NCBI RefSeq assembly: GCF_014204865.1
Contig: NZ_JACHMG010000001.1
Span: forward strand, 3,002,501-3,066,500
Reading direction: 5' to 3'
DNA: 64,000 bases
From: Amycolatopsis jiangsuensis
GTDB lineage: Bacteria; Actinomycetota; Actinomycetes; Mycobacteriales; Pseudonocardiaceae
Shown: positions 1 through 64,000 of the stretch, one piece after another
Layout of the letters: the number at the start of each line of letters is the position of its first letter
Numbering within the stretch: the stretch's first letter is position 1
The notes under the pieces: model-generated
The model's database searches: none
Told to the model about the DNA's origin: nothing
The model's input: the letters and a program-made list of their open reading frames with translations, nothing else
Translations under genes and position numbers: made by a program

Positions 1-749
1 GCCAGCGACACCAGGTCACCGGTGTGCTCGCCGGACGCGAGGCCTTCCTTCACCGCGTTCGTCGCGCTCAGCACCGTTTCCCCCAGCACGATCAGGGTGA
101 ACAGGCCGTACCGCTCGGCGATGTGGTGCGGGTGCCAGGCGGTCCCGGCACGGCGCTCCGCCAGCACCGGCACGGAAAGCTCGGCCAGCACGAGCACCAC
201 GAAACTGGTGAGTCCCAGTGACTCGGGCAGGGCGAGGCGGGCGATCCACAGCACCTGCACGATCGTGATGCCGACGGCGTAGAAGTACGCGGTCCTCCGC
301 GTCTCCGGCGACTGACGCGCCGCTCGCAGCCACTGCACGACGGCTGCCAGCCGCAGCAGCACGTACCCGGCCACGACGACGTCGTAGTTGCCCTCGAAAG
401 CGCGGTCGACCCCGGCCGCGACGGTGAGGCCGCCGGCGATCTGCACCAGCGTCGCGACGCGGTAGGGCACGTCGTCGGTGTCGAAGGCGGACGCGAACCA
501 GCTGAAGTTCAGCCAGCCCCACCAGATGGCGAAGAACACCATCGCGAAGCTGAGTACCCCGTGTCCGATGTGGCCCTCGCCCCACGCGTGGTGCAGCTGG
601 GTCGCGGCCTGTCCGACGGCGACGACGAAACAGAGGTCGAACAGCAGCTCCAGTGGCGTGGAGGCCCGGTGCGGCTCGTCCCGGTCCCGTGCCCGCATGG
701 GCTGGTACCACCGCCGGATTCGGTTGTCCGGCAACGATTCGTGGGCCAT
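1..749 (-). CDS. Low-temperature-requirement A (LtrA) family membrane protein, partial
   Basis: About 249 codons are present, starting at the ATG at 749-747 and running off the left edge of the window, so the C-terminus is missing. The protein is hydrophobic. It opens with a short polar stretch, then 'STPLELLFDLCFVVAVGQA', which is the typical first helix of the LtrA family (E and D inside the membrane). Further on come 'FFAIWWGWLNFSWFAS' and 'RYGLFTLIVLGETVLSAT', both hallmark LtrA segments. LtrA proteins are polytopic membrane proteins of uncertain biochemical function, first linked to growth of Listeria at low temperature. The family call rests on several recognisable helices in the right order. 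The substrate is not known. No operon partner is visible, because the upstream neighbour is about 470 bp away. Confidence 0.85.
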   Translation of the reverse strand, partial: MAHESLPDNRIRRWYQPMRARDRDEPHRASTPLELLFDLCFVVAVGQAATQLHHAWGEGHIGHGVLSFAMVFFAIWWGWLNFSWFASAFDTDDVPYRVATLVQIAGGLTVAAGVDRAFEGNYDVVVAGYVLLRLAAVVQWLRAARQSPETRRTAYFYAVGITIVQVLWIARLALPESLGLTSFVVLVLAELSVPVLAERRAGTAWHPHHIAERYGLFTLIVLGETVLSATNAVKEGLASGEHTGDLVSL

Positions 750-1220
750 CCACCCTCCCGGGTTCGCTCGGTCCGGCCCATCCCAACATGATCGGCGGCA
801 CGTCGCGAACGCGGGGACGTGGAGAGGCGGGCCCGGTTCCCCCTCAACCAGGCCCGCCTGCTGCCTTCACCGCACTCGTGCGCGACCCCAGGGCGCTCCC
901 GGCGGTCGCCGTACGGTCCCCCGCGGACGCCGACGATCCTGTGCCTGGGAGGTGACCTCGGGTGTCCGCTCCCCCGCTTCTCCGGACTCCCTCGGCCGCC
1001 CGGCCGGTCGACCCATCCCCGGTCGACCGATCGAATTGCCACTGTAGGTAGCGAAAGTGTCATTCTGAAGGCCCCATAAGGTCTACCTGGTTGCTCTGAG
1101 TAGCGCCAGAGGCTGTATGCCCGTGTCACTCGGATGGAGCATCACCCTGTGGCGGAAAGTAGTTCACTGAGCGTGCAAAGTGAGTGTGATCGACTCACCC
1201 TGGATGCTCGTCCTGCCTGA
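750..1220. other. Intergenic region, 471 bp, no gene seen
   Basis: This stretch lies upstream of the LtrA-like gene and downstream of the DHA2 exporter. The open frames across it have arginine/proline-rich shadow composition and no ribosome-binding site. From about 1030 to 1200 it is richer in A+T than its surroundings. A perfect 6-bp inverted repeat, GTGAGT at 1180-1185 and ACTCAC at 1193-1198 with a 7-nt spacer, lies 22 bp beyond the exporter stop codon and could act as a weak terminator. No tRNA or riboswitch fold was recognised. Confidence 0.5.
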
Positions 1221-2693
1221 TCACCGATGCGCGTCGGCCGCGGCCCGTGCCGCGTGGTGTTCCTCGCTGAGTCCGGCATGCCGGCGGCGGGCACGGAGTT
1301 CGAAGCTCGCCAGCACCAGCGCGACGCAGGTCAGCCCGGCCGCACAGCACATCGCCGCGGACAGCGCCGCCGGGTACTGGTGACCGGAACCCGCGACCAC
1401 CGACTGGAAGACCGAGGCGAGCACGGCGGTGCCGATCGCCGTGCCGATGCGCTGGCCGGTCTGCAGGGCGCCGCCCGCCGCGCCGGCCATCCGGGTCGGC
1501 ACGCATTCGAGGGTGAGCGTGGTGTTCGACGAGGTCACCATGCCGCCACCCAGTCCGCCGAGCAACAACGGCGCGGCTATCGCGAGCCCGGCGAACGACG
1601 CGGGCACGAGCTGCACCACCAGGGCGACCAGCAGCAACCCGGCGATCACCAGGCCGAGCCCGGCCACCGTGAGCCGCCGTCCGAAACGGGGCACCTGCCG
1701 TCCGGCCAACGCGGCCATCACCGCCGAGCTGAGCGCGAACGGCGTGACCGACAGCCCGGACTGCAGTGGCGAATAACCGAGGCCCTGCTGGAAGAACAGC
1801 GCGAAAACGAGCCAGATCCCGGAGAACCCGCAGAAGTACAGCGCGCCCACCGCCGCGCCGCTCGCGTACCCGGGAGTGTTCGTGAACAGGCGGGTGTCGA
1901 GCAGCGGCGCACGGCCGCGTGCCACCACGTGCCGCTCCCACCACACGAACAGCACGCCGGCCACCGCGGCCACCGGGAACAGCCACCAGAGCCGGCGCAG
2001 GCCGCCCTGTTCCGACTGCACCAGCGGGAGCAGCACCCCGAGCACGGTGACGGCCAGCACCGCGATGCCGACGAAGTCGATTTCCGTGCGCAGCCGGATC
2101 TTGCGCCGCTGCGACGTCGGCACCATGCGCAGCGCGAGCACGAACGCGACGGCACCGATCGGCACGTTCACGTAGAACACCCACCGCCAGCCGTCCGGAT
2201 CGCCGAAAACGGCCAGCAGCGCCCCGCCGAGCACCGGGCCGACCGCGGTGGACACGCCCACCACCGAACCGAACAGGCCGAACGCGCGGCCGCGCTCGGC
2301 ACCGCGGAACAGGTCCTGGATGAGGCCGCTGTTCTGCGGCGTCAGCATGCCCGCGGCGCACCCCTGGGCGAGACGGGCGGCCACGAGCGTGGCCGGGTCC
2401 CCGGCGGCGCCGGCGAGTGCGCTGGTGGCCACGAACGCGGCCAGCGCGATCAGGAACATCCGCCGCCGGCCGAAGGCGTCCCCCAGCCGTCCGCCGGTGA
2501 CCAGGACCAGGCCGAAGGTGAGCGCGTAGCCGGAGACCACCCACTGGATGGTGCCCGCGCCGGTCCGCAGGTCTCGCTGGATCGAGGGCAGCGCGGTGTT
2601 GACGATGCTGACGTCCAGCAACGTCATGAACCCCGCCGTCAGCGTGACCGCGAGCGCCCGCCAGCGCCGGGGGTCCGGCCCGGGCGCGGGCAT
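1221..2693 (-). CDS. DHA2-family (EmrB/QacA) 14-helix drug:H+ antiporter
   Basis: This 490-residue major facilitator protein has the length and hydropathy of the 14-TM DHA2 family. Its start reads 'TAGFMTLLDVSIVNTALP', which is DHA2 motif D1 (LDxTxVNxALP) in helix 1. 'GYALTFGLVLVTGGRLGD' and 'FGRRR' form motif A in the helix 2-3 loop. The family exports lipophilic drugs, dyes and natural products in exchange for protons. Its ATG (2693-2691) overlaps the stop codon of dnaE (TGATG), so translation is probably coupled and the pump is the second gene of a dnaE transcript. The C-terminus is a short cytoplasmic tail rich in H, A and R. The substrate cannot be read from the sequence. Confidence 0.92.
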   Translation of the reverse strand: MPAPGPDPRRWRALAVTLTAGFMTLLDVSIVNTALPSIQRDLRTGAGTIQWVVSGYALTFGLVLVTGGRLGDAFGRRRMFLIALAAFVATSALAGAAGDPATLVAARLAQGCAAGMLTPQNSGLIQDLFRGAERGRAFGLFGSVVGVSTAVGPVLGGALLAVFGDPDGWRWVFYVNVPIGAVAFVLALRMVPTSQRRKIRLRTEIDFVGIAVLAVTVLGVLLPLVQSEQGGLRRLWWLFPVAAVAGVLFVWWERHVVARGRAPLLDTRLFTNTPGYASGAAVGALYFCGFSGIWLVFALFFQQGLGYSPLQSGLSVTPFALSSAVMAALAGRQVPRFGRRLTVAGLGLVIAGLLLVALVVQLVPASFAGLAIAAPLLLGGLGGGMVTSSNTTLTLECVPTRMAGAAGGALQTGQRIGTAIGTAVLASVFQSVVAGSGHQYPAALSAAMCCAAGLTCVALVLASFELRARRRHAGLSEEHHAARAAADAHR

Positions 2694-5600
2694 CAGGTGT
2701 TCGCAGTGATCCCGCGGATGCCCTTCAGCTCACCGATGAGCATCGAACTGACCTTCACCGGGTAATCGTAGAGCGCGAACACCGTCTGGTTCTTGCCGAC
2801 GAGTTTCAGATGCACCGGGGTTTCCCCCTTGTGGGCGAGGAGGGTGGACTTCAGCTCGCTGACCACCGACTGGTCGATCTTCTCCGCGGCGGCCAGCAGC
2901 ACCAGCGGTGGTTCCTCGTCGCCGGAGCCGATGCCGGAGAGATCCAGCGGGACGAGGCCGCCGCCGAAGACCGACATCTTGTCCTCACGCCAGTTGACCC
3001 GGCCCTTGACCAGCACCGCGTTGTCCTCGACCAGGTCGGCGGCGAACATCGAGTACGCCTTGGCGAAGAACAGCACCTCCAGTGCCGCGTCCATGTCCTC
3101 CACCGTGCAGATCGCCCACGGCTCCCCGTTCTTGTTCACCCGCCGCTCCAGCGACGTGAGCAGACCGGAGATGACGACCTCGCCCTCCTTGGGCGGGTCG
3201 GCCAGCAGCGCCGCGATCGACTTCGGCGCGTGCTTGCGCAGGATCCGCTCCGCCCCGTCCAGCGGATGCGCCGACACGTACAGCCCGAGCATCTCCCGCT
3301 CGTAGGCCAGCAACTGCTTGCGCGGGTACTCCTCCTCGCCGAACTTCAGATGCGCCAGCGGAGACGACGCCGCCACCTCGGCCTCACCGTCACCGGAATC
3401 GGAACCGAACGACCCGAACAGATCGAACTGCCCCATCGCCTCCTGCCGCTTCAGCGGCACGACGGCTTCGACCGCGTCCTCGTGCACCTGCACCATCGAC
3501 AAGCGCGGGTAGCCCATCGAATCGAAGCCACCCGCCTTGATCAGCGACTCGATCACCCGCTTGTTGCACGCCACCAGCTCCGACTTGTCCAGGAAATCGG
3601 TGAACGAGGAGTACTTCCCCTTCTCCTCGCGCGTCTTGATGATCGACTCGACCACGTTCGCGCCCACGTTGCGGACGGCGCCCATGCCGAACCGGATGTC
3701 CTGCCCGACGGCGGCGAACCGCAGCGCCGACTCGTTCACGTCCGGTGGCAGCACCTTGATGCCGAGCCGTCGGCACTCCGACAGGTAGATGGCCGATTTG
3801 TCCTTGTTGTCACCGACCGAGGTGAGCAGCGCGGCCATGTACTCCGGCGTGTAGTTCGCCTTGAGGTAGGCGGTCCAGTACGCGATCAGGCCGTACGCCG
3901 CCGCGTGGGACTTGTTGAACGCGTACCCGGCGAACGGGAGAATGGTGTCCCACAGCGCCTTGACCGCTTCCGCGGAGAAGCCGCCGGGCACGAGTTCACT
4001 CGCCCGCATCCCGGCCTCGAAGCCCTCGTACTCCTTTTCGAGGACTTCCTTCTTCTTCTTACCCATCGCGCGGCGCAGCGTGTCCGCGCGGCCCATCGTG
4101 TAGCCCGCGACCTTCTGCGCGATCTGCATGATCTGCTCTTGGTACACGATCAGGCCGTAGGTCTCGGCCAGGATCTCCCGCAGCGGTTCGGCCAGCTGCG
4201 GATGGATCGGCGTGACCTGCTGCCGGTTGTTCTTGCGGTCGGCGTAGTCGTTGTGGGCGTTCATGCCCATCGGGCCGGGCCGGTACAGCGCGAGCACGGC
4301 GACGATGTCCTCGAACCCGGTCGGCTGCATCCGCCGCAGCAGGTCCCGCATCGCGCCGCCGTCCAGCTGGAACACGCCGAGCGTGTCACCGCGGCCGAGC
4401 AGCTCGTACGCCTCCGCATTGTCGAAGCCGAGCCGGTCGAGGTCGATCTCCTCGCCGCGGTTGGCCTTGATGTTGGCCAGCGCGTCGCCGATCACCGTCA
4501 GGTTGCGCAGGCCGAGGAAGTCCATCTTCAGCAGGCCGATGTTCTCGCACGACGGGTAATCCCAGCCGGTGATCACCGACCCGTCGTCGCGCTGCCACAC
4601 CGGGATCGCATCGGTGAGCGGTTCGCTGGACATGATCACCGCGCAGGCGTGTACACCCGCGTTGCGGATCAGGCCCTCGAGCCCGCGTGCGGTGTCGAAG
4701 ATGGTCTTGCACTCCTCGTCGGTCTCGACGAGCGTGCGGACCTCCGCGGCCTCGGCGTAGCGCTCGTGCTTCGAGTCCACGATGCCGGCCAGCGGGATGT
4801 CCTTGGCCATGATCGGCGGTGGCAGCGCCTTGGAGATCTTGTCCGCGATCGAGTAGCCCGGCTGACCGAAGTGCACGCGGGCGGAATCCTTGATCGCGGC
4901 CTTGGTTTTAATGGTGCCGAACGTGATCACCTGGGCGACCCGGTCCGCGCCGTACTTCTCCGTGGCGTAGCGGATCATCTCACCGCGCCGGCGGTCGTCG
5001 AAGTCGATGTCGATGTCGGGCATCGACATCCGCTCCGGGTTGAGGAACCGCTCGAACAGCAGCTTCTGCGGGATCGGGTCGAGATTCGTGATGCCCAGAG
5101 CGAACGCGACCAGCGCACCGGCCGCAGAACCACGGCCCGGCCCGACCAGGATGCCGACTTCGCGGGCGTGCTGGATGAGGTCGGCCACGATGAGGAAGTA
5201 GGCCGGGAAGCCCTTCTGCTCAATGACGCCGAGTTCGTAGTCGCACCGCTGCTCGTAACCGTCCGGGATGCCCTCGGGGAACCGCCACTTCAGGCCGTCG
5301 GCGACCTGGTGGCGCAGCCACGAGGCCTCGTCGTGTCCCCCGGGCACCTCGAAGACCGGCATCCGGTCCTTGTGCGTGTAGACCTCCTCGTACGACTCGA
5401 CCCGTTCGGCGATCATCAGCGTGGAGTCCGCCGCGCCGGGTACTTCCTTGTCCCAGTACTCGCGCATGTCCGCGGCCGACTTCAGGAAGTAGCCGTCGCC
5501 GTCGAACTTGAACCGGGTCGGGTCGTTGAGTGTCTTGCCGGCCTGCACGCACAGCAGCGCGGAGTGCGTGTCGGCCTGGTCCTTGGTCACGTAGTGCGAG

Positions 5601-6283
5601 TCGTTGGTGGCCAGCGGCTTGAGGTCGAGCAGCCTGCCGATCTCGAGCAGGCCCTCGCGCACCGATCGCTCGATCGGCAGCCCGTGGTCCATCAGCTCGA
5701 GGAAGAAGTTGTCCGCGCCGAAGATGTCCTTGTAGTCCGAGGCCGCCTGGATCGCCGCCTCGCGCTGGCCCAGCCGCAGCCGGGTCTGCACCTCACCGGA
5801 CGGGCAGCCGGTGGTGGCGATGATGCCGGCCGCGTTCTCCGCGATCAGCTCGCGGTCCATCCGCGGTTTGCGGTAGTAGCCCTGGATCGAGGCCAGCGAC
5901 GACAGCTTGAACAGGTTCCGCAGCCCGGTCGCGTTCTCCGCCAGCATCGTCATGTGCGTGTAGGCACCGGCACCGGAAACGTCGCCGCCCTCACCCAGCT
6001 CGTCGGCGCCCCGCTGGTTCGACTGCCCCCAGAACACCGGCTTCTTGTGGAACCGGCTCTCCGGCGCGATGTAGGCCTCGATGCCGATGATCGGCTTCAG
6101 GCCGTGCTTCTTCGCGGTCTGGTAGAACTCGTCGCCGCCGTACATGTTGCCGTGGTCGGTCATCCCCACCGCGGGCATGCCCAGCCGCGCCGCCTCGGCG
6201 AACAGCGGGCCGATCTTCGCCGCGCCGTCGAGCATCGAGTACTCGGTGTGGACGTGCAGGTGGACGAAAGAATCGTTCGACAC
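2693..6283 (-). CDS. dnaE: DNA polymerase III subunit alpha (replicative DnaE1)
   Basis: The 1196-residue product has the normal length for actinobacterial DnaE1. The N-terminal PHP domain is clear: '[18 protein letters not shown]' at residues 8-25, then '[10 protein letters not shown]'. This domain is the proofreading exonuclease of mycobacterial DnaE1. The polymerase palm carries 'PGRGSAAG' and the catalytic acidic motif '[12 protein letters not shown]' at about residues 420-430. An OB-fold region ('[19 protein letters not shown]') and a tau/clamp-binding tail follow. The start is GTG at 6283-6281, preceded by a good ribosome site (GGGGAGG, 8 nt upstream). It is transcribed away from the asparagine operon. 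Its stop codon overlaps the exporter start. There is nothing unusual in the catalytic residues. Confidence 0.98.
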
Positions 6284-6481
6284 CAGCGAAAACCTCCCCT
6301 AGGCAGACGGCTTCCCGGCTCTTGCTGCGGCGTGACCCGGGCTGCCCACCCTAGTCCGCTGCCGCTGTGCTCCGGCGCCGCGGTCGGCACGGCGAACCGG
6401 GCGGTCCGATCGTGCCCCCTGACGCTCCGGCGCGCGGGTCCGACGCGCCGGGGAAGACGTTCCGGGCTCGCCGGTGGCCGC

Positions 6482-6534
6482 CCGTGTGGGGTACACCACG
6501 GCCCTTGACTCCGGTCCCGGCCGGGCCGCACGAT
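6482..6534 (+). promoter_or_regulatory. Probable promoter and operator of the asparagine operon
   Basis: TTGACT (6505-6510) and CACGAT (6529-6534) are 18 bp apart and fit an actinobacterial sigma-70-type promoter. The predicted start point lies at or next to the GTG at 6543, so the regulator mRNA is probably leaderless. Directly upstream, 6482-6501 is an imperfect 20-bp palindrome with a TGG-N6-CCA core, the general shape of FadR/LldR-type operators. That the encoded GntR protein binds here is an inference from position. Confidence 0.45.
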
Positions 6535-6542
6535 CACCTCTC

Positions 6543-7274
6543 GTGAACCTGTCCGACAGCCGGGTAGCCGTACCGGTCCCACGCCGGGTCAGCGCCCGCG
6601 AAGCGGTGCTGACCCACCTGCGTGACGCGATCGGCCGCGGGGACTACGCGGTCGGCGACCGGCTGCCGTCCGAGGCTTCCCTGAGCCGGGAGTACCAGGT
6701 CAGCCGCTCGGTCGTCCGTGAGGCGCTGCGGGGGTTGCAGGCACTCGGGCTCACCGTCTCGCGGACCGGGCGCGGCACCTTCGTCACCGCGGACGGCCCG
6801 CCGGAAAATCCCACTTTCGGGCAGTACTCGGCACAGGACCTCGTCGAGGTGCGCCGGCACGTCGAGGTCCCGGTGGCCGGGTTCGCCGCGCGACGGCGCG
6901 GTGAGGACGAGCTGGCGCTGCTGACCGCGCTGGTCGAGCGGATGGACACCGAGACCCGCGAGCCTGCCTGGGTTGCGCTGGACTCGCAGTTCCACGTCGC
7001 GATCGCCCGTGCCTCGGGCAATCCGGTGTTCGCGAAGGTGATCGAGGAGATCCGCGACGCGCTGGCCCGCCAGTCGGCGTTCCTGAACCGGCTCGGCGAT
7101 CGGCGGGCCGAGTCGAACGTCGAGCACCGCCGGATCCTCGACGCGATCGCGGACGGGTCGGAGACCGCCGCGGTGGCGGCGATGACTACCCACCTCGACC
7201 ATGTCGAGCAGACGTTGATCACGATCGTGTGGTCCGGCCGCACGAGCGACGCAGAAACGAGACCGACCGCGTGA
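6543..7274 (+). CDS. GntR/FCD-type transcriptional regulator of the asparagine operon
   Basis: This 243-residue protein begins at GTG 6543. An upstream in-frame start at 6474 would run through the promoter and is rejected. Residues about 10-75 are a GntR winged helix: '[23 protein letters not shown]' is split by helix turns, and '[19 protein letters not shown]' is the recognition region. The C-terminal half is the all-helical FCD ligand domain, with the spaced D/H residues of a metal or acid pocket ('[16 protein letters not shown]', 'EHRRILDAI'). The stop codon overlaps the GTG of the permease (GTGA at 7271-7274), so it is cotranscribed with asparagine permease and asparaginase. It probably senses an amino acid or dicarboxylate such as asparagine or aspartate. 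That ligand is inferred from context only. Confidence 0.88.
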
Positions 7275-8713
7275 CCGAGCACACCCTGCCCTCCCCCGGT
7301 ACCGACGAGGCGGGAGGGCCGGCCGACGCGGGCGACGCCGGGTACCGCAAGGCGCTGAAATCCCGGCACATCTCCATGATCGCCATCGGCGGCGCGATCG
7401 GCACCGGGCTGTTCCTCGGCGCCGGCGGCCGGCTCGCGCAGGCCGGGCCGGCGCTCGCGATCGTGTACGCGGTGTGCGGGCTCTTCGCGTTCTTCGTGGT
7501 GCGCGCGCTCGGTGAGCTGATCCTGTACCGGCCGTCCTCCGGTGCGTTCGTGTCCTACGCGCGGGAGTTCATAGGCGAGAAAGGTGCCTACACCGCCGGC
7601 TGGATGCACTTCCTGAACTGGTCGACCACCGGCATCGCGGACATCACAGCGATCGCGCTGTACGCGCATTTCTGGTCGTTCTTCGTGCCGGTCCCGCAGT
7701 GGGTGCTCGCGTTGATCGCGCTGGCCGTGGTGCTCACGCTGAACCTGGTGTCGGTGCGGCTGTTCGGCGAGATGGAGTTCTGGTTCGCCATCGTCAAGGT
7801 CGCGGCGCTGGTCGCGTTCCTGATCGTCGGCATCGTGCTGCTGGTGACCCGGCATCCGATCGACGGGACGATCCCCGGCCCGCAGCTGATCGCCGACCAC
7901 GGCGGGGTGTTCCCGGCCGGGATCGTGCCGATGATCCTGATCGTGCAGGGCGTGGTGTTCGCCTACGCCTCGTGCGAGCTGGTCGGCGTCGCGGCAGGGG
8001 AGACGGAGAATCCGCAGAAGACCGTGCCCAGGGCGATCAACTCGATCATGTGGCGGATCGCGCTGTTCTACGTCGGTTCGGTCGTGGTACTGGCCATGCT
8101 GATGCCGTGGAGCTCCTACACCGCCGACGAGAGCCCGTTCGTCACGGTGCTCTCGCACCTGGGCGTGCCGGCCGCGGGCAGCATCATGAACCTGGTCGTG
8201 CTCACCGCGGCGATGTCGAGCCTGAACTCCGGGCTGTACTCGACCGGGCGGATCCTGCGGTCGATGTCGGTGGCCGGTTCGGCGCCGCGGTTCACCGGTG
8301 TGATGAACCGCAACCAGGTGCCCTACGGCGGGATCCTGCTCACCGCGGCGGTCTGTGTGCTGGGCGTGGGGCTGAACTACGTGGTGCCGGAGAACGCGTT
8401 CGAGATCGTGCTGAACTTCGCCGCGATCGGCATTCTCGCCACCTGGGCGATCATCGTGCTGAGCCATCTGCTGTTCGTGCGCAAGGCCCGGCGCGGTGAG
8501 GTGCGCAGGCCGCACTTCCGGTTGCCGTTCTCGCCGTGGACGGAGATCGTGACGCTGGCCTTTCTCGCCTTGGTGGTCGTGCTGATGGGCTTCGACGAGA
8601 CCGGCCGGATCACCCTGCTCGCGCTGCCGGCGATCATCGTCGCGCTGGTCATCGGGTGGTTCTGCGTGCGCAAGCGGATCGACATGGGCGCCTTCGACCG
8701 GGCCGAGTCGTGA
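7271..8713 (+). CDS. ansP: Amino-acid permease, probable L-asparagine transporter (AnsP-like)
   Basis: The GTG start at 7271 overlaps the regulator stop, giving 480 residues, typical of the AAT group of the APC superfamily with 12 membrane helices. The signature '[20 protein letters not shown]' marks helix 1 with its unwound GxG substrate site. '[24 protein letters not shown]' (split over two helices) and '[19 protein letters not shown]' are also characteristic. The whole protein resembles AnsP more than the aromatic or GABA permeases. The decisive argument is context: its stop overlaps the start of an asparaginase. It most likely imports L-asparagine by proton symport. Related substrates cannot be excluded. 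Confidence 0.88.
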
Positions 8714-9672
8714 CCGCCGCCCAGCGCGAACCGCGGCACGTGCCGCTGGTCCACCTGATCCGCGACGGCATGATCGAGGGCGTGCACCACGGCTCCGTGG
8801 TGATACTGGCGCCGGATGGTTCGACGCTGTTCGCCGCGGGTGATCCGGACGTCGCGACGTACCCGCGTTCCACCGCGAAACCGTTGCAGGCCACCGCGAT
8901 GGCCCGGCTCGGGCTGCGGCCCGGCCCGGCCGGATTCGCGATCGCCGCGGCCAGCCACTCCGGCGAACCACGGCACCTGGCGGCCGCCGCGGACGTCCTC
9001 GCCGGACACGGCTGCACCGAGGGCGACTTGCGCAATCCCGTCGATTTCCCGTTCGATCCGGTCGAACGGGACGGGTGGGTGGCCGCCGGACGCGGGCCGT
9101 CGCGGCTCGCGCACAACTGCTCCGGCAAGCACGCCGCGATGCTCGCCACCTGCCGGGAACGGGGCTGGGACGTCGAGACCTGTCTCGATCCGGCACATCC
9201 GTTGCAGCAGGCGATCCGCGAAACCGTCGAAGACCTCACCGGGGATGCCGTGGCGCGGGTGGCGGTCGACGGGTGTGGCGCGCCGTTGTTCGCGGTGTCG
9301 TTGCGCGGGCTCGCGCGAGCCGTGTCGCGGATTGCCAGCGCCCCCGAGGAAACCCCGGAAGGGCTTGTGGCGCAAGGGATCCGGCAACGTCCGGACCTGG
9401 TCGCCGGAACCCGGCGCGACGTCACCCGCCTGATGCGCGCGGTCCCGGGCCTGATCGCGAAGGACGGCTTCGAGGCCGTGCAACTCGCTGCGCTGCCCGA
9501 CGGCACCGCTGTCGCGCTGAAAATCGCCGACGGTGGTGACCGGGCCCGGCCGGCAGTGCTCGCCGCGGCGCTGTCCCACGCGGGAGTGGACGGCGAGGCG
9601 CTCGCGTCGTTGCGCGATCCCGCCCTTCGGGTGACCGGCGAGCTCGCCACCCCGTGGCCCGCGGACGAGTAG
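8710..9672 (+). CDS. ansA: L-asparaginase, Rhizobium-type (asparaginase II family, PF06089)
   Basis: The start is GTG at 8710, overlapping the permease stop as GTGA, for a 320-residue product. It belongs to the thermolabile Rhizobium etli-type asparaginases, unrelated to the E. coli AnsA/AnsB fold. The blocks '[18 protein letters not shown]', '[17 protein letters not shown]' and '[15 protein letters not shown]' carry the conserved serine, lysine and cysteine residues of the family. It hydrolyses L-asparagine to aspartate and ammonia in the cytoplasm. With the upstream permease and regulator it forms a complete uptake and breakdown cassette for asparagine as a nitrogen source. There is no signal peptide. 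Confidence 0.92.
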
Positions 9673-9707
9673 CTTCGGAGAGGTCCGCGGAGCGAAGGGG
9701 TTGGCGT

Positions 9708-11345
9708 GTGCTGAACCGAATCATCGACCGGATCACCGACCGGGTCCTCGGGCTGCCGGTGGCCGACGATCCGGCGCCGGAGATCACGAGGGGCCTGCGG
9801 GTCCCGATGCCCGACGGCGTGCACCTGCTCGCCGACCGCTACGCCCCGGCCGGGCTGCGGTCCGGGCCGGTGGTGCTGGTCCGCACGCCGTACGGCCGTG
9901 GCGGGCCGATGGGCAAGTTGTTCGGCGAAACGTTCGCCCGGCACGGCCTGCAGGTCGTGCTCCAGAGCACGCGCGGCACGTTCGGGTCCGAGGGCGAGTT
10001 CCGGCCGTTCCACCTGGAGCGCGAGGACGGCGTCGCGACCGCTGAATGGCTGCGCGCGCAGCCGTGGTGCGACGGACGCCTCGCCACGGCCGGGGCCAGC
10101 TATCTCGGGCACACGCAGTGGGCGGTCGGTCCCTACCTCGATCCGCCGCTGGAAGCCATGTGCCTCGCCGTCACGGCGTCGGAGTTCGTCACCACCTTCT
10201 ACCCGGGCGGGGTGCTCGCCGCCGACAACATGGTGTCCTGGTCGGCGCTCATCGGCAGGCAGGAGGACCCGCTGGCCGGGCTGCCGAACCCGCTGCAGAC
10301 GCGGCGGACGCGGCGGGCGATGGAGCAGCTGCCGGTCAACGGCGCGGACGTGGCCGCGATCGGCCGTCCGGTGCGGTTCCTGCAGGACGTGACCGAACAC
10401 GCCGAACCGGGCGACGACTACTGGGGAATGTCCGACCACAGCGCGGAAGTCGCCGGGCTGACCGTGCCGGTGACCATGAGCACCGGCTGGTACGACCTGT
10501 TCCTGCGCCGGCAGCTGCGCGACTTCCGGATCCTGCAGGACGCCGGGCGCGCCCCGCGGATCACCATCGGGCCGTGGGCGCACAGCGACCCGGGCGGGAT
10601 GCGGGCGCTGGTGCAGGACCAGCTCGGCTTCCTCACCGCGCAGTTCACCGGTAACCGCACCGGCCTGCACCGTTCGCCGGTGCGGATTTTCCTGCAGCAG
10701 TCCGGCACCTGGCTCGACTTCGACCAGTGGCCGCCGCCGGCCACCGCGACCGAGTCCCATCTGCGGCCGGTCGGCGGGCTCGGCGAGACGGTGTCCGGAC
10801 AGGCCGCGCCCACGCCGTTCACCTACGACCCGGCGGATCCGACCCCCGCGGTCGGCGGTCCGCTGCTCACCGGCAAGACCAAGCAGCGGGACAACTCCGA
10901 GGTCGAGGCCCGCGACGACGTGCTGGTGTTCACCGGCGAGCCGCTGGCCGCGGACCTCGACGTGATCGGCGAGGTGGCCGCGACCGTCTTCGTGCGCACC
11001 GAACTGGGCTACGCGGACGTGTACGTGCGGCTGTGCGACGTCGACTCCGGTGGTGTCTCCCGCAACGTCACGGACGGGATTCTGCGGCTGCGTCCTGGCG
11101 CTCCGGAAGCCGGCGAGGACGGCGTGGTACGCGCGGAGGTGGAGCTGGACCCGACGGCGTACCGCTTCCGCCGCGGGCACCGGCTGCGGGTGCAGGTGGC
11201 CGGTGGTGCGTTCCCGCGGTTCGCCCGCAACCACGGCACCGCCGATCCGGTCGCCTCCGCGGTGGCGGGAAAGCCGAACCGGTTCGAGGTGTTCCACGAC
11301 GAGACGCGCCCTTCGCGGATCACGCTGCCGGTCTTCACCCCCTGA
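9708..11345 (+). CDS. CocE/NonD family X-Pro dipeptidyl-peptidase-like hydrolase
   Basis: The likely start is GTG 9708, with GAAGGGG just upstream, giving 545 residues. An alternative start overlaps the asparaginase end. The N-terminal half is an alpha/beta hydrolase with the CocE nucleophile motif 'TAGASYLGHTQWA' (GxSYxG). The acid lies in 'STGWYDLFLRRQ' and the histidine in 'ITIGPWAHSD', in the same order as in cocaine esterase. The C-terminal part is the jelly-roll domain of this family ('ATVFVRTELGYADVYVRL'). These enzymes cleave esters, amides or glutaryl-type acyl groups, and the natural substrate here is unknown. It follows the asparaginase by 35 bp on the same strand and may be on the same transcript. 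No signal peptide is seen. Confidence 0.9.
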   Translation: MLNRIIDRITDRVLGLPVADDPAPEITRGLRVPMPDGVHLLADRYAPAGLRSGPVVLVRTPYGRGGPMGKLFGETFARHGLQVVLQSTRGTFGSEGEFRPFHLEREDGVATAEWLRAQPWCDGRLATAGASYLGHTQWAVGPYLDPPLEAMCLAVTASEFVTTFYPGGVLAADNMVSWSALIGRQEDPLAGLPNPLQTRRTRRAMEQLPVNGADVAAIGRPVRFLQDVTEHAEPGDDYWGMSDHSAEVAGLTVPVTMSTGWYDLFLRRQLRDFRILQDAGRAPRITIGPWAHSDPGGMRALVQDQLGFLTAQFTGNRTGLHRSPVRIFLQQSGTWLDFDQWPPPATATESHLRPVGGLGETVSGQAAPTPFTYDPADPTPAVGGPLLTGKTKQRDNSEVEARDDVLVFTGEPLAADLDVIGEVAATVFVRTELGYADVYVRLCDVDSGGVSRNVTDGILRLRPGAPEAGEDGVVRAEVELDPTAYRFRRGHRLRVQVAGGAFPRFARNHGTADPVASAVAGKPNRFEVFHDETRPSRITLPVFTP

Positions 11346-11385
11346 CCGCCGGCAGTGCCGTACTCAAGGAGGCGTCCGCAGAGCT

Positions 11386-12147
11386 TCAGGGCGTGACGAC
11401 TCGGTGGTGGGTGGTCAGCCGTCCGTCGTCGTGCAGGACGTGCAGCAGCAGCGAGGGCGGTCGGTCGAATTCCAGCGGGCCGCCCTCGTCCCAGCCGCGG
11501 CCGGAGCCGGGTTCGATCGGCAGCAGTGAGCCGGAGACCACGCCCGGCGCGATCCGCACCGGGACCCCGGCGAACGTCGTCGCCGCGCCGGTGTGCACGT
11601 GCCCGCACAGCAGTCCGGCCACCCCGGGGTGCCGGCGCAGCACGGCGGCGAGCCGGTCCTCGCCGGTCTGGCGGATCCGGTCGACCAGCGGGATGCCGAC
11701 TTCCACCGGCGGGTGGTGGAAGGCGACCAGCGCCGGGCCGTCGTGCCCGGCGAGCACCTCGTCGAGCCAGGACAGCGTTTCGTCGGCGAGGTAGCCCGCG
11801 CCGTGGCCGGGGATGGACGAATCGCAGGCGGCGATCAGCACCCCCGCCACTTCGGTCGCCGTGTTCACCGGCCCATCCGCGGCGGGGCCGCCCAGCAGCC
11901 CCTCGCGGAACGGCGCGCGAACGTCGTGGTTGCCAGGGCAGACCACCACCGGCGCCGGGTACTCCAGCAGTTCGGCGGCCCGCCGGTACTCCTCCGGCAG
12001 CCCGTGGTCGGCGATGTCGCCGGTGACGAGCACCGCGTCCACCGGCTGTACGCACTCATGCAGGAACCGCAGCACCGCGGCCGCGCGAGCGTCGGCGCGG
12101 TCCCCGCCGTCGAGGTGGAGATCGGACAGCTGCGCGAAAATCCTCAT
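11386..12147 (-). CDS. Calcineurin-like metallophosphoesterase (CpdA-type cyclic nucleotide phosphodiesterase family)
   Basis: The product has 253 residues and starts at ATG 12147-12145, which overlaps the stop of the upstream GntR gene (ATGA). All metal-ligand motifs are present: 'QLSDLHLDGG' (D9, H11), 'VTGDIADHG' (D44), 'CPGNHD' (N73, H74), 'VAFHHPP' and 'CGHVHTG'. This is the arrangement of class III cyclic-nucleotide phosphodiesterases such as CpdA and Rv0805. It probably hydrolyses a phosphodiester, possibly cAMP, in the cytosol, though the family is catalytically broad. The coupling to a GntR regulator suggests both belong to one regulated unit. Confidence 0.9.
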   Translation of the reverse strand: MRIFAQLSDLHLDGGDRADARAAAVLRFLHECVQPVDAVLVTGDIADHGLPEEYRRAAELLEYPAPVVVCPGNHDVRAPFREGLLGGPAADGPVNTATEVAGVLIAACDSSIPGHGAGYLADETLSWLDEVLAGHDGPALVAFHHPPVEVGIPLVDRIRQTGEDRLAAVLRRHPGVAGLLCGHVHTGAATTFAGVPVRIAPGVVSGSLLPIEPGSGRGWDEGGPLEFDRPPSLLLHVLHDDGRLTTHHRVVTP

Positions 12148-12776
12148 TGTGCGGAGTCCCTTTCCCAGTCGGTCAATGCCTTCACCCAGTTGCGGACGAG
12201 CAGGGCGGACGCGGCCGGCAGATCGCCTTCCCGCAGCGCGGCCGCGATCGCCCGGTGCTCCGCCACGCTTTCCGCCGCCCGCGCCTGCCCGCCGAAGTAC
12301 CGGGTTTCGTACCGTTTGAGGAGGGGCTTGGTCTGCTCGATCAGACGCAGCAGATGCGCGTTGCCGCACCGGGACAGCAGCAATGCGTGCCATCGGTCGT
12401 CCACTTCGGACAGTTCGGCGGCACCGCCGGGGCCGGCCAGTTCGGCGGCGATCCGGTCGAGTGCGTCCGGCAGCGTGGCCAGCTCCAGCGGCGACGTCCA
12501 GCGCAGTGCCAGCGCCTCCAGTTCGGCGACCAGCGGGTAGAGCCGGCGTGCCTCCTCCGGATCGAGCGGTGCGACGAGGAACCCCCGGCCCGGCGCGACG
12601 ACGAGCAGCCCGCGGTCGGCGAGCCCGATCAGTGCCTCGCGCAGCGGGGTACGGCTCACGCCCAGCTCGCGGGCGAGGTGCACCTCGTTGATCCGGCCGC
12701 CGTCGGCGAGCCGCCCGTCGAGGATCCGCGCGGTGATCTCGCCGAGCAGGTCGCCGCGCAGGGGACGTTTCGTCAT
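12144..12776 (-). CDS. GntR/FCD-type transcriptional regulator
   Basis: This 210-residue regulator has an N-terminal winged helix ('HLARELGVSRTPLREALIGL', residues about 33-52) and a C-terminal FCD helical domain with 'DDRWHALLLSRCGN' and 'EHRAIAAAL'. It starts at ATG 12776, and its stop overlaps the phosphoesterase start. It is divergent from the aminotransferase gene. The 45-bp gap between them holds a strong inverted repeat that is probably its operator. It therefore most likely represses itself, the phosphoesterase and the aminotransferase, and is relieved by a small acid ligand that cannot be read from the sequence. Confidence 0.9.
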   Translation of the reverse strand: MTKRPLRGDLLGEITARILDGRLADGGRINEVHLARELGVSRTPLREALIGLADRGLLVVAPGRGFLVAPLDPEEARRLYPLVAELEALALRWTSPLELATLPDALDRIAAELAGPGGAAELSEVDDRWHALLLSRCGNAHLLRLIEQTKPLLKRYETRYFGGQARAAESVAEHRAIAAALREGDLPAASALLVRNWVKALTDWERDSAQ

Positions 12777-12783
12777 GGCGGCA

Positions 12784-12819
12784 GTATTGCATGCAGTAGA
12801 GCCCTACTGTATTCAGTTG
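12784..12819. promoter_or_regulatory. Inverted-repeat operator between GntR gene and aminotransferase gene
   Basis: Two 16-bp arms, 12784-12799 and 12804-12819, are separated by 4 bp and match at 11 of 16 positions when one is reversed. The left arm contains the perfect 8-bp palindrome TGCATGCA (12788-12795). It fills nearly all of the 45-bp divergent gap, so bound protein would cover both start regions. TACTGT (12805-12810) resembles a -10 hexamer for the aminotransferase gene, whose ATG follows 12 nt later without a ribosome site. That suggests a leaderless mRNA. Confidence 0.55.
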
Positions 12820-12821
12820 AC

Positions 12822-14021
12822 ATGACCAGCATTCCGCCGTTCGATCTCGCCCGTGCGCGAGCCGACACCCCAGGCTGTGCCGGCGTCACCCACTTCAACA
12901 ACGCCGGTACCGCACTTCCGCCGTCGCAGGTCACCGACACGGTGGTCGACTACCTGCGTACCGAGGCACTGCTCGGCGGTTACGAGACCGCGGACGCGAC
13001 GGCCGATCGGCTCGAAGCCGTCTACGCGTCGGTCGCCCGGCTGCTCAAGGCCGAGCCCGACGACATCGCGCTCACCGACAGCGCGACCCGTTCCTGGCAA
13101 GCGGTGTTCTACGCATTGACGTTCGGGCCCGGCGACCGGATCCTCACCTCCCGGGCCGAGTACGCCAGCAATGTCCTCGCTTTCCTGCAGGTCGCTCGCC
13201 GCACCGGTGCCGTCGTCGAGGTGGTGGACGACGACGAGAGCGGGCAGCTGGACGTGGCCGACCTGCGCCGCCGGGTGGATGCGAACGTCAAGCTCATCGC
13301 GGTGAGCCACGTGCCGACGCAGGGCGGCCTGGTGAACCCGGCCGAGGAGATCGGTGCCGTCGCCCGGGAGGCGGACGTCCCGTTCCTGCTCGACGCGTGC
13401 CAGTCCGCCGGGCAGCTGGACCTGGACGTGACCCGGCTCGGCTGTGACGCGTTGAGTGCCACCGGCCGCAAGTACCTGCGCGGCCCGCGGGGTACCGGAT
13501 TCCTGTACGTGCACCCACGGCTGCGTGAACGGCTGGAGCCTGCGGTGCTCGATCTGCATTCGGCCACCTGGACTGCGCCGACCGAGTACGTGGTCGATCC
13601 GACGGCCAAGCGCTTCGAGTTGTGGGAACGCGACTTCGCGGCGGTGCTGGGTCTGGGCGCGGCCGTGGACTACGCGCTCGGCTGGGGCCTGCAGGCGATC
13701 GAACAGCGCGTCGCCGGCCTCGCCGCGACGATGCGGGAACGGCTCGGCGCGCTCGGCGGCGTCACGGTCCACGACGCCGGGGTGCGCAAATGCGGTCTGG
13801 TCACCTTCAGCGTCGCCGGCATGGAATCCGCGGTCGTCAAGCAGCGCCTGAGCGAAGGGAAGATCACCACGAGCGTCTCGGGCGCGACCTCCGCGCAGTT
13901 CGACTTCACTGCCCGGCAGTTGCCGAACCTGGTGCGCGCGTCGGTGCACTACTACAACTCGGAGGAGGAGATCGACCGGCTGGTCACCGCGGTCGACAGC
14001 CTCCCGGACCTCGCCGGCTGA
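12822..14021 (+). CDS. Class V aminotransferase-fold PLP enzyme (cysteine-desulfurase/isopenicillin-N-epimerase-like)
   Basis: The 399-residue product carries the fold-type I PLP signature. 'SATGRKYLRGPRGTGFLYV' contains the Schiff-base lysine (K217), and 'FLLDACQSAGQ' contains the aspartate (D191) that binds the PLP ring nitrogen. The 'HFNNAGTALPP' opening is typical of class V enzymes related to epimerases, selenocysteine lyases and cysteine desulfurases. It lacks a clear desulfurase loop cysteine near the C-terminus, so NifS/IscS activity is unlikely. The reaction is unknown. There is no ribosome site in front of the ATG. It is divergent from, and probably controlled by, the GntR regulator across the inverted repeat. 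A strong terminator follows about 120 bp downstream. Confidence 0.85.
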   Translation: MTSIPPFDLARARADTPGCAGVTHFNNAGTALPPSQVTDTVVDYLRTEALLGGYETADATADRLEAVYASVARLLKAEPDDIALTDSATRSWQAVFYALTFGPGDRILTSRAEYASNVLAFLQVARRTGAVVEVVDDDESGQLDVADLRRRVDANVKLIAVSHVPTQGGLVNPAEEIGAVAREADVPFLLDACQSAGQLDLDVTRLGCDALSATGRKYLRGPRGTGFLYVHPRLRERLEPAVLDLHSATWTAPTEYVVDPTAKRFELWERDFAAVLGLGAAVDYALGWGLQAIEQRVAGLAATMRERLGALGGVTVHDAGVRKCGLVTFSVAGMESAVVKQRLSEGKITTSVSGATSAQFDFTARQLPNLVRASVHYYNSEEEIDRLVTAVDSLPDLAG

Positions 14022-14141
14022 GTTCACCCGATCGGTCCAGTATCTGCCGGCCCGGATGCCCCCTCCTGTACCGAGTACTCCCGTGGAACGCCGCGGCCGG
14101 GCCTGTCGAGGGGGCAGACCCGGCGCAGCGGCAGGCGAACG

Positions 14142-14184
14142 GCCTCCCGGCCCGGTGTGGGGGACACCGGGCCGGGAGGCTTTT
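14142..14184 (+). terminator. Rho-independent terminator after the aminotransferase gene
   Basis: A perfect 17-bp stem (14142-14158 paired with 14164-14180) closes a five-G loop and is followed by TTTT (14181-14184). It lies 120 bp after the aminotransferase stop. Confidence 0.85.
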
Positions 14185-14203
14185 CGTGTGCACACCCGGC
14201 CTC

Positions 14204-14496
14204 TGCCACGGCACCGCTCGACCTGACCCCGACCCGACCGGAGCACGTTCTCCTGGTCGTCGAGGTCGTCTCCCCCGGCTCGGGAACCACCGACCGGATC
14301 GTCAAGACCGATCAGTACGCCAAGGCGGGGATCCCGTTCTACTGGCGGGTCGAGCAGTCAGCGGGCGGTCTCCCGATCGCCTGCTGACTGCGTCCTCGAC
14401 CCCGCCGCCCGGTCTTACCGGGATGGCCCGGTCTTCCCCGGCATGATCGACACCACCGTCCCGTTCCCGCTCACCGTCGACCTCACCGAGATCTGA
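14204..14496 (+). pseudogene. Uma2-family (DUF820) endonuclease-fold remnant
   Basis: The frame from about 14204 reads 'HVLLVVEVVSPGSGTTDR' and then 'KTDQYAKAGIPFYWRVEQ'. This is the core of the Uma2 family, a restriction-endonuclease-like fold with the E and K of the active site. It stops at a TGA at 14385-14387. In the next frame, about 14392-14496, the normal C-terminus continues ('VLDPAARSYRDG', then 'VPFPLTVDLTEI' and stop). One frameshift near 14380 therefore separates the two parts. The N-terminal half of the family is absent, and the terminator of the preceding gene lies where it should be. Uma2 genes are highly multiplied in actinomycetes and decay often. This copy is not functional. 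Confidence 0.75.
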
Positions 14497-14538
14497 CCCC
14501 GGCCCGTCCCCAACGCGAGCCCCAGTCACCAACGCAAC

Positions 14539-14600
14539 CACGGTCCGGGGGGGTCCGGGGGCGAAGCCCTCCGGGCGGGGTCTGGGGGTTGCACCCCCAG
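14539..14600 (-). repeat. G-rich hairpin element on the 3' side of tRNA-Val
   Basis: A run of G-tracts ends in a perfect hairpin, 14582-14588 with 14594-14600 (7-bp stem, TTGCA loop), with a second G-rich hairpin near 14551-14567. The tRNA is on the minus strand, so this is its downstream flank, and it probably ends tRNA transcription. Similar G-rich hairpin blocks beside tRNA genes are common in actinomycetes. That statement is from memory and not checked. Confidence 0.5.
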
Positions 14601-14666
14601 AAGCAATGACGAGCGAGCCAGGCGAGCGCGCCCCCGGCGCGCGAGCAGGGCACGCCCACGAGCGAG

Positions 14667-14738
14667 TGGGCGCAGCAGGGTTCGAACCTGCGACCGCTCG
14701 GGTGTAAACCGAGTGCTCTCCCGCTGAGCTATGCGCCC
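14667..14738 (-). tRNA. tRNA-Val (anticodon UAC)
   Basis: A 72-nt cloverleaf is read on the minus strand. The acceptor stem GGGCGCA pairs with TGCGCCC plus an A discriminator. The D-arm is GCTC/GAGC, the anticodon stem CTCGG/CCGAG has loop TTTACAC giving anticodon TAC, and the T-arm is GCAGG-TTCGAAC-CCTGC. CCA is not encoded. The anticodon reads GUA and GUG valine codons. Confidence 0.97.
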
Positions 14739-14775
14739 GGGCCGGCCGGGACGACGGGGTCCCGGCCGGGGTGGT

Positions 14776-15237
14776 TCAGGCCAGTTCGGCCACCGCCTTT
14801 TTCCATGCTGCCTGGTCGCGGGCCTCGCCGGGCTGGTTGACCTCGGCGAAGCGGACGACGCCGGTGGTGTCGATCAGGAAGGTGCCGCGCAGGGCTAGAC
14901 CGGCCTGGTCGTTGAAGACGCCGTACTTCTGCGCGACTTCACCGTGCGGCCAGAAGTCCGAGAGCAGCGGGAACTGGTAGTTCTCCTGCTCGGCCCACAC
15001 CTTGAGGGAGAACACCGCGTCGCACGAGACGCCCAGCACCTGGACGCCCTTGGTGTCGTAGTCGCTGAACTCGTCCCGCAGCTGGCACAGCTCCCCGGTG
15101 CACACCCCGCTGAACGCGAACGGGAAGAACACGAGCAGGACCGGCTTGTCGCCCTGGAACTGCGAGAGCGTGACCGGCTGCTTGTTGTAGTCGTTGAGCG
15201 TGAAGTCAGGGGCCTGCGAACCGACCTCGACGGCCAT
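14776..15237 (-). CDS. ahpE: Peroxiredoxin, AhpE type
   Basis: The 153-residue thioredoxin-fold peroxidase starts at ATG 15237 behind GAGAGGAAA. A longer upstream frame is rejected. The peroxidatic cysteine is C46 in 'FFPFAFSGVCTGEL', and 'FPLLSDFWPHGEVAQ' and 'YGVFNDQAGLALRGTF' are near-identical to mycobacterial AhpE. AhpE reduces peroxides and peroxynitrite and is recycled by mycoredoxin-1. Here there is also C51, five residues after C46, in the position where BCP/PrxQ enzymes carry their resolving cysteine. The remembered M. tuberculosis sequence has no cysteine there. Position beside DUF3052 and aceE is as in mycobacteria. Confidence 0.95.
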   Translation of the reverse strand: MAVEVGSQAPDFTLNDYNKQPVTLSQFQGDKPVLLVFFPFAFSGVCTGELCQLRDEFSDYDTKGVQVLGVSCDAVFSLKVWAEQENYQFPLLSDFWPHGEVAQKYGVFNDQAGLALRGTFLIDTTGVVRFAEVNQPGEARDQAAWKKAVAELA

Positions 15238-15308
15238 ACCGGCGTTTCCTCTCGAGAGTGAACACGTGTCTGCCCGGACCACCCTAGCGTGGGTGGCCGG
15301 GCCCGTGT

Positions 15309-15740
15309 TCACCGCTGTTTGGCCTTCGAGGACTTCGGCGAGACCAGCCTGCTGCCGAGCCAGTCACCCACGCTGATGTTGGCGGTCTGGGCGAGCCCCA
15401 CCTGGGGCACCGCCTCGGCGATCTCACTGGGTTCGACGTGCCCGGGCTGGCCGGTCTTGGGGGTGAGTACCCAGATGACCCCGTTCTCGTCCAGCGGGCC
15501 CCTGGCGTCGACCAGGGCGTCACCCAGGTCACCGTCCTCGTCCCGCCACCAGAGCAGGACCACGTCGATGACCTCGTCGGCGTCCTCGTCGAGGAGCTCT
15601 GCCCCGATCGTCTCCTCGATCGCCGCGCGGACGTCGTCGTCGACGTCCTCGTCCCAGCCGATCTCCTGGACCACCATGTCCGGCTTGATGCCAAGCCTCT
15701 CGGCGACGCTGGCGTTGCCTGCGTCTCCCGCGGCGACCAC
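15309..15740 (-). CDS. DUF3052 family protein
   Basis: This 143-residue acidic cytosolic protein was recognised from 'VAERLGIKPDMVVQEIGWDE', 'DVVLLWWRDEDGDLGD' and 'GVIWVLTPKTGQPGHV'. It is the counterpart of the small gene (Rv2240c-like) found next to aceE across actinobacteria. The start chosen is GTG 15740, nine bases after GGAGG. Longer frames run into the aceE control region. The function is unknown. Its fixed place between ahpE and aceE, divergent from aceE, suggests a link to pyruvate dehydrogenase or redox state. It follows the family in being rich in D and E. Confidence 0.88.
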   Translation of the reverse strand: MVAAGDAGNASVAERLGIKPDMVVQEIGWDEDVDDDVRAAIEETIGAELLDEDADEVIDVVLLWWRDEDGDLGDALVDARGPLDENGVIWVLTPKTGQPGHVEPSEIAEAVPQVGLAQTANISVGDWLGSRLVSPKSSKAKQR

Positions 15741-16125
15741 TGCTTCCACTCCTCCAACTACGACGGAGAGTGGCGGGAACCGGGTCCCTCGGGACCGCTC
15801 CGCCCACCACGCTCGTGTACACGGTTGCCGATAGCGAACACTGGCGCGGCGCTGCGCGCAACCGTCCACACCGGATCTTTCACAAGTCGTGTCGCAGCGC
15901 AGCGCCCCGCGAGGCCGCTTCGGCACCCGCTGAAGCACCTCCCGCGGGGCCCTCCTTTAGGGTGGAGGAGAGAAACGCGCGCGCGTTACACCGCGCACGG
16001 GGAGTGGTGCACTCGGGGCGACCCTTGTTACCGGACAGTAAAGGTGACGGGAGCCGGGCCGGGGACGACCATGGATGTCGGCGAGCACTCCCGCCCACCA
16101 GCACGACCAGCCTCAAGGAGACCCC

Positions 16126-18921
16126 TTGGCCCCGCAGAACGACGGCGCCTCCGGCAAGGAGACCCCGGCACGCGTACGCGTCATCCGTGACGGACTCGCG
16201 GCGCACCTGCCCGACATCGACCCGGAGGAGACCAGCGAGTGGCTGGACTCCTTCGACGAGGCACTGGCCAGGGGTGGCCAGCAGCGCGCCCGGTATTTGA
16301 TGCTCCGCATCCTGGAGCGCGCCCGGGAGCGCAACGTCGGGGTCCCGGCGCTGACGTCCACCGACTACGTGAACACCATCCCCACCGAGAACGAGCCGTG
16401 GTTCCCGGGTGACGAGGAGATCGAGCGCCGGTACCGCCGTTACATCCGCTGGAACGCGGCGATCATGGTGCACCGGGCGCAGCGTCCCGGCGTGGGCGTC
16501 GGCGGGCACATCTCCACCTACGCCTCCTCCGCCGCGCTGTACGAGGTGGGCTTCAACCACTTCTTCCGCGGCAAGGACCACTCCGGCGGCGGTGACCAGG
16601 TCTTCTTCCAGGGGCACGCCTCCCCCGGCATGTACGCCCGGGCATTCCTCGAGGGCCGGCTGAGCGAACAGCAGCTGGACGGCTTCCGCCAGGAGTACAG
16701 CCACGCCGGCGAGGGCGGCGGCCTGCCGTCCTACCCGCACCCGCGGCTGATGCCGGAGTTCTGGGAGAATCCCACGGTCTCCATGGGCCTGGGGCCGATG
16801 AACGCGATCTACCAGGCGCGGTTCAACCGCTACCTGCGTGACCGCGGCATCAAGGACACCTCCGACCAGCACGTGTGGGCCTTCCTCGGCGACGGCGAGA
16901 TGGACGAGGCCGAATCGCGTGGCCTGGTGCACGTGGCCGCGGGCGAGGGCCTGGACAACCTGACCTTCGTGATCAACTGCAACCTGCAGCGGCTCGACGG
17001 ACCGGTGCGCGGCAACGGCAAGATCATCCAGGAGCTCGAGGCGTACTTCCGCGGCGCGGGCTGGAACGTGATCAAGGTCATCTGGGGCCGCGAGTGGGAC
17101 TCGCTGCTGTCGGCCGACCGGGACGGCGCGCTGGTCAACCTGATGAACGTGACCCCGGACGGCGACTACCAGACCTACAAGGCCAACGACGGCGCCTTCG
17201 TCCGCGAGCACTTCTTCGGCCGGGACCCGCGGACGAAGGAGCTGGTCAAGGACCTCTCCGACGCCGACGTCTGGAACCTCAAGCGCGGCGGGCACGACTA
17301 CCGCAAGGTGTACGCGGCCTACAAGGCGGCGATGGAGCACCACGGCCAGCCGACGGTGATCCTGGCGCACACGATCAAGGGCTACGGCCTCGGCCCGTCG
17401 TTCGAGGGCCGCAACGCCACGCACCAGATGAAGAAGCTCACCCTCGACGACCTGAAGCTGTTCCGGGACGCGCAGCGGATCCCGATCAGCGACGAGGAGC
17501 TCGAGCGCGACCCGAAGCTGCCGCCGTACTTCCACCCCGGCCCGGATTCGCCGGAGATCGAGTACATGATCGGCCGCCGCAAGGCGCTCGGCGGGTACCT
17601 GCCGGAGCGCAGGCCGAAGACCGCCAAGGCGCTCGTGCTGCCCGGAGACAAGGTCTACGAGGGCATCCGCAAGGGCTCGGGCAAGCAGGAGGTCGCCACC
17701 ACGATGGCGTTCGTCCGGCTGGTCCGCGAGCTGGCGAAGGATTCCGAGATCGGCAAGCGCGTGGTGCCGATCATCCCGGACGAGGCCCGCACCTTCGGGC
17801 TCGACTCGATGTTCCCGACGGCGAAGATCTACAACCCGCACGGCCAGACCTACACCTCGGTCGACGCGAGCCTGATGCTGGCCTACAAGGAGTCCGAGAA
17901 GGGCCAGCTGCTGCACGAGGGCATCAACGAGGCGGGCTCCACCGCGTCGTTCACCGCCGTCGGCACCTCGTACGCCACGCACGGCGAGCCGATGATCCCG
18001 ATCTACATCTTCTACTCGATGTTCGGGTTCCAGCGCACCGGCGACGGCCTGTACGCGGCGGCCGACCAGATGGCCCGCGGTTTCGTGCTCGGCGCCACCG
18101 CGGGGCGCACCACGCTGACCGGGGAGGGGCTGCAGCACGCGGACGGGCATTCGCTGCTGCTGGCCGCGACGAACCCGGCCGCGGTGGCCTACGACCCGGC
18201 CTACTCGTTCGAGATCGCGCACATCGTCAGGGACGGGCTGCGCCGGATGTACGGCGAGGCCGGCCCGGACGGCAACGGCGAGAACGTGTTCTACTACATC
18301 ACGATCTACAACGAGCCGTACCAGCAGCCGGCCGAGCCGGAGAACCTCGACGTGGACGGCGTGCTCAAGGGCCTCTACCGCTACGCCGAGGCGCCGGCGG
18401 GCGACGGTCCGCAGGTGCAGGTCCTGGTGTCCGGCGTGACCATGCCGGACGCGCTCAAGGCGCAGCGGCTGCTGGCCGACGACTGGGGCGTGCGGGCCGC
18501 GGTGTGGTCGGCCACGTCGTGGGGCGAGCTGCGCCGTGAAGCGGTCGAGATCGACCACCAGAACCTGCTGCACCCGGACGAAACGCCGCGCGTGCCCTAC
18601 GTCACGCAGAAGCTGTCCGAGGCGAGCGGTCCGGTCGTGGCGGTGTCGGACTGGATGCGCGCGGTGCCGGACCTGATCCGCCCGTGGGTGCCCACCGACA
18701 TGCTCACGCTCGGCACGGACGGGTTCGGCTTCTCCGACACCCGCCCTGCCGCACGGCGCAAGTTCCTCGTGGACGCCGAATCGATCACCGTCGGCGCGCT
18801 GTCGGTGCTCGCCCGGCGCGGCGAGTTCGACCAGGCGAAGGTCGCCGAGGCCGCGCGCCGTTACCGGATCGACGACGTCGCGGCCGCCGGGCCGCAGACG
18901 TCCGACTCCGGCAGCGCGTAG
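16126..18921 (+). CDS. aceE: Pyruvate dehydrogenase E1 component, homodimeric
   Basis: AceE decarboxylates pyruvate with thiamine diphosphate and passes the acetyl group to the lipoyl E2. The 931-residue product matches the actinobacterial single-chain E1. The ThDP motif is '[14 protein letters not shown]' (about residue 255) followed by '[13 protein letters not shown]'. '[20 protein letters not shown]' and '[19 protein letters not shown]' are near-invariant. The start is most likely TTG 16126, because AAGGAG stands 5 nt upstream. ATG 16075, 17 codons earlier, has no such site. A small inverted repeat, TTAC-N6-GTAA (16028-16041), lies upstream and may be regulatory. A strong terminator follows. 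E2, E3 and lipoyl proteins are elsewhere, though a lipoate ligase and a dihydrolipoamide-dehydrogenase-like gene occur later in the window. Confidence 0.98.
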
Positions 18922-18943
18922 GCGTCCGGCCCGGATGCCGTGG

Positions 18944-18982
18944 GGCCCCCTTGACGGAACTCGGTTCCGTCAAGGGGGCCTT
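18944..18982 (+). terminator. Rho-independent terminator after aceE
   Basis: A perfect 17-bp stem (18944-18960 with 18964-18980) has a 3-nt loop and is followed by TT. It begins 22 bp after the aceE stop. Confidence 0.85.
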
Positions 18983-19055
18983 CCCGGTTTCACCGGCGCA
19001 GCAGGGGTTAAGGTCGGGCCGGGGGTCCGCAAGGTGTCAGGAAGGATGGCCGACC

Positions 19056-20267
19056 GTGGTCCAGCGTCGCCTGCCCCGGCCGAGTGAGCTGCAGCAGATC
19101 CTGCGGCCGAAGCCGATCGTGCTCAACCCGACCGACCGGCGGCTGGCCGTCGCGCACACCATCGCGGATCTGCGCACGATCGCCCGCAAACGCACCCCGC
19201 GCGCGGCGTTCGACTACACCGACGGCGCGGCCGAACTCGAAGACAGCCTCCGCCGTGCCCGGCAGGCCTACCGGCGGGTGGAGTTCCACCCGAACGTCCT
19301 GCGCGGAGTGTCCGATGTGGACACAAGCACGGAGATCCTCGGGGTTCGCTCGGAGCTGCCGTTCGCCTTCGCGCCCACCGGGTTCACCCGGATGATGCAG
19401 CACGAGGGCGAGCGCGCGGTGGGCCGGGTGGCCGAGCGCGCCGGTATCCCGATGGGCCTGTCCACGATGGGCACCACGTCCATCGAGGACCTCGCGGCGG
19501 CCGCTCCGGGCGCGCGCAAGTGGTTCCAGCTCTACGTGTGGCGCGACCGCGGCGCGGGCCAAGATCTGATGAACCGGGCGTGGGAAAGCGGCTACGACAC
19601 GCTCCTGCTGACCGTCGACACCCCGGTCGCGGGTGCCCGGATGCGCGACGTGCGCAACGGGCTGACCATTCCGCCTGCGCTCACGGTGAAGACGTTCGCC
19701 AACGGGGCGATGCACCCCGCGTGGTGGTTCAACCTGCTCACCACCGAACCGCTGAACTTCGCCTCGCTCAGCCATTTCGACGGGACCGTCGCGGAGCTGC
19801 TGGAAAAGCTGTTCGACCCGACGCTGAACTACGACGACCTCGACTGGGTGCGCCGCACCTGGCCGGGCAAGCTGGTGATCAAGGGTGTGCAGAACGTGGA
19901 CGACGCCCGCGAGGTGGTGCGCCGCGGCGCGGACGGGGTCGTGCTGTCCAACCACGGCGGCCGCCAGCTCGACCGCGCGCCCACGCCGATCGAGCTGCTG
20001 CCCCCGGTGCTCGACGCGCTCGAGGGCGGCGCCGAGGTGTGGGTGGACACCGGCATCCTTTCCGGCGGCGACATCGTGGCCGCGCTGGCCCGCGGCGCCG
20101 ACGCCGTGCTGATCGGCCGCGCTTTCCTGTACGGCCTGATGGCCGGTGGCGAGCGCGGGGTGCAGCGCTGCGTGGACATCCTGCGCGCGGAGCTGGTCCG
20201 CACGATGCAGCTGCTCGGCGTGCGCCGGATCCAGGACCTGCGTCCCTCGCACGCCACCCTCCACTGA
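19056..20267 (+). CDS. lldD: FMN-dependent alpha-hydroxy-acid dehydrogenase, probable L-lactate dehydrogenase (LldD-like)
   Basis: The 403-residue product starts at GTG 19056 behind GGAAGGA. The FMN-binding TIM barrel shows 'TPRAAFDYTDGAAELE' at the front, 'FAFAPTGFTRMMQHEGE', 'VIKGVQNVDDA' with the FMN lysine, and the catalytic 'VVLSNHGGRQLD' (His and Arg at about residues 300-303). These enzymes oxidise L-2-hydroxy acids (lactate, mandelate, glycolate) and pass electrons to the quinone pool. Lactate is the best guess because a lactate permease gene lies 540 bp downstream on the same strand and pyruvate dehydrogenase lies just upstream. Some paralogues act on mycofactocin-related or other hydroxy acids, so the substrate is not certain. 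Confidence 0.88.
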   Translation: MVQRRLPRPSELQQILRPKPIVLNPTDRRLAVAHTIADLRTIARKRTPRAAFDYTDGAAELEDSLRRARQAYRRVEFHPNVLRGVSDVDTSTEILGVRSELPFAFAPTGFTRMMQHEGERAVGRVAERAGIPMGLSTMGTTSIEDLAAAAPGARKWFQLYVWRDRGAGQDLMNRAWESGYDTLLLTVDTPVAGARMRDVRNGLTIPPALTVKTFANGAMHPAWWFNLLTTEPLNFASLSHFDGTVAELLEKLFDPTLNYDDLDWVRRTWPGKLVIKGVQNVDDAREVVRRGADGVVLSNHGGRQLDRAPTPIELLPPVLDALEGGAEVWVDTGILSGGDIVAALARGADAVLIGRAFLYGLMAGGERGVQRCVDILRAELVRTMQLLGVRRIQDLRPSHATLH

Positions 20268-20412
20268 ACGTCGGACCGCTTTCCCGCCGGCGGTGAAGTC
20301 CGGCACGGGCCGGCGCTGGGTGACGTTGCACCTTCCGGGCGAACCGGGTGGATTTCGCGTATTCGGTGGCCGCGGTCACGTCTCCTCTCCGACGACCACG
20401 GAGGGAACGCCG

Positions 20413-20667
20413 ATGTCCACCACACTGAACGGCCGTGCGCTGGCGATGCTGCGCGCGGTCGCCGCCGGCCGCGCCGAGCTGACCTGCAGTTGCGAGCCCG
20501 ACCTGCGGATCGACGGGCTGCTCTGCTGCGACCAGGCGACCGCGCACGCCCTGGCGCGGACGGGCCTGGTCCGTCCGCGCCACGCCGTCGCGGCCGGGCA
20601 GTGGACGCGGGCGGAGCTGACCGCCGACGGGCTGCGGGCACTTGGCGAACCGCGCGCGGTCTGCTGA
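20413..20667 (+). CDS. Small conserved-type protein with paired cysteines, function unknown
   Basis: This 84-residue protein starts at ATG 20413 behind GGAGGGAAC. It has an alanine- and leucine-rich helical opening, then 'AELTCSCEPDLRIDGLLCCD', giving a CxC and a CC pair 15 residues apart. That spacing could bind a metal or form disulfides. The C-terminal half ('QWTRAELTADGLRAL') looks like the end of a winged-helix or zinc-ribbon protein. It is not a family I can name. It lies between lldD and lctP on the same strand. A strong promoter for lctP follows it, so cotranscription is uncertain. Confidence 0.65.
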   Translation: MSTTLNGRALAMLRAVAAGRAELTCSCEPDLRIDGLLCCDQATAHALARTGLVRPRHAVAAGQWTRAELTADGLRALGEPRAVC

Positions 20668-20713
20668 CAGGCGCCGGAGGCGGTCTCCGAGCGGCCAGAC
20701 GTATGACACGGGG

Positions 20714-20787
20714 TTGACGGAACAGCACGCGGGTGACGAAGATCTCAGCCACCTCGTGAAAGGCTGTTTCCGTGATGCGGAAACAGC
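20714..20787 (+). promoter_or_regulatory. Probable lctP promoter with operator-like palindrome in the leader
   Basis: TTGACG (20714-20719) and GAAGAT (20738-20743) are 18 bp apart. Downstream, 20763-20787 is a perfect inverted repeat with 10-bp arms (GCTGTTTCCG and its complement) around TGATG. It ends 6 bp before the GGAGG of lctP. It could be a repressor site or an RNA hairpin affecting translation. Confidence 0.5.
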
Positions 20788-20805
20788 GGCCCCCCGGAGG
20801 TCGCC

Positions 20806-22419
20806 GTGTTCGTGCAAGACCTGACTCCGCTGGGCTCGCTGGGACTTTCCGCGCTCGTCGCGGTCGTTCCGCTGGCCGTCGTGCTCGTGCTGCTGGGGGC
20901 GGTACGGGCGAAAGCACACCACGCCGCGCTGGCCGGGCTGGTCGCCGCGCTCGTGGTGGGTGCTGTGGCCTACCGGATGCCGATCGGCCAGGCCGTGTCC
21001 GGGGCGCTGCAGGGTGCCGTGTTCGGGCTGTTCCCGATCCTGTGGATCGTGGTCAACGCGCTGTGGGTCTACCGGCTGACCGTGCGCACCGGGCACTTCG
21101 ACGTGCTGCGCCGCTCGTTCGGCCGGATTTCCGACGATCCGCGGCTGCAGGCCCTGATCATCGCCTTCTGCTTCGGCGCGCTGATGGAGGCGCTCGCCGG
21201 GTTCGGCGCGCCGGTCGCGATCAGCGCGGTGATGCTCGTGGCCGTCGGGTTCAGCCCGGTGCGGGCTGCGGTCGTTTCGCTGGTCGCGAACACCGCACCG
21301 GTCGCCTTCGGCGCGATGGGCACGCCGGTCGTCACACTCGCCCAGGTCACCGGCCTGCCGCTGGACCAGGTGTCGTCCATCGTCGGACGGCAGACCCCGG
21401 TGCTGGCGCTGTTCGTGCCGCTGCTGCTGGTGCTCATCGTGGACGGCCGTCGCGGCCTGCGTGAAACCTGGATACCGGCACTGACCTGCGGAGCCGCCTT
21501 CGGCGTCGTCCAGTTCCTCGCCTCGAACCACGTGTCCGCGCAGCTCGCCGACATCGCCGCCGCCCTCGCCGGGGCGGCCGCGCTCGTCGCCCTGCCCGCG
21601 ACGCGCCGGGCGGTGCCCGCGGACGTCCGCGCCCAAGCGCTCACCGGAACGGCGACCGCCACCGCGGACCGGCCGGACGAGCGCGGCGAGGTGGTGCGCG
21701 CCTACCTGCCGTACGCGTTGATCATCGTGATCTTCTCACTCGCCCAGGTGCCACCGGTGAAGAAGCTGCTCGACACGGCCACCTGGAAATTCCACTGGCC
21801 CGGACTGGACGTGCACGCACCCGACGGGAAAGCGGTGTCCGGCAACAGTTTCTCCCTGCCGTTCCTGAACACCGGCGGCACTCTGGTGCTGCTGGCCGGG
21901 CTGATCACCGCGCTGGCGCTGGGCATCGCCGGACGCACCGCGGTGCGCGAATGGCTCGCCACCGTGGCCGAACTGCGGTTCGCCATCCTCACCGTGGCCG
22001 GTGTACTGGCGCTGGCGTACGTGATGAACCTGTCCGGCCAGACGAACACCATCGGCACGTTCATCGCGGCGGCCGGCGCCGGGCTCGCGTTCCTCTCCCC
22101 GGTACTGGGCTGGTTCGGCGTCGCGGTGTCGGGTTCGGACACGTCGGCGAACGCGCTGTTCGGGGCTCTGCAGGTGGCCGCGGCCCACCAGACCGGACTG
22201 CCCGCGCCGTTGCTCGCGGCGGCGAACAGCTCCGGCGGAGTGCTCGGGAAGATGATCTCGCCGCAGAACCTCACCATCGCCTGCGTGGCGGCGAACCTGC
22301 CCGGTTCGGAAGGGCGGTTGCTGCGCAAAGTGCTGCCGTGGAGCGTGGGGCTGCTGGTGGTGCTGTGCCTGATCGTGCTCGGGCAGAGCACCCCGGTGCT
22401 CAGCTGGGTGCTGCCGTGA
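20806..22419 (+). CDS. lctP: L-lactate permease (LctP family)
   Basis: The 537-residue polytopic membrane protein starts at GTG 20806 with GGAGG 5 nt upstream. Family landmarks are 'EALAGFGAPVAISAVML', 'VANTAPVAFGAMGTPVVTLA', 'GVAVSGSDTSANALFGALQ' and 'AANSSGGVLGKMISPQNLTI'. LctP proteins import lactate and glycolate by proton symport. With the upstream lldD-like gene it would supply pyruvate to AceE. The leader carries a perfect palindrome, so lctP is probably regulated by lactate or a related signal. No LldR-type regulator is adjacent. The gene ends in a 20-bp convergent overlap with pnuC. Confidence 0.95.
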   Translation: MFVQDLTPLGSLGLSALVAVVPLAVVLVLLGAVRAKAHHAALAGLVAALVVGAVAYRMPIGQAVSGALQGAVFGLFPILWIVVNALWVYRLTVRTGHFDVLRRSFGRISDDPRLQALIIAFCFGALMEALAGFGAPVAISAVMLVAVGFSPVRAAVVSLVANTAPVAFGAMGTPVVTLAQVTGLPLDQVSSIVGRQTPVLALFVPLLLVLIVDGRRGLRETWIPALTCGAAFGVVQFLASNHVSAQLADIAAALAGAAALVALPATRRAVPADVRAQALTGTATATADRPDERGEVVRAYLPYALIIVIFSLAQVPPVKKLLDTATWKFHWPGLDVHAPDGKAVSGNSFSLPFLNTGGTLVLLAGLITALALGIAGRTAVREWLATVAELRFAILTVAGVLALAYVMNLSGQTNTIGTFIAAAGAGLAFLSPVLGWFGVAVSGSDTSANALFGALQVAAAHQTGLPAPLLAAANSSGGVLGKMISPQNLTIACVAANLPGSEGRLLRKVLPWSVGLLVVLCLIVLGQSTPVLSWVLP

Positions 22420-23038
22420 CGTGCTCCTGCGCGCGGACGCGGCGGGCCGACCGGCTCCAGCTGATCCAGCCGTGCACGACCAGCGCCGCGAACACCACGT
22501 AGATCGCGGCCGAGAAGTACAGCCCGGACCCGATCTGCAGCGGCACCCCGATCGCGTCGACCACCAGCCAGACGCCCCAGAACTCGACCAGCCCCACCCC
22601 CTGCGCGGCGAACGCGACGAGCGTGCCCACGAAGATGGCGGCGTCCGGCCACGGCGCCCAGGACGCGTCGAGCGCCTGCAGCGCGAGCGCCATCGCGACC
22701 GTTCCGCCGGCGAAGGCGGCCAGCATCGCGAACCGCTCGGTCCACCGGCCCCGGCGCACCACCACGCCGTACACCGGATCGCTGCGCCGGCTCCAGGCCC
22801 ACCAGCCGTAGAGCGAGATCAGCAGGATGGCGACCTGCCGGCCGGCCAGACCGCCGAGGTGCGCGGAAACGTAGACCGAGAACAGCAGCGCGGTGGCCGC
22901 CACCTGCACGGGCCACGTCCACAGCGTCCGGCGTTCGGCGAGGAACACGACGGCCAGCGCGAACAGCTGACCTGCCAGCTCCGCGATCGAAATCCACTGG
23001 CCCAGCACGGTCACGCCGTGGTGCAGCAGGAAGTCCAT
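22400..23038 (-). CDS. pnuC: Nicotinamide riboside transporter PnuC
   Basis: This 212-residue protein has seven predicted membrane helices and many tryptophans. It carries PnuC landmarks: 'LISLYGWWAWSRRSD' for the WxxW substrate-pocket helix and 'VEFWGVWLVVDAIGVPLQI' near the end. PnuC moves nicotinamide riboside by facilitated diffusion, trapped by phosphorylation in the cytoplasm. It starts at ATG 23038 with AAGGGG upstream. I searched the 60 bp upstream for a TPP or NAD riboswitch and found none. The 3' end overlaps lctP in opposite orientation. No nadR-like kinase is adjacent. Confidence 0.92.
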   Translation of the reverse strand: MDFLLHHGVTVLGQWISIAELAGQLFALAVVFLAERRTLWTWPVQVAATALLFSVYVSAHLGGLAGRQVAILLISLYGWWAWSRRSDPVYGVVVRRGRWTERFAMLAAFAGGTVAMALALQALDASWAPWPDAAIFVGTLVAFAAQGVGLVEFWGVWLVVDAIGVPLQIGSGLYFSAAIYVVFAALVVHGWISWSRSARRVRAQEHVTAAPS

Positions 23039-23274
23039 TCCGCCCCTTCCGGTCTACGCCTCCCAACATGCCGCACCGCAGCGCCATTCCCGCCCGGATG
23101 TGAGGTGCCGGACAATCCCGGCCAGTGGACAGCGGAGGGGTTCGGCACCGGCGTCAACCGCGGGGGTCCGGCATGGACAGCAGACGGCCCGGCACCCGGC
23201 GTGGACAGCGGAAGGCCCGGCACCCGGATCGGGTACCGGACCTCCCGCGCCTGTTCGCCTTCGGGTGCGTCGCG

Positions 23275-24330
23275 TCAGCTCCCGCCGGGGCGGAAGCCGG
23301 ACGGCGGCGTGGGCGGGTCCACCGGAGGCTGCGTGCCGGGCGGTGTCGCCGGCGGCGGTGTGCCGGGCTGCTGGCCACCGGACTGCTGGCCACCCGACGG
23401 CGTACCCGGCTGCCGGGTCCCGGGCTGGCCTGCACCCGGCTGGCTTGTACCCGGCTGGCTTGTACCCGGCATCGGACGGCCGCCGGGCCGATCGGTGCCC
23501 GCCGGGGTGTCGCCGCCGGGCTCGGGCGCCCCGGTCGGCAGCTGGCCGCTCTGGTGCTGCGTGCCGGGCTGAGCCGGGTCACCGGCCGGGTACGCCGCCG
23601 TGGGGGCCTCGTGCGCACCCGGCTGCTGCGGCGCCGGCCGGCCGCCGACCTGACCCTGCGTTCCGCCACCGACCTGGCTCTGCAGGCTGCTGAGCCAGCC
23701 GCCCCAGCGTTCCTGCGCGGGCTTGATCAGGCCACCGCCGAAGCCGACGACGATCACGCCGCCGATCGTGGCGAGCACGGTGACGAGCACCGGCCCGGTC
23801 ACCGTCGTCGCGATGTTCACCTGGCCCAGTGCGGCGATGATGCCGAACGCCATGATCAGCCAGTAGGAGATCGTGCCGAGCAGACGCCCGGCGGAACGAC
23901 CCGCCAGCGCGGAGGTGACCACGTCCCGGACCACCTTCGCGATCGCCGCGGCCACCACGATCAGCACCAGCGCCACCACGATCCGCGGCAGGAACGCGAT
24001 GATGTCGTTGATCAGCTGACTGACCGGATTCGACTGGCCGAACACGCCGAACGCCAGCTGCAGCGCGATCAGCAGAATGAAGAAGTAGACCAGTTTCACC
24101 AGGATCGTGGTGGCGTCGAGATTCGCCTGCCGGAGCATTCCGGTCAGCCCGGTCTTCTCCACCAGACGCGAGAAACCGAGCTTTCCGAGAACGAGCCCGA
24201 GGCCTTTGGACACGGCTTTCGCGATCAGCCAGCCGATCAGCAGGATGATCAGGAAACCCACGAGTTTCGGAACGAACGTGGCCACCAGATTCCAGGCCTG
24301 CCCGAGTCCGTCCTTCAGTTGCTCGCCCAC
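23275..24330 (-). CDS. Membrane protein with conserved TM-helix (MscS-related) domain and long Pro/Gly/Gln tail
   Basis: Residues 1-205 contain about five membrane helices in the pattern of the conserved TM-helix family related to mechanosensitive channels ('VGFLIILLIGWLIAKAVSKG', 'DIIAFLPRIVVALVLIVVAA'). The MscS beta domain is not present. From about residue 210 the protein becomes a disordered tail rich in P, G, Q and T, with tandem units such as QPGTSQPGTSQPGAGQPGT that correspond to direct repeats near 23430-23475 in the DNA. The role is unknown. It may sense membrane tension or act as a membrane scaffold. It has ATG 24330 with AAGGGAG upstream. A ten-unit 11-bp repeat array lies about 210 bp upstream of its start. 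Confidence 0.8.
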   Translation of the reverse strand: MGEQLKDGLGQAWNLVATFVPKLVGFLIILLIGWLIAKAVSKGLGLVLGKLGFSRLVEKTGLTGMLRQANLDATTILVKLVYFFILLIALQLAFGVFGQSNPVSQLINDIIAFLPRIVVALVLIVVAAAIAKVVRDVVTSALAGRSAGRLLGTISYWLIMAFGIIAALGQVNIATTVTGPVLVTVLATIGGVIVVGFGGGLIKPAQERWGGWLSSLQSQVGGGTQGQVGGRPAPQQPGAHEAPTAAYPAGDPAQPGTQHQSGQLPTGAPEPGGDTPAGTDRPGGRPMPGTSQPGTSQPGAGQPGTRQPGTPSGGQQSGGQQPGTPPPATPPGTQPPVDPPTPPSGFRPGGS

Positions 24331-24537
24331 GCCGGCTCCCTTCGCGCTGTGTCACCGTGGATGCACCACTGGTACCCAGACGACCCGAGTGCTGTGCACC
24401 ACGATCGAGTGAGACGACTGGCGCGAGAAGATCAAGCACGGCCATACTTGTTCTACCGGTGGGGACCGGGGAGACGAGGCCGTCCGGCGCAGCGAAAACC
24501 GCTCAGCGCCGGGCGGCCTCGAGCATTTACCCACCGG

Positions 24538-24647
24538 TAGCTCACCGAAAGCTCACAGGCGGCTCGCCGATACCTCACGGGCGCCTCACGGATAGTTGAC
24601 GAGTGGCTCGCCGATAGCTGACGGATGACTCACCGATATTCGGCGGG
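24538..24647. repeat. Ten contiguous 11-bp direct repeats
   Basis: The 110 bp divide exactly into ten 11-bp units with consensus TAGCTCACCGA. Examples are TAGCTCACCGA (24538), CGGCTCGCCGA (24560), CGCCTCACGGA (24582), TGGCTCGCCGA (24604), TAGCTGACGGA (24615) and TGACTCACCGA (24626). There are no spacers. One unit per helical turn would place all copies on the same face of the DNA, which suggests cooperative protein binding rather than coding. Confidence 0.85.
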
Positions 24648-24836
24648 AAATCTTTCGCCGGCCTTACGAACCGCGTTCGCGTTTTCCTCCTGACCGGGGT
24701 CTGTTCACCGCCCGGCCACCCACGACATACCGGCTCGGCCGTCTTCCGGACGACCGCCGGGCGGCGGAGGCAGGATTTCAACTTGCCGGAATGCGGCGAG
24801 ATAGACGCACTTTCCGGACATCAAGGACAGAGTGCT

Positions 24837-24915
24837 GTGGCTGTCACCCAGCCCCCAACGCCAGAGAGTGGCTGTCACCCAGCCCCTGAGGACAGGGAGC
24901 GGCTGTCACCCAGGC
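24837..24915. repeat. Three tandem 31-bp repeats containing GGCTGTCACCCAG
   Basis: The 13-bp core GGCTGTCACCCAG starts at 24839, 24870 and 24901, exactly 31 bp apart each time. The flanks between cores are similar but degenerate. No start codon or ribosome site makes it part of a gene. Confidence 0.85.
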
Positions 24916-24980
24916 CTCGGCCGATCCACGATCACGCCGCACTGCAGAACACCGCACCACGGCACTGCGATCCACGGCAC

Positions 24981-25040
24981 GCTCCGCGTGCAAGAGCCAC
25001 ACTGCACAGCGCTCTGCGTGCAAGAGCCACACTGCACAGC
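24981..25040. repeat. Tandem duplication of a 30-bp unit
   Basis: Positions 24981-25010 and 25011-25040 are identical at 29 of 30 bases (one C/T difference at the fifth base). This implies a recent slippage or duplication event inside the gene-free block. Confidence 0.9.
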
Positions 25041-25223
25041 ACTGCCTCGCTCCTGCGGGGAACCGACGGCCCACTGACCCGCCGTCACTCCGCCGGGCCC
25101 GCGAACCCCCGCCAACCGACCGTGCCCGCCAACTCACGAGCCCGCCATGCCCTCCAACTCACCAACCTGCCATGCCCGCCGACCCACCGGTGCCCGCCGC
25201 CGACCTGAAAACCGGCAGACCAG

Positions 25224-25273
25224 AAAAACCGAAGGCCGGTCACCCCGGGAATCACGTCCGGGGTGACCGGCCT
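25224..25273 (-). terminator. Rho-independent terminator of the ABC exporter operon
   Basis: A perfect 16-bp stem (25233-25248 with 25258-25273) and a 9-nt loop are followed on the minus strand by TCGGTTTTT (U-tract at 25224-25228). It begins 29 bp beyond the permease stop. Confidence 0.9.
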
Positions 25274-25301
25274 CGTCACGGTCGGCCGGGGAGGGCCGGC
25301 C

Positions 25302-26512
25302 TCACGCTGCCCGGAGGGCGTCGCTCAGTTTGACCTTCGCGCCGGTGCGCATGACCGCGTTGCGGTAGATGCGGGCGGCCAGCCAGATCAGCAGCGGGAT
25401 CAGCAGCACCACCAGTCCCACCGACACCACCGCTTCCCAGACCGGGACACCGCCCATCGCCAGGCGCATCGGCATCAAGGTGGGCGCGAAGAACGGGATC
25501 ACCGACAGCACTTCGGCGAACGTGTTCGACGGGTCCGAGGGCAGCACCGAGATCCCGACCACGTATCCGGCGATCACCAGCAGCAGCGCGGGCATCGTCG
25601 TGCCGCCGACGTCCTCCTGCCGCGACACCAGCGCACCCAGCGCGGCGAAGACGATCGAGTACATGAAGAACCCGAGCAGGTACCAGACGATCAGCCAGAT
25701 CACGGTGCCGACCGCGGCGGACACCGAAATGGTCAGCACCCCGAACCCGAGCCCGGCCGCGAGGCCGACCACCCCGATCGCGAGCATCTGGATCAGCCCG
25801 ACCGTGCCGATGCCCAGCACCTTCCCGGCCATCAGCTGCCACGGTTTGATCGTGGACAGCAGCAGTTCGACCACCCGCGACGTCTTCTCCTCGACCACCC
25901 CCTGCGCCACGATCTGGCCGTTGAGCATGAGCGAGAAGTAGATCAGGATGCCCGCGATGATGCCCAGCGTGAGCTGCTGGCCGTCGTAGTCGTAGGGCTT
26001 CTCCAGCGGTGGCAGCTCGTCGACCGACGCGCTCGCCATCGCCTGGCGCACCTGCGCCGGATCACCGCCGAGGCCGGTGATCTGCTGGTCGAGCGCCACC
26101 TGCCCGGCGAGCACGGTGAGCGCGTTCTTCAGCGTGCCGTCGAGCGTTTTCTGCACCTGGACGTGCACCCGCTGCGCGTCCTGCACCAGCAGCGCGTCCA
26201 GCGAACCGTCCCGCAGCTTCGCCTCGCCCGCCGCCTGGTCGGGCACCGCTTGCGTGGCGACGTTCTGGTCGAGGGTCTTCGCCGTCGCGGTCAGCGGCGC
26301 GGCCAGCTGCGCCGCGGAGGGCACGTAGCCGACCGTCGCGTCCGCTCCGCCGCCACCGCCGATGAACTTGAACACCACGACCAGCGCGACCACGATGATC
26401 AGCATGACCAGCGTGGTGATCCGGTAGGCCTTGGACTTCAGCCGGGTGCCGATCTCGCGCGAGGCCACCAGCCCCACCGCGGACACCGGGCTCATCTGCA
26501 CTTCGCGCGTGC

Positions 26513-26516
<4 letters not shown>
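25302..26516 (-). CDS. ABC-2 type transporter permease (NatB/YhaP-like)
   Basis: The 404-residue membrane subunit has an N-terminal helix at about residues 32-52, then a roughly 120-residue extracytoplasmic domain. About five more helices follow toward the C-terminus. 'EEKTSRVVELLLSTIKPWQL' followed by 'AGKVLGIGTVGL' is the coupling-helix signature of NatB-type exporters for sodium, peptides or antibiotics. The ATG at 26516 overlaps the stop of the ATPase gene (ATGA), so the two are made in equal amounts. A strong terminator ends the operon. The substrate is not evident. NatAB systems export Na+ in Bacillus, but many relatives export other compounds. Confidence 0.9.
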
Positions 26517-27436
<920 letters not shown>

Positions 27437-27583
27437 CGCCCGTCCCCCTTCGCTCGTCCACGGGTGACTTACCCCACCCGGCTGCCGATCGTAGGCAGTG
27501 CCCACCCGGCCCGCCCACCTGCACCGGTTGCGTGTCCGCCGCCGAAAGTTGCGGACCGGCCGTCCACGTAGGATCGGGCCGAC

Positions 27584-28798
27584 ATGGCTGACACGAAGGG
27601 CGGGCGCCGGGTGCCCAAGCACCACGGACTGTCCGCGAAGACCCTGCGCGACCTCGAGCGCGCCTCCGGGCGGCTGGCGAGCGCCAGTGTCGCGGTCATG
27701 GAAGAGCGGCTGGTGGGGTTCGGCAGGCTGCCCGCCGACCAGCGGGCCAGCGTCCTGCTCATCACGCAGGCGGGGGCCGCCGGGTTCGTCAGCTGGCTGC
27801 GTGACGCGAAGGAAGCGCTGAAGTTCACCACGGAGGCGTTCCGCGACGCGCCCGCCGAGCTGTCGCGCTGGATCAGCCTGCGCCAGGCGGTGGGCATGGT
27901 CCGGCTGGCGATCGAGGTGTTCGAGGAGCAGCTGCCGGAATTCGCCGCGAACGAGGCGGAACGGGCCGCGCTCATCGAGGGGATTCTGCGCTACGGCCGG
28001 GAAATCGCGTTCGCCGCGGCCAATTCCTACGCTGCCGCCGCGGAAGCGCGTGGTGCCTGGGACGCCCGGCTCGAGGCCCTCGTCGTGGACGGCATCGTCC
28101 GCGGCGACGCCGAGGAGGCCGTGTTGTCCCGCGCGGCCGCGCTGGGCTGGGATCCGGCCGGGATGGCGACCGTGCTGGTGGGCAACCCGCCGTCGGACGA
28201 TCCGCCCACAGTGGTGTTCGAGGTCCGCGCCCGTGCCGCCCGGGTCGGACGCCCGGTTCTGCTGTCCGTGCAGGGTTCCCGGCTGGTGCTGGTGATCGGC
28301 GGAGCCACCGAAGGCGGACCGAAGGACCGCGAAATCCTCGCGCGGATGTCCACTGTGTTCGCCGAAGGACCGGTGGTCGCCGGCCCGACCGTGCCCACTC
28401 TGGCCGAGGCGCACCACAGCGCGGCCGAGGCGCTGTCCGGGTTGCGCGCCGTGGTCGGCTGGCCCGGCGCGCCGCGTCCGGCACGCTCCGACGACCTGCT
28501 GCCCGAACGCGCGCTGTCCGGCGACCCCGGCGCCGAACGGCTGCTCGTGGACCAGGTCGCCCGGCCACTGGAGGAGGCAGGCGCGGCCCTGCAGCGCACC
28601 GTGGAGACCTACCTGGACAACGGCGGCGTACTGGAACGCTGCGCCCAGGCGTTGTTCGTGCACCCCAACACCGTCCGCTACCGGCTCCGCAAAGCCACCG
28701 AAGTGACCGGCCGCAACCCCACCGACCCCCGCGACGCCCTCGTCCTGCGGGTCGCGCTGACCGTCGGCAGGCTGGCCCGCGCCCGCGGTCTCTGGTGA
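27584..28798 (+). CDS. fasR: PucR/CdaR-type regulator of fatty-acid synthesis (FasR-like)
   Basis: This 404-residue protein has a C-terminal PucR-family helix-turn-helix ('LERCAQALFVHPNTVRYRLR', about residues 350-370) and a long N-terminal sensory region. It matches in size and position the S. coelicolor activator FasR, which switches on the fab operon, and the M. tuberculosis gene between aceE and fabD. TAGGAT (27569-27574) is an ideal -10 box 9 bp before the ATG, so the mRNA is probably leaderless. It probably binds upstream of fabD, where a perfect inverted repeat occurs at 28871-28887. The naming rests on synteny and domain type. Confidence 0.88.
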   Translation: MADTKGGRRVPKHHGLSAKTLRDLERASGRLASASVAVMEERLVGFGRLPADQRASVLLITQAGAAGFVSWLRDAKEALKFTTEAFRDAPAELSRWISLRQAVGMVRLAIEVFEEQLPEFAANEAERAALIEGILRYGREIAFAAANSYAAAAEARGAWDARLEALVVDGIVRGDAEEAVLSRAAALGWDPAGMATVLVGNPPSDDPPTVVFEVRARAARVGRPVLLSVQGSRLVLVIGGATEGGPKDREILARMSTVFAEGPVVAGPTVPTLAEAHHSAAEALSGLRAVVGWPGAPRPARSDDLLPERALSGDPGAERLLVDQVARPLEEAGAALQRTVETYLDNGGVLERCAQALFVHPNTVRYRLRKATEVTGRNPTDPRDALVLRVALTVGRLARARGLW

Positions 28799-28870
28799 CG
28801 GACTTCACGGCACACGCTGGTTGAATCCCACAAGGCCAATGGGTTAAGGAGCGAGATCCACGGCGGGTCT

Positions 28871-28887
28871 TTGGAGGTTTCCTCCAA
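28871..28887. promoter_or_regulatory. Inverted repeat upstream of fabD, candidate FasR site
   Basis: TTGGAGG (28871-28877) and CCTCCAA (28881-28887) form a perfect 7-bp inverted repeat around TTT, 70 bp before the fabD start. It lies in the only noncoding gap between fasR and fabD (158 bp). Use by FasR is inferred from position. I do not recall the published site well enough to compare. Confidence 0.45.
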
Positions 28888-28956
28888 TAACCTCGCACGG
28901 ACTTGGTGACCGGCCGCATCTGAAGATCGCACCCGTCCCGTGGTCTCATAGAGACC

Positions 28957-29868
28957 GTGACACGTGCAGTCCTCTCCCCCGGCCAGGGTTCCCAGGCCCC
29001 CGGCATGCTCACCCCGTGGCTCGAGCTCGACGGCGCTCGCGCGCGCGTGCAGGAGTGGTCCGCCCAGGCCGGGCTCGACCTGCTCCGGCTCGGCACCGAG
29101 GCCGGCGCCGAGGAGATCCAGGACACCGCGGTCGCCCAGCCGCTCATCGTCGCGCTCTCCCTGCTCACCGCCGAGTACGTGCCGCTGCCCGGCGACGCGC
29201 CGGTGGCCGGGCACTCGGTGGGCGAGCTCGCCGCCGCCGCGATCGCCGGCGTGCTGTCCCCGGCCGACGCGATCGCGCTGGCCGCGGTCCGCGGCGCCGA
29301 GATGGCCAAGGCGTGCGCGCTAGAGCCGACCTCGATGGCCGCGGTGATGCTCGGCGACCCGGACGAGGTCGTCGCCTGGCTCGAGGGCCAGGGCCTGACC
29401 GCGGCCAACCGCAACGGCGCCGGCCAGATCGTGGCCTCCGGCGCCGCCGCGACGATCGAGCACATCGTCGCCGAACCGATGGAGGGCACGAAGATCCGTG
29501 CGCTCAAGGTGGCCGGCGCCTTCCACACGCCCTACATGGCGCCCGCGGAAGACGCCGTGCGCGAGCACGCCGCCGGCCTCACCCCGGCCGACCCCACGCG
29601 CCCCCTGCTGTCCAACGCCGACGGCCAGGTGGTCACCAGCGGCGCCGAGTACCTGCGGCGGCTCGTCGCCCAGGTGACCCGTCCGGTCCGCTGGGACCTG
29701 ACCATGGCCGGGCTCGCCTCGCTCGGCGTGGACCACACCGTCGAACTCGCGCCCGCGGGCACCCTGACCGGCCTGGTCCGGCGGCAGCTCAAGGGCGTGG
29801 TCACCACTACCACCGCGCTGAAGTCGCCCGCCGAGCTGGCGGCACTGCGCGAGGAGGGCATCCAGTGA
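28957..29868 (+). CDS. fabD: Malonyl-CoA:ACP transacylase
   Basis: FabD loads malonyl units from CoA onto ACP. The 303-residue product has the opening 'LSPGQGSQAPGM' and the catalytic serine S87 in 'VAGHSVGELAAAAIAG'. The histidine partner lies in 'VAGAFHTPYMAPAE'. 'GTLTGLVRRQLKG' closes the acyl-transferase fold. The GTG start at 28957 is the only one that keeps the family N-terminus. Its stop overlaps the GTG of fabH (GTGA). It is the first gene of the fabD-fabH-acpP-fabF operon, the classic Streptomyces-type FAS II locus, unlike the mycobacterial version, which has kasA/kasB instead of fabH/fabF. Confidence 0.97.
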   Translation: MTRAVLSPGQGSQAPGMLTPWLELDGARARVQEWSAQAGLDLLRLGTEAGAEEIQDTAVAQPLIVALSLLTAEYVPLPGDAPVAGHSVGELAAAAIAGVLSPADAIALAAVRGAEMAKACALEPTSMAAVMLGDPDEVVAWLEGQGLTAANRNGAGQIVASGAAATIEHIVAEPMEGTKIRALKVAGAFHTPYMAPAEDAVREHAAGLTPADPTRPLLSNADGQVVTSGAEYLRRLVAQVTRPVRWDLTMAGLASLGVDHTVELAPAGTLTGLVRRQLKGVVTTTTALKSPAELAALREEGIQ

Positions 29869-30848
29869 CCGACCGTCCCCGCCTGCGTCAGACCACCGGC
29901 GCCGCCGGCGCCCGGATCCTCGGGTTCGGCAGCCATCAGCCGGACAAGGTCGTGACCAACGACGACCTGTCGCAGCTGATGGATACCAACGACCAGTGGA
30001 TCCGCGACCGCGTCGGCATCATCGAACGCCGGTTCGCCGAGAAGGACGAGCTGCTGGTCGACTTCGCGGTGGCCGCGGGCACCGCGGCGCTGGCCGACGC
30101 CGGCGTCGAGCCGTCCGAAGTGGACACGGTGATTCTGCCGAACTGCACGATGCCCTCGCAGATCCCGAACGCGGCCGCCCAGGTCGCCGCCCGGATCGGC
30201 ATCCCGAGCCCGGGCGCGTTCGACCTGAACGCGGCGTGCGCCGGCTTCTGCTACGGCCTCGGCCTGGCCTCGGACCTGATCCGCGCCGGCTCGGCGAAAA
30301 AGGTCCTGGTGATCGGCGCCGAGAAGCTCACCGACTGGATCGAGCCGACCGACCGCGCGAACGCGATCATCTTCGCCGACGGCGCGGGCGCGGCCGTGGT
30401 CGGCGCGGCCGGGGAACCGGGCATCGGGCCGGTGGTGTGGGGCAGCGCGGGCGACCTCGTCGACCTGATCTACATGCGTGAGCACAAGTTCATCTACCAG
30501 GAGGGCCAGTCGGTCTTCCGGTGGGCGACCACGCAGATCGCGCCGATCGCGCTGCGCGCACTGGAGGCCGCCGGGGTGCAGCCGTCCGAAGTGGACGTCC
30601 TCGTGCCGCACCAGGCGAACCTGCGCATCGTCGAGTCGATCGCGAAGAAGCTGCGGGCCAAGGGCGCCCGTGAGGACCTGCTCGTGGCCGACGACATCAG
30701 GTACTCGGGCAACACCTCGTCGGCGTCGATCCCGCTGGCGCTGGACCACATGCGCAGGGCGGGCACCGTGAAGTCCGGAGACGTGGTGCTGGCGGTCGGC
30801 TTCGGCGCCGGGCTGTCGTATGCCGGGCAGGTCTTCGTCCTGCCCTGA
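29865..30848 (+). CDS. fabH: 3-oxoacyl-ACP synthase III (FabH)
   Basis: FabH starts chain building by condensing an acyl-CoA with malonyl-ACP. The product has 327 residues from GTG 29865, overlapping the fabD stop. The catalytic triad is visible: C125 in 'DLNAACAGFCYGL', His in 'VPHQANLRI' and Asn in 'RYSGNTSSAS'. The C-terminal 'GFGAGLSYAGQVF' is standard. Lying between fabD and acpP, it is the housekeeping initiator, probably accepting branched-chain starters as in other actinomycetes. Starter preference cannot be read directly. A 73-bp gap with a strong hairpin separates it from acpP. Confidence 0.97.
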   Translation: MTDRPRLRQTTGAAGARILGFGSHQPDKVVTNDDLSQLMDTNDQWIRDRVGIIERRFAEKDELLVDFAVAAGTAALADAGVEPSEVDTVILPNCTMPSQIPNAAAQVAARIGIPSPGAFDLNAACAGFCYGLGLASDLIRAGSAKKVLVIGAEKLTDWIEPTDRANAIIFADGAGAAVVGAAGEPGIGPVVWGSAGDLVDLIYMREHKFIYQEGQSVFRWATTQIAPIALRALEAAGVQPSEVDVLVPHQANLRIVESIAKKLRAKGAREDLLVADDIRYSGNTSSASIPLALDHMRRAGTVKSGDVVLAVGFGAGLSYAGQVFVLP

Positions 30849-30859
30849 GTGGATACTTC

Positions 30860-30884
30860 CCTCGCGGGCGCCGTGCCCGCGAGG
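30860..30884 (+). other. Intercistronic hairpin between fabH and acpP
   Basis: A perfect 10-bp stem (CCTCGCGGGC with its complement) and a 5-nt loop stand 12 bp after the fabH stop and 37 bp before acpP. There is no T-tract, so it is more likely an mRNA-processing or stability element, or partial attenuator, than a terminator. Confidence 0.6.
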
Positions 30885-30921
30885 TGGACCTCGAGAAGAA
30901 CCGAGAAGGGAAACAACACCG

Positions 30922-31167
30922 ATGGCTGACAACGCTGAGATCCTCGCCGGCCTCGCCGAGATCGTCGAAGAGGTGGCCGGGGTGACTCAGGACGACGTCA
31001 CCGCCGAGAAGTCGTTCGTGGACGACCTGGACATCGACTCGCTGTCGATGGTCGAGATCGCCGTGCAGGCCGAGGACAAGTTCGGCGTCAAGATCCCGGA
31101 CGACGAGCTGGCCAACCTGAAGACCGTGGGCGACGCGGTGAACTACGTGTCCGCCAACGCCAAGTAA
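30922..31167 (+). CDS. acpP: Acyl carrier protein
   Basis: The 81-residue acidic protein is the carrier of growing fatty acyl chains. The phosphopantetheine attachment serine is S40 in 'DDLDIDSLSMVEIAVQAE'. 'IPDDELANLKTVGDAVNYV' forms helix III and IV. The start is ATG 30922 with GAAGGGAAA upstream. It is flanked on both sides by perfect 10-bp hairpins in the mRNA, which fits the need for far more ACP than enzymes. Length and charge are normal. Confidence 0.98.
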   Translation: MADNAEILAGLAEIVEEVAGVTQDDVTAEKSFVDDLDIDSLSMVEIAVQAEDKFGVKIPDDELANLKTVGDAVNYVSANAK

Positions 31168-31180
31168 GTCCTCTTCGTAG

Positions 31181-31204
31181 CCGGGCCGGGGCGTCCCGGC
31201 CCGG
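31181..31204 (+). other. Intercistronic hairpin between acpP and fabF
   Basis: CCGGGCCGGG (31181-31190) pairs perfectly with CCCGGCCCGG (31195-31204) around a 4-nt loop, 13 bp after the acpP stop. It lacks a T-tract. It mirrors the hairpin on the other side of acpP. Confidence 0.6.
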
Positions 31205-31227
31205 AGCCGACCTTGGGGAGACTCTCC

Positions 31228-32478
<1,251 letters not shown>

Positions 32479-32492
32479 TCGCGCACGTCACG

Positions 32493-32526
32493 GAAAGAGG
32501 CCCCTCCTGGTGGAGGGGCCTCTTTC
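32493..32526. terminator. Bidirectional terminator between fabF and a convergent gene
   Basis: A perfect 15-bp stem (32493-32507 with 32512-32526) and a 4-nt loop have A-rich and T-rich ends on both sides (GAAAGAGG and CCTCTTTC). It can stop transcription of fabF and of the minus-strand gene that ends at 32534. Confidence 0.85.
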
Positions 32527-32533
32527 GTGCGGT

Positions 32534-33130
32534 TCAGCAGGCTTCGTGCTCGGTGGTGGTGCCGGATTCGACCGTGTCGATCCGGTAGGAGCCGTTCTCG
32601 AACTTCATCGGCAGCACCAGCCGCCAGCGGATGCACGGGTGCTGGAAGTCCCGAGGCGCCTCGTTCAGCGACTGCGTGCTGGTGAACCCGACGAGCACGC
32701 GCAGCGAGTTCTGCGCACCCGGCTCGATGCGGTACAGCAGGATGCTGCCGTCTTTCGTGGACTGGAAGTCCTGCTTCCACAGCGCCGGGGTCGTCTGCTC
32801 CAGCCGGGCCCGGGTGACCGTCTTGCTCCACATGCCGTAGTTCTTCGCGTTCAGCGCGTCGAAGTAGCCCTGCAGCGCGTCACGCACCGCGTCACCCAGC
32901 GGATGCCCGGCCGCGTCCGGCGTGATCTCGACCCGGGCCGGCCCCGGCTCGTCACGCGGTCCGTCCGAGGTGGACGAAGGCACGGTGATCGGCAGGACGC
33001 CGGGCTGCATCTCGTCGGTACCGCGGTGGTAGAGCTCGCGGGCGAGCAGGCCGCCGGCGACGGTCACGGACAGCACCACGACGAGCACGGGGATCAGCCA
33101 CCGCTGGCGGGACGGCGATTGGGCGCTCAC
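32534..33130 (-). CDS. Membrane-anchored protein of unknown function
   Basis: The 198-residue protein has one N-terminal membrane helix ('WLIPVLVVVLSVTVAGGLLA', residues 11-30) after a short positive stretch, giving an extracytoplasmic C-terminal domain. The domain contains 'ALQGYFDALNAKNYGMWSKT', resembling the NTF2-like/SnoaL-type folds found in secreted actinobacterial lipid-associated proteins. That resemblance is weak. Two cysteines ('HPCIRWRLV' and the C-terminal residue) could form a disulfide. It starts at GTG 33130 and follows the DUF3145 gene by 24 bp on the same strand. It is not a family I can name. Confidence 0.7.
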   Translation of the reverse strand: MSAQSPSRQRWLIPVLVVVLSVTVAGGLLARELYHRGTDEMQPGVLPITVPSSTSDGPRDEPGPARVEITPDAAGHPLGDAVRDALQGYFDALNAKNYGMWSKTVTRARLEQTTPALWKQDFQSTKDGSILLYRIEPGAQNSLRVLVGFTSTQSLNEAPRDFQHPCIRWRLVLPMKFENGSYRIDTVESGTTTEHEAC

Positions 33131-33154
33131 CCGGGTGAGGGTACCGCGCCCGGA

Positions 33155-33658
33155 TCACCCGACCTGGTGCAGCCAGGTGACCGGGGCGCCGTCGCCGGCG
33201 TGCCGGTAGGGCTCGAGCGCCTCGTCCCACGCGGCGGCCAGCAGTTCGTCGAGCTTGTGCGCGAGGGTCTCACCCCCGCGGGTCATGCTGACGAGCGCGC
33301 GCAGCTGGTCCTCGCCGACCACGATGTCGCCGTTGGCGCTGGTTCGGCCGTGCCAGAGGCCGAGGCCGGGCGCGAAGCAGAACCGCTCGCCGTCGACGCC
33401 GGTGCTGGGTTCCTCGGTGACTTCGAACCGCAGCATCGGCCACGCCTTGAGCGCGGCGACCAGCTTGGCGCCGGTGCCCGCGGGCGCGCGCCAGCCGCAT
33501 TCGGCGCGCAGCTGTCCCGGACTGGCCGGCTGCGCCGTCCACTTCAGCTCGACACGGGCACCCAGGGTGCCCGAAATGGCCCACTCGACGTGCGGACACA
33601 CCGCAGACGGCGACGAGTGGACGTACACCACGCCTCGGGTGTTGCCACGGGTGCTCAC
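33155..33658 (-). CDS. DUF3145 family protein
   Basis: The 167-residue protein starts at GTG 33658 with GGAGGT 7 nt upstream. It matches the actinobacterial DUF3145 family: 'GVVYVHSSPSAVCPHVEWAI' at residues 9-28 and 'WDEALEPYRHAGDGAPVTWL' near the end. It is soluble and has no signal peptide. In many actinomycetes this gene stays close to the fab operon, and here it lies 0.7 kb beyond fabF in opposite orientation. The function is unknown. Confidence 0.85.
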   Translation of the reverse strand: MSTRGNTRGVVYVHSSPSAVCPHVEWAISGTLGARVELKWTAQPASPGQLRAECGWRAPAGTGAKLVAALKAWPMLRFEVTEEPSTGVDGERFCFAPGLGLWHGRTSANGDIVVGEDQLRALVSMTRGGETLAHKLDELLAAAWDEALEPYRHAGDGAPVTWLHQVG

Positions 33659-33917
33659 TGCTGACCTCCGCTTGTTCGACGAGGGACGTCTTCCCCTACG
33701 ACCTCTCGAACTGCGCAGGCTGCCGGCCACCACGGCTACCCCGACTGTGTAGCACATTGTGCACCTCAACAGTGCTGTTTGGCCACACGAACACCACAAG
33801 TCGCTCGGGAACCCCCGTTGAGGTGAGCCACGCCGACGCGCACCCGTTTACCACGTTTCCGCGTGCCCGGCACGCTAGCGTGGTGCCCCGGAAACGGTCG
33901 GGGTGAGGAGGGTTTCG

Positions 33918-36053
33918 GTGCGACTGGTCCGCCTCGGGCAACAGCCCTCGCGCGTCGCGGAGGACGTGCGGGCCGCGCTGGCCTCCCTCGGCCGGGGGAG
34001 CACGGTGATCGGCGGCATCGCGCTGGTCGGAGCCCGCCCGGCCGGCGACGTCCCGGTGGAGGCGGTCGTGCTGCTGCCCACCGGCGTGCTGGTCGTGATC
34101 GGCGTCGACCTGCCGGATCCGGCGCTGCGCCTGGAAGCCCCGCTGAGCGGTCCCTGGAAGGCCGACGGCTGGCCGCTGGTGCACGGCGAAGAAGCGGTCA
34201 ACCCGGCCACCGAGGCACTCGACCTGGCCCAGGACTGCGAACGCCGCATCGCGGAGCTGGGCGGCGGCCCGGTCGGCACGATCATCGCGGTCGGCCCGTA
34301 CGTGGAGACGGTGGAGCAGCCCCCCGGCGATCTGGCCGGCCCGGTCCGGGTCCTGCACCCGAGCCCGACGGCCATGCTCGCCGCCACGGTTTCGCTGGCC
34401 ACCGCGCGGCACCCGCGTTCGGTGGACCAGGCACGCGCGCTGATCGCCGCTCTCGCCCCGGACACCCCGGAACTGTCCGACGAGACCCTGCTGGGCGAAG
34501 GCTTCGTGCGCTTCGCCGACGACACCCCGGTCCCGCCGGTCGCCGGCTCTTCCCCGGCCGGGCACCCCGCGCCGGTAGCTCCTCTGGCACCGGGGGCCGC
34601 CTCGGGTTCTGCTCCGCGCCCTGGCCCTGCCGACGCCACGGGTTCGGGAGTTGCTGCTGCGTTCGGCCCTGCCGCTGCCGCGGGTCCGAGCGCTGCCGCA
34701 CCTTCGGTTCCGGGGGCTGCCTCGGGCCCCGCCCCTTCCCCGGTGGCCGGTGACGGAGGCGTTGCTTCCGGCTCCGTCGGCGGAGCGTCTGAATCCGGGA
34801 CTCGCGGCGGGGATTCCGTTCCCGCGCCGCCCAGCGGAGAGCCCGGTGGCGAAGGCCCGGTGCCCGCGCCCCGTCCGGTTCCGTCTCCGGCGGGTGCCTC
34901 CGGCAGTGCCGCCTCCCCCGGCACGCCGCGTCCCCGCATCGTGTCGGTGCCCCCGCCACCACCGGTGATCCCGTCGATCCGGCCGATTCCGGCGGTGGCC
35001 CCGCGACCGTCGACGGAAGACGAACCGGACGTGTTCGCCGAAGCACCGACCGAATCCGTCGAGCCACCGACGGAGAAGATCGCATCCCCCGATCGCCCCG
35101 GCTCGTACAAAGCGGCTTCGGAGACCCGGTCCGCCTCGATCGGGCCCGCTTCGTCCGAGGTGGCCACCTCGGGCTCGGCTGCGGACGGAGATGGTGCGAC
35201 TCCCTCCGGCACAGCCCATCCCGCCCCGGCCGGAGCACCTGCGGTCCGGACAGCTTCCGACGCCGGTGCCTCGGCCGCTTCGGCGCCGCCGAGCCGGCCG
35301 CGGCCGTTCCCGGAGCCGGCCGCCAGTGGTTCGTCACACGCGCACCCGCCGTCACCGTCGCCGAGGGCGGCGCCTCCCGACGAGCCGCCGCCGGCCGGGT
35401 CGGGAGGGGCCGCGACCAGCGCGGCCCAGCCGTCCCGGACCGGGCGGTGGGTGCCGCTCGGAGCGATCGCGTTGCTGGTCGTGCTGGTGGTGGCCGCGGT
35501 GGTCGTCGCGACCAGTGGCGGGGACAGCGGGGAGGCCGCGGCTCCCCCGGCGACCAGCAGCGCGCCGGCGAACAATCCGGCACCGGCCAGCAGCGCCCCG
35601 CCGAGCAGTGCGGCGGCGCCCAGCCTCAGTTTCGAGCCGCGGGCGAGCAGCGCCGACCAGCGGTGTGCCTCGCACGCCTTCGGGGACGTCCAGGGCAGCC
35701 TCCAGCAGACGAGCTGTTCCTCGGTACGCCGGGCCAGCTACACCGCGGAGGTGGACGGGCGGGCCGCCGCGGTCACCGTCGCCGTGGTCGAGTTTCCCGA
35801 CGCCGGGCAGGCCACGCACTTCAAGGAGGTCGCGGACACTCCGGGCGGCGGCGGGATCCTCGACGTCGCCACCGAGACCGGCGAGTGGCCGGGCGCGGCC
35901 CCGCAGTTCGACGGGGCCGCCTACACCAGCAAGCTCGAGGGTGACGGCGTGCGGCTGGTGCAGGCGGTCTGGCTGCCGGGACCGTCCACTCCGGACGATC
36001 CCGGCCTCGCCCGCGCCGCTGCCGGCGCACTCGAGCTTTCGCTTCCGTCCTGA
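33918..36053 (+). CDS. Large single-pass membrane protein with long Pro/Ala/Ser-rich linker
   Basis: The 711-residue protein starts at GTG 33918 behind GAGGAGG. Residues 1-200 form an ordered cytoplasmic domain ('VEAVVLLPTGVLVVIGVDLP'). Residues about 205-505 are disordered and rich in P, A, S and G. One membrane helix follows ('PLGAIALLVVLVVAAVVVA', about 511-530). The outer domain (about 535-711) has a short serine/proline spacer, then a folded part with two cysteines. The 300-residue linker is on the cytoplasmic side, which is unusual. The first domain loosely recalls nuclease-related (NERD-like) folds, but I see no catalytic motif and make no call. It is convergent with the flavoprotein gene, separated by 9 bp. 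Confidence 0.75.
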   Translation: MRLVRLGQQPSRVAEDVRAALASLGRGSTVIGGIALVGARPAGDVPVEAVVLLPTGVLVVIGVDLPDPALRLEAPLSGPWKADGWPLVHGEEAVNPATEALDLAQDCERRIAELGGGPVGTIIAVGPYVETVEQPPGDLAGPVRVLHPSPTAMLAATVSLATARHPRSVDQARALIAALAPDTPELSDETLLGEGFVRFADDTPVPPVAGSSPAGHPAPVAPLAPGAASGSAPRPGPADATGSGVAAAFGPAAAAGPSAAAPSVPGAASGPAPSPVAGDGGVASGSVGGASESGTRGGDSVPAPPSGEPGGEGPVPAPRPVPSPAGASGSAASPGTPRPRIVSVPPPPPVIPSIRPIPAVAPRPSTEDEPDVFAEAPTESVEPPTEKIASPDRPGSYKAASETRSASIGPASSEVATSGSAADGDGATPSGTAHPAPAGAPAVRTASDAGASAASAPPSRPRPFPEPAASGSSHAHPPSPSPRAAPPDEPPPAGSGGAATSAAQPSRTGRWVPLGAIALLVVLVVAAVVVATSGGDSGEAAAPPATSSAPANNPAPASSAPPSSAAAPSLSFEPRASSADQRCASHAFGDVQGSLQQTSCSSVRRASYTAEVDGRAAAVTVAVVEFPDAGQATHFKEVADTPGGGGILDVATETGEWPGAAPQFDGAAYTSKLEGDGVRLVQAVWLPGPSTPDDPGLARAAAGALELSLPS

Positions 36054-36062
36054 ACCGGCGGC

Positions 36063-37457
36063 TCAGAGCCCGTACTCCTCCAGCAGCCGCAGCCACACCT
36101 CGCTGATCGTCGGGAACGACGGCACCGCGTGCCACAGCCGGTCCAGCGGCACCTCGCCGACCACCGCGATCGTCGCCGAGTGCAGCAGCTCGGACACGTC
36201 CTGGCCGACGAACGTCACGCCGAGCACCACTCCCCGTTCGGTGTCCACGACCATCCGCGCCTTGCCGGCGTACCCGTCGGCGTGCAGTGACGAACCGGCG
36301 ACCGCGATGTCGAGGTCCACGACCCGGTCGGCGGAGCCCTCGCGCGCCTCCGTCAGCCCGACCGACGTCACCTCCGGATCGGTGAACACCACTTGCGGCA
36401 CCGCGCGGTGGTCGGCGGTGGCGCTGTACCGGCTCCACGGCCCGGTCGGGATTTCCGCACCACCGGCCCGCGCGGCCACCGAGTCCCCGGCGACGCGCGC
36501 CTCGTACTTGCCCTGGTGGGTCAGCAGCGCCCGGCCGGTCACGTCACCGGCCGCGTAGAGCCAGCCACCGTCCACAGCGGACACCCGGCCGCTGTCGTCG
36601 ATCTCGAGTGGATCGCCGGCGGACAGGCCCAGCACGTCGAGGCCGACGTCGCCGGTCGCCGGCGTGCGGCCGGTCGCGACCAGCAGCTCGTCCACGACCA
36701 GTTCGGCACCGCCGGTGAGCTTCAGCGCGGTACCGCCGTCCACAGCGGACACTTCCTCGAGCCCGGACGAGGTGTGCACCAGCACGCCCGCTTCGCGCAG
36801 CCCGTCGAGCAGCAGGTCACCGGCGAACTGCGGCAGCTTCGGCAGCGGCCGCGGGCCGGTGATCACGAGGTCGACCCGCGCGCCGAGCCGAGCCCACGCC
36901 TGCGCCATCTCGACCCCGACCACGCCTCCGCCGAGCACGCCGAGCCGCGCCGGCACCTCGGACGCCGACGTCGCGTCGCGCGAACCCCACGGCCGGATCG
37001 TGTCCAGCCCCGGGATCGACGGCAGACGCGGAACGCTGCCCGTGCACACGATCACCGCGTGCCGTGCGACGAGCACCTCACCGCCGTCGAGCGTCACCTC
37101 GCGTTCGCCGGTGATCCGGCCGTGGCCCCGCACCGGCTCGATGCCCGCGCCACGCGCCCAGTCGACCTGCCCGGTGTCGTCACCCTTGCCGGTGAACCAG
37201 TCGCGGCGCTCGAGCACGCGCGCGGGCTCGAGCGCGTCGCCGACCGGGACGCCGGGGATCCGCTTGGCCGCGGCGAGCAGATTTCCCGGACGCAGCAACG
37301 CCTTGCTCGGGATGCACGCCCAGTAGGAGCATTCTCCGCCGAACAGTTCGTGTTCGACGAGCGCCACCTTCAGCCCGCCCTTGGCGGCCCGTTCCGCGGC
37401 CACCTCACCGACCGGGCCCGCGCCGATCACCACGACGTCGAAAGTCTGTTCTGCCAT
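36063..37457 (-). CDS. Pyridine nucleotide-disulfide oxidoreductase, dihydrolipoamide-dehydrogenase-like
   Basis: This 464-residue flavoprotein has FAD motif 'DVVVIGAGPVGEVAAERAAK' at the N-terminus. The redox-active pair lies in 'FGGECSYWACIPSKALLRP' (CX4C), and the NAD(P) motif is 'LGVLGGGVVGVEMAQAW'. The C-terminal dimer-interface histidine and glutamate are in 'HAVPSFPTISEVW'. The usual E3 wording around the cysteines is GGTCLNVGCIPSK. The E, SYW and A substitutions place this protein in the side branch of mercuric-reductase/LpdA-like enzymes rather than true lipoamide dehydrogenase. It may be an NAD(P)H quinone or disulfide reductase. It starts at ATG 37457. Confidence 0.88.
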   Translation of the reverse strand: MAEQTFDVVVIGAGPVGEVAAERAAKGGLKVALVEHELFGGECSYWACIPSKALLRPGNLLAAAKRIPGVPVGDALEPARVLERRDWFTGKGDDTGQVDWARGAGIEPVRGHGRITGEREVTLDGGEVLVARHAVIVCTGSVPRLPSIPGLDTIRPWGSRDATSASEVPARLGVLGGGVVGVEMAQAWARLGARVDLVITGPRPLPKLPQFAGDLLLDGLREAGVLVHTSSGLEEVSAVDGGTALKLTGGAELVVDELLVATGRTPATGDVGLDVLGLSAGDPLEIDDSGRVSAVDGGWLYAAGDVTGRALLTHQGKYEARVAGDSVAARAGGAEIPTGPWSRYSATADHRAVPQVVFTDPEVTSVGLTEAREGSADRVVDLDIAVAGSSLHADGYAGKARMVVDTERGVVLGVTFVGQDVSELLHSATIAVVGEVPLDRLWHAVPSFPTISEVWLRLLEEYGL

Positions 37458-37602
37458 CCGCCCAGCGCACACCACCACGCGGGTTCGCGCAAGCCAGCAG
37501 CTACTCTCGTCAGCGAGCTGCAAGAAACCGGCGGCACCGGGAGGACCGGGGCGTCGCCGTGCCGGTTGCACGCACGACCTCGATCGAGCACGGGAGACTC
37601 CC

Positions 37603-38763
37603 ATGGCCAAGAACACCGCTGTCCGCACCCCTGACGACCTGACCGGCGAGCCGGCGTCGGAGACCGTGACGTTCGCGCTCGACGGCGCCGACTACGACAT
37701 CGACCTCTCGCCGGGCAACGCCGCCACGCTCCGCGCCCTCCTCGGCCGCTACACCACACACGGCCGCCGCACGGGCGGGCGCAAGCTTCGGCCCCGATAC
37801 CTTCCCGGCGCGCAGAAAGCCAAACGCAGCACCGCAAAGCCGGCAGCCGGCACCCGAGCCGCGGCGGCCGCCAAACCGGCGGTGGCGAAGAAACCCAAGC
37901 CCGCCAAGGCAACCGTGGACAAGGCGAACGTCAGTAAGGCGAGCACGGCCACGACGGCACCGGGGAAGACGGCGCGCACGAAGCCAGTCACGGCGAAGGC
38001 GACCGGAACCAAGGCAGACAGCACGAAGACGCCCGGCACGAAGGTCACGGCCGCCAAGGCTGGGACGAAGGTTGCGGGCGCCAAGACCAGCGGCACGAAG
38101 GCCACGGGCGCAAAGGCCGGCACGAAGCCGACGGCCGCCAAGACCAGCGGCACGAAGGCGACGGCCGCCAAGACCAGCGGCACGAAGCCGACGGCCGCCA
38201 AGGCCGGCGGCGCGAAGGCGACGGCCAAGGTGGCCGGCGCCAAGACCGCACGAGCGAAGGCAAACCCGGCCAAGACGGCAGCCACCCGTTCGACCGGCAA
38301 GGCCACTGCCCCGCCACGCCGGACCACCACCTCCGCCGCGGCCCGCAACACCGCCGCGGCCACGCCGCCCACTGCCCGCCCCAGGGGAAACGCGGCCGCC
38401 ACCCCGGCTCGGACCACAGCGAAAACCACAACCCGAGCCAAGGCGTCGACCACCACCCCAACCCACAGCAAGCCGGCCACCGGCACCACTGCGGCCGCTA
38501 ACAGGGTCACCACCTCCAAAGCCGCCGCAACAACTCGCAGCAAGCCCGCCACCGGCACCACCGCGACTGGCAAAGCCGCCACCACCGCCACTGGCAGCAA
38601 AGCCGCGACCGGCAGCAAGGCCAGCAGCGGCAAAGCCACCGTCCCGGCGCGGGGCGCGGCCACCACGCCCCAGCCCGCGTTCACCGATCCCTCCGCGGCG
38701 CCGGCCAGGGCGCGCCGGGCCGCGCGGAACGTTCCCGTGGTTCGGTTCTCTTCCGGCAGCTGA
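37603..38763 (+). CDS. Lsr2-domain protein with long histone-H1-like Lys/Ala/Thr tail
   Basis: The 386-residue protein starts at ATG 37603 (GGGAG upstream). Residues 1-60 match the N-terminal oligomerisation domain of Lsr2: 'ETVTFALDGADYDIDLSPGN' aligns with the ETVEFGLDG-YEIDLS core, and the segment ends in 'GRRTGGRK', as Lsr2 does. The C-terminal Lsr2 DNA-binding domain with its RGR AT-hook is absent. Residues 61-386 are an extended basic tail of K, A, T, G, P and S with tandem units such as TKATAAKTSG and TKPTAAKTSG, like the tails of eukaryotic H1 and mycobacterial HupB. It should oligomerise through the head and coat DNA through the tail. The tail codons are GC-rich like those of the neighbours. 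It is probably an undescribed class of nucleoid protein. Confidence 0.8.
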   Translation: MAKNTAVRTPDDLTGEPASETVTFALDGADYDIDLSPGNAATLRALLGRYTTHGRRTGGRKLRPRYLPGAQKAKRSTAKPAAGTRAAAAAKPAVAKKPKPAKATVDKANVSKASTATTAPGKTARTKPVTAKATGTKADSTKTPGTKVTAAKAGTKVAGAKTSGTKATGAKAGTKPTAAKTSGTKATAAKTSGTKPTAAKAGGAKATAKVAGAKTARAKANPAKTAATRSTGKATAPPRRTTTSAAARNTAAATPPTARPRGNAAATPARTTAKTTTRAKASTTTPTHSKPATGTTAAANRVTTSKAAATTRSKPATGTTATGKAATTATGSKAATGSKASSGKATVPARGAATTPQPAFTDPSAAPARARRAARNVPVVRFSSGS

Positions 38764-38781
38764 AATCAGGCTGGGGGGGGA

Positions 38782-39513
38782 TCAGGCTGGGCGTTGCCGT
38801 CCCTCGGTGTGCCACGGCGGGTAGTGGTAGCGCGTGCGCAGGAGTTCCTGCTGCCGGGTCAGTTCCGCAGCAGCAGGGGGGCGTGGGGGGAGCGGGCCGA
38901 GCAGTTCGGCGGCGACCGTGCGGACCACCGTCTCCACCTCGCCCTCGGCCGGGTGCACGCCGTGGTCCGCCAGCGACGCCACCGCGCTGCGGTGGGAATC
39001 CAGGGGTTTCGGGTCCGGCGGCGGGCCGGTCAGGTAGGCGCCGACCCGGGCGGCGTCCGTGTCGACGAGCAGCGTCGAGTGCGCGAGCAGGCCTTCCTTC
39101 GTGCGGAACACCGCGAATCCGCACAGCTTCGCCGGACCCACGAACACGCCCCGATCGCCCAGCCGCGGCGGCAGGCCCAGCCGCTCCACCACACCCGTCA
39201 TCAGCCGGCCGAGCATGTCCATCGGACGGTCCGTGGGGCCGGGCAGCAGCATCGTCACGTTGAGGTTCCCGGGGTCGTGGAACACCGTGCCGCCGCCGGA
39301 AGCACGACGCAGCACCGGCACGCCGTCGCGGGCGCACTCGGCCACCCGGACCTCTCGCGCGAGCTTCTGCCCGCGCCCGACCACCACGCACACCGGATTG
39401 CGCCACAGCCACAGCACCGGCGCCGTCGGGGCCTCCCGCAGCAGTGCCTCGTCGAAGGCGAGGTTCTCGGTCGGATCCGCGAACTCGGCCCGCACGTCCG
39501 ACCCGTCGGTCAT
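38782..39513 (-). CDS. lplA: Lipoate-protein ligase A family protein
   Basis: The 243-residue product belongs to the biotin/lipoyl transferase fold. 'VLRRASGGGTVFHDPGNLNV' is the ligase RRxSGGGxVxHD motif. 'VGPAKLCGFAVFR' carries the catalytic lysine (about residue 127). 'LLAHSTLLVDTD' is the usual following block. It attaches lipoate or octanoate to E2 and GcvH lipoyl domains. The ATG at 39513 overlaps the stop of pntB (ATGA), so it is cotranscribed with the transhydrogenase genes, an unusual partner. The C-terminal accessory domain of E. coli LplA is short or missing, as in octanoyltransferase-like relatives. It could therefore be an LipM/LplJ-type enzyme. Confidence 0.85.
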   Translation of the reverse strand: MTDGSDVRAEFADPTENLAFDEALLREAPTAPVLWLWRNPVCVVVGRGQKLAREVRVAECARDGVPVLRRASGGGTVFHDPGNLNVTMLLPGPTDRPMDMLGRLMTGVVERLGLPPRLGDRGVFVGPAKLCGFAVFRTKEGLLAHSTLLVDTDAARVGAYLTGPPPDPKPLDSHRSAVASLADHGVHPAEGEVETVVRTVAAELLGPLPPRPPAAAELTRQQELLRTRYHYPPWHTEGRQRPA

Positions 39514-40901
39514 AGGGTTTTCAGTTCCTCCACGATCTCGCCCACCGAGGACTTCGCGTCCCCGAAGAGCATGCTGGTCTTGGGATCGTAGAACAGCTCG
39601 TTGTCGATGCCGGCGAAGCCCGAGCTCATCCCGCGCTTGAGCACGATCACCGAACGGCTCTCGTTGACCTTCAGGATCGGCATGCCGTAGATCGGCGAGG
39701 ACGGATCGGTCTGCGCGGCCGGGTTCGTCACGTCGTTCGCGCCGATCACGAGCGCCACGTCGGTCTGGCCGAACTCGGAGTTGATCTCGTCCATCTCCCG
39801 CAGCTGCTCGTAGGGCACGTCGGCCTCGGCGAGCAGCACGTTCATGTGCCCCGGCATCCGCCCGGCCACCGGGTGGATCGCGTAGGCGACCTCGATTCCC
39901 TTGCCCTCCAGTAGTTTCGCCATCTCCCGCACGGTGTGCTGGGCCTGCGCCACGGCCATCCCGTAGCCGGGCACCACCACGACCTTGCTCGCGTAGGCCA
40001 TCTGGATCGCCGTGTCCGCGGCACTCGTGCTGCGGACCGGCCGCACCTCGCCGGAACCCGGCGCACCCCCGGCGACGGCGGAGCCGCCACCGAACCCGCC
40101 TGCCACGATCGCCGGGATGGACCGGTTCATCGCCTTCGCCATCAGGTTGGTGAGGATCGACCCGGACGCGCCGACGATCATGCCCGCCACGATCAGCGCG
40201 GTGTTCGACAGGGCGAGCCCCATCGCCGCCGCGGACAGCCCGGTGAACGCGTTCAGCAGCGAGATCACCACCGGCATGTCCGCGCCGCCGATCGGCAGCA
40301 CCACCAACAGGCCCAGCACCGCGGCCGCGACCAGCAGACCGATCATCAGCAGCTCGGCGTCCCCGCCCGCGGCGATCACCACCGCACACGCGGCCGCGAC
40401 CAGCAGCACGAGCACGTTCAGGGGCTGCTGCAGTTTCCCGAGGGTGACCGGCCGGCCGGTGATCAGCTCCTGCAGCTTGCCGAACGCGACGTTCGAGCCC
40501 CAGAACGAGATCGATCCGATCAGCGCGGCGAACAGCGACGCGATCGCCACGTAGAGCGGTTCGTGCGCGTACCCGTCGGTGTTGTGGAATTCCACCCACG
40601 CGATGAGCGCGACCGCGCCACCACCGACGCCGTTGAACAGCGCCACCATCTGCGGCATCGCGGTCATCTTCACCTTGCGCGCGGACGGCACGCCGACCAG
40701 CGCGCCGATCGCGACGCCGAGGATGATCAGCAGCCAGTTGCCCATGCCCGGGGTGAGCAGCGTGGCGATCACCGCGATCACCATGCCGCCCGCGGCAATC
40801 CAGTTGCCGCGCACCGCGGTGCGCGGGCCGGTCAGCCCCATCAGGCCGTAGATGAACAGGGCGAACGCGACGATGTAGAGGACCGCGACGAGCTGGGTCA
40901 C
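39510..40901 (-). CDS. pntB: NAD(P) transhydrogenase subunit beta
   Basis: The 463-residue product has nine hydrophobic helices in residues 1-260 (the proton channel half). The NADP(H)-binding dIII domain follows ('VVVPGYGMAVAQAQHTVRE' at about residue 310). 'IHPVAGRMPGHMNVLLAEA' and 'VIGANDVTNPAA' are conserved NADP contacts. It completes the membrane enzyme that drives NADPH formation from NADH with the proton gradient. GTG 40901 overlaps the stop of pntAb (GTGA). It is encoded in the three-gene arrangement typical of actinobacteria and Rhodospirillum. Confidence 0.97.
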   Translation of the reverse strand: MTQLVAVLYIVAFALFIYGLMGLTGPRTAVRGNWIAAGGMVIAVIATLLTPGMGNWLLIILGVAIGALVGVPSARKVKMTAMPQMVALFNGVGGGAVALIAWVEFHNTDGYAHEPLYVAIASLFAALIGSISFWGSNVAFGKLQELITGRPVTLGKLQQPLNVLVLLVAAACAVVIAAGGDAELLMIGLLVAAAVLGLLVVLPIGGADMPVVISLLNAFTGLSAAAMGLALSNTALIVAGMIVGASGSILTNLMAKAMNRSIPAIVAGGFGGGSAVAGGAPGSGEVRPVRSTSAADTAIQMAYASKVVVVPGYGMAVAQAQHTVREMAKLLEGKGIEVAYAIHPVAGRMPGHMNVLLAEADVPYEQLREMDEINSEFGQTDVALVIGANDVTNPAAQTDPSSPIYGMPILKVNESRSVIVLKRGMSSGFAGIDNELFYDPKTSMLFGDAKSSVGEIVEELKTL

Positions 40902-41212
40902 TTGCCCGCCTCCTCATCCTCACCGGAGCCCGGCTTCTTGCCCTTGAACATGGCCAGCATCCGGTCGGTCACGAGGAATCCGCCGACCACGTTGATCGTG
41001 CCGAAGGCGATCGCGATCACCAGCAGCACCTTGTTCAGCACCCCGTCGACGCCGAGGCCGAGCACGATCAGCCCGCCGAGCAGCACGATGCCGTGGATCG
41101 CGTTGGTGCCCGACATCAACGGCGTGTGCAGGGTGTTCGGCACCTTCGAAATGACCGCGAAGCCCACGAAACCCGCGAGCACGAGCACGGCCAGGTTTTC
41201 CACCAGCGTCAC
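40898..41212 (-). CDS. pntAb: NAD(P) transhydrogenase subunit alpha, membrane part (PntAb)
   Basis: This small 104-residue subunit has three membrane helices: 'VENLAVLVLAGFVGFAVIS' first, then 'IHGIVLLGGLIVLGLGVDG' and the next helix. 'VPNTLHTPLMSGTNAIHGI' is diagnostic for the alpha-2 segment of transhydrogenase. GTG 41212 overlaps the stop of pntAa, and its stop overlaps the start of pntB. The charged tail 'GKKPGSGEDEEAGK' is cytoplasmic. Confidence 0.96.
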   Translation of the reverse strand: MTLVENLAVLVLAGFVGFAVISKVPNTLHTPLMSGTNAIHGIVLLGGLIVLGLGVDGVLNKVLLVIAIAFGTINVVGGFLVTDRMLAMFKGKKPGSGEDEEAGK

Positions 41213-42315
41213 GACTCGCTCCCTTCCCGGCCGGCCACGCAGGCACCGGCGACGACCTCGTCGGAGAAGTCGAGCCGAAGCTCGCCCTCGGTGGTCACGA
41301 GCAGTTCCAGGAGCTCGGTGACGTTGCGCGCGTACAGCTCGCTCGCGTGCGCCGGCATCCCGGCGGGCAGGTTGAGCGGCGCGCTGACCGTGACGCCGTG
41401 CGCCACGATGTCCTCCCCCGGGCGGCTCAGCTCGCAGTTGCCGCCGGACTCCCCGGCCAGGTCGAGCACCACGCCGCCGGCCGGCATACCCCGCACCGCG
41501 TCCTCGGTGACTAGAGTCGGGGCCTTACGGCCGGGCACGAGCGCGGTGGTGACCACGACGTCGAACTTCGTGATCGCCTCGGTGAGCCGGCGTTGCTGTT
41601 CGGCGCGCTCCTCCTCGGTCAGCTCCCGGGCGTAGCCGCCCTCGCCGACCGCCTCGATGCCCAGGTCCAGGAACTGTGCGCCGAGGGACCGGACCTGCTC
41701 ACCGACCTCGGGCCGCACGTCGTAACCGGTGGTCTGGGCGCCGAGCCGCTTCGCCGTGGCCAGCGCCTGCAACCCGGCCACGCCGGCACCGAGGACCAGC
41801 ACCTTCGCCGGCGGCACGGTGCCGGCCGCGGTGGTGAGCATCGGGAAGAACCGGTTCAGCTTCTCCGCGGCCAGCAACACCGCGCGGTATCCGGCGACAC
41901 TGCTCTGCGACGACAGCGCGTCCATCGCCTGTGCCCGCGAGATGCGCGGCACCGCCTCCATCGCGAACGCCCGGATGCCCGCCTGCTCAAGCGCGGCGAT
42001 CCCGTCCGGATCGCCGCGGGGATCGAGGAACCCGATCAGCACGGTGCCCCGCTTGAGCTTCCCGATCTCCTCCGCCGTCGGCGCGGCGACCTTGACCACG
42101 ACGTCCGCCTGCCAGGGATCACCGAGCTCGGCGCCCGCTTCGACGTACGCTTCGTCGGCCAGCTGCGCGCCGGCCCCGGCGCCGCGTTCGACGATGGTGC
42201 TCAGGCCGCGCGTCGCCAGCCTCGATACGAGCTTCGGTACCAGCGCGACCCGGCTTTCGCCAGGGCGGGATTCGGTGACCACGCCGACCGTGAGCCGGCT
42301 TCCGCTTTCCGCCAC
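41209..42315 (-). CDS. pntAa: NAD(P) transhydrogenase subunit alpha, NAD-binding part (PntAa)
   Basis: The 368-residue soluble dI subunit binds NAD(H). It shows 'TESRPGESRVALVPKLV' at the start, the mobile-loop segment 'MEAVPRISRAQAMDALSSQS', the Rossmann motif 'VLVLGAGVAGLQALATAKR', and 'VTTALVPGRKAPTLVTEDAV'. The start is GTG 42315 with GAGGAGG 4 nt upstream. It is the first gene of pntAa-pntAb-pntB-lplA, all with 4-bp overlaps. The TetR regulator gene lies just upstream on the same strand, 76 bp away. Confidence 0.97.
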   Translation of the reverse strand: MAESGSRLTVGVVTESRPGESRVALVPKLVSRLATRGLSTIVERGAGAGAQLADEAYVEAGAELGDPWQADVVVKVAAPTAEEIGKLKRGTVLIGFLDPRGDPDGIAALEQAGIRAFAMEAVPRISRAQAMDALSSQSSVAGYRAVLLAAEKLNRFFPMLTTAAGTVPPAKVLVLGAGVAGLQALATAKRLGAQTTGYDVRPEVGEQVRSLGAQFLDLGIEAVGEGGYARELTEEERAEQQRRLTEAITKFDVVVTTALVPGRKAPTLVTEDAVRGMPAGGVVLDLAGESGGNCELSRPGEDIVAHGVTVSAPLNLPAGMPAHASELYARNVTELLELLVTTEGELRLDFSDEVVAGACVAGREGSES

Positions 42316-42391
42316 GCGACCTCCTCGACCGTGAGGATCATCGGACGTGCGAGTTCTACCACGCGCGAAGCGGCTGCCCTAGTCAGCTCGA

Positions 42392-43084
42392 TCACGTTGA
42401 CCGGGACGGAGGCCGCCACTGCGGCACCCCGACCAGGATCATCCGCAGGCGTTTCTCCGCGGCCGACACCGTGCGCTCGTCCGCCGCGGAGTCGCCGGGC
42501 CGGGTCTCCAGCAGGTCGACGACGGTGGCGATCATGGCCGTGACGATGAGGTCGGCCAGCAGCTGCAGGTCCTCGGTGGGCCAGGCGCGCAGGTAGTCGA
42601 ACCGGGCCAGGTCCACGGCCAGGTCGCCGGCGAACATCCGCAGCTCCACCGCGATCGCGCGGGACACCGGCCCGGTCCCGGCGTAACGCTCGCGCGTCAC
42701 GAAGCGGAAGTGGTCCTCGTTCGCGCGGACCTGCCGGTGCAGGGTCCGCACGGAGGCCCGGATCATCCCCTCGTAGCTACCGGGCTCGGTGCGGTCCGCG
42801 CGGAGCATGCCGCGCAGCGTGCGGGTGGTCTCCTCGACCAGCGCGATGCCCAGCTCCTCCATCGACGAGAAGTGCCGGTAGAACGCGGTCGGCACGATGC
42901 CGGCGTGCTTGGCGACCTCACGCAGCGAAAGGCTGGCGAACCCGCGCTCGGCGAGCAGCTCCAGCGCCGCGTCGAGCAGCGCCTGCCGGGTGCGCTGCTT
43001 GCGCTCCTGCCGGCTCACCGCAGCGGCCGGCTCCCCGGTTGTCGACACGTCGGGAAGCGTACTGGCGTCCGCCACGTGCCCCAC
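42392..43084 (-). CDS. TetR-family regulator, probable DesT/FabR-type control of the desaturase
   Basis: This 230-residue regulator has an N-terminal helix-turn-helix ('LREVAKHAGIVPTAFYRHFS', about residues 54-73) and a C-terminal ligand domain of DUF-type helices. It is divergent from a ferredoxin-reductase/desaturase pair. That arrangement matches P. aeruginosa DesT with desCB and other FabR-like acyl-CoA sensors. An 18-bp palindrome of the same general form as those operators lies between the genes. It probably senses the saturated to unsaturated acyl-CoA ratio and represses the desaturase. It starts at GTG 43084. A slightly downstream GTG (43075) is possible. Confidence 0.87.
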   Translation of the reverse strand: MGHVADASTLPDVSTTGEPAAAVSRQERKQRTRQALLDAALELLAERGFASLSLREVAKHAGIVPTAFYRHFSSMEELGIALVEETTRTLRGMLRADRTEPGSYEGMIRASVRTLHRQVRANEDHFRFVTRERYAGTGPVSRAIAVELRMFAGDLAVDLARFDYLRAWPTEDLQLLADLIVTAMIATVVDLLETRPGDSAADERTVSAAEKRLRMILVGVPQWRPPSRST

Positions 43085-43106
43085 GTCACATCACCTCGCT
43101 CCCACG

Positions 43107-43158
43107 TTGACAGAGTGGCCGGTCCTGCCTCTTACTTGTCAGTGTACAGGTGTGCACT
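43107..43158 (+). promoter_or_regulatory. Promoter and palindromic operator of the desaturase operon
   Basis: TTGACA (43107-43112) is a perfect -35 box, and TTACTT/CTTACT (about 43131-43137) is a plausible -10. The palindrome AGTGTACA-GG-TGTGCACT (43141-43158) then covers the expected start point, matching at 7 of 8 arm positions. Its form resembles FabR/DesT operators (AGYGnAC...GTnCRCT, recalled). A bound repressor would block both this promoter and the TetR gene start. Confidence 0.65.
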
Positions 43159-43176
43159 CAAACTGTGGAGGGCGTG

Positions 43177-44268
43177 ATGGCCACCCTGATCCCGCGCCGG
43201 ATGCGCGGGCTCGCCTCGCTCGCCGAGGCCCTGCTCACCCCGCACGGCGCGGACCGCTACCTGGAGCTGGTCGATCCGATGCTGGTGCGGCGGGAGCTCC
43301 GCGGCCGGGTCGTCGCGGTCCGGCGGCAGACCCCGGACAGCGTCACCTTCCGCGTGCGGCCGAGCCGGGCGTGGCGGGGTTTCCGGGCCGGCCAGTACGT
43401 GCGGCTGCAGGTCGAGATCGACGGCGTGCGGCGGACCCGGTGCTACTCCCCCTGCGAGGCGGAGCACAGCGGCGAGCTGGAGTTCACCGTCAAGGCCGAT
43501 CCGTCCGGACTGGTGTCGCGGCACCTGCAGGAGACCACCGGCGTCGGCACCGTGGTCGGGCTCTCGCCCGCGGACGGGGAGTTCACCCTGCCCTCGCCGC
43601 GACCGTCGCGGATCGTGCTGATCAGCGGCGGCAGCGGCATCACACCGGTGCTCGCGATGGCCCGCACGCTGGTGGCCGAACGGCATCCGGGCGAGATCGT
43701 GTTCCTGCAGTACTCGAACTCCGGCTCGGACGCGCTCTACCGCGAGGAACTGGCTGCGCTCGCGGCCGAGCACCCGGGCCTGCGGGTGATACACGCCTAC
43801 ACACACGCCCGCACCGGCGGGGATCTGCACGGCCTGTTCTCGGAGGCGCATCTGGAGCGGGCCGCGCCGTGGTTCCGCGAAGCCCAGACCTTCGTCTGCG
43901 GTCCGCCTCCGCTGATGTCCGCGGTGTCGGACCTGTACGGACGCGAGGGTTTGAGTGAACACTTGCACACCGAAGAGTTCACGGCCGCGCCGTTGACCTT
44001 CGACACCACGGCCGCCGAAGGCCGGGTGCGGTTCGCCCGCAGCGGCCGTGAATGCGACAACACCGGCAAGCCGCTGCTGGAGCAGGCCGAGGACGTGGGC
44101 CTGACGCCCGAGCACGGTTGCCGGATGGGCATCTGCTTCTCCTGCACGCAGCTCAAGACCGCCGGCCGGGTCCGCAACGCCCGCACCGGCGAGGTCACCG
44201 GCGAGGAGAACGAGGAAATCCAGCTCTGCATCAGCGTCCCCGTCGGGGACGTCGAAATCGACGCCTGA
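43177..44268 (+). CDS. Ferredoxin-reductase-type electron donor to fatty-acid desaturase (DesC-like)
   Basis: The 363-residue protein starts at ATG 43177 behind GGAGG. It has three modules: an FAD domain with 'RPSRAWRGFRAGQYVRLQ' and 'RTRCYSPC', an NAD domain with 'RIVLISGGSGITPVLAMA' and 'FVCGPPPLM', and a C-terminal plant-type [2Fe-2S] domain with Cys ligands near residues 314, 319, 322 and 350 ('HGCRMGICFSCTQL'). It passes electrons from NADPH to the desaturase encoded 76 bp downstream. In mycobacteria the equivalent gene partners the stearoyl-CoA desaturase DesA3. Confidence 0.93.
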   Translation: MATLIPRRMRGLASLAEALLTPHGADRYLELVDPMLVRRELRGRVVAVRRQTPDSVTFRVRPSRAWRGFRAGQYVRLQVEIDGVRRTRCYSPCEAEHSGELEFTVKADPSGLVSRHLQETTGVGTVVGLSPADGEFTLPSPRPSRIVLISGGSGITPVLAMARTLVAERHPGEIVFLQYSNSGSDALYREELAALAAEHPGLRVIHAYTHARTGGDLHGLFSEAHLERAAPWFREAQTFVCGPPPLMSAVSDLYGREGLSEHLHTEEFTAAPLTFDTTAAEGRVRFARSGRECDNTGKPLLEQAEDVGLTPEHGCRMGICFSCTQLKTAGRVRNARTGEVTGEENEEIQLCISVPVGDVEIDA

Positions 44269-44344
44269 CCCCCTCGTGCGTGGCGGCGCCGGTTCCCACC
44301 CGGCGTAGCCGCGCACGAGGGCGGACATCCTGGAGGAGACAACC

Positions 44345-45454
44345 ATGACCGGTACGCAACGGCTGACCCCCGAGCAGGTCGAGGACTTCGGCCGCGACCT
44401 CGACGCACTGCGCCAGCGCATCGTCGACAACCTCGGCGAGGAGGACGTGACCTACCTCCGCAACCTGATCAAGACCCAGCGCGCGCTGGAGGTGACCGGG
44501 CGCGGCCTGCTGTTCGCCGGGTTCCTGCCGCCGGCGTGGCTGGCCGGGGTGGCAACGCTGTCGCTGGCGAAGATCCTGGACAACATGGAGATCGGCCACA
44601 ACGTGATGCACGGCCAGTACGACTGGACCCACATCCCCGAGCTGGGCTCGCAGCGGTTCGAGTGGGACAACGTGGCCCCTGCGGAGAATTGGCGGCATTC
44701 GCACAACTACATCCACCACACGTTCACCAACGTGCTCGGCAAGGACCGCGACATCGGCTACGGGATCCTGCGGATGGACCCGGCGCAGAAGTGGCATCCG
44801 TACTACCTGGGCAACCCGCTGTACGCGACGCTGCTGGCAATCCTGTTCGAATGGGGCGTGATGCTGCACGACCTCGAGGTCGAACGGGTCGTGCAGGGGG
44901 AACGTTCTTGGGCCGAGAACGTGCCGGTGCTGAAGAAGATCGTGCGCAAGGCCGCGCAGCAGATCGGCAAGGACTACGTCCTCTTCCCGCTGCTGACCGG
45001 CCCGCTGGCACCGCTGACGCTGCTCGGCAACGCGAGCGCGAACCTGGTGCGCAACCTGTGGGCGTTCGCGATCATCTTCTGCGGGCACTTCCCGGCCGAC
45101 GTGGAGAGCTTCACCGAGGAGGAGGCCGAGAACGAGACGCGCGGGCAGTGGTACCTGCGCCAGATCCTCGGCTCGGCGAACATCAGCGGCAGCCCGCTGT
45201 TCCACGTGCTTTCCGGGAACCTGTCGCACCAGATCGAGCACCACCTGTTCCCGGACCTGCCGGCGCGCCGCTACCCGCAGATCGCCGGCGAGGTGCGGGA
45301 GATCTGCGAACGCTACGGCCTGCCGTATCACACCGGGCCGCTGCGCAAGCAGCTCTGGTCGGTGGCGAAGAAGATCGTCCGGCTGGCCTTGCCCGGGCAG
45401 GGTCCGGCGCCGGACGCTACCGTGGACCCCGACCGGCAACTCCGAGCAGCCTGA
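44345..45454 (+). CDS. Membrane fatty-acid (acyl-CoA) desaturase, DesA3/DesB-like
   Basis: The 369-residue di-iron desaturase has three histidine boxes: 'HNVMH' (about 86-90), 'HSHNYIHH' (about 118-125) and 'HQIEHH' (about 296-301). These define the membrane acyl-lipid/acyl-CoA class. Hydrophobic segments surround them. It probably inserts a delta-9 double bond into stearoyl-CoA or palmitoyl-CoA. The partner reductase precedes it, and the TetR repressor lies across the promoter. The start is ATG 44345 with GGAGGAGA upstream. A small ORF follows 9 bp after its stop. Confidence 0.93.
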   Translation: MTGTQRLTPEQVEDFGRDLDALRQRIVDNLGEEDVTYLRNLIKTQRALEVTGRGLLFAGFLPPAWLAGVATLSLAKILDNMEIGHNVMHGQYDWTHIPELGSQRFEWDNVAPAENWRHSHNYIHHTFTNVLGKDRDIGYGILRMDPAQKWHPYYLGNPLYATLLAILFEWGVMLHDLEVERVVQGERSWAENVPVLKKIVRKAAQQIGKDYVLFPLLTGPLAPLTLLGNASANLVRNLWAFAIIFCGHFPADVESFTEEEAENETRGQWYLRQILGSANISGSPLFHVLSGNLSHQIEHHLFPDLPARRYPQIAGEVREICERYGLPYHTGPLRKQLWSVAKKIVRLALPGQGPAPDATVDPDRQLRAA

Positions 45455-45463
45455 GGAATTCCC

Positions 45464-45691
45464 ATGGTGGGTCAGTTCGAAAGCAGCAAGGACACCGTGC
45501 AGGAACTCACCGAGTCCGCGGCCGGCCACATCGGCGCCATCGCCACCATCATCACCGGCGCGGTCCGCGACATCGCCCGCGAAACCGGCGACTGGTTCAC
45601 CGACCTGATCGAAATGCGCGAAGCCGCCGCCCGCGCCCGCGCCGACGAACCACGTCACCCGGCCGCCCCGGAGGAACCGGACCTGCCGTGA
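45464..45691 (+). CDS. Small helical protein following the desaturase
   Basis: The 75-residue protein starts at ATG 45464 with GAGGAA upstream, 9 bp after the desaturase stop. It is predicted to be mostly amphipathic helix ('VRDIARETGDWFTDLIEMRE') with an acidic, proline-rich tail. It has no membrane helix or cysteines. The tight spacing and the terminator that overlaps its stop codon argue that it belongs to the desaturase operon. Its function is unknown. Confidence 0.65.
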   Translation: MVGQFESSKDTVQELTESAAGHIGAIATIITGAVRDIARETGDWFTDLIEMREAAARARADEPRHPAAPEEPDLP

Positions 45692-45738
45692 CCCGTCGGT
45701 CCGGGTGGGGGTTTTCCCCACCCGGACCGACGGGTCAC
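45688..45738 (+). terminator. Very stable terminator hairpin ending the desaturase operon
   Basis: A perfect 23-bp stem (45688-45710 with 45716-45738) closes a GTTTT loop. The first arm contains the TGA stop codon of the small gene (45689-45691). There is no T-tract after it. It may act bidirectionally or protect the mRNA 3' end. The next 286 bp to the kinase hold no gene I can support. Confidence 0.75.
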
Positions 45739-46024
45739 CCTGGTGGCCCGGCCCGGGCCCGGACGGCAGACTCGGCCTGGTGAGAGCCGTGGTGAACACC
45801 CGCGCCGGCGCAGTTCCGGTCATCCAGCACAGTGCCGACTCCGGGGCAGCCGGAACCACCGTCGGCCCGGCACCATCGCGGGCCACGCAGCACAGCGACT
45901 CCACGCGCCGGCCGGCCACCGGTTCCCACCGGACCACGGCTCCGGCGACACCGCACTCCGCTCGCACCGGCACGTGCCCGCATCGGGCCACGTCCCCCGC
46001 CGAACCCGCCATCCGGACACGGCG

Positions 46025-47284
46025 ATGAGCGGCGCGGGCGTTCCCCGCCTGCTGTGGCCCTCGTCGTGGCGGGAAGGGGTTGCCGAGGTCGGGTGGCTGG
46101 TGGTGGCGGGGGTGCTGACTCCGGTGGCGGTCGTGCTCGTGCTGGCCGGGCTGGTGCTCGGGGTGGCGTTGACGCCGGTGCTCGCCGGAACGATCGTGCT
46201 CGCCGGGGTGCTCGGCGGGGCGCGGCTGCTCGGGGGTGCGCATCGGCGGCTGGCCGACGCCCTGCTGCGGCAGCGGCTGCCCCGGCCGCCGGCGCGCCAG
46301 GTGCGGCCGGGGCTGTGGCGCTGGCTCGTCGCGTGGCTCACCGATCCGCACTCCTGGCGTGCGGTGGCCTACCTCCTGCTCCGGCTGCCATTCGGGCTGT
46401 GCGGCCTGCTCCTCACCACGCTGCTGGGCATCTTCGGCGGCGCTGCCGCCAGCTACCCGGTCACCTGGCTTTTCACGCAGCAGCAGGAACTCCCGGTCTT
46501 CGGGATCCACAGCCAGACGTGGGCGGGCACCCTGCTGTGGGCGGTGGCCGGGATCGCCGCGCTGGTCGTCTGGCCCGCGTTCACGCACGCCGTCGTCTCG
46601 GTGGATCGGCTGCTCGTGCGGCTGCTGCTCGCCGACCCCGGGCTGCGCGAGCGAGTGCGGATCCTGGAGGAGACCCGGGCGACCGCGCTGGAGGACGCCG
46701 CCGGACAACTGCGTCGCATCGAACGCGACCTGCACGACGGCGCCCAGGCACAACTCGTCGCGATGGCCATGAAACTCGGCCTGGCGAAAGAAGAACTGGC
46801 CACCGACGAGATCGATCTCCCCCAGGTTCGCGCCCTCGTCTCGGACGCGCACGGCAACGCCAAACGAGCGCTGGTCGAACTGCGCGACCTCGCCCGCGGC
46901 ATCCACCCGCCGGCGCTGGACGACGGACTCGGTGTCGCACTGTCCACTTTGGCCACGTCTGGTGGGCTCGCGGCGACGGTTTCGGTGGAGCTGACACGCC
47001 GGCCGTCACCGTCGCTGGAGACGGTCGTCTACTTCGCCGCCGCGGAACTGATGACCAACGCCGCGAAACACGCGGGCGCGCCGTGCGCGGTAAGGGTTTC
47101 CGACGACAAGGGCGGGCTACGGCTGACCGTGACCGACGAGGGCACCGGCGGAGCCGCAGTCGTGCCCGGTGGCGGGCTCGCCGGTATCGCGGAACGGTTG
47201 CGTCCGGTCGACGGCGAGCTCAGCGTGCACAGCCCGCCCGGCGGGCCGACCGTGGTCACCGCCGAGGTACCCGTCGCCCGCTAG
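46025..47284 (+). CDS. Two-component sensor histidine kinase, NarL-partner type
   Basis: The 419-residue protein starts at ATG 46025. Longer frames lack a ribosome site. It has a sensor region of about five membrane helices in residues 20-190, with 'WRAVAYLLLRLPFGLCGLLL' typical of the actinobacterial Sensor domain. A HisKA_3 dimerisation helix follows with the phospho-acceptor H237 in 'RIERDLHDGAQAQLVAMAMK'. The ATPase domain shows 'AAAELMTNAAKHAG' (N-box) and 'VTDEGTGGA', with 'GGGLAGIAERL' as the G-box. It phosphorylates the adjacent NarL-type regulator. The signal is unknown, probably envelope stress. Confidence 0.92.
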   Translation: MSGAGVPRLLWPSSWREGVAEVGWLVVAGVLTPVAVVLVLAGLVLGVALTPVLAGTIVLAGVLGGARLLGGAHRRLADALLRQRLPRPPARQVRPGLWRWLVAWLTDPHSWRAVAYLLLRLPFGLCGLLLTTLLGIFGGAAASYPVTWLFTQQQELPVFGIHSQTWAGTLLWAVAGIAALVVWPAFTHAVVSVDRLLVRLLLADPGLRERVRILEETRATALEDAAGQLRRIERDLHDGAQAQLVAMAMKLGLAKEELATDEIDLPQVRALVSDAHGNAKRALVELRDLARGIHPPALDDGLGVALSTLATSGGLAATVSVELTRRPSPSLETVVYFAAAELMTNAAKHAGAPCAVRVSDDKGGLRLTVTDEGTGGAAVVPGGGLAGIAERLRPVDGELSVHSPPGGPTVVTAEVPVAR

Positions 47285-47312
47285 GCTCACGACACCGGAG
47301 AAAGGGGGATCC

Positions 47313-47957
47313 GTGCGGATCGTGGTTGCCGAGGATTCGGCCATTCTGCGCCAGGGCCTCGCCGAGCTGCTGGGGTTGCGTGGCCACGAAGTGGTCGCCG
47401 CCGTGAAGAACGCCGACGATCTCCGTGTGGCAGTACGCGAGCATGCGCCCGACGTGTCCATTGTGGATATACGCATGCCGCCGACACACACCGACGAGGG
47501 CCTGCGCGCGGCCATCGAGCTGCGCGCCGAACGTCCCGGGTGCGCGATCCTGATGTTCTCCCAGTACGTCGAGACCACCTACGCCAAGGAGCTGCTGGCC
47601 GGCGAGGCGGGCGCGGTCGGATATCTGCTCAAGGACCGCGTCGCCGAGGTGTCGGACTTCCTCACCGCGCTCGAGCGGGTCGCGGCCGGCGAGACGGTGC
47701 TCGACCCGGAGGTGGTGCGCCAGCTGTTCGCCACCACCGGCCGTTCCGGCCCGCTCGCCGAGCTGACCCCGCGGGAACGCGAGGTGCTGGGCATGATGGC
47801 GCAGGGCCGCTCGAACTCCGCGATCGCGGCCGAGGCCCACCTGTCCGCCGGATCGGTGGAGAAGTACGTCACGAGCATCTTCGGCAAGCTCGGCCTGCCG
47901 CCGTCGGAGGGGCACAACCGGCGGGTGCTCGCCGTGCTCCGCTACCTCGATTCGTGA
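47313..47957 (+). CDS. NarL/LuxR-type response regulator
   Basis: The 214-residue protein starts at GTG 47313 behind AAAGGGGG. The receiver domain has the acidic pair E7/D8, the phospho-acceptor D52 in 'SIVDIRMPPTH' and lysine in 'GYLLKDRVAEV'. The C-terminal LuxR helix-turn-helix is 'LTPREREVLGMMAQGRSNSA' followed by 'SAGSVEKYVTSIFGKLGL'. It is the partner of the histidine kinase ending 28 bp upstream. Its targets are not known. Confidence 0.95.
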   Translation: MRIVVAEDSAILRQGLAELLGLRGHEVVAAVKNADDLRVAVREHAPDVSIVDIRMPPTHTDEGLRAAIELRAERPGCAILMFSQYVETTYAKELLAGEAGAVGYLLKDRVAEVSDFLTALERVAAGETVLDPEVVRQLFATTGRSGPLAELTPREREVLGMMAQGRSNSAIAAEAHLSAGSVEKYVTSIFGKLGLPPSEGHNRRVLAVLRYLDS

Positions 47958-47973
47958 GACCTACCCTGGAGGC

Positions 47974-48384
47974 ATGTACTCCACCGAGATCGAGGTGCGC
48001 ACCGGCGGCGAAGCCGTGGTGCACGACCTGACGCGCGAAGCCGAAGCGTTCCTGCGTGACGCCGACGCCACCGACGGCCTCCTGCACGTGTGGGTGCCGC
48101 ACGCGACGGCCGGGCTCGCCGTGCTGGAGACCGGCGCCGGCAGCGACGACGATCTGCTCGCCGCCCTCGACGACCTGCTCCCCCGCGACGACCGCTGGCG
48201 CCACCAGCACGGCAGCTCCGGCCACGGCCGCGACCACGTGCTGCCCGCGCTCGTCCCGCCGTACGCGAGCATCCCGGTGCTCGGCGGTGTGCTGGTGCTG
48301 GGCACCTGGCAGTCGGTCTGCCTGGTGGACACCAACGTGGACAATCCGGTGCGCAAGGTCCGGTTCAGCTTTCTCGCCGGGTGA
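47974..48384 (+). CDS. YjbQ/UPF0047 family protein
   Basis: The 136-residue product belongs to the family recognised by 'LLHVWVPHATAGLAVLETG', 'HGRDHVLPALVPPYASIPV' and 'LGTWQSVCLVDTN'. Conserved histidines form a metal site. Some members have weak thiamine-phosphate synthase activity, but the physiological role is not settled. It starts at ATG 47974 with CTGGAGG upstream, 16 bp after the response regulator stop, so it may be on the same mRNA. Confidence 0.88.
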   Translation: MYSTEIEVRTGGEAVVHDLTREAEAFLRDADATDGLLHVWVPHATAGLAVLETGAGSDDDLLAALDDLLPRDDRWRHQHGSSGHGRDHVLPALVPPYASIPVLGGVLVLGTWQSVCLVDTNVDNPVRKVRFSFLAG

Positions 48385-48403
48385 GCCGGTACCATCGCCG
48401 GAC

Positions 48404-49105
48404 GTGACGACGCGCGCGCACCGGCTGGTGCTCTGGGACATCGACCACACGCTCGTGGACTACACCGGCCTCGGCAGCCTCTGGTACGCCGACGCGCTGG
48501 CCACCGCGACCGGGGTGCGGATGCACACCCAGCCGGACTACGGCGGCCGCACCGAACGGGCGATCAGCACGGACATCCTGACCCTGCACGGGATCGAAGC
48601 CGACGACGAGGTGATCCGGCGACTCTGGCGGGAACTGGTCGCGGTCGCCGGCCGCGCCGAGGCCACGCTGCCCGAACAGGGCCGGGCGCTGGAGGGCGCC
48701 GCCGCCGCGCTCGCCGAATTCGCCGGGCGGGACGGGGTCGTGCAGACCCTGGTCACCGGGAACCTGCCGGAGATCTCGCGGTACAAGCTCGCCGCGTTCG
48801 GCCTGGACACCCACCTCGACCTGGAGATCGGCGGCTACGGTTCGCTGTCGGCGCACCGTCGGGATCTGGTCCCGCACGCGGTTTCCGCCGCCGCGGAGAA
48901 GCACGGTGCGGTCTTCGCCCCGGAGGCGGTCGTCATCATCGGGGACACACCGAACGACGTGCGGGCCGCGCTGGACCACGGTGCGGTCGCGGTCGCCGTG
49001 GCCACCGGCCGGTACAGCGCTGCCGAGCTGGCCGATGCCGGGGCCCACACCGTGCTGCCCGACCTCGCCGACCTGGACGCGGTGCGCACGGCCGTACTCG
49101 GCTGA
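48404..49105 (+). CDS. HAD-superfamily hydrolase (phosphoglycolate-phosphatase-like)
   Basis: The 233-residue protein starts at GTG 48404. The HAD motifs are I 'LVLWDIDHTLVDYTG' (D nucleophile), II 'VQTLVTGN', III K in 'RYKLAAFGL' and IV 'VVIIGDTPNDVRAALDHG'. A helical cap (C1 type) separates motifs I and II. It dephosphorylates small metabolites, and the substrate is not predictable from the sequence. It lies 19 bp after the YjbQ gene, extending the same gene run. Confidence 0.9.
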   Translation: MTTRAHRLVLWDIDHTLVDYTGLGSLWYADALATATGVRMHTQPDYGGRTERAISTDILTLHGIEADDEVIRRLWRELVAVAGRAEATLPEQGRALEGAAAALAEFAGRDGVVQTLVTGNLPEISRYKLAAFGLDTHLDLEIGGYGSLSAHRRDLVPHAVSAAAEKHGAVFAPEAVVIIGDTPNDVRAALDHGAVAVAVATGRYSAAELADAGAHTVLPDLADLDAVRTAVLG

Positions 49106-49311
49106 GCGCGGGACGGCAACCCCTGCTCCGGGTCCTCCCGGACCTGCTCAGTGCCGGGCTCGGGGACGTTTGCCCAGGTGGGTACCGCCGGTCTCCCCCT
49201 TGATCATCCTTTCGGCCAGACTTTGCTCCGTCCGGGGTGGCACTCCCTTAGGGGGAGAAGTCAGTAGCTTGACCGATGTCCGCGGGCGTCCGGCACGCCA
49301 GACTGAGGATC

Positions 49312-51519
49312 ATGACGACCGCAACGCCGGCGGCGGGGACCGCCGACGGTGCCGGTACTGGGGGACGCGGGCGGGCGGCCACAGCGGCGCTCGGGCGGTT
49401 CGCCGTGCTGTGGCACCGGCTACCGTTCACCACCATTGTCGTGCTCGCGATCCTGGCCGTGGGGTTCGCGAGCGGCGCGCTGTGGCACGCCGCCGAGCAC
49501 CAAGGCGCGTTCGGCTACTACGCCTACGGACTGCCGTCGATGGAGCACGGACGCTGGTGGACGCTGGCGACCGGGCCGTTCTTCGCGCTGCGGCCGCTGT
49601 TCTACCTGCCGATGGCGGGCACGTTCGCCCTGCTCGCCGGGCTCGCCGAATGGCAGCTCGGGACCCGGCGGGCGATCGCGGTGACCGTCGGCGGCCAGGT
49701 GGTTTCCACGATCGCCGCCCTGCAGTTCCTCGAACTGTGCCGGCATTCCGGCTGGGCATGGGCGGACCGGATCGCGACCACCCTCGACGTCGGCTTCTCC
49801 GGCGGCGCGCTCGTGGCGATCGCGGTGGCGAGCGCGACTCTGCGCCATCCGTGGCGGCTGCGGCTGCGAGCCGCGCTGTGCGTGTACGCCGGGGTGGCCA
49901 TCGTGTTCGTCGGCACGCTCGCCGATCTCGTGCACTTCTTCGCGCTCGTGGTCGCTTTGCCGCTCGGGCACCGGCTGGCCGGTCCGGGCCGCGCGCAGGA
50001 CGGCCGCAAGCTGAGCCAGCGTGAATGGCGTTTCCTGGCCTGTGCCGGGCTGGTGCTGCTCACCGTCGCCGAGGTGCTGATGTGGCTGCTGCCCGACACC
50101 GGCCCGTTCGGTTCCGCCGACGAGGTGTCGCTGTCCGGGATCGAGATTCTGGTGCTGTGCCTGCTCGTGGTGCCGATGCTGAACGGGTTGCGCCGTGGTT
50201 CGCGGTTCGCCTGGCGGTGCACGATTGCGCTGAGCGCCTTCGCGGTGTCGCAGGCGCTCGTGGTCGGCGGCGTGGTGGCGGTCGGGCGGATCCTCCACGC
50301 GGACTTCGACGGGCACGGGCTTGCCCTGTTCTTCGTGGACAATCTCTTGTGGACAGTGGAGCTGGTGCTGCTGTTCGCCGCGCGCCGAGCCTTCCGGGTA
50401 CCGTCGCGACGACGCTGCCGCAAGCTGTTCCGGCCGGGCCCGGATCCGGCGTTCGCGCGGCTTCTGCTGGGGCGCAACGGGGGCAGCACCATCTCGTGGA
50501 TGACGACCTGGCCGCAGAACGCCTACTTCGTCGCCTCCGACGGTGCGTCGTACCTGGCTTACCAGCGCCACGCCGGCGCCGCGGTGGCACTCGGCGACCC
50601 GGTGGCCCCGGACGGCTCCGGGGAACGCACGCTGCGGGAGTTCGCGGCGATGTGCGAGGACACCGGGCTGGTGCCGTGCGTGTTCTCCGCGACGTCCGCG
50701 ACGGTCGCGGTGACCCGTGAGCTGGGCTGGCAGCACGTGCAGGTCGCCGAAGACACCTTGGTGGACCTGGAAAACCTGCAGTTCCGCGGCAAGGCGTGGC
50801 AGGACGTGCGCACGGCGCTGAACCGCGCGAAGAAGGACGGCATCGAGTTCCGCCTGGTGCGCCTCGCCGAGGAGCCGCGGTCGATCCGGAGCCAGGTGCG
50901 CGAGCTGTCGAAGGAATGGCTCGGCGACAAGGGCCTGCCGGAGATGGGCTTCACCCTCGGTGGGGTGGACGAGGCGATGGACCCGGCGACCAGGGTGGGG
51001 CTGGCGGTGGACGGCGAGGGCGTCGTGCACGGGGTGACGTCGTGGCTGCCGGTGCACACCGGTGAGGGCGCCGTCGGCGGGTGGACGCTCGACGTGATGC
51101 GCAGGCGGGGCGACGGATTCCGTCCGGTGATGGAGTTCCTGATCGCCTCGGCGTGCCTGGCTTTCCGCAGGGAGGGCGCGAAGTTCGTGTCGCTGTCCGG
51201 TGCTCCGCTGGTGCGCAGCCGCGAATGCGCGCCGGGCCGCGCGGTCGACCGGATGCTCGACAAGGTCGGCGCGCTGATGGAGCCGTACTACGGATTCCGC
51301 TCCCTGCACGCGTTCAAGGCGAAGTTCCAGCCGCGGCACGAACCGATGTACCTCGCTTTCCGCGACGCGGCGGATCTGCCGCGGATTGGCGTCGCGCTGA
51401 GTCGCGCGTACCTGCCGAACGCCGGGCTGAAGGACTTCGCGAAGCTGGCCCTGCGCCGTCAGCGCGTGGTGGGCGGCGGGGTCGTGGTGGACCGGTCGGC
51501 GGCGGGCACCCCTCGGTAG
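49312..51519 (+). CDS. MprF-like aminoacyl-phosphatidylglycerol synthase with rhomboid-like membrane half
   Basis: The 735-residue protein starts at ATG 49312 (GAGG 5 nt upstream). Residues about 385-700 form the DUF2156 catalytic domain of lysyl-/alanyl-phosphatidylglycerol synthases, with 'LGRNGGSTISWMTTWPQNAY', 'YLAYQRHAGAAVALGDPVAP' and 'YYGFRSLHAFKAKFQP'. These enzymes add amino acids to phosphatidylglycerol and protect against cationic peptides. The membrane half is not a plain MprF flippase. Residues 40-220 read like a rhomboid, with 'RWWTLATGPFF', a GxSG motif at S163 ('VGFSGGALVAIA') and a histidine at H208 ('LADLVHFFALVVALP'). Whether it is a protease is open. The gene overlaps the next by 61 bp, convergently. 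Confidence 0.82.
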   Translation: MTTATPAAGTADGAGTGGRGRAATAALGRFAVLWHRLPFTTIVVLAILAVGFASGALWHAAEHQGAFGYYAYGLPSMEHGRWWTLATGPFFALRPLFYLPMAGTFALLAGLAEWQLGTRRAIAVTVGGQVVSTIAALQFLELCRHSGWAWADRIATTLDVGFSGGALVAIAVASATLRHPWRLRLRAALCVYAGVAIVFVGTLADLVHFFALVVALPLGHRLAGPGRAQDGRKLSQREWRFLACAGLVLLTVAEVLMWLLPDTGPFGSADEVSLSGIEILVLCLLVVPMLNGLRRGSRFAWRCTIALSAFAVSQALVVGGVVAVGRILHADFDGHGLALFFVDNLLWTVELVLLFAARRAFRVPSRRRCRKLFRPGPDPAFARLLLGRNGGSTISWMTTWPQNAYFVASDGASYLAYQRHAGAAVALGDPVAPDGSGERTLREFAAMCEDTGLVPCVFSATSATVAVTRELGWQHVQVAEDTLVDLENLQFRGKAWQDVRTALNRAKKDGIEFRLVRLAEEPRSIRSQVRELSKEWLGDKGLPEMGFTLGGVDEAMDPATRVGLAVDGEGVVHGVTSWLPVHTGEGAVGGWTLDVMRRRGDGFRPVMEFLIASACLAFRREGAKFVSLSGAPLVRSRECAPGRAVDRMLDKVGALMEPYYGFRSLHAFKAKFQPRHEPMYLAFRDAADLPRIGVALSRAYLPNAGLKDFAKLALRRQRVVGGGVVVDRSAAGTPR

Positions 51520-52883
51520 CTGCGCAGGATCCGGGTCAGCTCGTCGCGCGGCGCGCTGCCTTCATCGGCATACGCGGCGAGCACGACGGAACGGGATCCG
51601 CCCGCGACCGCGACCGCGCCGACGAGCGCGTGCGCCGGCCGGCACGGACCGTCACCGCTGGGCTGCACGTCGGCCACGACGAGCCGTCCTGGCACGGTTT
51701 TTCCGGACAGCGAAACGGAAACCGGCTCGACCGGTCCGAACGCGACGCGGGCGGGCGGGGCGCCGTCCGCGGTGTAGGCGCCGACGCCGACCTCGGTCAC
51801 GGTCTGCCGTGCGGCCGCCTCGGCATCGGGCAGCTCGCTGCTGGTGACGCCGGCGCCACCACGTGAGGTGACCTCGTTGGCCGGGCAGCTGCCCTCGCCG
51901 AGGAACGCACTGGCGGCGAGCGTGACCCCGGCCGAACCGACGCCCGGCTCCCAGCCGTGCACGACACGCGGTTCCGGCGTCCAGGATGGCGGCACGTCGT
52001 AGGCGTAGGCCCCGTCCCGGCCGGCGACGGACTGCCACCCGGCGACAACCGGCGGCACGACCACCCGCGGCGACGGCTGGTCAGTGACCGGGCCGCGCGG
52101 AACGCTGTGGCCGCTGCTGTCCCCTGCGGGCAGCACAGCACGCACCAGCCCGTACCCGGCCCCGACGACAACGGCCAACGGCAGAAGCAGCATCCCCACC
52201 CGCCGCCCACCGCGACGAGGCACAGCACCCGCGGACGACGACCGAGCGGGTACTACCGGCCGAGACGCCCCGCGCCTGTGCTCGGCGACCGGGAAACCGG
52301 CCACGTCGCTGTCCGGCGCGCCAGTGCCGAAACGCACGGAGTCGGAACCTGCCGAATCCGGTGCACCGCCGGGAGTATCGGCGCCGGAACCTGCCAGGCC
52401 CGAACCTGCCGGACCCGGGCCACCACCGGACGCACTCGTACCGGAATCTGCGTGACCCGAAGCAGCGCCAGGCGTACCGGCGCCGGACCCTGCCGGGCCC
52501 GAACCTGCCGAACCTGTACCTGCCGAACCCGGGCCACCACCGGATGCACTCGTACCGGAATCTGCGTGACCCGAAGCAGCGCCAGGAGTACCGGCGCACG
52601 AACCTGCCGGACCCGACCCCGCCGAACCCGAAACAGCACCGGCAGTACCGGCGCCCGAACCTGCCGGACCCGACCCCGCCGAATCCGGGGCACCACCGAA
52701 CACACCCGCACCGAAGCCCGCCGAACCCGACCCTGCCACGTCCCGGGCACCGTCGAACACACCGGCACCGAAACCCGTCGAGTCCCCGTCCCCGGCCGGT
52801 TCGTAGCCGCCGAAGCCGGTCAGGGCGGCGTTGTCCTGGTATCCGCCCGAGCGGGCGCGCGGGCGGCGCCGGAACAGTGCCAT
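51459..52883 (-). CDS. Membrane-anchored protein with Gly/Ser/Ala repeat region
   Basis: This 474-residue protein has a short basic start ('MALFRRRPRARSGGYQD'), a long cytoplasmic low-complexity region rich in G, S, A and P (residues about 25-215), one membrane helix ('GMLLLPLAVVVGAGYGLV', about 232) and a folded extracytoplasmic domain with 'YDVPPSWTPEPRVVHGWEP' and two cysteines. The outer domain resembles secreted actinobacterial proteins of unknown function. The repeat part includes a 38-residue unit repeated in tandem, from a 114-bp DNA duplication. Its 3' end overlaps the MprF-like gene by 61 bp. It is directly downstream of proS on the same strand, 7 bp away. Confidence 0.75.
   Translation of the reverse strand: MALFRRRPRARSGGYQDNAALTGFGGYEPAGDGDSTGFGAGVFDGARDVAGSGSAGFGAGVFGGAPDSAGSGPAGSGAGTAGAVSGSAGSGPAGSCAGTPGAASGHADSGTSASGGGPGSAGTGSAGSGPAGSGAGTPGAASGHADSGTSASGGGPGPAGSGLAGSGADTPGGAPDSAGSDSVRFGTGAPDSDVAGFPVAEHRRGASRPVVPARSSSAGAVPRRGGRRVGMLLLPLAVVVGAGYGLVRAVLPAGDSSGHSVPRGPVTDQPSPRVVVPPVVAGWQSVAGRDGAYAYDVPPSWTPEPRVVHGWEPGVGSAGVTLAASAFLGEGSCPANEVTSRGGAGVTSSELPDAEAAARQTVTEVGVGAYTADGAPPARVAFGPVEPVSVSLSGKTVPGRLVVADVQPSGDGPCRPAHALVGAVAVAGGSRSVVLAAYADEGSAPRDELTRILRSYRGVPAADRSTTTPPPTTR
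52381..52608. repeat. 114-bp tandem direct repeat inside a coding region
   Basis: Positions 52381-52494 and 52495-52608 are two copies of a 114-bp unit (the core beginning CCGGAATCTGCGTGACCCGA starts at 52441 and again at 52555). The period is a multiple of three, so the reading frame is kept. Shorter, degenerate copies continue to about 52760. Confidence 0.85.
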
Positions 52884-52890
52884 CGCAGGG

Positions 52891-54639
52891 TCAGGCGCGG
52901 ACCAGCTTCACGAGGTGGCCGACCACCTCGTCGAGGGCGATCTCCTCGCGGTCCCCGGTGCGGCGGTCCTTCACCTCGACCACGCCGTTCGCCAGGCCGC
53001 GGCCGACCACGAGGATCGTGGGGACCCCGACCAGTTCCGCGTCCGCGAACTTGACACCGGGCGTGGACTTGCGGTCGTCGAGCAGCACCTCGAGCCCGGC
53101 CTCGTCGAGTTCGGCGGTGAGCTTTTCCGCGCCCGCGCGCACCGCCTCGTCCTTGCCCGCGATGACCACGTGCACGTCGAACGGGGACACCTCACGCGGC
53201 CAGACCAGGCCGGACGCGTCGTGGTTCTGCTCGGCGAGCACGCCGACCAGCCGGGACACGCCGACGCCGTAGGACCCCATGGTGATCCGGACCGGCTTGG
53301 AGTCCGGGCCGAGCGCGTCCACCTCGAAGGTGTCGGTGTACTTGCGGCCGAGCTGGAAGATGTGGCCGATCTCGATCCCGCGCGCGGCGACCAGCGTGCC
53401 GTGGCCGTCCGGCGAAGCGTCACCCTCGCGCACCTCGGCCGCCTCGACGGTGCCGTCCGGGGTGAAATCGCGGCCCACGACGAGGTCCAGTACGTGCCGG
53501 CCGGGCTGGTCGGCGCCGGTCACCCAGGCCGTGCCCTCGACGACGCGCGGGTCGACGAGATAGCGAACCCCGTTCTCCTGCAACGCTTTCGGCCCGATGT
53601 ACCCCTTGACGAGGAACGGGTTCCTCGCGAAGTCGGCCTCTTCGATCAGCTCCACCTCGGCCGGCTCCAGCGACGCCTCGAGCCGCTTGAAGTCCACCTC
53701 GCGGTCGCCCGGCACGCCGACGCCGAGCAGCTCCCACTCCTTCGCACCGGGCCGGCGGGTCTTGACCATGACGTTCTTGAGCGTGTCCGCGGCGGTGAAC
53801 TCGCGGCCGAGCCCCGCGGCGTTGAAGAACGCGACCAGCGTTTCGATGGTCGGCGTGTCCGGGGTGTCGTGCACCTGCGCCGCGGGCAGCCCGTCGAGCG
53901 GGCGAGCGGGCGGCGCGGGCGTGACCACGGCCTCGACGTTGGCCGCGAAACCCGATCCGGTGCTGCGCACGTACGTGTCTTCCCCGGTCTCGGCGACCGC
54001 CAGGAACTCCTCCGACGCCGAGCCACCCATCGCGCCCGACGTGGCGGCCACGATCACGTACTCCAGCCCGAGCCGGTCGAAGAGCTTGATGTAGGCGCCG
54101 CGGTGCGCCTGGTAGGACCGCTCGAGACCCTCGTCGTCGAGGTCGAAGGAGTAGGAATCCTTCATCACGAACTCGCGCCCGCGCAGGATGCCCGCGCGGG
54201 GGCGCGCCTCGTCGCGGTACTTGGTCTGGATCTGGTACAGCGTGACCGGGAAGTCCTTGTACGAGGTGTACTCGCCCTTCACCGTGAGCGCGAACAGCTC
54301 CTCGTGCGTGGGGCCGAGCAGGTAGTCCGCCCCCTTGCGGTCCTTGAGCCGGAAGAGGGTGTCGCCGTATTCGGTCCAGCGGCCCGTGGCCTCGTAGGGT
54401 TCCCGCGGCAGCAGCGCGGGGAACTGGATCTCCTGGCCGCCGATCGCGCTCATTTCCTCGCGCACCACCTGCTCGATGCGCCGCAGCACCCGCAGCCCGA
54501 GCGGCAGCCACGAGTAACCACCCGGCGCGACCCGGCGGACGTAGCCGGCGCGGACCAGCAGCCGGTGGCTGGGTACCTCGGCGTCCGCCGGATCCTCACG
54601 CAACGTGCGGAGGAACAACGACGACATCCTGGTGATCAC
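52891..54639 (-). CDS. proS: Prolyl-tRNA synthetase, bacterial type with editing domain
   Basis: The 582-residue product charges tRNA-Pro with proline. It shows class II motifs ('[20 protein letters not shown]', '[19 protein letters not shown]', '[18 protein letters not shown]') and the INS editing domain at about residues 225-385 ('[15 protein letters not shown]', '[18 protein letters not shown]'). The anticodon-binding domain follows. The start is GTG 54639 with AGGGAG 6 nt upstream. A downstream ATG at 54627 is possible. No T-box leader is seen upstream. The next gene on this strand begins 7 bp after its stop. Confidence 0.97.
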
Positions 54640-54766
54640 TGCGGACTCCCTGCACTGAGCGGTGCTTTTAGACGTTTCGCACAGAGTAGTCAACCCCCGG
54701 GCCCGGACGCATGCGGGTTATCCGGGGCGGCCGTTTTTGTCGGTGGTGCCCGTTAGCGTCGCTCCC

Positions 54767-55123
54767 ATGGCACTCGAACTGGGCATGATCACCGTCGACT
54801 GCGCCGACCCGCGCGGTTTGGCGGCCTTCTGGACGGCTGCGCTGGGCGTACGGGTCGCAGCCGACTACGGGGCGTTCGTGATGCTCGAACGCCCCGCCTC
54901 GGGCGGACCGACGATGGGATTCCAGCAGGTCCCGGAACCGCGCCCGGGCAAGAACCGGGTGCACACAGACTTCGTCGCCTCCGACCGGGAAGCAGAGGTA
55001 CGCCGGCTGGTCGGACTCGGCGCCACGGAACTGGACCGGCAAACCCAGCCCGGCCTCGCGTGGACGGTGCTGTCCGACCCGGAAGGCAACGAGTTCTGCG
55101 TCGCCGAGCGGGACGTCGGCTGA
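54767..55123 (+). CDS. VOC (glyoxalase/bleomycin-resistance fold) protein
   Basis: The 118-residue protein starts at ATG 54767. It shows two beta-alpha-beta-beta-beta repeats with 'ITVDCADPRGLAAFWTAALG' at the start and 'HTDFVASDREAEVRRLVGLG' and 'LSDPEGNEFCV' in the second half. This is the glyoxalase-like VOC superfamily, with the usual His and Glu in metal-ligand positions. The role could be small-molecule isomerisation, extradiol cleavage or drug binding, and none can be preferred. It is divergent from proS. Confidence 0.88.
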   Translation: MALELGMITVDCADPRGLAAFWTAALGVRVAADYGAFVMLERPASGGPTMGFQQVPEPRPGKNRVHTDFVASDREAEVRRLVGLGATELDRQTQPGLAWTVLSDPEGNEFCVAERDVG

Positions 55124-55311
55124 CCGAAGCGGGGTGAAAAAGCCGAGCCGGTGACCGGCAGGAGCGGGAACGGTGCCGGCGCGAGTTCGTGTGGCGCAGG
55201 GGCATGCCGCGCGGGTTCTGTCGTAGGGCTCCACGCCGCGCAAATCCATGTCGTACCGGGTTCATGTCGCGGGTTCATGTCGCGCGGACGAACCTCGCAG
55301 CTCCACGCCGG

Positions 55312-55381
55312 GCCGTCCAGGTCGCGCCGTCCAGGTCGCGCCGTCCAGGTCGCGCCGTCCAGGTCGCGCCGTCCAGGTCGC
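55312..55381. repeat. Five perfect tandem copies of a 14-bp unit in a gene-free 394-bp gap
   Basis: GCCGTCCAGGTCGC is repeated without change five times. The gap from 55124 to 55517 contains further degenerate relatives: two tandem copies of GGGTTCATGTCGC (55258-55283) and several TCCACGCCG or TCCATGCCG words (about 55195-55450). No gene is supported in this gap. The 14-bp period is not a multiple of three, which argues against coding. Confidence 0.9.
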
Positions 55382-55517
55382 GCAGGGGCATGCCCACCGC
55401 CTCACGCCACATAGGTCCATGCCGCACCATCCGAGCACCGCACGTCCATCCGGCGCAGTACGGGCAGCGCGGCACGGGCCCGGTGCTCCGGATGTTCCGG
55501 CGGCTACGCTCCGGGGT

Positions 55518-56264
55518 GTGCTGGTGCTCCTCCCTCCCTCCGAGACCAAGGCCGACGGCGGCAAAGGCGCTCCGCTGGACCTCGACGCCCTGTCGTTCCC
55601 CGAGCTGAATCCGGTGCGGGCCAAGCTCGCCGACGCGCTGGTCGAGCTGGCCCGGGACGTTCCCGCGAGCCTGGCCGCGCTCGGCATCTCGGCCCGGCAG
55701 GCCGACGAAGTCACCCGCAACGCGCAGCTGTGGACCTCGCCCACGATGCCGGCGCTGCGCCGCTACACCGGCGTGCTCTACGACGCGCTCGACGTGCGCG
55801 GTTTCACCCGCGCGGCGCTCGACAAGGCACAGCGGCGGCTCGCCGTCACCTCCGCGCTGTTCGGGGCGGTCTCGGCAGTCGACCCGATCCCCGCCTACCG
55901 GCTTTCCGGCGGCACCACGGTGCCTGCGCTGGGAACCGTGCGGGGGCTGTGGAAGCCGGTGCTGGAACCGGTGCTGCGCGACGTCGAAGGCTTGGTGGTC
56001 GACCTGCGCTCGGGCAGCTACGCGGCCTTCGCGAAACTGCGCCAGGACGCGGTCACGGTGCGCGTGGTCACCGAGGACGCGCACGGCAACCGCACCACAG
56101 TCAGTCACTTCAACAAGGCCTACAAGGGACGGCTGGCCGCGGTGCTCGCCACCACCCGCAGCGAGCCGTCCACTGTGGACCAGCTGGCCCGGGTGGCGTC
56201 GAAGGCAGGCCTCACCGTCGAACGCACCGGCGAACACGCACTGGAACTCCTGACCGGAGACTGA
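55518..56264 (+). CDS. yaaA: Peroxide stress protein YaaA
   Basis: The 248-residue product is UPF0246/YaaA: it begins 'VLVLLPPSETKADGGKG' and ends with 'VSHFNKAYKGRLA'. YaaA lowers free iron and limits DNA damage under peroxide stress and binds DNA. The start is GTG 55518, and longer frames would run through the repeat array. A perfect palindromic terminator follows 11 bp after the stop. Confidence 0.93.
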   Translation: MLVLLPPSETKADGGKGAPLDLDALSFPELNPVRAKLADALVELARDVPASLAALGISARQADEVTRNAQLWTSPTMPALRRYTGVLYDALDVRGFTRAALDKAQRRLAVTSALFGAVSAVDPIPAYRLSGGTTVPALGTVRGLWKPVLEPVLRDVEGLVVDLRSGSYAAFAKLRQDAVTVRVVTEDAHGNRTTVSHFNKAYKGRLAAVLATTRSEPSTVDQLARVASKAGLTVERTGEHALELLTGD

Positions 56265-56275
56265 CCCCGGCCCAC

Positions 56276-56303
56276 AGTGCCGTGAAGGCGCCTTCACGGC
56301 ACT
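56276..56303. terminator. Perfect 28-bp palindrome after yaaA
   Basis: Positions 56276-56289 are the exact reverse complement of 56290-56303, followed by TT. As RNA it folds into a 12-bp stem with a 4-nt loop. It lies directly after yaaA and probably terminates it. The core GTGCCGTGAAGG is a very common intergenic palindrome in Amycolatopsis and relatives as I recall it. Confidence 0.75.
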
Positions 56304-56352
56304 TCAGGAGCCGTCCACAGACGCGGTCAAGCACCGTGGAGAGCGCCACAAT

Positions 56353-56422
56353 CCCACGCCGTCAAGCCCGGCCACGCAGCCACAACAGGGTTCAGGAGAA
56401 CCGCGCCGCAGCACAGACAGCC
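56353..56422 (-). repeat. Duplicated 3' end of the adjacent oxidase gene
   Basis: The block at about 56353-56422 resembles 56435-56494. The latter contains the last codons and stop of the DAO-family gene (TGA at 56468-56466) plus its downstream flank. The copy has its own in-frame ending, 'AVCAAARFS' and stop, versus 'AACAPTRFS' and stop in the real gene. The downstream sequence around CACGCCRTCAAGCCC is shared too. It is a partial tandem duplication. Confidence 0.75.
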
Positions 56423-56465
56423 AAAAGGCCAGCCCCCACGCCATCAAGCCCAGCCACAGCAGGGT

Positions 56466-57554
56466 TCAGGAGAACCGCGTCGGGGCACAGGCGGCGAGGA
56501 GGTCGGCCGGGACGTCCTCGCCCAGTACCAGGTCGGCGACCAGTTTCCCGGCGTACGGGCCCAGCGTCAGCCCGGCCGGGCCGAAGCCGGTGGACAGGAA
56601 CAGGCCGGGGGCGACCTGACCCAGCAGCGGCAGCGTGTCCGGGGTCGCGGGCCGGAAGCCGACGCGGGTTTCGGCGAGGCTCGCGTCGGCAAGGCCGGGG
56701 GCGGTCCGCAGCGCCTCGTCCAGGACCTCCCGCTGACCGGCCACGGTCACCCGGTGGTCGAAGCCCGTGCCGGCCTCCCGGGTCGCGCCCGCGACCACCC
56801 GGCCGCCGGGGAACGACAGCAGGTAGTGGCTCCTGCGCGGCAGCACGACCGGCCAGGCCGCGGTCTCCGTGCCCGGCAGGTCGAAATGGCTGATCTGGCC
56901 CCGGTGCGCCGTGACCGGCACCGAGATGCCCACCGGCTCGGCCACCTCGGCCGACCACGCGCCGGCGGCGAGCACGACCGCGTCCCCGGTCAGCTCGTCC
57001 GCTCCCGCCCGAACCCGCAGCCCGGGCAGCAGCGAAGCCGGTGCCTCGACGAACTGCACGCCACGGTCGATCGACGCGGAGATCAGTGCGCGGCGCAGCA
57101 CCCGCCCGTCGACCCGGCCCGCGCCGCTCAGGTGCACTGCGGCGAGGTCCGGCGCCAGCGGCGGGAACAATTCCCGCGCCTGCTCCGGGTCCAGCCGCCG
57201 CACGGTGCCCACCTCGGGGGCGTCCGCGGCACGGGCGACAAGCCGTTCCTCCACCTCGGCCAGCTCCTCGCCGGCCGCCGAGACGACGAGCCCGCCGACG
57301 ACTTCGTACGACGGTTCGTGCCCCAGTTCCCGCAGCTCGGCAGCGAGCCGTGGGTAGTAGCCGCCGGCCGCGGCGGCGAGCGGGTACACCGCGTCGTCGC
57401 CTCGCGAGGTCCACGGGCTGATGATCCCCGCGCCCGCGTCCGTGGCCACCCCGGGCAGGTCTGCGTCCACGACGACGACGTCCGCCCCACGGGAGGCCAG
57501 GTGGTAGGCGGTGGCGGCGCCACCCATCCCGCTGCCGATCACGATCACGCGCAT
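56466..57554 (-). CDS. FAD-dependent D-amino-acid-oxidase-family (DAO) enzyme
   Basis: The 362-residue flavoprotein has the FAD motif 'RVIVIGSGMGGAATAYHLAS' at the N-terminus. It shows DAO-family blocks 'GAGRVDGRVLRRALI', 'VVLAAGAWSAEVAEPVGI' and 'GFRPATPDTLPLLGQ', and a C-terminal 'STGFGPAGLTLGPYAGKL'. Relatives oxidise glycine, sarcosine or D-amino acids to imino acids and hydrogen peroxide. The start is ATG 57554. GTG 57563 overlaps the upstream pseudogene stop and is a possible alternative. Its upstream neighbour is a broken carotenoid-dehydrogenase-like gene, and its 3' end is duplicated in the flank. Confidence 0.88.
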   Translation of the reverse strand: MRVIVIGSGMGGAATAYHLASRGADVVVVDADLPGVATDAGAGIISPWTSRGDDAVYPLAAAAGGYYPRLAAELRELGHEPSYEVVGGLVVSAAGEELAEVEERLVARAADAPEVGTVRRLDPEQARELFPPLAPDLAAVHLSGAGRVDGRVLRRALISASIDRGVQFVEAPASLLPGLRVRAGADELTGDAVVLAAGAWSAEVAEPVGISVPVTAHRGQISHFDLPGTETAAWPVVLPRRSHYLLSFPGGRVVAGATREAGTGFDHRVTVAGQREVLDEALRTAPGLADASLAETRVGFRPATPDTLPLLGQVAPGLFLSTGFGPAGLTLGPYAGKLVADLVLGEDVPADLLAACAPTRFS

Positions 57555-57559
57555 GATCT

Positions 57560-58875
57560 TCACCCTGCCCGATCAGCACCGGGACGTCGACCGATTAACG
57601 CCATCGCGGCGTTGTGCCCGGGAATCCCGCTCACGCCGCCTCCCCGCACCGCGCCGGCGCCGCACAGCAGCACGCGCTCGTGTGCGGTTTCGACGCCCCA
57701 GGTTCCGGCTTCGCCGTACGGCCACGACAGGTCGCGGTGAAAGATGTGCCCTCGTGGCAACCCGAGCTCGGCTTCCAAGTCCAGTGGCATTTTCGCCTCC
57801 ACGCAAGGGGTGCCGTCCGCGTCCCGCAGCGGGCAGTCCTCGATCGGCTCGGCGAGCACGCTGTTCAGCGAAGCGCAGGTCGCCCGCAGCGCTTCGGCCC
57901 GCGCTCGCTCGTTGTCCTGCTCGAAAAGCCGCGCCGGCATGTGCAAACCGAACAGGGTGAGCGTCTGTACGCCCGCTTTTCGTTCCGCAGGACCGAGAAT
58001 CGACGCATCGGTCAACGAGTGGCAGTAGATCTCACACGGTGGTAACGCCGGAATCCGGCCCGCCGCAGCTTCCGCGTACGCAGTCTCCAGCTGGGAGAAG
58101 GACTCGTTCACGTGGAACGTGCCGCCGAAGGCGTCGCGCGGGTCGATCGAGCGATCTCGCAACCGGGGCAACCGCCGCAGCGCCATGTTCACCTTCAGCT
58201 GCGCACCTTCGGGTGCCTCGACGGGCTCCTCGCCGAGCAGACGCGAGAGCGTGCGTGGCGCGACGTTGGCCAGGACGTGCCCGCCGACCACCACTCGCTC
58301 CACTCCGTCCTCGCGTCGGTGAGCACCACTCCGCGGACGGTGTCGTCAGTGAACGACGTGGTCAGCGTTTCCCCTACGGGGCGCTCGAAAAATGTCTCCC
58401 ACGGCTCGTCGTCACCGAGCCGCGCACGCAGCTCGGCACGGGAGGGCAACGCCTCGGTGAGGCTGTCGAAGGTCACCGCGGCGACCCGCCCGGCCAGCGC
58501 GTAGAACCGCCGCCAGGCATCGAAGTCCTTTGTGGACCCTGTGACGGTGCGGAACGACTCGGCGGTCCGCGCCTCGTCCGCCGTGTCGACAAGGAGACCG
58601 GCATCGCCCACCGGGGTGCAGGAGGACATCCGGCGCCGCTGGAACCGCACGTTCAGGCCCAGGTCCGCGACGATCCGCCGGGGCAGCAGGCTGACCAGGT
58701 ACGAATACCGCGACAGCCGCACGTCGACTCCACCGAACGCGCGGAACGACACCGCCGCGCCGCCGATCTCGGCCCGGCGCTCGAGCACCAGCACCGACCG
58801 CCCGGCCCGCGCCAGGTAGCCCGCCGCGACCAGCCCGTTGTGGCCGCCACCCACGATCACCGCGTCGTAGTCCAT
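57560..58875 (-). pseudogene. Broken phytoene-desaturase-like FAD oxidoreductase
   Basis: The 5' part (ATG 58875 to about 58312) reads 'YDAVIVGGGHNGLVAAGYLA', 'LVLERRAEIGGAAVSFRAFG' and ends with 'SFTDDTVRGVVLTDA', all normal for the actinobacterial NAD(P)/FAD (CrtI-like) oxidoreductases. After this point the frame is lost. The 3' part resumes in another frame near 58303 with 'GGHVLANVAPRTLSRLLG' and continues to 'VSGIPGHNAAMAL' and stop. About 80-90 residues that normally link the two halves (the conserved middle segment) are absent. A deletion with frameshift fits best. Full-length relatives have about 510-530 residues, and the two pieces total about 435. It is not functional as one protein. 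Confidence 0.78.
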
Positions 58876-59073
58876 GGCGCCGAGGCCAGGGCGCGGTAAT
58901 TCGGTTGCGCGAGGTCCGGCCGGGCGGCACGCTGTGCGGCGAGACGGAAACGCCGAGGCGAGGAGGTGCGTCGTGGAGAGTGTCCGGGCGTTGTCCTGCC
59001 CGCTTCCGCCCGCCCCTCCCGGCTAGAGCACGTGCTCGCCCGGTGGGGCATCCCGATCGAGGAGAACCCACCA

Positions 59074-60027
59074 GTGCGCTGGCACGACTACGAAGACTTT
59101 TCCGATTCCTTCGACGACGACTCCGGACGGCGCCCCCGCCGCCGGTACGACGACAGTCCCGCGCCGGCCCGGCGCGGGCGGCTCACCGAGGGCGAACGCG
59201 TCCGGCTCGCCCAGCTGCGCGAGGACGCCTACACCGAGACCGCCCTGCCCGACGGCGCCGATCGCTGGACCACCTGGGGCGAGGCCGACCAGGGCCCGCA
59301 TCCGCGGCCGGACTGGGTGATCACCGGCCTCGGCGCGCTCGACACCGACCTCGGCGTGCTCAAGACCGGCAAGGAAGCCGACGTCCACCTGGTGCGCCGC
59401 CACGAACCCGGCGCCGAGGGGGTGCTGCTCGCGGCCAAGCGGTACCGCTCGGACGAGCACAAGCTGTTCCACCGCGACGCGGGCTACCTCGAGGGCAGGC
59501 GGATGCGGCGGTCCCGCGAAATGCGCGCGATCGCCGGGCGGACCACGTTCGGCCGCAACCTGATCGCCGAGCAGTGGGCGGCCGCCGAGTTCGCCGCACT
59601 GACCCGGCTGTGGACGATCGGCGCCCCGGTGCCGTACCCGGTGCAGCGGCACGGCACCGAGCTGCTGCTCGAATTCCTCGGCGAACCGGACGGCACGGCC
59701 GCGCCCCGGCTGGCCCAGCTCCGCCCGGAGCGCGACGAACTGGCGGAGCTGTGGGAGCAGGCCGCCGCGGCGCTGGAACTGCTGGCCGCGCAGGGACTCG
59801 CGCACGGCGACCTGTCCGCCTACAACCTCCTGGTGCACGAAGGTCACCTGATGGTGATCGACCTGCCGCAGGTGGTCGACCTCATCGCCAATCCGCGCGG
59901 GCCGGAGTTCCTGGCTCGCGACGTGGCGAACCTGGCCGGGTGGTTCCGCGGCCGCGGCCTGCCCGGCGACCTGGCCGACACCGACGAGCTGGTGGCCCGC
60001 CTGACCTTCGCGGCCGGGCTCGGCTGA
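59074..60027 (+). CDS. RIO1-family serine/threonine protein kinase
   Basis: The 317-residue kinase starts at GTG 59074 (GAGGAG about 10 nt upstream). It has the RIO pattern: lysine K122 in 'GVLLAAKRYRSDEHK', 'KTGKEADVHLV' as the ATP loop, the catalytic loop 'AHGDLSAYNLL' (D246, N251) and the metal aspartate in 'MVIDLPQVVDL' (D263). RIO kinases lack the usual peptide-binding lobes. The eukaryotic ones act in ribosome maturation. The bacterial role is not established. The first 60 residues are acidic and probably disordered. It is divergent from the pseudogene and is followed by the helicase leader. Confidence 0.93.
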   Translation: MRWHDYEDFSDSFDDDSGRRPRRRYDDSPAPARRGRLTEGERVRLAQLREDAYTETALPDGADRWTTWGEADQGPHPRPDWVITGLGALDTDLGVLKTGKEADVHLVRRHEPGAEGVLLAAKRYRSDEHKLFHRDAGYLEGRRMRRSREMRAIAGRTTFGRNLIAEQWAAAEFAALTRLWTIGAPVPYPVQRHGTELLLEFLGEPDGTAAPRLAQLRPERDELAELWEQAAAALELLAAQGLAHGDLSAYNLLVHEGHLMVIDLPQVVDLIANPRGPEFLARDVANLAGWFRGRGLPGDLADTDELVARLTFAAGLG

Positions 60028-60409
60028 CCGCACGTCCGTCGAGGTCTTTGCGCGGAATCCAGTTCTTGCGAGGAGGTTGCTACGGGCTTCACGGACGGCG
60101 TCGCGGACGTGGCGCAGCACACAGCTGCGACACCGCCCACAACCGTGGACCTGGGTGCGAAAGCACGCGGGCCGCTCCGGTACAGTGAACACAGACCGCA
60201 ACGGCGGCGTGGATGAGTTGGTGTCCGTCGCCTCCACAGCCCACCGCAGGGCTCGCGGTGTCATCCGAAGCAATTCCCGTCGGTGTCCGATGCCAACGGC
60301 GTCGTGCACCGGGTCCGTCCCTGTGAACGCCCACTGCCACACCATCTTGCCCTGCCTGCGCGCGGGCAGCCCGGGCCTCCTTGCGACGTGCCACGTCCGA
60401 GAGGCATCT
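60028..60409 (+). promoter_or_regulatory. Long leader region upstream of the DEAD-box helicase
   Basis: Between the RIO kinase stop and the helicase start lie 382 bp without a supportable gene. TACAGT at 60181-60186 is a good -10 hexamer and would give a 5' untranslated region of about 215 nt. The region has several GC-rich stems, and no known riboswitch class was recognised. Long leaders before DEAD-box helicases are often cold- or autoregulated. Confidence 0.45.
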
Positions 60410-62041
60410 GTGACAGTCACGTTCAATTCCGGCCACTCCACCCGCTCCCCGCGAGCCGGCCGGCCCGATCGCGCACCGCGGCACCGCCAGTCCGGCGGCG
60501 AGCTGCTGCGCGACGACGCGGTGGAGACCCCGAAGGCCCGCAGCTTCGCCGAGCTGGGCCTGCCCGAGGACCTGCTGCGGGCGCTGTCCGAGCTGGGCAT
60601 CGACGCGCCGTTCCCGATCCAGTCCGCGACCATCCCGGACGCGCTGGCCGGCCGCGACGTGCTGGGCCGTGCGCAGACCGGGTCCGGCAAGACCCTCGCG
60701 TTCGGGCTGGCGATGCTGGCCCGCCTCGACGGCGGCAAGGCCCGTCCGAAGCGGCCGCGCGCGCTGGTGCTCGTGCCCACCCGCGAGCTGGCCATGCAGG
60801 TGGCCGACTCGCTGACCCCGCTGGCCAAGTCGCTCGGCCTGTGGTGCCGCACCGCGGTCGGCGGAATGTCCTTCGGCCGCCAGGCCGAATCCCTCTCCCG
60901 CGGCGTCGACCTGCTGATCGCCACGCCGGGCCGGCTGTCGGACCACGTCCGCCAGGGCACCGCGTCGCTGGGCGACTGCAACTTCATCGCCCTCGACGAG
61001 GCCGACCAGATGGCCGACATGGGCTTCATGCCGCAGGTGCGCGAGATCATGGACCTCACCCCGCCGGGCGGGCAGCGGCTGCTGTTCTCCGCGACGCTCG
61101 ACGGCGACGTGGACCGGCTGGTCCGGCAGTACCTGACCGACCCGGTCACGCATTCGGTCGCGCCGTCGACCGCGAGCGTCACCACCATGGACCACCACCT
61201 GTTCCAGGTGTCGCACTCGGACAAGCAGGACATCATCACCCGGATCGGTGCCCGTGAGGGCCGCACGATCATGTTCGTGCGCACCAAGCACCACGTGGAC
61301 CGGCTCACCGAGCGGCTGCGTGAGCAGGGCGTGCACGCGGCGGCGCTGCACGGCGGCAAGACCCAGGGCCAGCGCAACCGCGTGCTCTCGGACTTCAAAG
61401 AGGGCCACGCCGCGGTGCTGGTGGCCACCGACGTCGCCGCGCGCGGCATTCACGTCGACGACATCTCCCTGGTGCTGCACGTGGACCCGGCCGCGGACCA
61501 CAAGGACTACCTGCACCGCGCGGGCCGCACCGCGCGCGCCGGCGCCTCCGGCATCGTCGTCACGCTGGTCACCCGTGACCAGCGGCGCACCGTCAACCGG
61601 ATGACCGACCGGGCCGGCGTGCGGGCCGAGACCACGATGATCCGCCCGGAGGACGCCGACCTGTCGCGGATCACCGGCGCCCGCGAGCCGAGCGGCGAGC
61701 CGGTGGTGGAGCGGCGCCGCGAGACGCCGCGCCGGGGCCGTAACTTCGGCGACCGGGACAACCGCGGCTACCGCGGTGGACGTGAACGCCGTGGCTCCTT
61801 CGAGGACCGCGGCCGGCGTGGCTACGGCGAAGGCTCGCGGGAGGACCGCGGCGGCTACCAGGACTCGCGCGAAGACCGTCCGGCCTACGGCGGCCGGGGC
61901 TCCCGCGACGGGCGGCCGGGCTACGGCTCTCGGGACGGCCGTCCCGGTCAAGGCCGGGGCCGCCAGCAGCGCTTCGACGGGGGCGGCTCGGGCCGCCCGC
62001 AGCGTCCGGGCCGTGGCCCGCGGCGCGGCTACGACGCCTGA
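60410..62041 (+). CDS. DEAD-box RNA helicase
   Basis: The 543-residue protein starts at GTG 60410 with GAGAGG upstream. A longer in-frame extension is rejected because it would run through the leader. The helicase core has the Q-motif 'LGIDAPFPIQSATIPDALAG', motif I 'GRAQTGSGKTLAFGLA' (about residue 86), 'VPTRELAMQVADS', motif II 'ALDEADQMADMGF' (about 194), 'LLFSATLDGD' and motif VI 'HRAGRTARAG' (about 370). The tail from about residue 430 is rich in R, G, D and Y, with RGR/RGG-like units that bind RNA. It remodels structured RNA, probably in ribosome assembly or cold adaptation. A terminator follows. Confidence 0.95.
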   Translation: MTVTFNSGHSTRSPRAGRPDRAPRHRQSGGELLRDDAVETPKARSFAELGLPEDLLRALSELGIDAPFPIQSATIPDALAGRDVLGRAQTGSGKTLAFGLAMLARLDGGKARPKRPRALVLVPTRELAMQVADSLTPLAKSLGLWCRTAVGGMSFGRQAESLSRGVDLLIATPGRLSDHVRQGTASLGDCNFIALDEADQMADMGFMPQVREIMDLTPPGGQRLLFSATLDGDVDRLVRQYLTDPVTHSVAPSTASVTTMDHHLFQVSHSDKQDIITRIGAREGRTIMFVRTKHHVDRLTERLREQGVHAAALHGGKTQGQRNRVLSDFKEGHAAVLVATDVAARGIHVDDISLVLHVDPAADHKDYLHRAGRTARAGASGIVVTLVTRDQRRTVNRMTDRAGVRAETTMIRPEDADLSRITGAREPSGEPVVERRRETPRRGRNFGDRDNRGYRGGRERRGSFEDRGRRGYGEGSREDRGGYQDSREDRPAYGGRGSRDGRPGYGSRDGRPGQGRGRQQRFDGGGSGRPQRPGRGPRRGYDA

Positions 62042-62048
62042 TCACCGG

Positions 62049-62078
62049 AAACGGCTCCGCTGCGGCGGGGCCGTTTTT
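62049..62078 (+). terminator. Rho-independent terminator after the helicase gene
   Basis: A 12-bp stem (about 62049-62060 with 62065-62076, with one G-T wobble), a 4-nt loop and a TTTTT run (62074-62078) lie 8 bp after the helicase stop. Confidence 0.85.
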
Positions 62079-62152
62079 CGTTGCCGTCGAGGAGGTTTCG
62101 CTGTGGCAGGGCGCACGCCCCGGCTGCCGGGCCGGATGCGACACTGCCAGAC

Positions 62153-63328
62153 GTGAACGCCTCGTCCCCGCCGCCGCCCGACACCGTCTTCGACTGGCTC
62201 GACGCCGAGGCCACGAAGCGGGCGGACGCGGGACTGACGCGGCGGTTGCGACCGCGGCCCGCGCAGCCCGACGAACTCGACCTGGCGGGCAACGACTACC
62301 TCGGACTGGCCCGGGACAAGCGGGTCGCCGGGTCAGCCGCGGCGGCCGCGTTGCGCTGGGGTGCCGGCGCCACCGGATCGCGGCTGGTGACCGGCTCCAC
62401 CGAACTGCACGCCGAGCTGGAACACGAGCTGGCCCGGTTCTGCGGTGCGCAGGCGGCTCTCGTTTTCTCCTCCGGGTTCGCCGCCAACCTGGGTGCGGTG
62501 ACCGCGCTGTCCGGCGCGGAGTCCGCGATCGTCAGCGACAAGTACGTGCACGCGTCGCTGATCGAGGGCTGCCGGCTTTCCCGGGCCGACGTGGCGGCGG
62601 TCGCGCACGCGGATCCGGAAGCGGTCCGGCACGCGCTGGCCACGCGGCGGAAACCGCGGGCGCTCGTGGTCACCGAGTCGATCTTCTCCGTGGACGGCGA
62701 CGCGGCCGCGCTGGGTGAGGTCCACGGGATCTGCCGCGAACACGGCGCCGCACTGCTCGTCGACGACGCGCACGGCCTCGGCGTGCTCGGCGAAGGGGGC
62801 CGAGGGGCGGTCCACGCGGCCGGGCTGTCCGCCGCACCGGACGTGGTGACCACCTGCACGCTTTCGAAGGCACTCGGCGCTCAAGGCGGCGCCGTGATCG
62901 GCCCACGCCGGGTGATCCGGCATCTGGTGGAAACGGCGCGCAGCTTCATCTTCGACACCGCGCTCGCACCCGCGAGCGCTGCCGCGGCGCTGGCCGCGCT
63001 GGGCGTGCTCAAGTCCGAACCGGATCTGCCGGCGAAGGCGATCGACAACGCCGCCAACCTCGCCATGCACCTGAAGGCGGCCGGCCTGCGCACCACTCTC
63101 CCCGAAGCGGCAGTCATCTCAGTGCGCGCACCGTCACCGGAAGCCGCCTTCGGCTGGGCGGAAGCGTGTGCGGAACAAGGGATTCGCGTCGCCTGCTTCC
63201 GCCCGCCCTCGGTGCCGGACGGCGTTTCCCGGCTCCGCCTGACCGCCCGCGCGAACCTGACCGAGTCCGATGTGGACCGCGCGGTGAAGGTGCTCACCGC
63301 CACCGCTCCCCGCGGTGCTGCCGCCTAA
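62153..63328 (+). CDS. bioF: 8-amino-7-oxononanoate synthase (biotin synthesis)
   Basis: The 391-residue fold-type I PLP enzyme joins pimeloyl thioester and L-alanine. It carries 'LDLAGNDYLGLARDKRV' at about residue 40, 'ATGSRLVTGSTELHAELE', 'VFSSGFAANLGAVTALSG', 'LLVDDAHGLGVLGEGGRG' and the PLP lysine in 'CTLSKALGAQGGAV' (about residue 239). Start GTG 62153 is the best of several. There is no strong ribosome site and an upstream in-frame start (62081) exists. No other bio gene is visible within the window, so it may be a lone copy or the start of a cluster split elsewhere. KBL and related alpha-oxoamine synthases were considered, but BioF wording fits better. Confidence 0.88.
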   Translation: MNASSPPPPDTVFDWLDAEATKRADAGLTRRLRPRPAQPDELDLAGNDYLGLARDKRVAGSAAAAALRWGAGATGSRLVTGSTELHAELEHELARFCGAQAALVFSSGFAANLGAVTALSGAESAIVSDKYVHASLIEGCRLSRADVAAVAHADPEAVRHALATRRKPRALVVTESIFSVDGDAAALGEVHGICREHGAALLVDDAHGLGVLGEGGRGAVHAAGLSAAPDVVTTCTLSKALGAQGGAVIGPRRVIRHLVETARSFIFDTALAPASAAAALAALGVLKSEPDLPAKAIDNAANLAMHLKAAGLRTTLPEAAVISVRAPSPEAAFGWAEACAEQGIRVACFRPPSVPDGVSRLRLTARANLTESDVDRAVKVLTATAPRGAAA

Positions 63329-63336
63329 GAGCTGCC

Positions 63337-63471
63337 AGCCGTGGCCTGGCCATCCTGGGTGCGACGCTGTCGCTGCTGACGGAGGTGGGCTGCGAGCAGG
63401 TGTTCATGGAGGCGGTTGCGAGCCGTTCCGGGGCTGCGAAGACGACGAACCACCGTCGCTACCGGGCTCGG
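63337..63471 (+). pseudogene. Relic of a TetR-family DNA-binding domain
   Basis: The frame at 63337-63471 reads 'LAILGATLSLLTEVGCEQV' then 'MEAVASRSGAAKTTNHRRY', which aligns with the helix-turn-helix of TetR proteins (typical: AILDATLELLAEVGYDxVTMEAVA). No start codon or ribosome site is found, and the frame after 63471 turns into shadow sequence without the ligand domain. It is therefore a fragment left between bioF and the amidohydrolase gene. Confidence 0.6.
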
Positions 63472-63534
63472 GCGTCGCCGGCACAGCCGCCGCGCTCCGC
63501 ATCTGGCTCCGCTCGTGAACGGGAGACACGCGGC

Positions 63535-64000
63535 TCACAGCGTGGCGGGCGCCAGGGTCGCCGGTGCCCCGCCACGCCATACGCGCTGGACCTCGAGGGT
63601 GTCGCCGATGGTGACCGTCGGGTCGCCGGTCACCATCGTGAGGTCGGCTCGCAGGCCCGGCCGAATGCGGCCGCGGTCGGCAAGGCCGAACCGTCGCGCG
63701 GGAACGGAAGTCACCGCCCGCAGTGCCTCGATCGGCGTCCAGCCTGCCCGCACCAGGAGCCGTAGCTCTCCGTGCAGACTGACCCCGTGGGCCATTCCCG
63801 GCGCGCCGAGATGCGCGGCGTCCGTGCCCGCGAGGATGTCGACGCCGGCTCGATGCAGCGCCGCGAGTGTTTCGAACGCGTAGCCGAGGTTCTCGTGCGA
63901 GCTCGTCGCAATCGTACCCGACAGGTTGTCGAGCCATTCCGGCGTCAGCTTGGCGCGCACCCGCGGATCCTTCGCGAGCTCGGCACCGGTGGACTCGCCG
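63535..64000 (-). CDS. Amidohydrolase family protein, C-terminal part only
   Basis: About 155 codons are present and the gene continues past the right edge. It has 'RAGVDILAGTDAAHLGAPGM' with the metal-binding aspartate, 'LRLLVRAGWTPIEALRAVT' and 'RFGLADRGRIRPGLRADLTM', characteristic of imidazolonepropionase-like amidohydrolases (HutI/prolidase group). It probably hydrolyses a cyclic amide or dipeptide-like bond with a zinc or manganese centre. The substrate cannot be inferred from the part seen. Confidence 0.85.
   Translation of the reverse strand, partial: GESTGAELAKDPRVRAKLTPEWLDNLSGTIATSSHENLGYAFETLAALHRAGVDILAGTDAAHLGAPGMAHGVSLHGELRLLVRAGWTPIEALRAVTSVPARRFGLADRGRIRPGLRADLTMVTGDPTVTIGDTLEVQRVWRGGAPATLAPATL

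Follow-up and report, generated by a model that had tools for sequence, protein, structure and literature searches.

The window, a 64,000-nucleotide stretch of the 8.05-Mb genome of Amycolatopsis jiangsuensis, carries a gene for a tailed Lsr2-head protein from a conserved family that is apparently undescribed, as far as the open-licence literature shows. The protein joins an N-terminal Lsr2-type head to a long cationic tail and ends in a short constant tip, and it is this tip, not the histone-like tail, that is the notable part of the family. An earlier note on this DNA had singled out the head-plus-tail architecture and knew of no publication on it; in agreement with this, we found in the open-licence literature no description of a C-domain-less Lsr2 head with a cationic tail, nor of the tip. 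The parts of the gene are as follows.

37603..38763, + strand: whole gene for the tailed Lsr2-head protein, 386 aa (ORF with an ATG start)
37603..37776, + strand: Lsr2 dimerisation/oligomerisation domain PF11774, residues 1-58 (profile match, predicted fold, salt-bridge residues)
37801..38730, + strand: cationic low-complexity tail, residues 67-376, net charge +58 (composition)
38731..38760, + strand: conserved C-terminal tip VPVVRFSSGS, residues 377-386 (conservation of P-x-[VI]-x-F-S)

The family is defined here by four features, all present in the window protein: a head of the tailed clade, a disordered tail, a P-x-[VI]-x-F-S tip, and a locus with an oxidoreductase gene and/or pntB. NCBIfam assigns a family neither to the product of this gene nor to the strain's true Lsr2 proteins and is for that reason uninformative here, and members are labelled in databases as "Lsr2 dimerization domain-containing protein", "histone-like nucleoid-structuring protein Lsr2" or "DNA-binding protein HU-beta".

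An Lsr2-type head without the Lsr2 DNA-binding domain

The head of the window protein is homologous to the N-domain of Lsr2 and is predicted to adopt its fold. Profile PF11774 matched residues 1-58 at 73.2 bits (E 1.3e-20), well over its cut-off of 29.6, which bears out the Lsr2 head that the earlier note had placed at residues 1-60; in the genome search the gene scored 77.1 bits. The nearest solved chains are 4e1p and 4e1r of the M. tuberculosis Lsr2 N-domain (44.5 bits to 4e1p). Structure prediction, proposed in that note for residues 1-60 and run here on residues 1-72, gave the Lsr2 fold in the order strand, strand, helix, with 4e1p ranked first by Foldseek (probability 1.00, TM 0.53/0.66, E 0.015) and moderate model confidence (pLDDT 69, pTM 0.52). 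The Asp-28/Arg-45 salt bridge of the M. tuberculosis Lsr2 dimer (PMC3374832) corresponds to D27 and R44 of the window protein, one residue being inserted in the M. tuberculosis protein. In our family set, compiled from loci and database proteins (151 entries, 115 distinct proteins, the window's included), the R44 site is Arg in 115 of 115 distinct proteins, while the D27 site is Asp in 112, His in two, and Glu in one. The family shares with Lsr2 the N-terminal dimerisation domain, these dimer residues, and the GRRxGGRK end, and over residues 1-64 the window protein is 53% identical to one true Lsr2 of the same strain. The head likely forms dimers and perhaps chains, on the analogy of Lsr2, which needs its head to form foci in M. 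smegmatis (PMC7858621).

What distinguishes the family from Lsr2 (PF11774 plus PF23359) is that the C-terminal DNA-binding domain is replaced by a long tail and the conserved tip. PF23359 was found neither in the window protein (profile search, E up to 0.01) nor in five ORFs that overlap the gene in other frames, one of which gave a weak decapeptide-repeat match below its cut-off; it was also absent from four relatives at E up to 0.1 and from four at E up to 1. When the entire genome was searched in six frames, PF23359 turned up only at the strain's two true Lsr2 genes, L001 (117 aa, 73.0 bits) and L002 (135 aa, 55.9 bits). The tail is therefore not a frameshifted C-domain, an eventuality raised in the earlier note, and the domain loss reported there extends to the protein and to the gene region in all six frames. 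Membership of a conserved family likewise argues that the tail is no frameshift. Since a defining domain is missing from its sequence, the tailed protein is not a full Lsr2 member. In L002 and in Lsr2 proteins from six same-genus genomes (L249-L254) the DNA-binding domain is followed by a short basic tail.

A cationic tail of variable length and chemistry

The tail comprises 310 residues, including 42 Lys, 19 Arg, 91 Ala, 68 Thr, 25 Pro, 24 Gly, and 18 Ser, with three acidic residues. A Lys/Ala/Thr/Pro tail of about 326 residues had been claimed; its cationic, low-complexity character stands, and its length has to be corrected to 310, the last 10 residues being the non-repeat tip. At 38034-38226 the tail DNA is an array of 30/57-base tandem repeats, a structure that would likely explain fast changes in tail length between strains, and tail lengths run from 45 to 328 residues in the 115 distinct family proteins. 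Aromatic residues are almost wanting in these tails, with Phe outside the tip at 0.04%.

In make-up the window tail is similar to the tails of the two HU proteins of this strain, which makes HupB a better comparison than histone H1. The two HU genes (PF00216; L234, G000:C1:3323773-3324033, - strand, and L233, 3327729-3327989, + strand) lie about 4 kb apart, and each encodes a Lys/Ala/Thr tail of about 118 residues, with 16-18% Lys, 33-38% Ala, and 23-26% Thr, close to the composition of the window tail. Both HU tails end in lysines and have no tip. The window protein thus has in common with HU/HupB a Lys/Ala/Thr-rich C-terminal tail and differs from HupB/HupS in lacking the HU domain PF00216, PF11774 being the only domain found. 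No histone H1 or HC2 Pfam model scored above cut-off in the window protein, and in relatives L115 and L102 HC2 scored 18.2 and 12.3 bits, short of its cut-off of 40. The presence of two HupB-type HU proteins in one strain makes a division of labour possible.

A histone-H1-like tail, as the earlier note called it, is not what defines these proteins, nor is it general in the family. The tails of L123/P0014 (Saccharomonospora iraqiensis) and P0017 contain 0% Lys and 12-13% acidic residues and carry a net charge of +4, yet both head and tip are retained; such Saccharomonospora-type relatives fall outside the Lys/Ala/Thr-rich description that fits HU/HupB. Since tails of this kind can lack lysine, the histone-like chemistry varies more than head and tip do. 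By analogy with known lysine-rich tails, DNA binding by the tail is likely. Such tails reportedly hold TopA on DNA, tune HupB binding, and compact DNA in the Streptomyces spore HU (PMC7398561, PMC3784963). In the actinobacterial TopA lysine-repeat domain, H1-like lysine repeats stabilise the DNA complex (PMC7398561); there the repeats are attached to an enzyme, whereas here the tail sits on an Lsr2 head. Charge-based binding may not be universal in the family, since the tails of the eight proteins lowest in Lys (seven from genus g50) have net charges of only +4 to +16. The Saccharomonospora-type members with short Arg-rich or mixed-charge tails (L118, L121, L123, L126, L132-L134, P0014, and P0017) are natural test cases for the role of the lysines.

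The C-terminal tip is the second constant part

Residues 377-386, overlooked when the whole tail was read as repeat, form the second constant part of the protein. The motif P-x-[VI]-x-F-S lies near the C-terminus in 114 of the 115 distinct family proteins, the window protein included, many of which are closely related and hence not independent. These proteins were gathered by their heads, independently of the tip, and the pattern itself fixes its letters. The one exception, P0004, is a metagenome protein from a 726-base contig. In 109 of the 114 tip-bearing proteins the chain ends no more than five residues after FS; in L145 (L145:4001-4885, genome G013) 112 residues intervene between the FS of the tip and the stop. 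Shuffling of the C-terminal regions produced the motif within the last 25 residues in 0 of 2300 cases.

The tip is also constrained at the codon level. For its eight codons, 84 distinct DNA sequences encode 35 peptides, with pS 0.50 and pN 0.21 (ratio 0.42), close to the ratio of 0.37 for the head (60 of 102 distinct sequences). In the strain's DNA, [VA]PxVxFS, searched with TCN codons for the serine and with Val alone at the [VI] site, matched 11 places, compared with five for the backwards control; only the window gene among the 11 ends within 10 codons of the motif, which argues against a tip common to other proteins of the strain.

From its conservation, we consider it somewhat more probable than not that the tip is a docking peptide for a protein partner. 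In a model of a full-length 130-residue relative (mean pLDDT 59) the tail and tip are unstructured, with no strand at the tip, and for this reason the case for docking is one from conservation.

Distribution of the family

The earlier note had called for a search for C-domain-less Lsr2 heads with tails, and this search yielded a conserved family of 115 distinct proteins, not a one-off. A head-only search of 100 genomes gave a strong match (at least 70.7 bits) in 57 of the 59 other same-genus genomes, the two without one being G001 and G035; in G035 the contig ends at the locus. The tip was present in all 49 of the 57 same-genus loci that were read to the C-terminus (G002, G008, G015, G018, G030, G031, G048, and G052 were left out). 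Within the host's taxonomic family the gene occurs in 67 of 297 genomes and nine of 46 genera (hand count), with the tip in all 67. Members include Amycolatopsis species, Prauserella muralis, Saccharomonospora azurea, and S. iraqiensis. By genus, the genomes with the gene are:

Host genus: 25 of 26 (window included)
g52: 19 of 19
g50: 7 of 12
g59: 6 of 7
g41: 4 of 4
g46: 2 of 2
g70: 2 of 2
g36: 1 of 1
g67: 1 of 1

These counts come from reading the loci, because search score alone fails to separate the two kinds of head: tailed and canonical heads overlap near 91 bits in the family search. From the set of 115 proteins five canonical Lsr2 loci (L148-L152), fetched as the best remaining matches, had been removed beforehand. 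A class-level draw of 394 genomes, three of them from the host's taxonomic family (the window's among them), gave tailed-type scores only in the window genome and G131 (g59) among the matches listed. Outside the host's family none of the matches listed exceeded 100.1 bits, compared with 118-121 for the two tailed members, a narrow margin given that canonical Lsr2 reached up to 102.5 bits in the same search. The best 28 outside or canonical loci had a C-domain-like end in 27 cases and the tip in none, one locus not being read, and a further 20 Lsr2-head genes, chosen for long open frames, all had the C-domain; these calls were made by regular expressions and sequence inspection, not by profiles. 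Protein searches restricted to 0.55-1.75 times the query length returned tailed members as two of 307 and 16 of 46 candidates.

The sampled tailed heads form one clade. In a head tree of 57 rows a single branch separates 30 tailed from 27 canonical heads with support 96/90, on only 62 columns, with the bootstrap unsettled and row L099 absent.

A recurrent chromosomal locus

The tailed gene lies between a divergent and a convergent set of neighbours.

37458..37602, + strand: intergenic stretch that separates the tailed gene from the divergent oxidoreductase gene, with blocks conserved in 13 Amycolatopsis relatives
36063..37457, - strand: divergent pyridine nucleotide-disulphide oxidoreductase, a syntenic marker outside the protein (profile and comparison of loci)
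38782..39513, - strand: convergent gene, presumably LplA-like (lipoate ligase type) from its motif, start approximate, syntenic marker
39510..42315, - strand: convergent genes that we take to be pntB, pntAb, and pntAa (NAD(P) transhydrogenase), syntenic markers

Among 84 tailed loci, some from organisms represented twice, the oxidoreductase and pntB occur together in 55, the oxidoreductase alone in 19, and pntB alone in 10; no locus lacks both. The LplA gene intervenes in 28 of the 29 loci labelled Amycolatopsis and in four of the remaining 55. For most of the family's other genera we did not find the oxidoreductase gene next to pntB. Recurrent synteny and a single head clade make a mobile or scattered gene unlikely, and the best reading of the sequences is that the tailed gene is chromosomal and vertically inherited.

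Four genomes (G001, G122, G256, and G296) keep the neighbours with no tailed gene between them, and in the family search none of the four has a head match above the level of canonical Lsr2; we read these absences as losses. The tailed gene is dispensable, since G001, which by its PntB (94% identical, compared with up to 91% at other compared loci) seems to be the closest relative of the window strain, has the neighbours without it. In G128 the interval between pntB and the oxidoreductase holds a canonical Lsr2 gene, L160, whose head groups with canonical Lsr2 (support 86/58, on a long branch), and we therefore do not claim it as a transitional or ancestral form.

Possible functions of the tailed protein

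By analogy with Lsr2 and HupB, the tailed protein probably works as a nucleoid protein. In our best explanation, a putative one to which we give a little less than an even chance, the Lsr2-type head would form dimers, perhaps chains, and the long disordered cationic tail would coat DNA without sequence preference, as do HupB/HupS tails and the TopA lysine repeats. Because the tail sits on a multimer, one particle could hold several DNA segments. The conserved tip would dock a protein partner; if it is a docking peptide, the multimer would tether that partner to the nucleoid or anchor the nucleoid to it. The evidence behind this explanation is the homology and fold of the head, the domain loss, the tail composition, the tip, the clade, and the recurrent locus. 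Against it we count the replacement of D27 in three of 115 proteins, the unstructured tail and tip in the model of the relative, the dispensability of the gene, and a head model of only moderate confidence (pLDDT 69) with a best structural match at E 0.015. DNA binding by the tail as a conserved function is weakened by the Saccharomonospora-type tails, which have few residues and little charge (net +4 in L123 and P0017).

SSB and FtsZ share a plan of folded self-assembling domain, variable disordered linker, and constant C-terminal peptide. The plan of the tailed family is similar, with a linker that here is cationic, and we claim no kinship. Extended along this line, the DNA-coating multimer of Lsr2 heads, with one tip on each arm, could be a chromatin hub that recruits or anchors a partner from the replication, segregation, or envelope machinery and, together with true Lsr2 and HU, makes up a mixed system in Amycolatopsis and its relatives; we think this wider reading possible but less likely than not. 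The family lets one ask which partners would be recruited by a multimer that coats DNA and carries a docking tip, and the conserved tip can serve directly as bait in a pull-down. Amycolatopsis ranks among the major genera of antibiotic producers, so that an extra global nucleoid protein there would be of practical interest.

A rather unlikely alternative is that the protein modulates Lsr2, its head mixing with true Lsr2 so as to weaken, retarget, or extend silencing in the manner of H-NST, with the tail as a non-specific grip on DNA. Lsr2, which binds AT-rich DNA, is a broad repressor of genes in Streptomyces (PMC6584129), and regions acquired horizontally are silenced by Lsr2-like proteins (PMC7002338). 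The 53% head identity, the retained salt-bridge residues, and the two true Lsr2 genes of the strain all favour mixing, and a truncated modulator is known for H-NS (PMC6936261). H-NST resembles the tailed family in being a family head without its DNA-binding domain; it also lacks an oligomerisation site and occurs in some pathogenic E. coli strains (PMC6936261), whereas the tailed family has a tail, a tip, and a recurrent chromosomal locus. Modulation leaves the conserved tip unexplained, and the separation of tailed from canonical heads into their own clade could equally mean that mixing is avoided. The parts of the CgpS paper used here (PMC7002338) do not mention truncated Lsr2-like antagonists, and a 2019 review gives truncated Lsr2 derivatives as unidentified and Lsr2 heteromers as only predicted (PMC6936261). 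From the sequence, mixed oligomers with Lsr2 are possible, because the dimer salt-bridge residues are kept, and a conserved head without the DNA-reading domain is a natural system in which to ask if Lsr2 heads mix. Extra Lsr2-type proteins beside the main one include MSMEG_1060 of M. smegmatis, which covers the whole nucleoid (PMC8125055), and LsrL of Streptomyces (PMC6584129); a second Lsr2 with a long basic linker likewise has an enlarged basic stretch but keeps the DNA-binding motif (PMC6936261).

It is also unlikely, in our judgement, that the protein acts by HupB-type compaction in which only the cationic tail matters, the head multiplying it and the tip serving as a stability or turnover signal. 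In its favour are the likeness to the strain's HU tails, the drift in tail length and repeats, and the ends of both HU tails, which are lysines without a tip. The weakly charged Saccharomonospora-type tails speak against it, as does the fact that a hydrophobic/aromatic tip is conserved in a chain with hardly any other aromatic residues.

We think it very improbable that the tip binds the heads of its own family, its V-x-F-[SAG] strand joining the sheet of a neighbouring dimer in a head-to-tip network. Lsr2 heads trimmed at the N-terminus do join to one another through paired strands (PMC3374832), and the tip (VTFSA) resembles head strand 1, TVxF[AGS] (ETVTFALDG), by eye, a likeness noticed post hoc. 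The model of the 130-residue relative, of low confidence in this region, has no tip strand and lends no support to packing of the tip onto the head.

That the ORF is an artefact, a frameshift, or a decayed Lsr2 gene is scarcely credible: it is low in complexity, G+C-rich, and overlapped by other open frames, but the tip stays in frame despite widely differing tail lengths, no frame at this gene holds the Lsr2 C-domain, synteny recurs among tailed loci, and head and tip codons are under purifying selection, so that tip conservation, pN/pS, and the recurrent locus together rule out a pseudogene or chance ORF.

The start codon of the gene agrees with the conserved start in relatives. A promoter scan at the gene found none, and terminators were at chance level. 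In an alignment of the 170 upstream bases from 14 sequences, the conserved blocks take in the 50 bases directly ahead of the start codon, and the blocks within 37458-37602 may mark a regulatory site or merely reflect short divergence.
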